From Owenia fusiformis (Eukaryota > Annelida > Polychaeta > Sabellida > Oweniidae), in the NCBI GenBank assembly GCA_903813345.2, contig CAIIXF020000004.1, forward strand, positions 17,903,513 through 17,967,512: a stretch of 64,000 nt of DNA, given 5' to 3'. Shown here in pieces: positions 1-64,000 of this stretch. The notes under the pieces were generated by a model. It was not told where the DNA came from, did no database searches, and saw only the letters and a program-made list of their open reading frames with translations. The position numbers and the translations under genes were made by a program. How positions within the stretch are numbered: position 1 is the stretch's first letter; every line of letters begins with the position of its first letter.

Positions 1-2700
1 GTTGAAATCAGCTCTCTATACTACTCACATGAAAAGTGGAACATCATTTTGCCACTATCAGACTATGGTACAATTGGCAAACAAACAGGAAACAGTGTTT
101 TGAAAATATTCTAGTATCTATACTCAATGAATAAAAATGTGGTTAACATAGAATTAGACCAGACATGGAAAACTAGAAGGGGAGGGGGTGTCTTAAGTCC
201 GAAAATGGGGTTCGAATGACCATGACCCTTAAAGTACTTCAATGATCAGTTGTTTGACAATGGTCCCATAAGCCCGTTATTTCACCTTTAAATTACCCAG
301 AATTTAACATACAAATATACAAAGGAGTATTTCTAGTGTATCAATGAAATTTACCCTGTGAACAAACTAAATACAGTCCCAAACTGGATGGGGGGGATGT
401 CGTATAGAGGTGCCTATGAACCCCAGGAATTTGCAGTTGACTCTGGTTTAGAGCAAGTTACATAAGGTTCGTAAGGACCGTAACTTTTCGTACACCTTGT
501 CAAATATTCCTTAACGATTCCCTGTGGGGATGTTGTATAGAAGGTTTCATAAGAAACCCCGGGAACTTGCTTTCGACGCTGGTTAATAAGTTACATAGGT
601 TCTTTAAGACAAAAACTCTGTGTGAAACTTTGCGTTAACCTTGTCAAATGTTCCTTAACAATCCCTGGGACAATTTTAACATGGGATGTTCACAAGGCAA
701 ATAAATAAAATTAAAGAAGAATCAAGTGTACAGATAATTCTTTTCAAAGACTAAAACTCTGCAAAAATACAATTAAATCAAGTCAATTACCTTTACCAAC
801 TCGTACACCTAAGTTGGTTTATCTGCGGCAATATAAATATCCAATTTTAGTGACGATTTAATGTTTAAAATTCCACAAAATGTTTTCCTTGTCTGGCCGG
901 CTTGAATTCGAATCATAAAAGCACAGAAAAAGACAATTCACTTAAATCGTGCTTATTTACTTAAATCAAGCTTAATAAGCCTCACTTTGGATTTTGAAAC
1001 AAACCCAGACAACTGCCCTTTCTAAAAAGTTTGTAACATAACATTAAACATGAAACTGGGCCTAAAACATTCACATTAAAGTCTTATTATGAACAAAATA
1101 TATATGTTGACATTAATCCTGTAAATAATATTACATTAAAAACACAAGAGAAGGTTAGTAAAAATAAATATAAATATAAATATAGAGTAAAATGATTAAA
1201 CTCTAACCATACTTTAAGAGTATAGCCAAAGTAGAAATACTGACTACCCTTTTACAGAATTTAAATTATTTTATAACTCTTTAAATATTGAGTCACTAAA
1301 AGCACAATTGATAAAGTGAAGAGCAAAAAGTTGAACAAAGTGACAATCCTTCAAGGCAATTCCATTACCATGCTCAAAGTAATCTGAAGGATCGTCACAT
1401 ATGCTTATTTTTTGATTTCACTTCATTTGGTATTATTCCAGAGAAATTTCTTGTTATCATTCTAAATTTGCGTCTATTTTCGGGATTTCTTTCTCATCTT
1501 CATCTATTTCTTCATGATGTTCTACAAGGTGGTTTATAATGATTTGAAATTTAGGAGTTCGAAATGAAGGACAGTAAAATCATCTAAACCACACCACTCT
1601 GAAATGCAAAGGACATGTCATTAGAATCCACATGGTAAAATCACTAACTTGGCTGATCATAAATTGTTTTCATAGCATCCTTCTTACTCGATACTGAAGG
1701 GGAGTTGGAACGACTGATATGCATGTAATGTTAAGTATTACGTACATTAACCATAGGCATGTCAATTTTGTGGTTTTGGTAATCTAAAAACAGAAAAGGT
1801 GAAATATACATTTTCGTTCGGCGGGTTTTTGATTTTGCTTCATTTATCAACTCAGTTCAGGTATTTCGGTTGAGCCAATCACTGAATCCTGTTGCCAAAT
1901 GAATCTTGAGTCTCTTATACAGCATATGGAATACCATCTGTAGGTAAAATGACGTTAAGGTGGTAAAGAGAAGAGAAACAAACATACCTTTCCTCCGACA
2001 TTTCAAATTTTGCGCATCTTGTCGAGTCTTTCATCACGCACTTTTAATAGTAGGCGATCACTGTACATACAGTGTAAATCAGCGCGAAAAAAGATTAATT
2101 AGCGCTGATTTAGCATGGAGTTATTTTGGCAGTGTACATTGACACTGTGGTTTATTAAACCTAAAATCAACGGTTATGTTACGTAATCCATAGTAATGCA
2201 GTGCACCCACGTACAGAACCATTTGCAAAAAAACTGAGGATCTGAAATGAAATTACTCAATTTATAAAAAAGGGATTTTCAGTATCAATTGAAAGAGATA
2301 AAACATAAGTAATCATGGTAAAACAAAGGCCCAATATTTGGCATGGACATGTGGAGGTAAAACAGTTTTTAACTATTTCATATCTTTACTAAGAAACGAG
2401 AAGTACATTTTATATGATAAAATACGGAGGAATTATTAAAATTACTTTGTCTGTTATGTTCAATACATTGTCAACACTATAAAATAAATCATGTTAAAAA
2501 TGTAAACAATGTTACTGCTTAATGGACTATAATATGTCATTATAATGACATTGGAGAGCAAAAACAGGTATTTATTCATAATTAACCTGATATTTCTATA
2601 TATTCTTAATAACCTTCAAAAGAAGTAGGACTGACTGATCATTATCCCAAATTCGAAATAATAGATCCCCGAAAAGTTCATACAAAATTTTAATCATGAA
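1..2700. other. Gene-poor AT-rich stretch
   Basis: No exon with paired splice sites or recognisable protein similarity was found on either strand. Short open frames (for example a 60-codon one at 1960-2142) have no supporting features. An imperfect direct duplication lies at 383-668 and is listed separately. An undetected 5' exon or promoter of the transporter at 4257-7767 could lie here, but nothing in the sequence shows it. Confidence 0.5.
383..668. repeat. Imperfect tandem duplication, 133-bp period
   Basis: Two diverged copies in tandem. The anchor GGATGTYGTATAGA occurs at about 395 and 528. Both copies then share ACCCCRGGAAYTTGC, a segment ending GTTACATA, and CCTTGTCAAAT followed by TTCCTTAAC. 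The divergence indicates an old duplication, and no coding sense is seen. Confidence 0.7.
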
Positions 2701-2711
2701 ATTATAAGACT

Positions 2712-2916
2712 ACAACGGCACCGTACGGTACCGTATCTCCAATCGGTACCGTATGGTACCATATTAAAAATAATAAAAAAGCAATACGGTACCGTACGGT
2801 ATCGTATTCTCACGGTATCGTACGGTACCATCTACACGGTACCGTACGGCACCGTGTTCACGGTACCGTACGGTACCATGGCTAAACGGTACCATACGGT
2901 ACCGTTGGAGATTGAC
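2712..2916. repeat. Cluster of GGTACC-centred palindromes
   Basis: About seven blocks of roughly 20 bp are built from two abutting copies of ACGGTACCGT or close variants such as ACGGTATCGT and ATGGTACCAT. Each block is itself nearly self-complementary. Short AT-rich or unrelated spacers separate the blocks. The cluster is bracketed by CTCCAA at about 2738 and its complement TTGGAG at about 2908, so the whole 200 bp can also fold on itself. A transposable-element core or a cruciform-forming satellite is possible. Confidence 0.8.
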
Positions 2917-3595
2917 TGTGTACAAGACCGATAATAGGGTGAATCGGAGCTGCAGGCCTTACTATTTATACACGTTTTTTCTGTTTCGGAAAATTCGATA
3001 TGTGATGTAAATTTCCTAGTTTTTCAAAAAAATGTATATATATTTCGTCATAGTTTTATCTTTACATCGAAAATTCAATCACCGCCATCACTTTTGAAAC
3101 GAGTTACCTTGAAATATCAAGATGTCATGCTATTCTCAAACTTATAGAACTTAATGTGACTGTCATTCACCATTGATTAAGCAGTAAAAATTTATTTGCT
3201 CAATGGGTGACAAATTATTTTAAGTTTCCTGGTGAATGTAGAGTCTGGCATCATACGAATGTGATTTTAGGCGATCTGTCGCCATGGGGTGAAGTACAGA
3301 CGTAGTAATTTGCAAAAGCTTTTGCAATATGCAAGAATTTAAGCACATGATGACTTAATTAATGAATTATGGATGATTTATATGGCAGGTACTCATGTAT
3401 TGCATCCTAGACTTTGACTTTGGACTGCCACCCTCTTTCAAAGGGTCTCGATCTTTCAAAGAACATACATGACATAAATCAGACTACAATTCATTGAGTA
3501 CTGGGCTTAAACTCATATCATGCTGCATACTGGTCAGCAATTATGTCAAGCCTTAAATGCAGGTGTTTATGATAATTTTTTTTAGATATTTGGTC
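2917..3595. other. Intergenic stretch, nothing recognised
   Basis: AT-rich sequence without convincing exons or tandem repeats on either strand. Confidence 0.5.
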
Positions 3596-4132
3596 TTAAT
3601 CACTGTTGTACTACTAGTTACTTTGACGGAACGTCAATGTAACAAAATGATTGAGGTTCCTGGTTACGAGTTTTGTGTTTTCTCGATTTAAACCTACTTA
3701 TAAGTCAAGTTGCAGATTATAATTTGGCACAAAGCTAGAAAATATAGTCTAGTCCTAATAAGTTTCGTTGATTTGGACTTTGTTTTGTAAATGAAGTTGC
3801 AATTAATATATTTGGCCCCTCGCTTTTGTTAAAATGACGACAGTCCGTTCCAATGTATGTTACTTTAACAACTTACATCAATGTAACAAAAACGATGGTC
3901 TAAATGCCTGAATTACAGCTTTATTTAAAAATCAAAGTCCAAACCGAGAGCATTTCTAAAAGCTAGACTATATTGTCTAACTCTGTGCCAAATGATAATT
4001 CGCAACATGACTTACATGTATACGTAAGCTTAAATCGAGAAAACAAAAAACTCGTATTCAGGAAGTTCATTCATTTTGTTACATTGACGTTCCGTCAAAG
4101 TACCTAGTTGTGCCGGGAACAGTGTTAATAAC
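3596..4132. mobile_element. Fold-back (MITE-like) element, about 530 bp
   Basis: The left arm has ACTTTGACGGAACGTCAATG followed by TAACAAAATGA, and the right arm near 4075-4105 is its complement. Homology between the arms continues inward (CTCGATTTAA, TTTGGCACA, AGCTAGA, ATTTGGACTTTG), so almost the whole element folds into one hairpin. The outer ends TTAATCACTGTT and AACAGTGTTAAT suggest a TTAA-type target site. There is no coding capacity. It ends about 125 bp before the first visible exon of the transporter gene. Confidence 0.75.
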
Positions 4133-4256
4133 GAATGTCACGAATTTACATTGTTTGTAAACTAAAACTGCCAAAGAATCGGTACAAATCAAAACGTTTT
4201 AGTAAAAATCAATATGGGCATTTTGACTCCTTTATCTGTATATAATGTATTTCTAG

Positions 4257-7200
4257 ACCGAAGCTGGCACTGGTGACACCCTAGCAGACGATGATGACGT
4301 CACTCAGAGAACGAATGCAATTGGTGCCAACGAGACAGAGCCACTGATTCCAAAGAGAAATGATGACCAACCAATAAAATGCATTGATTTGTGTACTTTG
4401 TTGACTCTTATTTTCATTTTTATTGGTCGAGTAAGTTATTTCTTGATATTGACCTAAGGATTTTTATAAAGGTCTCATGTTTAGAAAGTGGAACGATTTT
4501 GGAATACAGGGTCTAGTTTTTAATGGTCTAATATGTTCAAGAATTAGTTTTCAATCAAAATGATTTCCATCGGGATATTCAAAGTTAGATTCCATAACTG
4601 TTTTGATTCACATGTTTTTATGATATCATTTTAAGTTATATACCATCTGATTTAAAATGTAAAAACGTCTTTAACCAGGGTTTATTCCATTTTGAACGAC
4701 CCTGAAAAATTTCGGGATAAAAATCCATGACACAATTGAGACAATTCGATTTACGTTTCAGGGTTTATGTTTAGACTCTCTCGGACCCACTCTCCTCGAT
4801 TTAATACAAATATCGGGAACCGATATCTCAGTTTCCTCGTATATATTCATCTGTCAATCGACAGGGATTCTGTTCGGCTCACTAGGTAATGTGTCTATCG
4901 TCAAGCCTATTAACCCAGGTCCCTTGCCTAGTTTACTACATGTAATCAGTCAATTCAATTTAAAATGGCGGTATAACATTTTCTAATAAAATGTCGTTCA
5001 TAACCACATATCTAAATTAAACCTTTGATTAAACATTTTTTGAAAGGACTGGTATCGATATGGTGAACTTAATTCAACAATAATTTTCTCTTAAACAAAT
5101 TGTTGAAAACATTCCGTAAAAACACGGCCCTTATGTTGACTGATTGACAACTATTAATTGCGAAAATTATTTATTAGATATATTTTATATAACTGATTTT
5201 GTTAACATTTTTTTTGTTTTTTTTACTGAATTGTTTTTTTTCATTTTTACCAAATCTTGAGAATGGAAATAAATATCTTTCCGAACCTTGTTGGAACAAA
5301 ATAGCATATACAACATTTTCTTAGACCTCTCAATATTATACAAGGTTATACAAGGGAAATTTTGGTTGATTTAACAAAAAGTATTCAAAAATTAAAACAG
5401 CCAAAATAGATAGAAATTAAGATAAACATTTTATTTCATTAACAAGATACTTTTTTTAAATCAACCAAACTTTCCTTCGTACAATTACAATGTTGAGAGA
5501 CCTAAACACGCTGTGTTTATGTCGTTCTGTTCCAACGAGCTCGAGGTTCGGAAAGATGTTTCATTTCATTGCATCCCGAACATATGACACCAAGAACGAA
5601 AGAAGTGTCTGATGTGTTTTCTAAAAGAATATAGAGAAAAATATACATTTGTTTCAAATTATATTGACACCATTCAAAAGGTGACCATCACAGTGACGAT
5701 GTGTAAAATTTTCAGAATTTTTTTTGGTTTAAGTGAAACGTGTGTTCAAAAATTTCACCATATCGACACCAATCCTTTATCAAGTAGACCACTCACATAT
5801 CAGAGTGGTTTAAACTTTCTTTGGGGCCTTCACGAAATGTCGCACTTTGCTTTATTTTATAGTAAGCCCGTATATCTATGGCCGGTTTAGGGAAGGAACA
5901 GGCATGTTTATCGTGCTTCTGCTGCAGGGTTGCTGCACTGCAATTGTTCCACTCTTCCGAAACTTCATTGTGATGTGTTGTTTGTTCCTTGGACAGGGAA
6001 TCGGGATTGGCATCACGGGAGTAGGTAAGACTACAGATATACTTTAGATCTGTAAGACGACCGATCTGCTTTAGATGTGTAAGATAACTGATCATGATCA
6101 ACACAAGATCTATATGACAACAGTCAAAGATCTTTACTCTGCAACGATCCCTTCTGGATCAAATCCGTAAAATGTACAGGGTGGCAAAAATGGAAACTCT
6201 AACACCATTTTCATCATATCTTTGTCATTTTAAGAAATAACTCCCTGATATCTTACACACTTGGACATCATTCAGTTTGCTACACCAACCTACCATCATG
6301 GCCATCAGATTGATATAGTCACAATGTTACAGCACTTTAAAGGACATGCCCCAGTGACCACTATTGCGCTGTCGGGAAACCTGTACTCGTCGTCTGAAAT
6401 TTCCCTACCTGTGGGGATATGACAGAGATATGAGAATGACCTCAGGACAATTGCAAACCTCAACAGTGAGATCATTAGTGTCATTCAGGCCATATCTGCT
6501 GAAGAATGCATTTGGTCCATTGACAACTGTGCATGTTTGCCTACAGCGCCATGATGGCCAAACCGTAAGCATGTTATTCAAAGTGCTGTAAAATTGTGAC
6601 TATCAATCTGATGGTCATGAAATATGATAGGGTGGTAGGAAAGTGAATGATGTACAAATGTGTGAAATATCGGGGTGTAACTTTTAAAATGACAAAGATA
6701 TAAGGAAAATGCAGGGTTTTCATTTTTACCACCCTGTACAATATTAACTTAACATTTTCCATTTATTATTCAAGTTTTAAAGTCCAATTTTTCTCGGTTG
6801 TGTTTCAGGAGTATGTCAGATCTGTTTAAAATTAGGTGGGCAGAGATATAGTGGTACATTCCTCCAAGCTGTTTACTTCGGCGTTTCCGTCGGAGGAATA
6901 ATTGGTCCACTGATGGCAGAACCTTTTTTATCCCACAAAGTCAACCTGACAGAATCCATTCTAGAGGTGCCTTGGAACTTGTCAACCAACAACACCAATG
7001 CAGTTATCGAAAGAGAAACCCAGACAAAGAGCAACGTGTTGTGGTTTTACATCATAGTTGGGTGTATTGTAGCCCTACCTGGGATACCGTCCCTGTGCTT
7101 GCAGTATGCCATACGACTCAGAGGCGACCAAAATAACTTGGATGACATGGATGCGAATGACGAGAAGCCAGCTGAACCAGAGGCAACGTGTGCAACTTAT

Positions 7201-7767
7201 GTTTTACTCGTTCTCTTGTCCATGTTCGTTGTTCTATACTACGGGATGCAGGATTCACTGGCCAATCTCTTGACGGCATTTGCTGTTAACAGCAAGCTTC
7301 AATTACCCAAATCAACGGGCAATTTATTATGTTCGATATTCTGGTTCTCAAGTGCTGCAAGTAGACTATTTGGGATATTATTCGCCGGTCGCTTCTCAGC
7401 GCTTAGTATGCTTACAGTTGACCTAACACTTTCCGTTGTTGCAGGGGTTACAATGTCATTCTTCGGGGATTCCAGTCCAGAAGTGCTGTTAGCATTTGTG
7501 ATAATGTTTGGCATCAGTTGGGCAACTATCAATGGTGCCATAGTGTTTTGGGCTTCAGATCACATCTTACCAAGCATGTATAATGTACGCGTTGTATTCG
7601 TCTCCAGGTGTTTAGGGCTAATGATTGCGCCATCTATTGTGGCAAATTTGTTTGATTTACTTGGGCCAATGGTTTTGATGTATACCATTGCCTTAATAAG
7701 TATTACCATTTCAGTCATATTTATTATAATGCAAATTATTTATTGGAAATATATTAAAAGAAATTGA
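4257..7767 (+). CDS. MFS transporter, sodium-dependent glucose transporter 1 (NaGLT1/MFSD4)-like, 5'-partial
   Basis: Four exons are visible: 4257-4430, 4762-4885, 5863-6024 and 6809-7767 (TGA). All have AG acceptors and GT donors and compatible phases; 5863-6024 is phase 1 to 1. The first visible exon encodes an acidic, hydrophilic stretch (TEAGTGDTLADDDD) followed by the first membrane helix. Exon 2 encodes LGPTLLDL and SSYIF, features of the NaGLT1/MFSD4 branch of the major facilitator superfamily. The last exon carries a loop with NLT, NLS and NNT glycosylation sequons, then about seven further hydrophobic segments including YYGMQDSLANLL and SRLFGILFAGR. It ends in a short basic tail (WKYIKRN). 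Family knowledge suggests plasma-membrane uptake of sugar or a related solute, but the substrate is not readable from sequence. The initiator exon was not found, so the 5' end is incomplete. A poly(A) signal AATAAA lies about 100 bp after the stop. Confidence 0.75.
5264..5572. mobile_element. Fold-back MITE in transporter intron
   Basis: The left arm GAAATAAATATCTTTCCGAA, continuing to TTGGAACA, is mirrored at the right by TGTTCCAA, GGTTCGGAAAGAT and TTTCATTTC. Inner segments also pair (TAGACCTCTCAA with TTGAGAGACCTA; TTTTGGTTGATTT with AAATCAACCAAA). There are no coding frames. It sits in the intron between the second and third visible transporter exons. Confidence 0.75.
6175..6739 (+). mobile_element. 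Decayed Tc1/mariner-like element
   Basis: The ends read TACAGGGTGGCAAAAATGGA and, inverted, TTTTTACCACCCTGTA. This is the TA plus CAGGGTG form typical of mariner-type terminal repeats. Subterminal pairing continues for over 100 bp (for example GACAAAGATAT; ATCAGATTGATA). The core on the plus strand gives fragments such as LNSEIISVIQAIS and WSIDNCACLPTAP, with a stop before WPN. These resemble the C-terminal helix region of mariner transposases, but the similarity is weak and judged by eye. It is inactive and lies in the last intron of the transporter gene. Confidence 0.6.
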
Positions 7768-9041
7768 CGTTGTATGAATAGGCTATAACCTTAGTTTGTG
7801 TTAACATCGCTATGATTTGTGGTAGCTTTTTAATGAAAAATATCACGAAAGTGTGACTTCAGTTTTAATAAATGAACACAGTCGACCTAAGAATTGTAAA
7901 ATATTATTAGAAGAAATGTGTTTACATATAGATTCAATATGAACCAAGAAGCAACATGTCTTTTGATTTCATTATTCTTTTTTAGTACAATAACGAGTGA
8001 CATAGCTTTTTAGCTCCTAGTCATAAAACATTTGCTTAAATGTTTTTAAAAGAGCCACAGGCTCTGATTCGACATAATATGTTGTAATCTCAAACTAGTT
8101 CATCTTCAATTTTGAATAGTGTTTTTAAGACGCTTAACATATTCAAGATCCAAGTTTATTATTGAACTTTGGTTACCCTAAACCTACATGTATTTTAGAA
8201 ATATTGTCATCACAACCGTTGTTGACATACTGAGCCATACTGTTATAGTCTTTAACTTTTTGAGGACAATGTTCGGCGGTTGGCGTCTAGTAACAAATAT
8301 GGCAAGTGGTGATATTTCGTATGTTAATGCTTTGTAACATTAATGTTGACTCTATGATCAACTGCAGAGTTAGTTTCGAATTCTATTCCAACAATAAATC
8401 ATCGAAAAACAAATAACCAATACCACGCATTGCATTCGTATATGTTGCAAGATCTCTATGGTCTTACCGGGGGTCTTACCCTTTGCATTCGTTTGACTTC
8501 ACTTCTTAAAAGAGAGCTTCGTCTTCAGTTTAGTTCAGTAGTTCTTGTAGTTTAACTAGACTCTGCGCGCAGGGTACTATGGTCTCAGGGTTTCAAAACA
8601 ATCTAACATCATTTTCATTTTCATAATTGTCAAAGTATAACCTCCGGGTTTGTTGTGTAGCTATAATAATGTTATCGATCAATCTTCTTGTGTATGTCTT
8701 CTCTAGATCTATCTTTATATGAGATGGTTTAAAGTCTAAAACTGAACTTACAAGTACAAGAAGAGCGTTTTCACAATTTCAATGTGCTGCTGTCAAATCC
8801 GAGGCACTATTTAAGCATTTATATATTGCAATATACCCCAGTGTGTTCATCCAGGTTGGCCAACATAAGGGGAGTACATCCTCGGTCCAGGGGTATTTCA
8901 CTTCTTTCTGAATTAAGTAATAAATGAAGTCCTTGGAATGAATTTATTTTTTCATCCTTGCCTCGTCTTGCAATGCACAAATGAAAAAAAGTAAGACCCT
9001 ATCAATTTATACATCATTGATTATTAATAGCGATTTTTGTA
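7768..9041. other. Intergenic stretch between convergent genes
   Basis: It holds the 3' flank of the transporter (AATAAA at about 7868) and, on the minus strand, a poly(A) signal for the sulfotransferase (TTTATT on the plus strand at 8943-8948). No other gene or repeat was recognised. Confidence 0.5.
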
Positions 9042-10211
9042 TTATTTGGAATAGATAGGTAGTTGTCTCTTATCTGTCAATATTCGACATTCTTTAAAAG
9101 ATCGACACAATATTTTCTGTTTTGGTCTTAAAATATACTCAATGTACTGTGGTGAAGGTAGCAGCATACGGTGACACAAATAGTCCTCGGAATCGGAGTC
9201 CTCTTTTATGACAGATTGAATATATTCATCTGAAAGTCCTAAACCTTCTGAAGTATACCTGCATCTATTTTGTAAATTATTTAGCATTGCTTCAAATTCA
9301 CTCAACTTGTCATCAAAGCTCTTTCCCATTGCGCTAATTTTTCGCCAAAGAGTTTTGTTAAAGAATTCAAACATTGCATAATCCGATGGACTATGCATTT
9401 GGTAGTTTTTCTCTGCGAGGGTCATGTTTGAACTGTGTTCAAAACTAGTTGTTGATTTTCCCCCTAGTTGTCCGTCAGTAGATACTTTATGGGAGACATA
9501 TAGCATATCCTCCATTGACCAGCAGAGGAGCTCGCCTAGCAGTACTATCGATTCCTTCATATGGTCAGTTATCAGAATCAAATCAAACATAGAATCGACA
9601 TGTAAAATAAATTCATCTATTCCTTTAGATGTTGTATCTTTATCCAATTGTCCATAATATAAAGATTGACGATTGCGTTGCACTTTTAGATCTGGATACT
9701 TCCAGGGATTTTCTTCAAAATCAGCCAATGAAACGTTGTTCCCTTTCGTTATAATGCCCTTTTCGGCATAATTATAATATGATTTGAGGAACCCAATAGG
9801 GTTGCGTAGCACCCCGATATATAAAGTGTCTCTTGGCATTAAATGCTTCATGAACTTTTCATTAAATCGTACATGATTTACAATAAGGTTGACATCATCA
9901 CCAATGTGATCCCTTATTTCTGTAGAATGAATGGTCGAATTTCCAGCTTTTGGGAATAAGAATCTCAGATTATGTTTTTCACCATAGCGTTGAAATATGT
10001 TTGTTATTGTGGAGCCACCACATTTTGGAACTTTGATAAAGACAATATTTCTAGCTGGTGTACATGTTGATCCAAAATATCCATATGCAGAATGGATAGA
10101 CCTAACTATATTGACGTCGGCATCAAATATTGATCCAACAAGATATACCTGTATAAACAGAAACGTTGCACTCAGAAGAAGAAAGATCCGAATTGGAGTC
10201 AATCTTGCCAT
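9042..10211 (-). CDS. Galactose-3-O-sulfotransferase-like protein, copy 1
   Basis: An intact single-exon frame of 389 codons. Residues about 8-26 form an N-terminal hydrophobic signal anchor, as expected for a type II Golgi enzyme. Residues 55-69 (NIVFIKVPKCGGSTI) match the 5'-phosphosulfate loop of PAPS-dependent sulfotransferases, and residues 131-150 (YIGVLRNP followed by FLKSYYNYAE) match the 3'-phosphate-binding segment. The sequence just after the first loop (FQRYGEKHNL) is typical of the Gal3ST group, so transfer of sulfate to O-3 of galactose on glycolipids or glycans is the likely reaction. Several N-x-S/T sequons are present. ATG at 10211 is chosen because it leads straight into the signal anchor. 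A close paralogue lies at 30888-32003 on the same strand, and the 5' flanks of both are also similar. The acceptor glycan cannot be inferred. Confidence 0.8.
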   Translation of the reverse strand: MARLTPIRIFLLLSATFLFIQVYLVGSIFDADVNIVRSIHSAYGYFGSTCTPARNIVFIKVPKCGGSTITNIFQRYGEKHNLRFLFPKAGNSTIHSTEIRDHIGDDVNLIVNHVRFNEKFMKHLMPRDTLYIGVLRNPIGFLKSYYNYAEKGIITKGNNVSLADFEENPWKYPDLKVQRNRQSLYYGQLDKDTTSKGIDEFILHVDSMFDLILITDHMKESIVLLGELLCWSMEDMLYVSHKVSTDGQLGGKSTTSFEHSSNMTLAEKNYQMHSPSDYAMFEFFNKTLWRKISAMGKSFDDKLSEFEAMLNNLQNRCRYTSEGLGLSDEYIQSVIKEDSDSEDYLCHRMLLPSPQYIEYILRPKQKILCRSFKECRILTDKRQLPIYSK

Positions 10212-12729
10212 TTATTGCGTCGGTTTTTAATAAATACACACATGCGTTTAATACCAGACGTTTAAAACTTCAGTATGATCTTCTCTACGTCTGTTACTCC
10301 AAGGATGTGAAGGGTGGCACTTTTGAATCTATTTAGAATTGATGATTAGGTAATGCTTTTAAAAGCCAAAGTAATATCTACTATTATTCGAAAAACTAAG
10401 CGTACTCACAAAATATTTTGTTGTTGTAATAAACGGTACAATATCATTTAGATATTAGTATGTAAATCCATCACTTTCATCCATATGCTATCCATAAAAT
10501 GGAATTCCAATCTCGTAAAAAATAACGTACTTTGTGCTTATTTATTTGTATAAAAAAGATATAATATTTACATATTTACCATGTACTCAAAGTGAATATC
10601 TTTTTATGTGTACCACTTTTACATCCAAATGCTATGTGTAATTATAAAAATGTTATGCCAGCCTTGTTACTGTATATCTTTACAATCCTGTCATTGTATT
10701 CACGATTCATAACACGTACGATAATGCAGCAATTACACTGATTAGTAACAGAAGGTGACGTCCGTTATGTACACTCGCTTTCAAAATGGCGGATATACAT
10801 GTAACTTATAAAGTTTGTGTTCTTCGTTATCATTTTCGCGCATCTCTATATATACGTCCATAAGAAGCCATTGATTAAAATAATACCATGGCTACTGGGT
10901 TAACAGGGTGAAAGTGCATTAAAAAGACCATTTATTGCAATAAAAGTGGTGGCCATTTTTAATTTTACAAGATATTTTGCTATAAATTAGCTGCTTGTTT
11001 AATTTCAAACAAATCAATGCAATATGTTTGGATGCATAAAATAGAAAAAGAAATTTCGACAATAAAAGTCGCAACTATTTCGAATCCTTGCGTGTTTTGT
11101 TGAAACTTGTAAACATTAGAGAGATTTCGCAACTCACTATATGTTAGAAGAGTTTGATTACATGAATACTTTCTGGCCATAAATACAGTGGTTTTTATTA
11201 AAACAATATGTTTTCTCATGATAGTAAAATATCAATCCAACTCTCTCAAAAATTATGGATTAGGACCCCACCTTGGCACTTTTTAAAAAATGTTAGGCTT
11301 ATTTTCTAAAAAGAGGATCTTGTTTTTCTCAATTCAAACATATCGAAAGTTTGTTCTATACTATGTCAACAATTTTTTAAAGGGGGATGGGTATTGAAAT
11401 GAGTTAAAGTTAAAAACCCCATTTCCCATGTCATTTTCAACGAGTTGAACTGTCTGAGGACGTACATGTATTGAGAACGAGGTAGAACTAATTGCAAACG
11501 GGTTAAAACTGATCAAGAACGTATTTATCAACGAGTTAGCAAAACTATAGCTATCACACAAAGCAAGTTGCCACTGCGCGTTCTTCAAAACTGGTTATAA
11601 ACTGTGTGCGAACGGAATGAACGTAGCTACAACGTTCTACGGTCTGTTTACGAACTTCATGGACTTTCCCGGACGGGGAATGTGAATTAGAATTTTGTAT
11701 CGATTCAAAATTCGATGGCGACCATACCGTTCTGTTATCAGGTCATAATGACCTTCTAGACTAAGGGACGCGTTATACAACGTTACACACCGACGTGGTG
11801 CGACCTGAACGAACTGCGAATGAGATGGACGTATTGAAGACTGTTTATGAAGTTTATTTTAGACATATTTCCCGACCACAGCCAGATTGAGCCCGTTTTA
11901 AGACGTTTTCGTAGGACTGGCAAGAACGGGTAAGAACTAGTTTGGTGTGATAGGGGGGTAATAGAGAGGTCTACAATTGTTTTGTTAGTCAGAAGAAACT
12001 TATAATACACATATAGACGACAATCATCAATCATGGCTTCATTTCACAATATCTTTTCTCCGACGCCAGCGATACTTTTTAAGAAAATCTGAAGACATTG
12101 ATAGGTAAATTCTCTGTTTTCGGCACATTTCTGCGGACTCACTTGTAAATCAATGTTAATTTTACGTTTATAATTGTATTTTTGCTACTTGTCATCTAGC
12201 AAAGTCCATGATTTCATCAACGTTTACAAAATGCCCGTCTACCATGTTTTTTTTCTGTAAACATTATGACGTCATATTCCCCATAATTCAAAAGTGGAGT
12301 GCAGTAACATTCGCGGTCATTAATATGATATCCCATGATGCACATGTGGGGTAAAGGCAAAAATGTTGACCGCTAATTGACCAATCAGATGCGAGTATTT
12401 ACACTGAGGTACTAACAATGAGGATGAAATAATTTGGAAATACAAAAGCACCAACACCTAACATTGGGTTCACTTTATAAACTGATCTTATTAACTTCAT
12501 TCATAGAAAAACTTAAGAGCAAGTTATTTGGAAATGTAGGTTTTTATGACATAGTTCCATTTTGACATAGTTCCATTTGGCTTAACAAACAAACATCCTT
12601 GGCCTTGTGTTTATAGAGGCATTCAGCTTGGTTTTAATGAAACGCCTCATATGGCACGTATCATTATGATACCAACACGTAGAAGACATCCAGGTAGGGT
12701 AGGTACATTACATTAGATTACAATCCAAT
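10212..12729. other. Intergenic stretch between divergent genes
   Basis: It lies between the 5' ends of the sulfotransferase (minus) and the CRAL-TRIO gene (plus), so promoters of both should be here; no core promoter motif could be assigned. The first 300 bp or so resemble the 5' flank of the second sulfotransferase copy (shared GACGTTTAAAAC and downstream matches). No further gene was recognised. Confidence 0.5.
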
Positions 12730-15700
12730 ATGGCACAGGATTACAGCAAATGCTATCAAGGATTCCAAGCAATTCTGGATGGTGATAAGTATGAGTGTAA
12801 GCTGGTTGAGAAGTCCAAGAAGAAAGCAAAGGAGGAACTCCATGAGGATGACAAAGAAAGGGATGCTGCAGTTGAGCAGTTGAGAACTTGGATCAAAGAG
12901 CAGCCACATCTAACTGCATGCACAGGTGAGAGTTTATGTTTTCCATTTTCCTATACTACATGTACTATATACCATGGGCGTAGCGCTATTTTTCTAAGTA
13001 GTACGCCACCACCACAGGAACAAGGAGTTAAGTGAATCAAAAAACGAGCATTCAGGGGGGTCTGGGTCAGGAAAATTTTGATGTATTTGGTTGTATTCGG
13101 AGCGAATTTGCAACCATCTGGTACGCCTGTGCGTCTCCAGCGTACCGGGCGCTACGCCCATGTATACTATGAATTGAAGATGTCCGAACTATTTTGTTTT
13201 AAAAACAGTTTTTTATGTATCCAAAGTACGACATAAGTCAAGAACTAGAAAACAGCAAATACGGATTAGTAAATCTCATCGAGCAGGAAATATTTTATTA
13301 ATACCTCGTCATTTTTGGCATACCATGATAGAAACAACCAGGAAATAGTACAGTATTGCCTTGGCAAAATTGACACCTATGATGTGACGTGATGATTAAA
13401 TTCTTTCTTGAGCAAAGGTCTTTTAACCATAAAACATTGGAGTACACAGTTTGGACCAAACCTGGTGACTGCTAACTTCTATTTGAGCAGAGGTCATTTG
13501 CCGAGAAATATTAGCCTATAAATGGTTTCACCACTCAAAACCACTTAAGTGTGAAATTAGATTTGTTAAAAAGTGAAAAAAAATCTAAAATATTTTTTTC
13601 AAATAGACATATAGTATATATCTGTTTCTTATCATTCCCCGCACTTGCTCTTACAAACTGAGCAAAATAATCATTTATTTAGCAATGGCTGCGTATAGAC
13701 CATTTGTCATTTTCTTAACGTATGAATATTTAAAAACATGATGTTTTTCTGTGCAAATACTATCGTTAGGGTTTATTGGAGTGATTTAGCTGGGTTGCCA
13801 AAAAATTAACAACGGAGAAGTTTTTTGTATCTATCACCATGGTAACATACCAGGTACATGTTGGTATCCCGACACTAAGTCAATAGTCAACGCCATGTTA
13901 AGCCAATGCACCCCTCCCTAATTAGCCGATATACTTTTTTCCCCAAACTAACTTTTTGTCCAACCCAGTTAAATCACTTCAGAAAACCCTTGTTATTATA
14001 AATTTACCATAAAACATCGTGTTTTTAACAATTCATAGGTTCACTATAGTATGTATAGGGGTGACAAATGGACTAGTATGCCGAGAGTAACGTTTAGTGA
14101 TGTCTATGTGAGTACAATGAAATTTGGTTATATCGTGGTTAGCTATTTGGTCCCGGAGACCGTGTTAACGTCTGAAACTGCCTCTGACTCAACTTCGGCC
14201 TACCAACCTGAAAAAACCCTTTATAGGGAAACATGCAGGTGGTTCACCCGCCTGAATGAAGCTTATTTCCTAATTAAACAGTCTTCACCACAAACCACAC
14301 AACATAATATCACATATATTATAGGATTAAATTCGAGCCAGCAGCCCGCGTTTATTGGAATAGCATTAAGTACATCTGATACAAAGAATGAGTGAAAAAA
14401 AGAAAAAATGTAGCCAGGTCGCGATGCATCCAGGTACCTATGACGGCCACGATGCCAATGTCATAGCGGCCACGATGCCGATGGCATTAATGCCAGAAAC
14501 CTCTTAGGTTCAAATATACCCAACATCCGTCCTCGGCTCCCAACCTCGCTGCTAATTTACGATGTTTAACTGCCTTCAAGGCATCAATAAGACACCGTGT
14601 GCCTAATTAAAACATCTAAATCCAACAACCCATCCATATCTAATGATCAACTGTCATTAAAACCATTGTGGCTACACGTTTGTTAACACGTCAAAGATCT
14701 CAAATTAATTCACAAATTTCGGAATAAACCAATTCTAAATTGTGACTATCTGTCAACTTGCAATATAAAAAACTTGTATAAGGACCATACATGTATATAG
14801 TGCCTTCTAGCACTATGCAAAATCTGTGAGTAACATGCCTCACTATCTAATACAGTAATCACGCACTGTCATTAATACATAACAATAATCTAAATCACTG
14901 TCTACAGACTTGCACTGTAACCATAACATTCCCTTTTGGCAAAACACGTAACTCAGAAAGTTAATGAAACTTCCTTCCTTAATAGACTGTCGTAATATGC
15001 GACATTGTTGGTCACAAAAGACAAAAATTCCGTGATTATCACAAGAATACACGACCGGACTACAAAAATCATACGATCTTCTAAAACTATTGTGATGAAC
15101 AATATAATATCTGGAAAGCACCATGCTTTGCAAACCTTAATACAAACTTATCTCGTATTGCAACAAAAGCAAAAGAACAATTCTTCGAAACGTTGTAAAT
15201 CTAAATACTATCTGTTTAATATAAAATGCAATTAGTTGACAAGCACTTCTCTAATGTGTTTGTCACACTGATATAACACAACTACTGTAAATGTTGTAAA
15301 GGAACACAACTATCATCTTAAATTACCAAAATTGATGCCCTTCTGGATATAGATATTACATATCTAATAAAAATATGAAGGACTTTCGGATATAATCAAT
15401 ATCTTTAAAAGCAAAACTTTGTGCCTTCCTTGAAACAATATGACAGAAACGCACTTAAATACATATTTATTCACTTAGATTCAATGCGCTGTCAGTAAAA
15501 AGCCATGCCTTGAGTTTCAGATTTATATGCACATTACATAATTGCTTCTTAGAAACCTAATATCTAAATGTTTTAATTAACTTAATTAACATCCTATGCT
15601 ATGCAATGCTTTGTAATAATTGCAGAAAAATATACTTCCCAAAATAGTAATTATTGGGAACAGGTTACATCAACGTCAGAACATGTATACTTCATTCACA

Positions 15701-18700
15701 AACGTTGATTTGGTCAATAGCACTAAAGAAAGTGTTCATTGACTTCAATATGAAAAACTTTAGTTGATCGACCTGACACCGTTAAAACCCAGATCAAAAT
15801 CTTTGTGACTTTCGAAAGGGAAAAAGGTATGCCTCCTCGAACAATAAAACTAAATTTTCGAATCGGTTGTATGACAACTTACAACATTAACTAAAACTGT
15901 GTATAAACGCTTCGGTTGCTACTCGCAGAATAACACGATCCCATCGTGCATCCACTCACATAACCTACTCATGATCACATCATGTTATCCAATCAGTTGA
16001 AATCGCGTTCGATTTCACTAACGCTAAGACGTTATATCAACCGGAAATAAAATAATTCAACTCTAATTTCAAACGTGTTGAATTTTAAAGAGTCACTCTG
16101 TAAAACAGAGCGTGGGATTTAGTACTTGGCAGAAAGACGTGTCAACCCGGGGTGTCAACTTTCACTCCCGTTAAACTACTTATAAAACCTGAATAATGTT
16201 CATTGGTGCAGCCCCAGAAGGCTTCGTATGATACAGCCCCAGAAGGCTCAGCCCCAGAAGGCTTACTCCGATACAACCCAAGAGGGCTCAGCCCCAGAAG
16301 GCTTTATAATACAGTCCAAGCAGGCTCGGCCCCAGAAGGCTTCCTAGTACAGTCCAATAAGGCTCAATCCCAGAAGATCTCGTGTAATACAGGCCCAGAA
16401 TGCGTTCTTTAACACGGCCCCAGTAGCCTCAGCTATAACCCATAAGGCTTTACTGTCCAGAATGGTTTGTTCTGCCCCTGAAGGCCATGTTCTCTGAAAA
16501 TAAACTATAAACATGTTATTTTATGATATAAGAGCCATTTCGTATATTCTATTTTAAAATGCATAACATCTTATTAATTTTTGTACAATTTTTGTGGGTG
16601 AAATTTAGGTGTTACTCGTGTAGGCAAAAAGCCGAGAATGACTACCTTAGTTTCCTACTACCCTTTGTTCAAAATACTACTTTTCTATTGGCTACTACTT
16701 TACACTCAGAATCAAACCTCGTTCTATTTCAGCAACTGCTAACAAAATGATCAGAAAATTATTTTCAATCTCATTCATACTTCAAAACGATAGAAAATAT
16801 AATTTACAATTGTACATTCGTTACCCAAGGCATTGAAGTAAACTCCAAGGAAAAATAGGCGAATTTTCAAATTGAAATTAGGGTCCGTCTCAAACATGTC
16901 GATTTTCACATCTTGACCCCCTGATTAATATGTCAGCTTTTCCTTTTTGATGTGCATCACTTGTCAACATGAACCAATAAAATCTATCATTTTTTCTCGA
17001 TTTTTTTAGTTATCTTTTGTTTTTCATTTGAATAAATTTGAAAGGGTCGACTTTATTGAAACTTGAATCGATGCGATCATGAAAAATGATGCTTAAGACG
17101 ATAAGAAAATGATAACAGTTTTATTTGGGAAGAATTGATCATTACGCTATTTCACTATTCAACCGCATGTCGATTTTCACAAGACAATTAGAAACCAATG
17201 ACAATGATTTAGAAAGTTCATTTTAGGAGCGCTTACTTCACGAATCGACATTTTTGATATGTAGGATATAACTAGCTGAATTGAGACACACCCAGTTTGT
17301 ATTTGTATAGTATCCAAATATGACCACGTTTATGTAAAATTTCCCGTCAAAACCCGACATACGTAAAACATGATTTGGAGAATCCTGTCGTGTTTCACAT
17401 TTTATTCTAAAATATCGTCAAAGAAAATAAAATTAGGACATGTAGGTATTACGTCCGCAAAGTTTATATGCACTGAACACATCTTTTCTACATCCTTTTC
17501 ACACCAACTTTACCAAAACATTGCACTGATTCATGAGACAAGGGTTTACATTTTTAGATTGAATGAGAATTGGTTGACAGATGCCATGTCGTTAAAATAT
17601 TTTTTGACACCCATGGTATATGTTTCCCTTTTATCTCATATACCAGGTATGGTACCTTGCCTTGTTTTTACAATTTGAGTAATTTTTCCTTTGGGTTTAG
17701 CTTTTAATGCAGTTAGACCAGTTGCAGGTTGACGTAGTGACGTTTTTCCTGCATGTATCGCAACAACAGGACAACCATTTACGTAATATTGGAGTGCAAT
17801 CAGCATCTATCTAGATTTCTAGATCTGACCCGGTCCTTATTCTACTCGAGTGTACGTTATCAATTGAAATAATGATATTGTTGTGAGTCGAGTCCAGTAA
17901 GGCTGACGTATACGTTTAGTTCAATCATTAAAATCATCTGCACCGGTGTAGAGATGTTTCTCTTGACACCATTATCTGCGGAGCGCTTCGCCGATAACCC
18001 CCCCCCCCTCTCTCCAAGTTCCTATCACAAGACTTTTTTCCATGACCACCGGAAGTGTTTTTATAACTATGCTTTGCTTCATTCTGAGATTTTTGTTTTA
18101 GTCGCTATAATTTCCGCTTTAGAGAAACAAATTTCTTTCTTGTCAGACTCGATCCCTTTTCCGGATTTCTGATTTCACATCTCATAATTAACTTTCGCTA
18201 TTAAATTTGTTTCTTCTGATGTTTTGTTTGAAGCTCTTGAAGTCTATATATTTTAGTGGTCTACCCCCGGTTTTATTTTCGAAGAGGGGAAAAATCATCT
18301 CGCTTTTGTTGCCTCTATCGTCGCATGCGCATCTTCTTTATGTTTCTATAATGCTAGTTAATTCGATTGGCGATATTTTTCAATGAGGAACGTACTCTTA
18401 TGCACCTCATCTTTTGATTTTTTGATTTATTTTATTCTCGGACATTGATTTGCTACGAATTACGTTTGACGAGGGCATTCCAAATCTTGTACATCAGATC
18501 GTAATGTACGTGTATGTAGTAGATCAGATCGTAATAATGAAATTAGGAAGTTACGATAAGCAAATAAACGTCGTTGAAAAGCTATAGAATCGTTCATATT
18601 ACAAATAAGAGATGCCTGTTTATGCTGTTCACCATTGAGAATGATGCATTCATTGAAAAGGAAACTGAACCCAAACGTTCATAGACTTTATAGTTGAAGT

Positions 18701-21700
18701 CAGCAATCCCCGGGAATGCACTGAACGAAACGTTATTTACAGAGGTTGACACATTTTGGGCTATAATGGTCTTCATAATGATTTTTGTAGTGAAAATCTT
18801 TCGGTAAATTATGCTTATGGAAGTTCCAAATAACTTATCATCTGCTTGCATGTAACGCATTTTTGTAAAGACGTATAAAATGGAAAAGGGTACGCTGAAC
18901 AAAGAGAAAACTCTTTAGCTGCTATCTTTTCATTGTCTAGTATCAATTGATCTTTATGCGTAATTATCGGAAAACTGTTATGCATGTGTTATCAGTGTAT
19001 TAGTAATCATATAAAATCAAATCAATCTATTTGTGATTTATAGAAATGACTAATTCACTGCTTTGAGTTCAATGGTATAACCATGTCGATTTTCACCCAT
19101 GTCGATTGGCACAGTTTCACACCATATTCGCTCATAGATGGGACCGTCGTGCTGGTTATTTCGTAAAATGTTTTCGTAAAAACAGAGTGGATACATTGTT
19201 TTCTTGAATAGTGTCCGTCTTTACGCTAGAATGCTGCCCATGTGTGAATTACATCTTGGTCGTTTTTCACAAGAAAAATGGTGAATTTTCAGAAATGTTC
19301 AGATAATGCTCATTATAATTCAATCACAATTATTATCACGATTTGGAACATGCTGGTCTGATAAACTGAATCAAGGACTTGCTAACCACATGTAACTTAT
19401 TTTTCTCGGATTTCCCTAATGCCGTGTGGGTGTGTTTAAATTTAAACGACCATGTCGATTTTCACAGAATAAACTTTACATTCACTTTATTTGGCCTATA
19501 ATCGGTAATAGGTTGAGATCAAATACAGTGCTCTCATCACACTCTGAATGAATGTTCTCTATGCCAGCATAACCAAAATTAAAAGACGCGACCATTTATT
19601 ATTGAGATATGACATGTTTTCAAAAGCGTATTGTCCTGTTACATTGACAATCTCACGTAATTCACAATTTTGAAGCCAGATATCAAAGCTACTTACAATC
19701 GGAACGATCAAAAAAGTATGCTGACGTAGTTCATATAAAGGCATTATATTTTAAAATACATAAAATGATGAGCAAACATAGGTTTAGTTTCAGCTATGTT
19801 CAAATACATCAAAAATGTCAATTTTTAACACTTATTGGCTCGTGCTGAGGCAAGAGCCATATCTCACTTGGATATAGTAGTAAGTGATAACGACTATGGA
19901 CTGAGGTTTAAACGTTAGTTTACTAGTAGAAAACCTGATGGGTTAATATTTGTTGATTAAAATGAGTTAATTCCTCGAGCAAAAGTTTAACCCTAAGGTG
20001 TTAGTTTATTATAAAATTGCGTTAGAGAGGTTTTCAAACGGCAATATACACATTTTACAACAACACCATGAATTCTGCGCACTGATTTTCGGCAACATGA
20101 TACGACAGAAATACGAGCGACTTCTTGATTTAGAATTGTGAACAGTTTACAGCATTAAAAAAACTCCGAACATTTAACTATTATATTAATATCTTCGGAG
20201 AACGAGAATCAAATTGACCCATCTTCACTTTTAGATATGCTCGGATGTTTTCTAAGAGGTCCAGGTACCCAGACCTTCACAATTTAAAGATCTTAATCAG
20301 TTCAAAATGTTCGGATTTTTTCTACTTTTGCTACTTTTTTCTACGTTCGGTAAATTACAACCGCGTTAAAAGTAAGGATCCCTATTTATCAATACAATTC
20401 ATTAAAACACTGCAAACATCTCCTTCACACGAGCCTTCATTTTTTTAAATGATCTCTTGTTTGTTTTCACTGTTCACGAATTACATTTTATGAGAAATGT
20501 TGGCTACAGTGTGGTGACCATGTTGAATTTAATGGCCATATTGAAAATTTCTTCTCGAACAGAGGTCCTACACCCCTAAGGTATAAGCCTATTATGTTTG
20601 GACCAAAGTCGTCACCTGGTATTTGAGTATTCGCCTGAAAAATACATTTTTAAATATTGGAGGCTCTGCTGTCTCAAAATACCATATTATGCAATTTAAA
20701 TCCATTACTATGTTTTAGAAACTACCTTTCTGCTACAATTTTTGAGACGTTGCAAATTTAGTCAATTAGAAGCCAGAAAGATGTTTGATAATTTCCACAC
20801 CAAAATTTGCGATCAGCTGCCTTTTTGGATGTGCAACATTGATGTTCATAAACCTGCTCTGAGAGACCTTATTACAAATCAAAGGCAAGTACATGGTGAA
20901 TCCCCATCCATCACCAGTCACGCTTCCCCAGCTTTGTCTTTTACAGATCGGTATGTCATTCTCTTTCATTATGATGCCCAAGGATGAAGTCACTTTCAAA
21001 GTAAGTCAACCAAGTGATTTGGGTTTAAACAAATGTGGCAGATGTCCCATTGTTTGATTGTGTCACTCATTGGATTAATATTTTGCACAATACAACATTT
21101 AACAATATTTTGTTTGCATTTTTGACTTGTTATATTTTATATGTTTTCGAATGTTTCCCATTATGCTTTGTCACTATTATGTAAGATGATACCAACAGGA
21201 TCAATTAAAAAGTCTTAAATGACTGAAGAAAATAATGATTATTTTGATAAAAAATAGAAACAGTGACAATAATGCTGTGAAAAATGATTTTCCATGAAAA
21301 GGTCATTTTATACACGTTCATAGAATGACCTATATTTTGAAATATGAAGGTCAGAATGACCTAATTTTTGGATCTGGTTGTCAAACAAAGTCTCTTTTTT
21401 GATATCCTGTACATTTCTTTCTAAATATCTATACAGTATCATCGGACGATGATACTGTATAAAACACGCTCAAGGGAAATATAATGTACTTTTTATAGAC
21501 ACCAAATACATCTCTGACGATACAAGAATAAAAAAGACTTTTCATGGAAAATTCTCCTTTGTTTACATTCTCAAAAACGTGAAAAATGAGAAAAGTTGTC
21601 ACAACTTTTTGAAACTCCTAAATCGAAGCTAATTTCACATGCAGGCGACGAATTTTTAGCCTCACACGAATTGTACATGCTAATACGGTTCGTTATATCT

Positions 21701-24700
21701 GGAAATGAAGGATTTTAACAATTTAAGAAATTCGACTAGCATTGAGTTTTTAAAAATGTTGAAATCGTATATTTGGAGAATGAACCACCTTTGGTTCAAC
21801 TCAGTGCCACCTTCCTGTTGGAGTTCATACTTGTAACTCTCACAGTACATCGGTACAATACTCAACAATGTACAGTAGAACAATTAGTCAGGAATATACA
21901 AGATTAAAAAGTCATACCATTTTGATCATAACGTATAACTTATTGAACACTCTGTATGATCAATTTATTGTCCTAATAAAGAAACATAAACATATATAAA
22001 TAAAACACGCAGCCATTTTGTTTTCTTATTTCAGAATATATGTTCACTTACCGCACAGGGATGATGAGGGAAGGAGAATCTTTTTATGTCAATTAGGTAT
22101 ATCCATCTAATATAAATGATATATAATTGTACACAGAGCTTTCATTCACTATATACTGTCATATGACAACTAAAACTCCATCGTGGGAGAAAGGGGAAAA
22201 AGGCACTAACATCTGTTTCTGCAGGGTGAGCCAAAAAATGTAACCCAATCAAATTTTAATAACTCAAACATCCAGTATGGGGTTTCAGTCATATTTGGTA
22301 CAATTGAACCTTGTTCAATTTTCTTTCATTCTACTAAGTTTCATTGGGAGTATAAGGAGTGAACATAGAGTGGTCAGAGCAAGTCGCATATTACTGAGCA
22401 GTGGATAGAGTGGATATAGTGGATAGAGTCAACAGTTTTTGATAATTTATGGACAACATGCTACCTAATGTGTTAGAGAATCTTATTGATGTGTTATTTC
22501 AACAAGGACAAGGATTTATGGACTACAGAGCTATAAACGTACCTCCGCACCCAATATTTAGAGGGGGCTCATATCTGAAGAACATTTCCGAATTTTAATA
22601 AAATCACACAGATACTGCCTGGCTTCCAAGATGCAAAAATAATTTGCATGGGTAGTGTATCTTGAACACCATTTTTTATGAATGCTGGGGACGCAGTATT
22701 AAAAGGATAGTCTCAAAATATATAGGTCTGGGAAATGTGTAAGGCATACTGCGTCGCTATAAAATGAATTGCACTACTATTTTCACAATTTTATTGATAT
22801 TTGGTTTCAAATACACATATCTTGGTATATTTGAAGTCCCAAAACGGCTTAGTTTCAGAAATATCCCAATTTTAAATTCAAAAATGACCGTTAGCTCCGC
22901 ACCCTCCGCTCATTTGCGCCGCACCCAATATTTCCCACAGGCTCTGTCTGCATAGGGTGCAATGAAACTGATTGGAATAAAAGAACATTAAACAAGGTTC
23001 AATTGTACAAATTATGACTTTAAACCCGTACCAGATGTCTGAGTTGTTTGGGTTTCATTTTTTGCTCACCCGGTATGTTACACCGACTATTTAAAAAGGT
23101 TGCAATGAACCAAGACTTATTTACATATTTCAGGTCGTTTTGATGTTGGCAAGGATATTTTGTACAATTTTCATGACTACATTGCTTATAGTGGTGTTAC
23201 AATGATGGTGTCAAATAGAGAGGAAGAGACACAGGTTAATTACATTTTTTAGTTGCAACGAGTCTCTGGTCACCCCAACCACCCATTCATTTTTCCGCTT
23301 TGGTTCGGTGTTGTGGTGATGTACCACACTAACTAAAAAATGTCTTCAATATTCCTCATTCTGCTCACTAATATATATGATATATACACTACATTACTAG
23401 TATATAATCATTTATAATTGACATGTTCACCATTTTGGAACCATGCTGCAAAAGCGACCAATGAAAAGAAGTTCAGTGAAATCTATTTTATTTGAAAATG
23501 TTTATTCGATGAGAAAATTGCTTAAAGCTATGTGAAATCTCTCTATGCGACCCCGGCTGCGACCCTGCGATTGAAGAGATTCTAAAACCCACTCAGTCGT
23601 CATCCATCTTGTGAAGCACATGTTTACGCATGTGCATTATGAAAAATGATTTGGAACCGATCATTTTCGTCTTTTTTGTCACGTATTTAGCTATGTGAAA
23701 TCTCTTCTGCAGGTTAATGGCTATGTTATATTTCTGGACCTAACAGACCAGACAATGAAGCATATGACTTTTATGCCAATTGAATTCAGAAGAAAACTTT
23801 TCGGCTTGTTCTCGGTAAGTACTCACTCTTTCCAACATAGTATTTGGCTGAAGAAAGACTGACAATGTTTGATTAGGAAAATGAAAAATCGGATAATCTG
23901 TGCATTTACAACGATATGGACATTCACATAGCGTGACATTTATGTTTTTAGGGTGACATTGAGGTCAAGGGGTTGACTATGTAATCTCGGGGTTTACTTT
24001 TGGTTCATTGGGTTTACAATTGTTATAGCGTTAAAAATGGGATCTTGGTGTTGATTGTTTGGGTATGGAAGTTGATACTGTCGTCTTGAGCCGAAGTTGG
24101 GCATTTTTCATTTGGAGGTTGGCGATGGCAGTTCAATAAGATTAAGATAATATACAGAGTGTCCAATAGATATGTTCTCCCCTTAATTTCAGCAACTATA
24201 ACTTTTTGTGCATAAAAGTGTTCTAGTTGAGCAAGTCATCTGAAACTTCTTGTGGAGTTACTCCATGAAGCCTAGTTTTATTATGCCACGGAATAATTCA
24301 GATATCATGCAGACAAAATGTACGACTGATACATTATGTAGATGTTAAAGTTAATGGGGAGAATATATTTATTTGACACCCTATATGCACGTGAACGTAT
24401 CACATTTACAGAACCAACTGCCTGCCAGAATAAAATCAATGATTATGTACAATGCTGGACCTGTGTGGGAGACAATGTGGAACCTTGCAGGTCACTTTGT
24501 CTCTGCCAAAATTAAAGAAAGGGTAAGAGCTATTTCTTATATAAATGGTACAAAGATCAAGGCAACAAGGACATGAAAGATAAAAATTAACAGACCATTA
24601 TCTGTATTACTGACACTGAATTACTTTTTTGGTTCAAAAAGTTACATTATTTACACAATATACAGGGTGTCCCGAAAGTATGCCCCCCAAAGGCAGAGAT

Positions 24701-27700
24701 ATACCTATGTCTCCATAGTATGTGTCATATATCATGCTAAAACTTATCCAAAGTTACATTGATTTGCCAAGTAGGATATACAGGGCGTCAAATAAATATG
24801 GTCTCCCCTTAATTTCAGCAACTACGAGTATAAATGTTTGTTTATAAAAGTGATTCTAGTTGACAAAGTCATCTTAACATTTAGTGTTTGGCCGTAAAAT
24901 ATAGTTTATTTCAGTATCTTGGAAAAAGCCCTGGCATTAATTTAAAGGGGACCACCACCATGGTCACATGATCAGTCGTGTGGAGGTAAGCTCCCAGTTG
25001 AAATAAAAGCACTGTCCTCCTTTGGTTTATGTGAAAAGTAGCTAATACCCTCATGTATTGGTCAGTTTGTGTGTCACACGACTAATCCACACCATATGCT
25101 TCATTCAACATATTTTATGCTATTAAGCTGCATATAAAAACACTACTTTGCAATAAAAACGTACTACTGGATGAACTAAGGTTAGGGTAATTAAATTAGT
25201 TGTTTCTCATTCTTGCCCCCGTGTGGCCCAATCCCCCCTCCACCTTTTTCTGCCATTTCTGAGAAAAAACACCGTACCTCGCGCGCATCCATGGCGTGTG
25301 AAACACTTTTTTTTTACTTTTTATGGATCAGGATAATTGACAATATCGTGGTACTGATATATAATCAAATATACCAGTAAAGTAGGCTAAATTCAACATA
25401 TAAATTCAACATAAACTCATTTTATTTCCTTCAAAATTAGTTTTTTGTTTTTACAGTTCTTTTAAAGAAGAAAATTATCCCGTCCCTCATCAGCATTTTA
25501 GATAGACAAAAAAGGTAATATAAAAACCGTCATTCCCGTATCAATTTTGAAAATTAGAAGAAAGAGAAACAACTAATTTAATTACCCTGGCCTAACATAA
25601 AATACTCATACAGTATACTTACCCCTTGCAAATTTTAATTTATTGAATTCACAGTAAACCCATCAATTTAAAAAAACAAAGAATATTGTTCTCATGGATC
25701 TATTATTCATGTTAAACTAACTATGAAAATATAAATATGAAATAATATGTTAGCTTGAAGTCATATATAAGATGAAAAAATATGTTCATGCATTTGCATT
25801 TTTCCATAAGGGAATACATTCCCATGTAAGTAAATACAGGTGCAATATATAATTTATATGTATATCTATGTCATCTGTCTATACATGCGCGTATTATATA
25901 GTGATACATTTGAACAAGATGGTTCTGGAAAGAAATGAGCGTGGCAGATTTGCTAAAAAGCCACATACACCACAAAAGCAAGACCAATTTGAAAGTAAGT
26001 TCAATATTCTCAAGGGTACACTTCAAGTGAAAGCTACATTGCTACAGGGTGGCCTATCATTCTGAGACAAATGTATTATCCAACGATTGTGATTTTCAAA
26101 GCTAAAATATGATATCTTGAGCAGATGGAAATACATTCCCATGAGATATGTATATATAGTCAAAAGTGATAACTATTATTGAGTGTAATGAAACATATCC
26201 TTAATTCGCTAACTGCTTTTGTTTGAGATAATTATCATGAAATATTTTTAAATTAATTTTTATGTGTGTCATTGATCCTAATCTACCCTGTAGTCTGGTG
26301 TTTGTAGAGCATTGCACCTCGTACAACTTATTCTCACAAATATCAAACCTCATTTACTAATTAATTTTTTGTGTGAATATGAAGAGTCCAAGCATTGCTT
26401 TTTTATGTTTACTGTATAGCTATATTTATCCATGATTTTTTAAAACAAAATCTCACCGTTAGATTTCGAGCTATTCATGTTTACTTATTTTCTAATTGGA
26501 AAACAATGCAAATCTCATTTTTTCAAAGGAAAAATATTGAAATTCTAAGACGGTGAAAAATCATTAAAAATACACAGATTCAGAATCCGGCAAGCATTTT
26601 CCCTTATTCCTCTCCGTTAAGAAGTTTTGTAAGGTGTTGGATCCCTTTAAACGAAAATACGGGTGCTATTGTCGAAGTTAGGATGGCTATTGAGTTCTAA
26701 AAAGAGAGCGTTGAGAGTAGATACTCCAAAGAAACTCTTCTAAAATGCGTTAAAAGGCTTTATGAGGATTACAAAATACGACATCCCTATTTGAAGTGCA
26801 TTTAAGGTCATATATGGAAAGCATTGCTGCTGTTAACATGACCCAGTGAGACACACCGACTATTATTTTGATGTAAAACTGATTTTAATTTTAGCCAAAC
26901 ACTAAAATGCCTGTAAATTTTTCACATTTCACATGAGTTGAACCATGTTAATTGGCAAATCAATGTAACTTTGAACGAGCTTTAAAATGATATATGACAC
27001 ATACAGGTACTATGGAGACATTAGTATATGTCTGCCTAGGGTGGAGAGGGGGTACTTTCGGGACACCCTGTATATAATGAATTTGAACATTTGTACTATA
27101 ATATCTTTTAATGTGACTGACAAGACTTAAATAATCAAAAATCTCTCGTGTAGAAAGAAAATGAATAGTCTTTTAGAATTAAAACAAGTAGAATCAAAAT
27201 AAAGTTTTTCAAAAGGATGACTTTTAAACGTCAAAGTATGAATAAATATGAATTTTGTAACATGCAATCAATCTGTAAAAGTAAACTGTAAATGTATTAA
27301 ATCAATTGAGTTGCGAGAGTAATATGCATCTGAGAAGGTCTCTTCTTTATAATAATTTCCGGGAGACACGGATGCATATAGATAAAGATATAGACATCAC
27401 ATGTAGGGATTTTGAATTTGAAATAGAAAGTCGTTTCAGATGTCATATTGCAAAACTATGGAGGAAGTATATAAGTTGATTCCAATGAGGTGTCTTCCTC
27501 GAGAATACTTGCCAGATGACTACAACGGACCATGTGCTGGAAACCTAGCTGATATTGCCAGTAAGAAAATACAAGAAAAAAAACAAAACTCCAAAGAGTA
27601 GTAAATCCCACCGAACAAAATATATGTTATTATACAGTGGCGGATCCAGGAACCAACAGGGGGGGGCCCAAATTTGAGGTCAGTGAAATTTTTTTTTAGG

Positions 27701-29216
27701 CCCCTAAAACCGAAAAGTGGGCCCTAATTTTGAAAATTTGAGGCCCATTTTCTTCAAAATTTGGCCTAAAATTAAAAAATAAGGCCTTAGAAGGCCCAAT
27801 AATGACCAAAAGGCCCACTTTTTGGGGCCTTTTTTTGGCCCAAAACTTTTTTGGGCCCAACTTTTTTTTCTGGGCCAACCTTAGGGGGGGGGGAGGGCCC
27901 CACGGGCCCCCCCCCCCCCCGGATCCGCCATAGTTATATACCTCGTCATTTGGGATATTATATAAGATATAGATAATCAGATTGCTATGGCCACATGACA
28001 TCAAATCTGTAAAATGGTAGATTATTTGAGTTATCAATGATTGCATTTTCTGACAAAAATTGAAATGGCAACCGAATTTAACTGAGCAGCCATCTTGAAA
28101 TTTCCTTCTTAAGCCTTCTTTATGTCCCTAAAGCATCAGCATATAAAATTTGAACCGAATCCGTCAACTGGCATTTGAGATGCCAAACATTACATTTTTA
28201 GGAAAAATGGCGGCCATTTTGAAATGAACACCCATATTGAAAATGCCCCATATATGTCCTTTGCTCAAAGAACATTAGCCTTTAACATTTGGACCAAATT
28301 CATAAATGGTATCTATGTTATCAAATATTACATTTTTATGAAAAATGGTTGCCATTTTGAAATTCGGTGGCTTTCTAGAATTTTTTTCTTAAAGGCCTAC
28401 TTTGCGTATTTTCAACCTTTTTGGGCAAAATAAACACAAACATTTGAATTTCATAATATGTCCAATGGATTGATAAGAACTTCATCTTTCATTCGACACC
28501 AAAAGCAGCTCAAACGGACAACATCAAAGCTTACATACAATGAATTATCAAAAAATATTTTCGATCTGTCTAGCTTTTTAAAAATATCAAGTTTTTATCA
28601 ATGTCATTGAAAATGGCGAAGTTGTTTGCATTACATGATACATTCATTTTTATAGAAGTGTCGCCATCTTTTAAATCAAGAGTAATTTAAAACATGCTCT
28701 TTATTTAACATATATATGCGTGCACTATTATGATCTCCGAACTTCAAATGCTGTTTTCTATGGGAGTTATTTTTCTTGGTTCAATATTAAAGCAAATCAA
28801 GCTTTGTGTCATATTTGAGTGAGTGTAGAAGTAACATGTTTCAATGATTATTTTTTTCCTATATTTTCTTCTTAATTAATTGTATAGTGGGCCTTTAAGC
28901 TGAAGACACACAGATATAAATATAACACTCAAAGAGCCAAATGGCCACATGATAAATTTCCAAGCATGCTCATAATCAGATCATATCTTAGCACTTGTCG
29001 GTCTATTCATTTGTATAAATTCCAGGTTCAATGGATGAATTGCATGATTTAATTACTGTTCCATTTTCAGGTTACCTCTACAGTGAATTAAGCAAACCAG
29101 TTGTTAGAGACAGAATCCTAGAACTCAGTACAAAATATTTCAAAGTTGATGAATCTAAACGACCTGTTATTACAGACGCAGAAGTTGCTTCATTTAGGAA
29201 GCTCCATGTTGATTAG
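12730..29216 (+). CDS. CRAL-TRIO domain protein (alpha-tocopherol-transfer-protein/clavesin-like)
   Basis: Seven exons: 12730-12925, 20719-20895 or -21000, 23134-23234, 23713-23814, 24412-24522, 27440-27560 and 29026-29216 (TAG). All have GT-AG borders and matching phases. Exon 1 encodes the start and the CRAL-TRIO N-terminal helix motif (LRTWIKEQPHL). Exon 2 encodes TTFLLQFLRRCKFS and a following helical segment. Exons 3-5 form the lipid-binding lobe (RFDVGKDILYNFHDY, EEETQ, VNGYVIFLDL, then AGHFVSAKIKER). Exon 6 has CLPREYLPDDYNG, matching the LP-x-EYGG region of TTPA. The predicted protein is about 332 residues with the shorter exon 2. The family are cytosolic carriers of tocopherol, retinaldehyde or phosphoinositides; the ligand here is unknown. 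Problem: the best exon 2 donor (AAA|GTAAGT after 21000) keeps phase and includes the expected DRYVIL strand but also an in-frame TGA at 20985-20987. The donor at 20895 avoids the stop but drops that strand. AATAAA lies at about 29321. Confidence 0.75.
12970..13170. mobile_element. Short MITE with GGGCGTAGCGC ends
   Basis: The left end CATGGGCGTAGCGC and right end GCGCTACGCCCATG are inverted repeats about 200 bp apart. There is no coding content. It sits 45 bp inside the first intron of the CRAL-TRIO gene. Confidence 0.75.
13690..14080. mobile_element. Fold-back element in first CRAL-TRIO intron
   Basis: The arms pair as TATGAATATTTAAAAACA with TGTTTTTAACAATTCATA, then GGGTTTATTGGAGTGATTTA and GCTGGGTTG with CAACCCAGTTAAATCACTTC and AGAAAACCC. 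The core holds no gene. The exact ends are uncertain. Confidence 0.6.
14081..16199. other. Intronic stretch, nothing recognised
   Basis: Part of the 7.8-kb first CRAL-TRIO intron. A 114-codon open frame at 14051-14395 has no recognisable domain or splice context and is not called. A short degenerate direct repeat (GCGGCCACGATGCCGATGGC-type) is at 14435-14490. Confidence 0.4.
16205..16490. repeat. Degenerate minisatellite based on GCCCCAGAAGGCT
   Basis: About ten irregularly spaced copies of GCCCCAGAAGGCT or near variants (CCCAGAAGGCTT, CCCAGAAGATCT, CCCATAAGGCTT) alternate with ATACARYCC spacers. The 69-codon open frame across it is a by-product of the repeat. Confidence 0.75.
16500..20718. 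other. Intronic stretch with dispersed motif copies
   Basis: The remainder of the first CRAL-TRIO intron. No exon was recognised. The motif CATGTCGATTTTCAC recurs at about 16895, 17166, 19082 and 19451, with a truncated variant at 19098. A diverged copy of the CCATNTTGAAAAT-type repeat seen at 28060-28440 lies at about 20510-20670. Confidence 0.45.
22221..23076. mobile_element. Fold-back element with CAGGGTGAGCCAAAA ends
   Basis: The left end GCAGGGTGAGCCAAAAAATG and right end CATTTTTTGCTCACCCGGTA are inverted repeats. The arms continue inward (AACTCAAACATC with CAGATGTCTGAGTTG; CAATTGAACCTTGTT with AACAAGGTTCAATTG). A 49-codon frame from 22449 in the core is not recognised. It is a mariner-type non-autonomous element by its ends, in CRAL-TRIO intron 2, ending about 57 bp before exon 3. 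Confidence 0.65.
24151..24385. mobile_element. Short mariner-like MITE next to CRAL-TRIO exon 5
   Basis: The left end TATACAGAGTGTCCAATAGA, leading to TCTCCCC, and right end GGGGAGAATATATTTATTTG, leading to ACACCCTATA, are inverted copies of one terminal repeat. It stops 26 bp before the acceptor of the exon at 24412. A second left-end copy (TACAGGGCGTCAAATAAATA) starts at about 24779. Confidence 0.7.
24660..27073. mobile_element. 2.4-kb composite element with CAGGGTGTCCCGAAAGT inverted ends
   Basis: The ends ATACAGGGTGTCCCGAAAGT and ACTTTCGGGACACCCTGTAT are inverted. Arms of more than 100 bp include TGTCTCCATAGTATGTGTCA / TGACACATACAGG...TATGGAGACA, AGTTACATTGATTTGCCAA / TTGGCAAATCAATGTAACTT and TTTAGTGTTTGGC / GCCAAACACTAAA. 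It is interrupted by another element end (from about 24779) and by a fold-back at 25180-25596. No intact transposase was found. It fills most of CRAL-TRIO intron 5. Confidence 0.65.
25180..25596. mobile_element. Nested fold-back element
   Basis: The left arm GGTTAGGGTAATTAAATTAG, followed by TTGTTTCTC, pairs with the right arm GAGAAACAACTAATTTAATT, followed by ACCCTGGCC. It lies wholly inside the 24660-27073 element and so inserted later. Confidence 0.65.
27637..27933. mobile_element. Small element with TGGCGGATCC inverted ends
   Basis: The left CAGTGGCGGATCCAGG and right CCGGATCCGCCATAG ends are inverted. The core is rich in runs of G on the left, runs of C on the right and repeated GGCCC blocks. 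The homopolymer runs make this stretch prone to assembly error. It lies 77 bp downstream of CRAL-TRIO exon 6. Confidence 0.65.
28060..28440. repeat. Diverged tandem copies of a GCCATTTTGAAAT-type repeat
   Basis: Three related units begin with GCAGCCATCTTGAAAT (28087), GCGGCCATTTTGAAAT (28209) and GTTGCCATTTTGAAAT (28348). Each is followed by similar text on lengths and 'GGACCAAAT / GAACCGAAT' segments. It is probably a SINE-like or degraded interspersed repeat with no coding role. Confidence 0.5.
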
Positions 29217-29326
29217 GAATATCAATAATTCAAATAATAGTGAAGGATTTGGAAAAAATAAGTAAATTTTATATTATTCTAGATTAATCTATGTAATTAA
29301 CGAATATTTGTTGACTAAAAAATAAA

Positions 29327-30887
29327 TGGCAATTTAGTTGATACTTTTATTATTTTTACGACCTGAAGTGTAATTCGATGTAATCGGGGAGATTTTTGAA
29401 GCAAACGTTTCAACTGTAAAAATAGACATGCATGGTATTGGGTTATTTCTAGAGATCATTACAGACACACACCCTTTTCATCTTCACCACCAACGGGGAG
29501 GTGTGTAGTGGGGGGGGGTCACAGGGGCTTTAGCAAGACTAATAGGTACCTTTTTTATCTGCACTTGATTCTACTTCTTACTTCTTTAATAAGATAACAA
29601 ATATTTTCAAAATGAAAAATAAGCAAAATCAAATTAGCTTATTAACACAGTGCACACAACAGTTGTTTTCATTGAAGGTAAAAATTAATCATTATCTATT
29701 TAGTTTATTTTAGTTTCGAGGCAATCACACCGAAGTCGTGTTTTCCAAACAGTTGAATAGTTATTAATAAGTTTATTGGTCTCTTGAACATCTAAGGTAC
29801 ATCGAGATATAAGTCCAATAAAGCAAATAACAAATAAAAAATTCATGTACATGCATGACAAAACATAATAATTACAATCTAATTTTAAAATCACTAAGTA
29901 CTAAGTAGCATAAAATGATTTTGTTTAACAACTCTTTTGTAATATTATGAACTCTGATTTTTCCAAACAGTATATAGAGTAAACCAATTACATCATTCAC
30001 ATGAACATCTCAAACTGAGCAGTAGGTTCAATTCTTTGGGTTCAATAAAATGCTACTGTAGAATAAAACATAGATAAGTAAAGACCAAAACGTAAGTATG
30101 GGTATCTCACAATTTCATCCCATGCATGTTCTGTGCCTTTGGGGTTCGTCTTCACTTAAGCCCGGACTTAAGCCCGATCCAGAATGGTCTTACCCGTCCA
30201 TATTACTACACGCCATCTTTTAAGCACCGAGTCTTGTATTTTTCGAAACACTGGACGTAGATTCAACTTAAAGAGGGCAGCACTGGATTTACGTTTTTGG
30301 ATTTTCAGCAACGCATTCAGTTACTCAGGCCGACATGACCTTAAGTGTAATTGTAATTAGTTACTATTTTATTGAATTTTATTTTGAGTTGTTTTTATTG
30401 CTCATCTCTCTGTATGAGGCAGCTTGGGTTCTGCAATATTGCATGCTAATGTTTGTTAAAAATATTTAATATACAGGGTCATATCATTCCCTGTCATGCC
30501 TACTCTCTATAAATCCCCAATTCTTTATTTCTGGAAAACTAAAGAGTTTTAGTGTATATGTTTTTGAAGTGACTATTAAGATACGTACCATAATCTAGTA
30601 TTAAAAGTCCACCCCGGACATTCAATTCTAGCAACCGGACTAAAATACCAGTCTATCGGACTATGTGCTGCACGGGTCTATATTTACGATGACACCGTTT
30701 GAAAGATGATAAGTGCTTTCAATATCCAGAGGCCTTTTTTAATTTCTGTTAATGTTTCTTGAAAGACGGACAGCATTTACACCTAATAGCAATTGTTTCA
30801 AATACTATCTAGTGAATCAAGACAGGACGTGAATCTAAGTGTTATATTTTCTATATAAATGAAGTATTTATAATTGTAGGACTAGGA
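29327..30887. other. Intergenic stretch, nothing recognised
   Basis: It separates the 3' end of the CRAL-TRIO gene (plus) from the 3' end of the second sulfotransferase (minus). No exon or structured repeat was found. Confidence 0.45.
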
Positions 30888-32003
30888 CTAAATAATATTC
30901 TGTTTTGGTCTTAAAATATACTCTATATACTGTGTTGAAGGTAGGAGCATGCGATGACACAAATAGTCCTCGGAATCGGAGTCCTCTTTTATGACAGATT
31001 GAATATATTCATCTGAAAGTCCTAAACTTTCTGATGTGTACCTGCATCTATTTTGTAAATTATTTAGCATTGCATCAAATTTTCTAAATTTGTCATCAAA
31101 GCTCTTTCCCATTGCGCTAATTTTTCGCCAAAGAGTTTTGTTAAAGAATTCAAACATTGCATAATCCAATGGACTATAGATTCGATAGTTTCTTTCTGCG
31201 AGTGCCATGTTTGTAGTGTGTTCAAAACTAGTTGTTGATTTTTCCCCTAGTTGTCCGTCAGTAGATACTTTATGGGAGACATATAGCATATCCTCCATTG
31301 ACCAGCAGAGGAGCTCGCCTAGCAGCACAATCGATTCCTTCATATGATCAGTTATCAGAATCAAATTAAACTTAGAATCGACATGTAAAATAAATTCTTC
31401 TATTCCCTTAGGTGTCGCACCTTTATCCAATGCTCCATAAAAAGAGGATTGACGATTTTGGCGAACTTTAAGATCTGGATACTTCCAGGGATTTTCTTCA
31501 AAATCTGCCAAAGAAACGTTTACCCCTTTTTTGGTGATGCCCTTTTCGGCATAATTATAATATGATTTGAGGTACCCCATAGGGTTGCGTAGCACCCCGA
31601 TATATAGAGTGTCTCTCGGCATTAACTGCTTCATAAACTTTTCATAAAAGTGTACATGATTTACAATCAAGTTGACAGCATCACCGATGTGGTCCCTTAT
31701 ATCCGAAGCATCAATACTAGGGATCCCAGCTCTTGGGAGTAGGAAACTTAGATTATGTTTTTCACCATACCTTTGAAATATGTTTGTAATCGTTGAGCCA
31801 CCGCATTTTGGAACTTTGATGAAGACAATATTTCTAGCTGGTGTACACTTTCCTCTTCTTGTAGTTGATCCAAAATGTCCATATGTGGAATGGATAGATT
31901 TAACCACATTGACGTCGGCATCAAATAAGCATCCAAGAAGATATAAGAACAGAAATGTTGCACCCAGAAGGAGAAAGATCCTAATTTGAGTCAAGTTTGC
32001 CAT
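30888..32003 (-). CDS. Galactose-3-O-sulfotransferase-like protein, copy 2 (shortened C-terminus)
   Basis: A single-exon frame of 371 codons, closely similar along its length to the gene at 9042-10211. It has the same hydrophobic signal anchor, 5'-phosphosulfate loop (VFIKVPKCGGSTI), 3'-phosphate segment (YIGVLRNP then YLKSYYNYAE) and C-terminal block (SDSEDYLCHRMLLPS). Differences: a five-residue insertion (within STTRRGKCTP) ahead of the PAPS loop, a two-residue deletion in the anchor, scattered substitutions, and a stop directly after RPKQNII where copy 1 continues for about 20 residues (ILCRSFKECRILTDK and onward). The core catalytic motifs are intact, so it may still be functional. The lost tail contains a cysteine of copy 1 and could affect folding. 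The reaction inferred is PAPS-dependent sulfation of galactose in the Golgi, as for copy 1. Confidence 0.75.
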   Translation of the reverse strand: MANLTQIRIFLLLGATFLFLYLLGCLFDADVNVVKSIHSTYGHFGSTTRRGKCTPARNIVFIKVPKCGGSTITNIFQRYGEKHNLSFLLPRAGIPSIDASDIRDHIGDAVNLIVNHVHFYEKFMKQLMPRDTLYIGVLRNPMGYLKSYYNYAEKGITKKGVNVSLADFEENPWKYPDLKVRQNRQSSFYGALDKGATPKGIEEFILHVDSKFNLILITDHMKESIVLLGELLCWSMEDMLYVSHKVSTDGQLGEKSTTSFEHTTNMALAERNYRIYSPLDYAMFEFFNKTLWRKISAMGKSFDDKFRKFDAMLNNLQNRCRYTSESLGLSDEYIQSVIKEDSDSEDYLCHRMLLPSTQYIEYILRPKQNII

Positions 32004-33390
32004 TATTCAGTCGGTTATAGTAAATGTACATGGCGTTTAACACATGACGTTTAAAACCTAAGTATATTTCTTCTTCTGTCCAAAGATGTGAAAAGAGTAG
32101 CTCTATTTACATTACATTTAGCTAGACTTCAATGGTGAAAATAATGCTATATCATTATCATATTTTCTAAATGTGATGATGATAAGGCGATGTTTTAAAA
32201 GTCAACGTCATATTTACTATGTACTCAAAAGTGAAATCACATTTTTGATATTGTGTAAATCCATCGCTTTTACATCCATAAGCTATCCATAAAATGTAAT
32301 ATATACTTCTCATAAATTACGTATATGTTGTTTAGCTTTCAATTTCAAATTAGTGTACTTTCTTTCTAATCTCCTTTATATACAGCTGATCAACACACTT
32401 GGAATCAATGCTAAGCAGACGTACTAGAAACTTAGGATAGTTCACATGCGGCTGAGATTATTTCGCGATTTCTGTTTAGTTCTTAGTTTGAAGTCGGCAT
32501 TTTCGCCTCCACTTTTTTAGAAAGGGTGTGTAAAACGATAAAAATTTAAGTCACGAATATACTTGAAATATATGCTATGTTCAACTAATAAATATGCAAG
32601 AATTGTAAAAATGAAATCATAAGTTTTCTCCTCATATTTTGTTCCTGCTATAATCATTGTTAACTTAGATTTCCCCCTTTTGCAATTATATTACTCGCCA
32701 TGTAATTTATAGCTTTCTCAGGATCAAGTTCAAGTTGATTTATAAAAGTGTTAAACAGACAGACAAACACACATTGCATCAAAGGAAGATGTTTCGAACA
32801 AATGTACGAACTTAAGACGCTTGTGGATATTCTGAGTGACTTTTTAACTAAGGAGACAAAGACTTTTAGCAAAATTGCACCCATGATGTTTTTTTGATGC
32901 CAGGTTATAACTTCCATCTGCAGGAGATGTTATGTGAGCTTATGTGACCACGAGGCATTAGCCTATTGAATCCCCATCTGTCAACTGGTATCTTAGAAGA
33001 ACCGTAGGAACAAAGGAACCGAAGAAGGGAGGGACGGACGGACTGACGACTTTGCTATATCCCTCACGAGGCTACGTTCTGTGGCATAATTAGGCTAAAT
33101 ATAGGGATCTCAATTCTTAATTTGGGTAACTTGGTAATTCTGGATTAGTCGCAGTATAAAATATTTCACGTACAATAGGTGCGAAGGATTGATATTTCAA
33201 TACATGACATAGCCGGGTCTAGGTTGGAGACATCCGACATTAAATCTATTTCCACATGACACTAGGGAATTATCTGGTGTCACATCCAAATCATAATTAT
33301 AAATTAAGGCATGAGTTACATTTTGTCATGATCACCGTTTATATTCGTCATACCACAGTTAAGTGGCCCATCCGCAGCAAAATATCATTG
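32004..33390. other. Intergenic stretch with sulfotransferase 5' flank
   Basis: The first 300 bp or so resemble the 5' flank of the other sulfotransferase copy, so the duplication included upstream sequence. At 32990-33065 an interspersed-repeat-like tail (GGGACGGACGGACTGACGAC) ends in CCCTCACGAGGCTACG. No gene was recognised. Confidence 0.45.
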
Positions 33391-33792
33391 TCTCCCGTAG
33401 GAGAACCCTCCCCGGGACTATTGTCTCCCGTAGGAGAACCCTCCCCGGGACCATTGTCTCCCGTAGGAGAACCCTCCCCGGGACCATTGTCTCCCGTAGG
33501 AGAACCCTCCCCGGGACCATTGTCTCCCGTAGGAGAACCCTCCCCGGGACCATTGTCTCCCGTAGGAAAACCCTCCCCGGGACCATTGTCTCCCGTAGGA
33601 GAACCCTCCCCGGGACCATTGTCTCCCGTAGGAGAACCCTCCCCGGGACCATTGTCTCCCGTAGGAGAACCCTCCCCGGGACCATTGTCTCCCGTAGGAG
33701 AACCCTCCCCGGGACCATTGTCTCCCGTAGGAGAACCATCCCCGAGGAACAATTGTCTCCCGTAGGAGAACCATCCCCGAGGAACAATTGCA
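33388..33792. repeat. 33-bp minisatellite, 12 copies
   Basis: The unit is TCTCCCGTAGGAGAACCCTC followed by CCCGGGACCATTG. Eleven copies start every 33 bp from 33391 to 33721, and a twelfth starts at 33756 after a 35-bp unit. The last two copies carry CCATCCCCGAGGAAC instead of CCCTCCCCGGGACC, and copy 6 has a G-to-A change. Because 33 is a multiple of three and the unit lacks stops in most frames, several long open frames cross it on both strands; I treat them as artefacts. It lies 12 bp before the fold-back element at 33804. Confidence 0.95.
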
Positions 33793-33803
33793 GATAAACA
33801 TTG

Positions 33804-33987
33804 AGCTTGTATTCGCGAATGCAACTAACGCCTGTCGGCTACCGGATTAACTTATTATTTTAATACCAACTCCTTTATTTATGAATGGAATAGTGGCAGG
33901 CACTTTTCATATTTAAATGAGTTGCCTATAAAATACTAGGTTAATCCGGTAGCCGACAGGAGTTGGTTGCATTCGCAAATATAAGTT
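33804..33987. mobile_element. MITE, family with GCTTGTATTCGCGAATGCAA ends (copy 1)
   Basis: The left end AGCTTGTATTCGCGAATGCA and right end GCATTCGCAAATATAAGTT are inverted, followed inward by CCTGTCGGCTACCGGATTAA and its complement TTAATCCGGTAGCCGACAGG. It is about 184 bp and non-coding. The same terminal sequence occurs at 56545-56916. Confidence 0.8.
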
Positions 33988-34365
33988 AATTAAGTTATCC
34001 AATAAAAAACTCCCCTAAGTATGAATTACATATCAATCAAGACGAGGAAATACCTCAGAATTCATAGATGAATTTATCTCATGTAAATAACCTCAAGTTC
34101 ATCTTTTATGAGGTTACAGTATGCTTATCCTGGGGTACTCCCCTCATAGAAACTCATAGAACATCGGGAGTGTAAGGAATTACTAGAACAGCGAAAACAA
34201 CATATTATACTATAAACTTCCGGGTTGTGAAAAAACATAGGTATAGTTCATATTGATAAAATCACTCTCATTTCGAAGTAAACGAGTAGCCTGTCACAGT
34301 CACCTATTCCAGCGGATCATCCTGATTTAGAAGTGCAACAGAACCCTTTGTCGGGAATTGCTAAC

Positions 34366-41589
<7,224 letters not shown>

Positions 41590-42002
41590 GGCAATGTATA
41601 TTGCCATACAACAATTTGTAAATAGCTGAAGAATAGCCAGGGACGGTTATCATTGCTTGCCATATCGTACATTCCTCAAACAACCTGTTTTTATAAACAT
41701 TGTCTTTAGAAACTTTTATTTTGTACGGCCAAGGAGTGTTTTGTCAAAATTATGTGTTCAAAAAACTTTCTTTTTTGTACTGCTGACTGAGACTTATTTA
41801 CTGTACGATATATGTAAAACTAATTGTACCTAAATACACAATTAGGCAGGTTATGGGTCTCTACTTAATGAAATAAGTTTGAGGCAGATTTAAAGATTGA
41901 TGAAACCATATATCCGTATGCTTGCAAATGCATACTATGTAAGAAGTGTACAAATTAATATGTGTCTAGAAGTGTTAGTAGTAGATAGCCAACAAGGACA
42001 TG

Positions 42003-43665
42003 CTCACAGTTTCAAGACAACCCATCCCAAGACAACTCATCCCTAAGACAACTCATCCCAAGACATCTCATCCCCAAGACAACTCATCCCAAGACATATC
42101 ATCCCTAAGACAACTCATCCCAAGACAACTCATCCCTAAGACAACTCATCCAAAGACATCTCATCCCTAAGACAACTCATCCCAAGACATCTCATCCCTA
42201 AGACAACTCATCCCAAGACAACTCATCCCTAAGACAACTCATCCCAAGACATCTCATCCCTAAGAAAACTCATCCCAAGACAACTCATCCCAAGACATCT
42301 CATCCCTAAGACAACTCATCCCAAGACAACTCATCCCTAAGACAACTCATCCCAAGACAACTCATCCCTAAGACAACTCATCCGAAGACAACTTATCCCC
42401 AAGACATCTCATCCCAAGACATCTCGTCCCAAGACAACTCATCCCAAGACAACTCATCCCAAAGACAACTCATCCCTCATACACCTCATCCCTAAGACAA
42501 CCCATCCCAAGACAACTCAGCCCAAGACAACTCATCCCAAGACATCTCATCCCAAGACAACTCATCCCAAAGACAACTCATCCCTCATACACCTCATCCT
42601 TAAGAAAACTCATCCCAGAGACAACTCATCCCTAATACATCTCATCCCAAGACATCTCATCCCTAAGACAACTCATCCAAGGACATCTCATCCGAAGGCA
42701 TCTCATCCCAAGACAATTCATCCCTAATACACCTCATCCCTAAGACAACTCATCCAAAGACATCTCATCCCCAAGACAACTCATCCCAAGACATCTAATC
42801 CCAAGACAACTCATCCCAAGACATCTAATCCCATGACAACTCATCCCCAAGACATCTCATCCCAAGACAACTAATCCCAAGACATCTTGTCCCAAAGACA
42901 ACCCATCTCTAAACAACTCATCTCTAAGACAATTCATCCCACAACAACTCATCCCTAAGACAACTCATCCAAAAGACAGCTCATCCCTCCCTTAGACAAC
43001 TCATCCCTCCCTTAGACAACTCATCCCTACAACAACTCATCCCTAAGACAACTCATCCAAAAGACAGCTCATCCCCCCCTTAGACAACTCATCCCTCCCT
43101 TAGACAACTCATCCCTACAACAACTCATCCCTAAGACAACTCATCCAAAAGACAGCTCATCCCTTCCTTAGACAACTCATCCCTCCCTTAGACAACTCAT
43201 CCCTACAACAACTCATCCCTAAGACAACTCATCCAAAAGACAGCTCATCCCTCCCTTAGACAACTCATCCCTTCCTTAGACAACTCATCCCTACAACAAC
43301 TCATCCCTAAGACAACTCATCCAAAAGACAGCTCATCCCTCCCTTAGACAAGTCATCCCTCCCTTAGACAACTCATCCCTAAGACAACTCATCCAAAAGA
43401 CAGCTCATCCCTCCCTTAGACAACTCATCCCTCCCTTAGACAACTCATCCCTCCCTTAGACAACTCATCCCTAAGACAACTCATCCAAAAGACAGCTCAT
43501 CCCTCCCTTAGACAACTCATCCCTACAACAACTCATCCCTAAGACAACTCATCCAAAAGACAGCTCATCCCTCCCTTAGACAACTCATCCCTCCCTTAGA
43601 CAACTCATCCCTACAACAACTCATCCAAAAGACAGCTCATCCCTCCCTTAGACAACTCATCCCAT
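42003..43665. repeat. Short-unit satellite (GACAACTCATCCCTAA), with 88-bp higher-order part
   Basis: Over 100 copies of a 15-17-bp unit, GACAACTCATCCCTAA / GACATCTCATCCCA. From about 42970 to 43650 the units form a larger repeat marked by CCAAAAGACAGCTCATCC at 42969, 43057, 43145, 43233 and 43321 (88-bp spacing), then at shorter, irregular spacing. It lies 400 bp after the LC3 stop codon and is non-coding. Confidence 0.95.
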
Positions 43666-44873
43666 GCTCACCATGACAGTGCACCACAACTATGCACCAT
43701 GACTAACTCTGTTATGCAATAACATATTTTTAAAGTCTTTAAATAAATCAAAAGATAACAAAAGCATTAATTATCAAAAACAACTGCCATGAACCGTCTG
43801 AATGTACATATAAGTGTATAGCCACTTTTAACACATCTCGTTCACGTTGGACATGGGCAGTAACAATTTAAAGATGGCTGAATTATTTCTACAACTGAGA
43901 TTTTTAAATACTAGAAATATATTTTAAAGCTCTCTAAAAGTAGATTATTTTTCAAAAATATATTTTAATATATATATTCTTATCTGTTGTATTGAGTACA
44001 TGTATTGTATTGTATTGCTTTATTTCCTTCATATTGAAGATTTACAACATTTAATTAAGAGTAAATTATATTTGTCAACAAGATACAACAGAGTACCCCC
44101 CTTAACTGTAGAAGATATTTATAGACGTTTGAGAATTTTCTTCATCCTAGATATGTAGTCATGTTTTCTTCAATTGTCAGCATTAATGATGGTGGATCTT
44201 ACTCATCGTATTGTGTCTTACAGTGGCCCCATATAGTTTCAAAATAATCTATTTCTGTTAATTGTATTCCATGACTTAAAAAGTTGTGTAAGGCAGTTGT
44301 TAGCCTTTTATTTGAGAAATATTTGTATTTCCCAAAGTGATCTAAAAGTAACATGGATCTCATAAGTTGGCAGCATTATATATGAATATTATAACATTAT
44401 ATAACACTGCCCTTAATAACTAAGACAGCTCCCAATATATAGAGCACTGTACTTTAGCTCCTATAGAGCTATACATTAATTGTATCAACGTTGGTGCTAT
44501 TTTTGAATCAAGATATCAAAATTAATTTAAGTCTTTTTCGTCTTCAATCTTCAATTTTTGGTGGCAAAAAGTTTGTTTAACAATACAACGACAAAAAATT
44601 CATGATGTAATTTATATATTTCTAAAACATATATCATAGTAGTACATTATTATTTTAATCCCAACAACCAGCAATTACTTTTCCGTAACCAATATGTAAT
44701 GGAATTAAATACATAATAATTGTAAAAATAAATATTACATATAAAATATAGTAATTTGTGTCAACATCTCAGTTTGCATTTTAACTTTACACTCAGTCAA
44801 TATAAATACACTTAAAAGTAATCTTCTTAGATACTTCTGAACTAAAAAAATAAGATAATAGACGTGGCATCTA
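43666..44873. other. Intergenic stretch, nothing recognised
   Basis: AT-rich sequence. A TGTATTGTATTGCTTTATTT segment at about 44008 resembles tails of invertebrate interspersed repeats, but no element could be delimited. Confidence 0.4.
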
Positions 44874-45042
44874 TTGATCCATCAGAGAAACTATAATATA
44901 TTGTCTAGATTGATGATGTCATTGGTTGTAGCTAGCAAACTGTCAATGCAAAAATAGTATTAACTTATTGCTAATTTTGAACAATTACAACCTATGACAT
45001 CATCAATCTAGCCAATATATTGTAGTTTCTCTGATGGATCAA
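44874..45042. mobile_element. Fold-back MITE, 169 bp
   Basis: The arms of about 57 bp are near-perfect inverted repeats. The left is TTGATCCATCAGAGAAACTA then TAATATATTG, GATTGATGATGTCAT and GGTTGTA; the right is the complement. The loop is about 55 bp. It is non-coding. Confidence 0.85.
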
Positions 45043-45808
45043 AAGATGGAACAATTTAGTGTAAACGTCTATTCAAAATTAATAAATTGAATTATTTGTT
45101 GTAGCAGTATGTAGATACATGAGAATAATCCAGATCCACAATACAAGTCAATGAGGAATTATAACAAACATAATTCTCATGTAAAACCTGTATAAGTGGA
45201 ACAACCTGGTACCTCTAAAAATGTCTAACTTTCAGAGGTGTTCCACTACACAGGTTTCACTGTATAAATATTGAATTCAATTAACCATCACGTCTATGTT
45301 TAAATAAATAAGTTGAAATTGTCAGAAAACTCCATGTATGTAATGTTAAAGATTAGAAATCACAGCATTGATTCACAGCCATAGTTTGTTCCTTTAAAGA
45401 ACTGCATTCCATATTACATATATAGCTACAGATCTGTTTCAATATCAAACTGTCCACTGGATAGTAATAGGAGATATAAAGCATGATTATTCAAGAAGTG
45501 GTCCACATTATATTTAAAGGGAAAGTCAGTCCTAGAGTTGAATAGATTGCTAGTATTATTCCATATGGTAAAGCGATAATACCAATTGTGCTGAAATATT
45601 AAAATTGCAGCTTTTCAAAGCTTAAGAAAAAACTAAAAAAAAATTTTTTAATCATGGCAATTTATGTCTCATTTTCCCTTTATTTGCAAATGAATAATTA
45701 GAGCACCATACAATTGAAAGTGAGGGCCATTTGTCAATGATTGCGCTTGATCGTATTAATACTGTATCATGACCACTGTTAGTGTGATGTTCTATCCTCA
45801 ATATGAGA

Positions 45809-48800
45809 TCATGGACTTGTAGAATTCACAATTGATGCTGTCACTCCATTTGTTAATGTTGTTAACACGTTTGTCATTGTCATAAGCATTGGTGTCTGTG
45901 AATGCAATGTCACAATTGATGAGTTTTCAGTTGTTGCTAATGGACTATAAGTTGAGTCTTTAGCCATTGCATTTGTTGAGATTGACATTATTTCACTTAC
46001 AGTGGTTGTAAAATTGCCTCTAGTCAAGTTTGCTGTCATAAAGTCATCAATATATTGCGTTATTTGAGGCCAGATTATGTCGTGAGTTGAGACGTAGATA
46101 TCGTAAGCAACAGCAAAGCCAAAGTAGACAGGCAGTAGATGGTACATGTAGTAGACACACTTTGGTAGTGGGAGGGGGATACGTAGCTTACTGGAAAAAA
46201 AAAAATGTTTTCTAACCTCATAATTAATAAATATATCTCTTTTGCAATCTTAGTGTACTATAGTAGGACAATTGGATTTTCTAGAAAACCAATGCTATAT
46301 AACAGAAATAACAGAATAACCTTTTTGAATATTTTTGAATTTTGACATCATGGTTAAATAAAAACATATTTATCAAAATATTATCAAGCCAATATTGAAT
46401 AATACATTAACCAGCATCGATAACATAGATATCAGTGTGACATTTCAATGTTATTGCATTCATTAATTCCTGCAATAATCACACATTTTACATACATTAA
46501 ATGGTCCTTACATGTATTCTGTGTTAAGGGAGGTCCATATCATAAAGTAAACAAGAATGCCTTGTTCAAGGTTCATCAACAGGGACACTGCTTTCTCTAA
46601 TACTATTGCAAAACTCTGAAATAAAACAACAACATACAGGTAGTGCTACATACAAGCCTTTGTAATAAAACAACATATATGTAGTGCTACATACAAGCCT
46701 TGGAAATAAGTCCTGCAGTGATTACATTTGATTATGGAGAATGGCAATTTAAATATATTAGGGGGCATCATTTAGGTGTTAGTACATGATACAGGCAACT
46801 AGCCAGGATTTGCCAGGGGGGGGTTTCAGTTTTCAAAAATTTCTAGGGGAGTTCACAATAGACAATTTTGGCCCAAATATGGCTAAAATCACTTGAGAAG
46901 TGCTCAAAATGGTAAAAAACGACATGATTTTGAAATAATTTCTGGCCAGGCGGGGGGGGGGGGGGGGGGGGGGGGTTCGCCGCTAAGACCCCCCTGGCTA
47001 CGGGCCTGTGATGTACATAGCACATCAACCTCTAAGGTACAACAGTAAATTTTAATCAATGTTGATTGTCAGTTCCTTACCTTTGGGTTATACATTGCAA
47101 CACAGAATACCAAAGTAAATGCAACCAGGGACAGCACAGATGCAACAAGGCTGCAACACACAATATACATGATTGCATAAATTACTGAAATGATGCCAAT
47201 AATGTAACCAGCATTACATTATAAGCATATCAATGGGAGTCTGGACTCATATAGATGGCAGTTTGCGCATTTTATCCAGTGTGGTTTGTATGTAATATTG
47301 CTATATGGAAACATCATAGAAATGTCATAAATAACATTAATGTTACCATTAAAAGATTCTTTGCAAACATTTTTAACATTCAGTATATCTGCATGTAACT
47401 ATTAAGGTCCTTCAAAAGTAAGTAATACTAAGTATCTTGAGAAGCTTTTGTGCAAAATCTTTTGAACAACCGTTGTATAATTCTTACAAATATGTACATG
47501 TACATGTATGTCTGTGGTGAACTCACCATTGCTTACTGCAGCCTTTGCATCTACCTGATTGTGGGGAATATTTGGAGTTAGATGATGTCCAGAATGAAGA
47601 GACTATACCACTCACTGGAATAACACCAGTTGAAATATTTAAGATTTACAATGACTAAAAAAACAAATCTGAAAATTATGTCTTGGTAATGTGCAAAAAT
47701 CATGCATAACATCCAAGATGTGTGAATCAATGTATAGATAGGCCAAGTGACTTCAAATCTAGAATTCTTGAAGAAACTGTATATGACTTACATGTATGAT
47801 GTAAGGCAGCTCCTATAGTTAGATATGACACTGTAATACTGATCATTATGAATAACTCCACCAGGAGGGCAACCCAACTAAAGGACGGATACAAACTTTG
47901 GATAATCTGAAATAAAATACATAATGTAGTTAATCAATGCAAACATTTTTCACCTAATTATCTTGAAAACAACATCTTAAATATTAACAGTTGAATATAA
48001 TAAATTGTACAAGCATTGATAGGTTCATTGCATAGGGAAATTGCTAATCAGGTTTTACGGTACAATATATTTTAGATACTGCATACATGCAATTATGTAA
48101 AATCCAACATCATTAACATATATACTCACTTTTGTCAATGGAATGGTTGAGATTTCTCCATTTTTCTCAGCTCTGAAAAAGTAAATATATTCTCCTTTAG
48201 ACATAAGGAAAAAACAAGAAATACCAGTGACATTTCATTTTTTGAAATCGAGAGAAACAAGATTGTTTCTAAATTTTTGGTATTCCTAATTGAAGGTTTT
48301 GATTGGCTTGGCCTGCTTATGACATGTGATTGAATGTGCATATTTACAAAGATCTGACTCAAGAATTTGATTATTGGAACCAATAGCCCCTTCAACATGA
48401 TAATAAACATATAATAAATAGCCTTACTCTTCTAGACTGAGATTGTGGTAACAGAGCATCCTCTGTTGTGTGGCTTGTCCTGTCATTATGTGGAATGTAT
48501 TGTTCTCCTTCATGTTGTATGAGAAGCAACTGTTTAACTGTGGTACTATATCCAACACTGACCAGCACCTGTAACCATAGAAACAACATTATTAAACAAA
48601 AGAGAATATGATGCAATATTGTAAAAATACAGTCCCAAACCCAAAGAGGATTGGCTCCCAGAGTGCAACATCGATATTCTGTCCAATATATGGTCATGAT
48701 GTAAAATTCGAATCCAAACAGCCGCCATTTTGTTCACTTCAACATTTGAATTGTGAATTTTGGTCTTATTTCCTGACAAAAAATTCCAAAATTCACAAGA

Positions 48801-51800
48801 AATGATCGAGATATTAGTTCAAATCTTTTGAACTGTTTATTTTGAATTTATAGTCGACAGACATTTCCACATTTTCATTGTTGGAAAATATCGAGTTTCG
48901 ATCCTGGGAGCCAATCCTCCTTGTCCCAAACCCCAAAAATCATACATGATGCAATTGTGTATTCTTTGGGCTAAGTCCCACTTGGATGAGACAAATCACC
49001 ATCAAACAATGTAACAAACTCTAAATCACTCTTACTTATGATGTTCTGAACAAGAAGAATAGCTACTAAGCAAACTGACCAATGTGTACACATAAACTGA
49101 AAGATTTATCACCAGACTTGAAGGAGCTGTTTATATAGGTGATAGAATGTCTTACCAGAGTATATTGAGTATGGCACATGTACCTAGGCCTGCTAGAACA
49201 GCTGTTCTGAATCCCCTCACCTGGGACCTGACAGGGGCCACCTTCCCATACAACATGGGCATAACATTAATCACACCACCTACAGTAATGGAAAATAAAG
49301 GTTATCATAAGTCTCATATTTTAAACGTTCATTAAATGCTCATTGCGTTCATACTGATGATATTGCCTTCTCTGCTTTCTTACTACATTACATTGTATTT
49401 TAATGATTTTATTATTTGTCAGAAAAATGGTTTCTACATATACTATATACACTTAAGCCTTTATCACAGACGGTCACTACCATTGTTAAATTGTCGTTTT
49501 TTCACTTGACATTCAATGCCTCTATCAACTGCAGCGCTATAAGTAGCCATTTAATAAACATTATCAATCAAATGCAATACAAGTTGACAACTGTACAGCA
49601 TGCCACTCACCCAATGCAACTGTTCCCATGAGGAAAGGAGCCCCAATGTAAGTGAAATCATTATCAATCTAATGCAATACAAGTTGACAACTGTACAGCA
49701 TGCCACTCACCCAATGCAACTGTTCCCATGAGGAAAGGAGCCCCAATGTACGTGAAATCATTATCAATCTAATGCAATACAAGTTGACAACTGTACAGCA
49801 TGCCACTCACCCAATGCAACTGTTCCCATGAGGAAAGGAGCCCCAATGTACGTGAAATCATTATCAATCTAATGCAATACAAGTTGACAACTGTACAGCA
49901 TGCCACTCACCCAATGCAACTGTTCCCATGAGGAAAGGAGCCCCAATGTACGTGAAATCATTATCAATCTAATGCAATACAAGTTGACAACTGTACAGCA
50001 TGCCACTCACCCAATGCAACTGTTCCCATGAGGAAAGGAGCCCCAATGTACGTGAAATCATTATCAATCTAATGCAATACAAGTTGACAACTGTACAGCA
50101 TGCCACTCACCCAATGCAACTGTTCCCATGAGGAAAGGAGCCCCAATGTACGTGAAATCATTATCAATCTAATGCAATACAAGTTGACAACTGTACAGCA
50201 TGCCACTCACCCAATGCAACTGTTCCCATGAGGAAAGGAGCCCCAATGTACGTGAAATCATTATCAATCTAATGCAATACAAGTTGACAACTGTACAGCA
50301 TGCCACTCACCCAATGCAACTGTTCCCATGAGGAAAGGAGCCCCAATGTACGTGAAATCATTATCAATCTAATGCAATACAAGTTGACAACTGTACAGCA
50401 TGCCACTCACCCAATGCAACTGTTCCCATGAGGAAAGGAGCCCCAATGTACGTGAAATCATTATCAATCTAATGCAATACAAGTTGACAACTGTACAGCA
50501 TGCCACTCACCCAATGCAACTGTTCCCATGAGGAAAGGAGCCCCAATGTACGTGAAATCATTATCAATCTAATGCAATACAAGTTGACAACTGTACAGCA
50601 TGCCACTCACCCAATGCAACTGTTCCCATGAGGAAAGGAGCCCCAATGTACGTGAAATCATTATCAATCTAATGCAATACAAGTTGACAACTGTACAGCA
50701 TGCCACTCACCCAATGCAACTGTTCCCATGAGGAAAGGAGCCCCAATGTACGTGAAATCATTATCAATCTAATGCAATACAAGTTGACAACTGTACAGCA
50801 TGCCACTCACCCAATGCAACTGTTCCCATGAGGAAAGGAGCCCCAATGTACGTGAAATCATTATCAATCTAATGCAATACAAGTTGACAACTGTACAGCA
50901 TGCCACTCACCCAATGCAACTGTTCCCATGAGGAAAGGAGCCCCAATGTACGTGAAATCATTATCAATCTAATGCAATACAAGTTGACAACTGTACAGCA
51001 TGCCACTCACCCAATGCAACTGTTCCCATGAGGAAAGGAGCCCCAATGTACGTGAAATCATTATCAATCTAATGCAATACAAGTTGACAACTGTACAGCA
51101 TGCCACTCACCCAATGCAACTGTTCCCATGAGGAAAGGAGCCCCAATGTATGTGAAATCATTATCAATCTAATGCAATACAAGTTGACAACTGACTGTAC
51201 AGCATGCCACTCACCCAATGCAACTGTTCCCATGAGGAAAGGAGCCCCAATGTACGTGAAATCATTATAAATCTAATGCAATACAAGTTGACAACTGTAC
51301 AACATGCCACTCACCCAATGCAACTGTTCCCATGAGGAAAGGAGCCCCAATGTACGTGAAATCATTATCAATCTCATGGTGGATCTCAGAGCCAACAATA
51401 AATGTCACAATCACCTGTAATAATTTAGTGCATATAGTAGTTTTATATCATTAGCAATTGTCATGGGTCTCTTTAATTCATTTCTCATAATGGTATCCTG
51501 GTTTGGATGTGGGTATTATTGCTGGTAGAGGGGCATTTTTGGGGACGAAAAGTGGGTTAAATAGATCTTGATGTGAATATCAGTATACATATAGCTACAT
51601 TTCTATGCATAGAACTACATGTATATTTTTCTTAAAATGTGTTAATCATATGACTGCAAGATTATAATTGTTAATCCTCAATGGTTCTTAAAAAAGGAAT
51701 AAAATAACATTATTTTCTATTTTTCATTGGTGTAAGTCTGTAAGACATGCCATTTTATGGTTACACTTACGGTGCCTAGCAACAGGGACCCCTTGGCAAA

Positions 51801-54800
51801 TGTAAGAATGGATACTATTGGCTGGATGAGTTGTAAGGCAAATACAATGGCTGCAGTGAGCACCCAACAGAATACAGGAATCACATAGATAAACCTAAAA
51901 AGCAAGAAAACATAATGTAAAAATTCACTTTTTATAAATATGAGAATTTGAAGTTATTAAAAATTAGAATATAACATCGGTCTTGGACATTGATCTACTT
52001 TAAGTGGGGAATTTTGTAACCAGGAGTGTACTTTAAAAAGTTCAAGGGAACAACATAATACTTACGGTATTCCAATGACTTGAGCATAGGCCTCACTGCC
52101 AGCCAATGCATAGCAAATCAGCAGTGAAATACTAATATGCAAATAAGAGAAGACATGAATCATAGACATATCACAACAATTGTCACTTTGGCATATTAAA
52201 GCTGCAATTTGAATAGAATTTAATTTATAGGAGATGTGACATTTCTTTATTACAGTATTTAAGTATTCCAAATGTATCTAATCCAATTTTGACAATTAAA
52301 TCAAAACCCATAAAGCACACTAAAAAATGAGTATAGATGTCAAATAATCAATGCACCAGAGACAAATAAAAAAATTGTTATTACATTGTATTATGCGTCT
52401 CTATTTGGACTGATAGAGTGTAGATGAAACATTGAATATTCGCTGATTGACTTTTGCACAATTTGAGAATGATGATATACTTACAATTGTAGAAGAATGA
52501 CTAGATCAAAGAACTGCCTCATCCCACAGCACAGAAACAGCTCAGCTAGCAGATGAAGGTTGGGAGCCTGCACTTCACTCTCTTTGGGAAGAATAACATG
52601 GCCAGCTAGTACTGCATCTATGGGAAACATACAGTCTTAATTCATTTGTCTTTCTAGATGAATTTTGAGCAGCTAAACTGCTTTTTTATATATTGTACTT
52701 GAATCATGTTTAAATACTGAAATAAATGTTCAACATAATCAGGTCAGTTTAACATAATCTCAGGCTGGAAGAGCAAGGCTGTCGTTTATCTAGTATTAGT
52801 TCACCATAGTCAATCAATACATGTATTAATCTCAAATTCAAGATTCGCTATTTTTGATATTTTTATTGTAAAAATGTTTGCTTCGATAATTTCTTTAAAA
52901 TATTTTACAAACTATCCATAATACACACACTCCACACTTTGTTTGTTTTATATCATTTTCCCAACATCAAAATAGATTTTTAGTGTTCCTACCACTAGTT
53001 TCTGTCTCATCATCTGCCTCAGAGAATGTGTCATAGTCAAGTTCTGTCAGTGGCACTGCCTCAAAGTCTGCTCCTTCCTCCTTTTAAACATTAGTATGAA
53101 CAGAATTAATGGAAATAGTGGTAAATATGAACAATATGTTTGGTAAATGTGTACAATATGTTTGGTAAATGTGTACAATATGTTTGGTAAATGTGTACAA
53201 TATGTTTGGTAAATGTGTACAATATGTTTGGTGAATGTGTACAATATGTTTGGTAAATGTGTACAATATGTTTGGTAAATGTGTACAATATGTTTGGTGA
53301 ATGTGTACAATATGTTTGGTAAATGTGTACAATATGTTTGGTAAATGTGTACAATATGTTTGGTGAATGTGTACAATATGTTTGGTAAATGTGTACAATA
53401 TGTTTGGTAAATGTGTACAATATGTTTGGTGAATGTGTACAATATGTTTGGTGAATGTGTACAATATGTTTGGTAAATGTGTACAATATGTTTGGTAAAT
53501 GTGTACAATATGTTTGTTCAAGGTTAAGGTGTAGATCCTTGAGTTTAGATTGGGGTTGAGAAAGCTTGAGCTGAATCAACTTGTGTTTGAGAAAGACAGA
53601 GTCATACTGGGTTGAATTAATATATCATGGACTTTCTTCACTGGGGATCAATTGGAAACGAAGACAATTGTCTTCATTTCAACATGGCCAGACATTCCTG
53701 AGCTAATTGTCTTCTTTTACAGTGATCCCCAGTGCTGCTTGAGAAAATTGGCTCACTGGATGTCAGGAAAGCAGAGACATGCACAAGGTATTTAACTCCA
53801 AAACCTCTCAGTTAGTTAAAGGAAATTTTACATATAGTTTTACTATACTTACCTTTTTATTTAATAATTGTGCTGCATGAGCTCGCTGTAGAAGGTCCAC
53901 GAAAAACACAATCAGAAGGGCCTACAATATATGTACAATACAATACGATATGAAATAATACAATACATGTACAATACAATAGGAAACAATACATTACAAA
54001 ACAATTGTTTTTAGTTTAGCTAATTTTTTGTATATGCTTAAGTTCAAGTAATTATTTGGTTAATCATAAAAAATGTACAGTCTTATACATTAAACGTGAC
54101 ACTTGATACTGGCGAGAAAGTTTTGACTAGTTCAAAGTTGGTTCTAAGTTGACATAATATCATGTGCACTGATATCATTTTTTCTGCGTTGAATAATGAG
54201 CAAAAATAACAAAAATGTATGATATTTAATTACATGTATGTTCACAAAACATTCACTCTGAAGATTCTGTCATTTGTATTGTAGTACTGTAGATTGGGTT
54301 AATTTGGCGCCCGCTTTAATTTGGCGAATTTGGCGAAATTGAAAAATTCGCCAATATAAATCTTCGCCAAAATTTAGAATGAATCCCCGGGAATTATCTA
54401 GGGTATTTCGTCCAGTGTATTTAGGTCACTTCAGGTTAAGTTTTTTCCAAAAATATGAAAAAGTGTCTCTCATAAATTGGCTCAGAACTGGTCAGTCACT
54501 CATTAATACTCAGTGAAAAACTAGAAAGGAAAAGCGCGGTATAGTAGCAGCATCGGTCGAGGTGCAAAATGTAAAGGATGATCTCACAAAAATGTACAAA
54601 CGTGGTGAATATCGCCAGTGGTCCTCAAAAGAAAAAATGAACATAGCCAAACATGCCCATTTACATGGTACAGCGTGTAAGTTTAACATTTTTTTTGCAT
54701 ATCCGTCAAATTAAATAGCCGCCAATATGCCAAAAATAACAAAATCGCCAAATTAAGTAGCGCCAAATTAACCCAATCTACAGTATTATTGTCTATGTCT

Positions 54801-57692
54801 CATGACAAATAAATTGAATTTGATTCTCATAAAAAACAAATATCAATATCAATGCAGTCCAAAGTTTGGCACATCATCGTAATATTAACCATTTTGAACA
54901 TTGACAAATGGCACTTTAATCACCTTTGAAACTTTGTGTACCTTGTAAATATAGTTTTCATTATATTGTAATCATACATTTATAATTTACCTGGAAGAAG
55001 AACCCCAGTAGGAAAGATACAAGGAATGGGTAGACTCCCGATTTACTAAGTGTCACTGGGAGACCTGAAATATAATATAAACAGAAAATCATAATCAACT
55101 TAATGAAAGAAAGATTACTCTATAATGTCAGACCTTAATTCATCAAAATAGTGTCTTGAACAAACACATTCTATAAACATGTTTGAAGGGTACAAATCAA
55201 TAAGCATTTCAGTTAAATTAATCATCTAGTCTAGACTAGTTTATGACCTGGGCTCCAAAAATCTTTGTTATTTAAGGATGCATATACTGTAACTATCAAG
55301 GGCTTAGAAAACAATGAAAATGAGTTTTTTAAGAATATCATCAATTAGATTCATTTGAACCCATCAATTAAATCCAATAAATACGCTTTCGCTATCTTAT
55401 CATATGTGAAAGTGCTCTAATAACAAAAGTGAAAGTATTTGGCCGTTGTTAGGAATTCCCCAAAACAAATGTCACAATGAATATCTCCATACCATCCATC
55501 GCATATTGACGTAATATTTGTAGCCCTCTCTTATGAAAAGCCAATTTAATTGGACGTTATTTCCCTAACAACGATAGAGAAAAAAACCAAAATGTTAGTG
55601 GATTCCCCAAATTATTTCACATTTATAAACAAAATTAACACTCACTTGGGTAAAATAAGTGTTTTATCATATTGGAATCGATTCCTCATATTAATTCAAA
55701 TATATAAATTTAATAGCATATAATGCTTTCAAGAAATAAGCCCAAAAACTGAAATTTTATTGTAATTGAATTAAGGTGGCCCCCTCATTAAATACAATGG
55801 TCGAAACATTCTGAAAATTGCTAAAAGTAGGGATCATAATAACAGCTCCCACTCCATCAATATTTTATCAATTTCTATTTTCTTTATATGGAATGAAAGA
55901 TGAATATACACTCTAAATGCGTAAGTAAAAATCAGATATGCACAGCAACATGCTGTATTAAAGCTTTGAATAGGAGTGAAAATCACTTTAATAGTTACAT
56001 ATAATTATACAACCATTAAGTAGAGAGCTGGAACATTTATGTTTTTCCTTTCATGTTCAGCTATAATGTGGGACTGAGTGTTAAACTGTAATTTACAGAT
56101 ACCATAGGAGATAATGGAGAACACAGCTTGATATACAAGTCTTCATGTTACATTTGCATATGCACTGAACAATGAAACTTGGATAAGTGAACACATCTTA
56201 CCATGAACACCTGTGTCTAGTGAACACCCCTTCTCAGCACATACTCCACTGACTTCTGTATAAAATTGTCCCTCTGTAGTGAACACCTACCTCTGCAGTG
56301 ATCACATTTTTTGTGGCTCCATGGGTGTTCACTATACACAGGTTTTACATACACACATGTACATATACATGTATGTACTAAACTACAACAACCAACAAAA
56401 ATGATAAATGAATGTGTATTTTGAACTGCTAAGAGGGATTATATGAGTAGGTCTCTAAGTACATTTATTGCTTATCTTAATACATGATTAATCTTTTTAC
56501 TTGATGCAATTGCCACTTGAAAAGGTTTTATGATTATGTTTAATAAGCTTATATTCGCGAATGCAAATATCCGCTACCGCCTATCCTGTTTATTGCAGTT
56601 TGAGGGCAAAATATGAAGAGTACCTGACATGCTTCCCGTTAGCTGCCACCTCTCGCTAAAAACCCAGTCTCTGACCTTAATAATGGATTAATCTGCCTAT
56701 TCAACAGCATGTAACAATGACCTATGGTCTGTTTGCCAATTCGACCAAACGGCTTTATTATAATTGATCCTTTCATTGGTATAAAAAATCATGTGATCAC
56801 TGTTCGTCGGTTGATGGGTTGTTTGTAATGACAACTTCAAAATCATGATGGGTTAATTTATGAAATGAATAGGTAATAATTTGGTAGCCGCTATTTGCAT
56901 TTGCGAATACAAGCTTAAACCAGCTGATGATATACACTGTACAGTGTATCTAAGAATGATATGCGTACATATTTAAAATATTAATAAATGTACAGGGTGT
57001 CAAAAAACAACGGCACCCCCTCTTCTGCAAAAAGTACTTAATGTTACATGGTGTGTCATATCTCATTTTAAAGACAATTTAATTCTGGAGTTATCTGAGA
57101 AATTTCAGCTTTATATCATATAATTTTACAGATTTACAGCTGATTCTTAGTAGTTGGTATGACCACCAGTTGCTGCTCAAACAGCAGCTTATCTGGACGG
57201 ATAAGATTTCAATAAAAATTCAGATAAAGGTGAAGCATTGCATAATCCTCTCACTTTCCTCACATTCTTCAGAAATACATCCTAACTGTATCTTTTTTCA
57301 AGAGGCTTTTTGTCCATCAGTTCCTATACCCTGTTTTTCAGAACTGAACCCATATGTTCAGTGCAGTTGAAATCTGGGCTAATTCTTTCATATTCCACTT
57401 TCTTAAGATTTGACCTTTAACCAGTAACAGAGCAGCAAACAAAGTACCGTAGTAGCAAACTTTGAAACAATGTAGCTTTTTTTTAATATAAAGTTTTATT
57501 AAATGGAATTTGATGAGTAACTCCAGCATTAAATTATCTTTCAAATGAGGTATGACACGATATGGAACATTCAGGACTTTTTGCTGTAGAGGGGGGTGCC
57601 GTTGTTTTTTGACACCCTGTATACTTATTTAAATTTGAAAACATTCTTACCTAGAACTCCTGTACCCAATATAGTTGCTATGGTAACAAAAT
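45809..57692 (-). CDS. AAAP-type (SLC32/36/38-like) multi-pass transporter, 5'-partial
   Basis: Sixteen exons in transcript order: 57651-57692, 54991-55064, 53853-53921, 52993-53080, 52485-52617, 52066-52131, 51771-51894, 51315-51414, 49156-49279, 48428-48568, 48130-48172, 47792-47906, 47527-47614, 47081-47150, 46512-46615 and 45809-46190 (stop). All junctions are GT-AG with compatible phases, giving about 587 residues without the start exon. The first exons read FVTIATILGTGVLGLP and SKSGVYPFLVSFLLG, the first-helix signature of amino acid/auxin permease-type carriers. An acidic loop (LTELDYDTFSEADDETE) follows. Later come helices with LLICYALAGSEAYAQVIG, GGVINVMPMLYGKV and LNILWCWSVLDIVPQ. 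The last two exons give further helices and a Ser/Thr-rich tail with N-x-T sequons. Family assignment rests on motif pattern and helix count; the substrate is unknown. One intron carries an 18-copy array of part of exon 51315-51414. Confidence 0.7.
46793..47010. mobile_element. Small element with AGCCAGGGGGG-type ends
   Basis: The left CAGGCAACTAGCCAGG then GCCAGGGGGGGG, and the right CCCCCCTGGCTACGGGCCTG, are imperfect inverted ends. The core includes a run of about 27 G at 46950-46976, where the assembly is doubtful. It is in an intron of the AAAP-like gene. Confidence 0.55.
48640..48930. mobile_element. MITE with GGATTGGCTCCCAG ends (copy 1)
   Basis: GAGGATTGGCTCCCAGAGTG at the left and ATCCTGGGAGCCAATCCTCC at the right are inverted, with inner TCGATATT / AATATCGA. 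The outer CCCAAACCC occurs on both sides as a direct repeat. It is non-coding and shares its terminal sequence with 62618-62742. It lies in an AAAP-like gene intron. Confidence 0.7.
49559..51376 (-). repeat. 100-bp exon/intron tandem array, 18 copies
   Basis: The unit is exactly 100 bp in most copies; TGTTCCCATG recurs at 49621, 49721 and so on to 51121, then at about 51225 and 51324. On the minus strand each unit is 58 nt of coding exon (ATTGATAATGATTTCACGTA onward to GTTGCATTGG) directly followed by its GTGAGT donor and 42 nt ending TTGCATTAG, which abuts the next exon piece. The first copy in transcript order is the true exon 51315-51414; the other 17 are extra. Copies are nearly identical (a few single-base changes and one 4-bp insertion), so the expansion is recent or homogenised. 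The AG at the junction creates a potential acceptor in every unit. Confidence 0.95.
53106..53516. repeat. 22-bp minisatellite with 66-bp higher-order period
   Basis: About 18 copies of GTACAATATGTTTGGTAAAT plus GT. A variant with GTGAATG occurs at 53231, 53297, 53363 and 53429 (every 66 bp) and again at 53451, showing that triplets of units were amplified together. It is in an AAAP-like gene intron, ending about 25 bp upstream (in transcript sense) of the acceptor for exon 52993-53080. Open frames on the minus strand across it are repeat artefacts. Confidence 0.95.
53632..53735. repeat. Small inverted repeat around a GAAGACAATTGTCTTC core
   Basis: CACTGGGGATCA and TGATCCCCAGTG flank GAAACGAAGACAATTGTCTT (itself palindromic) and CAGACATTCC. 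A related half copy (TTGGGATCAACTGGAAACGA then AGACATGATGTCTTCGTTTC) lies at 57848-57888. Confidence 0.65.
54284..54786. mobile_element. MITE with TACTGTAGATTGGGTTAATT ends
   Basis: The left TACTGTAGATTGGGTTAATT then TGGCGC, and the right GCGCCAAATTAACCCAATCT then ACAGTA, are perfect inverted ends. Subterminal TTTGGCGAATTTGGCGA / CGCCAAATT copies are present at both ends. It is about 500 bp and non-coding, in an AAAP-like gene intron. Confidence 0.85.
55065..56544. other. Intronic stretch of AAAP-like gene
   Basis: No exon was recognised. At 56170-56345 a short imperfect inverted pair of GTGAACACC / GGTGTTCAC motifs ending CACAGGTTTT resembles text at 45185-45260 and 59330-59410, so a degraded interspersed repeat is likely. 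Confidence 0.4.
56545..56917. mobile_element. MITE, GCTTATATTCGCGAATGCAA family (copy 2)
   Basis: The left AAGCTTATATTCGCGAATGC and right GCATTTGCGAATACAAGCTT are inverted, with inner ATCCGCTACC / GGTAGCCGCT. It is 370 bp and non-coding. It shares terminal sequence, but not the core, with 33804-33987. Confidence 0.8.
56991..57622 (-). pseudogene. Tc1/mariner element with broken transposase
   Basis: The ends TACAGGGTGTCAAAAAACAA and TTGTTTTTTGACACCCTGTA are inverted, with TA at both borders and paired subterminal text (GGCACCCCCTCT / GGGGGGTGCC). The minus-strand core reads ISPDFNCTEHMGSVLKNRV, then a stop, ELMDKKPLEKRYS, then a stop, then DVFLKNVRKVRGLCNASP; further on comes a GGHTNY end before a stop. 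SPDFN-x-x-EH is the region around the last catalytic Asp of Tc1/mariner DDE transposases and GGHT-x-Y their usual C-terminus. At least two in-frame stops and the small size show it is dead. It lies 28 bp before the first visible exon of the AAAP-like gene on the plus-strand map. Confidence 0.75.
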
Positions 57693-57699
57693 CTGCAAA

Positions 57700-59433
57700 G
57701 GCAAAGTATGGAAAATAATCTTTTTGACTAAATACTTTAATTTATTCGATCAGAGCACTATAGAATTGCAACTGTATTCCCAAATTATCTGTATTACTAC
57801 TCCATTCATTGGGTGAATTTTAATATTTCAAAAGGATACAGATTCCCTTGGGATCAACTGGAAACGAAGACATGATGTCTTCGTTTCAGCATTGCCAAAC
57901 TTTCGGTAGAAGAATTTTGTAAGTTTTTTGATTTTGTCTCCTTTATATTAAATTTTAACATAATATTAGGCCAGTATGTAGTGCGTAGGTTCCGGTTTTG
58001 AAATATGATTACATGTCAGAAATGGATAAAGTAATTACATGTATTTCAATATTTACAAATTAGTTTCCTTGCTTAGGAAATGAAGACAGTTTTCCATTTT
58101 GTAGCAATGCAGTGATCTCCTCAGCATTAAAGCAAGCGGGCGCAGCACCAACCTGAGATTTTGAAGAAGACACACTTGCACCCACCTGAATAAATGTTTG
58201 CACCCACTTGGAAAATGAGAAGAATCATGAAAAATGTGCATATTTTGACCAATTTTGGTCTGAATTGTGAAATGAGAATTTGCAACCACTTGACAAAAAT
58301 CCTGGAGAGAACACTGCAATGATACAAAGACATGCTTTATTTGCAACAAAGACATTTGTTTTTACTAGTGCAGATATCAACCTAGTAATATTCCTATAGA
58401 GGGTTACTTTTGCACTTGAAACCACATATGTCTTTGGGAATGTAACTATTTTTTGACATTACCCCTTTACTTAAAGTATTTCAGATATCATTGAAATGTG
58501 TGGTCTTCATTTCATGCTTCAGAATACTATGTTTCATCTTTGTTTCTCTGAGAAACTGTCTCTGTTTCCTAATCGAGGGAGTTGTTTTGCCTTTATCCAG
58601 ACAATTACTGTACATAGGAATAACCATTTTTCAAAATTGCAAACACTGATCCCACATGAAAATAAACATTGTCTAATACCCCTCCCCACACCTTTCATGT
58701 ACCATTATCAGCATTCGGGGCAATATACCACAAAGGGACATTTCATTTATACTGAAGTCACCAGCCAGAAGGTGTATTTCCAGACAAAGATCAGTGGAAA
58801 TGTGTCTTTTGACGTATGTATTGAATGCATATAAACAGAGTAATGCTCATCTTGATTTAGATCTAATTTATTAAAACATTTCCTATAATTTTCATCCAAT
58901 CACTCAATACGAAACATTACTTGTCAAGTGCAAATTTTTGAAATTTTTTTTGAGAAAAATATACATAAGCTGTTAACGTGTTTAAATAATCTAAAGGAAC
59001 ACTGTCAAAAACCCTACTGGTGATGTTACGTACTCTCAGAAATCATTGACAATATCATGAATCTCCATAGCTGGGAGACCCAATAATTTCCTAAAATATT
59101 TTTGATCAAAACAGAAAATTCTTTACAATTGGTAATTTCAACCCTTCTAGAATCAAAGAACTCCTTTGATGGGAGGTGGACAATTAACAATTTATATAAC
59201 ATTAAAAAGAATGTTCCTTTAAATGATCTGCAAATCATTACACTACCATCAATGTCCTTATTAATCCAATTTAGAGTGTCTTATATTATTCACTTGAAAA
59301 ATGCATAGATTGTGCCCTTACAGCAACCCTGTTCAAAGTGAACACTAATAGTCCAGCTACTATCAAGTGGTCAAAGTGATATGAGTTCCAATACAAGGTT
59401 TCACTGTATACTGTAAATATGCCATGATACAGC
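57700..59433. other. Stretch between AAAP-like gene and PPOX
   Basis: The missing first exon(s) and promoter of the AAAP-like gene should lie here or be further upstream, but no ATG-plus-donor in the needed phase could be chosen with confidence. Apart from the repeat fragment at 57848-57888 nothing was recognised. Confidence 0.45.
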
Positions 59434-60876
59434 TTATGGTAAAGTCTCTCCAGTGACCCTCTCTACCTCAAGCTTGGCATGGTAGATACAATCATTCACA
59501 CTGACACCCTTGTAGGAGGCTCCTAGCAGGCTTAGTGGCAGCTTGTGGCTTTCTAGATACCCATTTATATTATCCATTACTTGGGAGTGTCCGATGACAT
59601 ACTGTGGAATACAATTACGCTGTAGAGTTGTACATACTTCAGAGGGGTCTGCTGTTATCCCCATCTGTTCCCTGACTGCTTCTAGGGCAAGGTCAGTAAA
59701 TGTATCCAAGTTAGCAGTTTCTGGATCCCCAAATAATTGACGGAACCAAGCCCCACCCATCATACATGTGAGCCTAGTTGAGGGCTGGTCTTTGCGATCA
59801 TGTTCAGGGAAATTACACGAGTCATACACTATTCCAAGTACTTTGGAATTCTCAGTAGAGGGGATCAGATGTCCGAATCCCAGAAAAGGCATTACTTGGC
59901 CCTTCAATTCTACATTCACAACTGCTACATCGACATATGGAATTTTAGAAAGTTCACTTGAAAGAAGCTGGTGATTTGTTGAAACTGCAGGTGACAGGTT
60001 CATAGCTGGTAGGGTAGAGAAAACATGGTCAACCTCAAGGATTTCTGAATTATCACAAGTGACCTTGACTCTAGGCCCTGAGAGGTCAAGGTCAGTACAT
60101 TTTGTTTCAGTCATTATCTCAACATTTGGTTCAGCATTTAGAACGTCCACCATCCTGTCTGGAATACCTTGAATGCCATTGTCAAGTGACCAAATAGCCC
60201 AGCGTTCTTTTTTTGATCTTTCCACCAAGGGGCTTATACTCTGAACTTTTTGCTTCTCCCCAATTAAAGCACCTTTTATGATTCCCCCATTTTCTTGTTC
60301 AAATTTCCATAAATCGTGGAAAGTACTTTTAATGCTAAGTTGTTTAGCATCTCCAGCATACACACCTCTGCACAAAGGATCTATAGCATAATTAGCCATG
60401 TCTGAGCCAAGCCTCCTTGCCACAAAGTCATAGATAGTTTCATCTTCACCATTTCTTTTTCCTTTAGTGATAAGATCGTTTATTAGATAGCGAATAAAAG
60501 CTTTATCAAATGGCTCAGTTTTCCTAACTAGACTCTTAAAACTGTTTGGCAGAATATGAATCTTGTTATTCACATAGATGAATCTATTTTGAGCAGCTGG
60601 TCGAGATCGTGGAACAGCAATGATCTTAGATTCCAAACCAAGGTCCTCAGCAAGCTCTAATGCATTTATACCAGCCTGACCACTTCCACGTAAGCTCCTA
60701 GGGCCATGTTCGAATACAGCACCATTGTCTTGACGAACAGACTTTATCCATCCTCCCAAGTGATTAGAGCCCTCTATAAGAATGATACGTTTAAAGGCTT
60801 GTTGAGCTGTTCTGGTCAAATAGTAAGCTGTTGAAAGACCTGCTATTCCCCCTCCTAGAATAGCTGCCACGCTCAT
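59434..60876 (-). CDS. PPOX: Protoporphyrinogen oxidase, intronless
   Basis: An intact 480-codon frame in one exon; human PPOX is 477 residues. Residues 8-15 (GGGIAGLS) with the following helix and LIEGSNHLGGWI form the FAD dinucleotide-binding fold. HGPRSLRG at about 57-64 and the C-terminal LLGASYKGVSVNDCI are characteristic of protoporphyrinogen oxidases and close the FAD site. The enzyme oxidises protoporphyrinogen IX to protoporphyrin IX, the penultimate step of haem synthesis, on the outer face of the inner mitochondrial membrane. ATG at 60876 is chosen because the FAD motif follows at once, as in known family members. No frameshift or stop interrupts it, so it appears functional. The absence of introns is notable beside the intron-rich genes around it and could mean a retrocopy or lineage intron loss. 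Confidence 0.93.
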   Translation of the reverse strand: MSVAAILGGGIAGLSTAYYLTRTAQQAFKRIILIEGSNHLGGWIKSVRQDNGAVFEHGPRSLRGSGQAGINALELAEDLGLESKIIAVPRSRPAAQNRFIYVNNKIHILPNSFKSLVRKTEPFDKAFIRYLINDLITKGKRNGEDETIYDFVARRLGSDMANYAIDPLCRGVYAGDAKQLSIKSTFHDLWKFEQENGGIIKGALIGEKQKVQSISPLVERSKKERWAIWSLDNGIQGIPDRMVDVLNAEPNVEIMTETKCTDLDLSGPRVKVTCDNSEILEVDHVFSTLPAMNLSPAVSTNHQLLSSELSKIPYVDVAVVNVELKGQVMPFLGFGHLIPSTENSKVLGIVYDSCNFPEHDRKDQPSTRLTCMMGGAWFRQLFGDPETANLDTFTDLALEAVREQMGITADPSEVCTTLQRNCIPQYVIGHSQVMDNINGYLESHKLPLSLLGASYKGVSVNDCIYHAKLEVERVTGETLP

Positions 60877-61099
60877 TGTATATAATTGTTTTCACAAGAT
60901 ATTGGTGGTTGAAATGTCACGTAATATTTTCAAGTGGATCACTATTGAAGTCGAGATGTTTAGATTTCCTTTCCTGAATACAAAAATATTTGAAATCCTT
61001 ACAAGACATTCTTTCTGCATTGTAAGAGCCCACACCACACACAATGAAGGAAATGTGACATATAGAAAAGAAATATTGATTACTCTGGCTAAACAGGGT

Positions 61100-61713
61100 G
61101 CACCCCAGTTGTCCGAAACCCACTTGTCCGAAACCCATTACTCCGAAAAATATAGTCATAATTTACGAGAAAGGGGAGACGTACTTAAGCTTACGCCAGT
61201 TTCGTGCCATGTATTTGTTTCAAAAGATGTACGTGTCAACCTTACTAAATAAATGCCCACTGGCTTGGGAAAGCTATTTTTATGAACGCCCATCACCCAT
61301 TGGAAAAATGTTGTTCCCTCTCAAAAAAGGCCCATGGGTCAAAAAGAAATATGGTTTAAAAATTGTAGACCTCTATGTATGTTGTGTAAACGCCATTTTA
61401 CAATGAGAATAACATAATTTTAACTTTGTTTGTTTGAACATCTATCACCTGTATATGAACTTTCGTAGGCTAAACATTAAACAATTAACGTCTTGACTTA
61501 GGATATTTAGCCTAATATTGCAATGATGTCAACGTTATTCCAATGTTATGTTGTGATTCGCAGAGGTTGCGTCAACGAGATTCATTTAAAAAATTGTTTT
61601 TTTCAAATAAGATTCCCCTAATTTTCGGAGAACTGGGTTTCGGACAACTGGGTTTCGGAAAACTGGGTTTCGGACAACTGGGTTTCGGAGAACTGGGTTT
61701 CAGACAACTGGGT
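61100..61713. mobile_element. Element with tandem 15-bp subterminal repeats
   Basis: The right end has six tandem copies of a 15-bp unit (CAACTGGGTTTCGGA and variants with GAACTGGG or AAACTGGG). The left end has two to three inverted copies (CCCAGTTGTCCGAAACCC, ACTTGTCCGAAACCC, ATTACTCCGAA). The core is non-coding. The arrangement looks like a DNA transposon with repeated transposase-binding sites at its ends. Confidence 0.65.
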
Positions 61714-62278
61714 TGACCTTATCCCATTCCCGGACTATGGTCCTGTGAACATCTCAATCTTTTGCCTGTGTGATTACAACATGGGAGAATTTTTTACTGA
61801 TCTTACACTTCAGATACCTACTTCAATAGATTCCTTGGTAATTTAGCATTCTTTTCGTGTAGTTGAATCCACAATTGTCTGGGTTTATCGGCAGAACAAA
61901 GACATTTTCGTTTTTGATCGCAATATTTGCGTGTAACATTTAACTTATTTCAACCGTCAAATTCCTCCATATTGGTACTTCCGGGCTACATCCGGGACAG
62001 TCAAAGGGGGGATTCCCCTTTTAAATCCAACCGCCATTTTGAAAAGTGATGGAATCTCTCTCGATGAAAAAGAGAAATGTTCCCGCTCTGCCGATATACC
62101 CAGACAATCGACGGTTCCAATATATTAGAAGTTACTTCTTGAGTTCTATAATGCATTGAGGTAGGTATCTTAAGTGTAAGGGGCGTAGATAATTCTCCCA
62201 AGTTGTAATCGTACAGGCAAATGAACGCGCTCAGTGCAGGACTATAGTCCGGGAACGGGATAAGGTTGACCCCGGCTA
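61708..62278. mobile_element. Fold-back element, about 570 bp
   Basis: The left GGTTGACCTTATCCC, ATTCCCGGACTATGGTCCTG pairs with the right CAGGACTATAGTCCGGGAAC then GGGATAAGGTTGACC. Inner text also pairs (ACAACATGGGAGAATT / AATTCTCCCAAGTTGT; TGTCTGGGTTTATCGGCAGA / TCTGCCGATATACCCAGACA). It abuts the preceding element. A minus-strand frame at 62001-62318 is not a gene. Confidence 0.75.
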
Positions 62279-62617
62279 AACATAATGCCACCAGGATCCA
62301 AAGTGCAGATCTAATCAATCAAAGTCCAATACAAGTTTCCATTTAAGCAAATCAAATTTAAAAAATTCAAATTCAAACCTAAAAAAATTAGATAGATATC
62401 TACAGTGGGGGACAAAAATAAAACTCAACGTTCACAAGTTGTCACAATGAGCTAATTTCCAAGTTTCGTGTCTCAAACTCTCCCAAGCGGTAGAAAAATA
62501 ATTCCCGTTCACTAAAGTAGCACAATAAATGAATCCAAAGCTTCATACCTGCAAATAATGGATAAATCCCTACCAAATCGAATGAATGTTTTCATGAATC
62601 GCCATGTTTGTTATCCA

Positions 62618-62742
62618 AGGACGGTTGACTCCCAGAATGCAACATCAGTTACAGTATTTACTCATGACAGGTTTCAAAATGGCGGAACAGCATTTTGAAA
62701 GCTGGCACGTGTCATGTTGCATTCTGGGAGCCAATCCTCCGT
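62618..62742. mobile_element. MITE with GGCTCCCAGAATGCAACAT ends (copy 2)
   Basis: GGACGGTTGACTCCCAGAAT then GCAACAT at the left and ATGTTGCATTCTGGGAGCCA then ATCCTCCGT at the right form inverted ends around a core of about 65 bp. It belongs to the same family as 48640-48930. Confidence 0.7.
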
Positions 62743-62999
62743 TCCGGCGCAATCGGGCGACAAAATCACCTCAACATTTGAAGAGTCGGCATAACATGTG
62801 AATATCCACTTCAACTTTCGAAGTTCTTATTTGTCATTAGGGACACAAATTCACTATATTTGGACTTACTCAGACGGAGAAAATAGAGCACTGAATACAC
62901 TGAGGTAAGAATTTATTACATGTGCGACAGCATGTAATTTTCATAGCTTCTGCAATTCTTTATGATCCCCACTGTATCGAGACCCTATCTGTTGCAAGA

Positions 63000-64000
63000 C
63001 TAACGCCTGGCGTAACCGTCACCATGTTATTCAGTGTTTTTTAAGTAGCGCAAGGACCCTGCCATGACCGTGGTAATGTTATCGTGAAAGCCTTGTATAA
63101 CCGCGACAATGCTGTATTATATTGCAATGCCTGCCATGACCGTGACAATGTAATATAGTTCTACAAGGCTTGGTATGACCGTAACAATGTAATATAGTAC
63201 TGCAAGGCCTGGCATGACCGTGACAATGTAATATAGTATTGCAAGTTCAGGTATGAGAGTGGTTATGTAGAAATTTACAATTAGGACTGCTATAACCGTG
63301 ACAATGTGTATTGCAAAGCCTGGCATGACCATGGCAATGTAATGTAGTATTGCAAGGCTTGGTATGACCGCCATGGCAATGTGATATAGTATTCCAAGTT
63401 CGGGTATGAGAGTGGTAATGTAGAAATTTATGATTGCTATAATTGACCGTGACAATGTGTATTTGAAAACCTGGCATGACCATGACAATGTATTATGGGA
63501 TCGCAAAGCCTGGTATGACCGTGACAATGTAATATAGTTCTGCAAGGCTTGGTATGACCGTAACAATGTAATATAGTACTGCAAGGCCTGGCATGACCGT
63601 AACAATGTAATATAGTATTGCAAGTTCAGGTATGAGAGTGGTAATGTAGAAATTTACGATTAGGACTGCTATAACCGTGACAATGGGTTTTGCAAAGCCT
63701 GGCATGACCATGGCAATGTAATATAGTATTGCAAGGCTTGGTATGACCGCCATGGCAATGTGATATAGTATTCCAAGTTCGGGTATGAGAGTGGTAATGT
63801 AGAAATTTATGATTGCTATAATTGACCGTGACAATGTGTATTTGAAAACCTGGCATGACCATGACAATGTATTATGGGATCGCAAAGCCTGGTATGACCG
63901 TGACAATGTAATATAGTATTGCAAGGCCAGGTATGAGGGTGGTAATGTAGAGATTTAGGCTTAGTTCTACTATGACCGTTATAATGTATTGCAATGACTA
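63000..64000. repeat. 39-bp array with 379-bp higher-order repeat
   Basis: The unit is GCAAGGCTTGGTATGACCGT then AACAATGTAATATAGTACT (39 bp), degenerate at the left edge. Blocks at about 63130-63508 and 63509-63887 are near copies of each other at 379-bp spacing (for example TTGCAAGTTCAGGTATGAGA at about 63239 and 63618). Each contains a diverged GAGAGTGGTAATGTAGAAAT segment. The array continues past the window end. Minus-strand open frames across it are by-products. Confidence 0.9.

Follow-up and report, generated by a model that had tools for sequence, protein, structure and literature searches.

The array and its host gene

The window, which is the whole stretch of DNA that was analyzed (64,000 nucleotides, G000:C4:17903513-17967512 in the assembly), belongs to the annelid Owenia fusiformis, for which our data consist of one haploid assembly. 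Its minus strand carries, between positions 45500 and 55064, a host gene whose product is hydrophobic and probably a multi-pass membrane protein. The product shows no Pfam or NCBIfam match and no convincing PDB match. Two candidate identities were rejected: TMEM104, as a tblastn search with a TMEM104 sequence gave nothing significant, and a PF01490 amino-acid transporter, as this family has no match at the locus.

In this gene a coding exon of 100 nt (51414-51315) is followed downstream by 17 near-identical units of ~100 bp. Tandem Repeats Finder calls the array at 49559-51378 with a period of 100, 18.2 copies and a 99% match, and 18 copies at such identity cannot be the result of chance. The array occurs once in the assembly (498 Mb in 525 contigs were searched). 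The host intron is 2035 nt long as it stands and 331 nt if the extra copies are removed. The features are listed below by their positions in the window.

51771-51894, minus strand: upstream exon of the host gene, ending in phase 0 with donor GTAAGT (open frame and splice consensus, in-frame join)
51315-51414, minus strand: real exon, 100 nt, starting in phase 0 and ending in phase 1, with its last 58 nt as the repeated part
51363-51373, minus strand: exonic copy of the 11-bp homology GATTGATAATG, with the GA of codon GAG just before it
51309-51314, minus strand: functional donor GTGAGT of the real exon
49559-51378, minus strand: whole tandem array (Tandem Repeats Finder)
51215-51272, minus strand: copy 1, variant ATTTATAATG, unit of 104 bp (extra CAGT)
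51111-51168, minus strand: copy 2, variant CACATA, one exonic change
49711-51068, minus strand: copies 3 to 16, identical at 100-bp spacing, each with TTGCATTAG, 58 exonic nt and GTGAGT
49611-49668, minus strand: copy 17, variant CACTTA, one exonic change, next junction TTGCATTTG
49559-49569, minus strand: remnant, with the 10-bp ATTGATAATG at 49568-49559 and the 11-bp GATTGATAATG at 49559-49569, taken as the ancestral intron homology site
49156-49279, minus strand: next exon of the host gene, which completes the frame of the real exon

The repeat unit is built of 58 nt of exon and 42 nt of intron, and the intron part starts with GTGAGT and ends with TTGCATTAG. A unit-by-unit reading places the first bases of the extra copies at 51272, at 51168 and then in 100-bp steps down to 49668. 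Every one of the 17 has 58 exonic nt that end in TTGCATTGG, followed by GTGAGT, with TTGCATTAG directly before the exonic part, as had been proposed when the window was read from its letters alone (the sequence-only reading). That reading also placed an AG directly before each exon piece, which holds for all 17 copies and fails at the last junction, ahead of the remnant, which reads TTGCATTTG (TTTG) and has no AG. The near-identity it described was found again, in the overall match and in the identical copies 3 to 16. The RNA structure predicted for the unit is ordinary (z = -0.68).

Other repeats and genes lie in the window. Another intron of the host gene holds a 22-bp unit repeated 18 times (53119-53516), which ends ~40 nt before a predicted exon at 53080. 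Large minisatellites are found at 36646-41361 and 42014-43644, the first with a 123-bp unit whose repeats fill 4 kb, the second with a 16-bp unit present ~100 times with an extreme GC skew (-0.65). At 59434-60891 on the minus strand there is an unbroken frame of 480 aa that matches PF01593, flavin amine oxidase (E 2e-44), and resembles protoporphyrinogen oxidase; it is apparently intronless, in an intron-rich genome.

Origin of the duplication

An 11-bp direct repeat, GATTGATAATG, is found both in the exon (CATGAGATTGATAATG) and in the intron at the end of the array (CATTTGATTGATAATG), and the junctions inside the array read CATTAGATTGATAATG. When the three kinds of junction are aligned (exon, CCATGAGATTGATAATGATTTC; array end, GCATTTGATTGATAATGTTTATT; array junctions, GCATTAGATTGATAATGATTTC), the homology between exon and array end is perfect over 11 bp and covers 14 of 16 bp in all; this alignment was made for the ends of the present array only. 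Direct 11-bp repeats at a distance of 50-300 bp are scarce elsewhere in the window (36 in 52.5 kb).

Each array junction is composed of the intron as far as CATT and the exon from AGATTG on. An exchange inside the 11-bp repeat yields CATTAG, so that the AG is supplied by the exon's own GAG codon. The duplication thus spans one splice site (GTGAGT, inside the unit) and creates the other (TTAG, at the junction), and the earlier proposal that a single tandem duplication gave both splice-like ends is borne out by the breakpoint, where the AG is imported from this codon. On the assumption that the array end represents the ancestral intron, with TTTG as the original state, one exchange within a short homology would have been sufficient to make the unit and no further mutation would be needed, as judged from one genome. 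The identical middle and the variant edges are as expected if the array grew by slippage or unequal exchange.

Reading frames of the possible joins

The normal join, from 51315 to 49279, gives ...TVALGGVINVMP, and no stop interrupts it in the exons tested. The real exon does end in phase 1 and the next one does begin at 49279, as the sequence-only reading had it, and the frame continues across the join. The same reading predicted that any copy spliced in after the real exon would stop translation at once. By computed joins, the real exon followed by a copy reads ...TVALD and then three stops; copy 1, which reads ATTTATAATG, gives DL and then two stops. Whichever copy is added to the real exon, a premature stop follows; the prediction holds for the copies generally, with copy 1 stopping one codon later. 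Three copies together have a length that is a multiple of three, yet the stop lies already in the first of them, and read-through from the real exon into the array also meets a stop. Skipping the real exon altogether shifts the frame. One possibility is absent from the earlier reading: a copy that takes the place of the real exon and is joined to the upstream exon stays in frame and gives a product with 14 residues fewer (VIVTFIVGSEIHHE).

Splice-site strength and spacing

The strength of the junction AG was scored with an acceptor matrix that was based first on 21 and later on 28 acceptors, taken from the host gene and from CCT, myosin and proteasome genes of the same genome. In this small set, in which some borders were inferred from profile matches, the array junction AG scores 2.73 bits against a leave-one-out median of 8.54 and lies below 25 of the 28 true acceptors (28-acceptor matrix). 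It scores above 318 of the 341 other AGs in the host gene (first matrix). The real exon's own acceptor reaches 11.4 bits, and the donor of the array is identical to that of the real exon.

Only 42 nt separate the donor of a copy from the start of the next one, while the shortest intron modelled in the host gene is 171 nt, and by the standard of this gene adjacent copies enclose no GT...AG interval of workable intron length. Splicing of adjacent copies to each other is thus unlikely, and a literal chain of them was rejected on the basis of these gaps. The description of the array as a chain of poison exons is not supported, given these gaps and the weak junction AG (2.7 bits against a median of 8.5).

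Other exon-border arrays in the genome

Repeated exon borders were first seen in the CCT chaperonin genes, which had been taken as a source of reference introns. We sampled 124 exons of CCT, myosin-head and proteasome genes (Pfam PF00118, PF00063 and PF00227) of the same genome and found a tandem array across the border in 12 of them, with up to 20 copies of a donor or nine of an acceptor; the count of 12 is approximate because some of these are two-copy duplications and the borders come from profile matches. Both donor-side and acceptor-side arrays are present in the CCT, myosin and proteasome loci listed here.

L020, 4372-5443, 6916-7390 and 246-645: border arrays
L017, 5384-6154: border array
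L015, 746-1000: border array
L023, 4165-4300: border array
L026, 5227-6323: border array
L032, 936-1208: border array
L036, 1242-1523: border array
L013, 1754-2063: border array

With the border marked by a slash, L020 has 20 copies of ...GATAAAATAAAG/GTATAT and four copies of ...ACATTGTAG/GTGTTAAG, L017 has nine copies of ...TTGTTATCAG/GTTGCCCATCC, and four copies each are found in L032 (...CTATCTTTCAG/GCCACATATGCC) and L023 (ACAG/GTAGGG). In the border arrays that were read directly, a complete exon with one intact splice site is left at one end.

In the sampled loci, 10.2% of the non-exonic and 3.4% of the exonic bases lie in arrays whose period is 20 or more. Among the arrays that are 60 bp or longer, 12 out of 33 cross a border, where 2000 random circular shifts give an expectation of 9.0 +/- 2.2, which shows no sign of special placement or purging; arrays wholly within an exon number zero, against 1.0 expected. 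Arrays appear to form anywhere and, over a border, to be retained because the original border survives. Since border-crossing arrays are common in this genome, the array in the host gene can be regarded as a member of a genome-wide class. Among six donor-side arrays, a positive-scoring AG in the inspected unit is present in two, the host-gene array and that of L013, and is lacking in four of the five others, so that units with all the parts of a pseudo-exon seem to be a subset produced by chance.

The published genome of Owenia fusiformis has 505.8 Mb in 12 chromosome-scale scaffolds, with 43% repeats (PMC9977687). Upstream of a myosin gene, at G000:C9:37986009-37994334, at least ten matches in a row to one stretch of the myosin head (profile ~27-81) suggest a muscle myosin heavy chain with a large set of clustered alternative exons.

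Interpretation

One of the questions raised by this locus is whether the array regulates its gene or is a tolerated accident, both of which had been offered by the sequence-only reading. Of these two options the accident is favoured, given border arrays in 12 of 124 exons that are placed about as at random. The explanation that fits best, and which we hold to be probable, is that the array is a young and tolerated minisatellite, seeded by a tandem duplication over an exon-intron border, and one of a class that is common in this genome. The seed would be the 11-bp direct repeat GATTGATAATG, of which the exon has one copy and the intron a second, 100 bp further downstream. Between these two sites, slippage during replication or an unequal exchange would duplicate the 58-nt exon tail together with 42 nt of intron. 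Later growth would bring the array to 17 extra units, identical in the middle and variant at the ends. As the complete exon with its own donor is still present at the upstream end of the array, the normal join from 51315 to 49279 is expected to persist. By exon definition, a 100-nt exon with a strong acceptor should pair with its nearest donor, and we propose that the array is kept silent in this manner, the acceptors of the copies being weak. Occasional inclusion of a copy would bring a stop at once and probably lead to nonsense-mediated decay (NMD), that is, to noise, and the array is probably nearly neutral. In human genes, alternative splice sites pair with the nearest partner in the recognition unit, which extends across the exon if introns are long, but an overall preference for downstream donors was also reported, so the nearest-donor prediction for the real exon is not certain (PMC9225289). 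Two features of the array also speak against its silence: its junction AG scores above most other AGs of the host gene, and this score is positive, as in only one of the five other donor-side arrays.

Another hypothesis is that the copies act as poison exons in a copy-number-dependent attenuator, in which the length of the array tunes the expression of the host gene. Every copy does have an AG before and GTGAGT behind its exon piece, its inclusion gives an immediate stop, and the score of the junction AG lies within the spread of the true acceptors, near its bottom, with three of the 28 weaker still. Yet this acceptor is weak, neighbouring copies are only 42 nt apart, the near-identical young copies bear no trace of selection on their signals and similar arrays are common in unrelated genes, and for these reasons we consider such an attenuator unlikely. 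A broader form of the idea, that border arrays are a regular feature of the genome and that some of them (including this one, with its AG and GT) dampen expression by copy number through stop-containing products, has a somewhat better but still low probability.

The in-frame replacement of the real exon by a copy would provide an alternative short exon, as the upstream exon, a copy and the next exon together are open and in frame; however, the strong real acceptor (11.4 bits) would have to be bypassed for a weak one (2.7 bits) and a hydrophobic stretch would lose 14 residues, which makes this the least probable of the readings. It is only slightly more plausible, and again very improbable, that the array is an assembly artefact and that the true locus has fewer extra copies or none. 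Fourteen identical copies are a case where assemblers may miscount, but the array takes up 1.8 kb in a contig of 31.9 Mb, its edge copies have private variants, and comparable arrays exist in other genes, some with clearly diverged units. Contig C222, considered as an alternative haplotype that would display copy-number variation, was rejected, having no match to the sampled loci.

The reading that we prefer, the tolerated minisatellite, accounts for the array without any chain of poison exons; the observation from which it started is correct. The interest lies in the class of border arrays, of which the host-gene array is one example. Most work on the choice among identical splice sites has relied on constructs and on natural sites taken in pairs. 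With about one in ten sampled exons carrying a tandem array of its own donor or acceptor, this genome offers a ready-made library for splice-site choice, which spans many genes in living tissue. Such arrays also show a route by which exon fragments accumulate in introns together with splice signals, as raw material for new exons and introns.

Comparison with known systems

Poison exons belong to unproductive, NMD-linked splicing, are defined by their use and regulation and are often conserved; the array is similar to them in that predicted inclusion of a copy puts a stop upstream of later exon junctions. As in minisatellites, its units are head-to-tail and near-identical, and its breakpoints share a short homology. 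The array is like an ordinary intronic minisatellite or VNTR in its tandem intronic units of ~100 bp with an identical middle and variant ends, but unlike these it repeats coding sequence, 58 nt of exon per unit, along with the functional donor. A word search of the open-licence literature found no report of exon-border arrays; the wording for such arrays varies, and absence from the literature is not implied.

The potato RdRp gene, in which a tandem duplication across an intron-exon border gave a new intron, is alike in that the duplicated segment spans the border and brings splice signals (PMC4974935). There, however, the acceptor side was duplicated once and the new intron is spliced, whereas in Owenia the donor side is present in 17 extra copies with gaps of 42 nt. 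In the Rogers model, as far as it is described where it is cited (PMC4974935), introns are gained through duplication of an AGGT-containing exon segment, and multiple 24-bp duplicates are found in fission yeast genes. As cited there, these are also short tandem units in a row, each with a GT and an AG; they lie entirely in exon sequence, while the Owenia unit combines exon with intron and gains its AG at the junction. Competing splice sites in human genes resemble the array in that several donors are available for one acceptor, but the sites compared there are pairs of natural sites that differ in sequence (PMC9225289), whereas the Owenia array sets 18 identical donors in a row.
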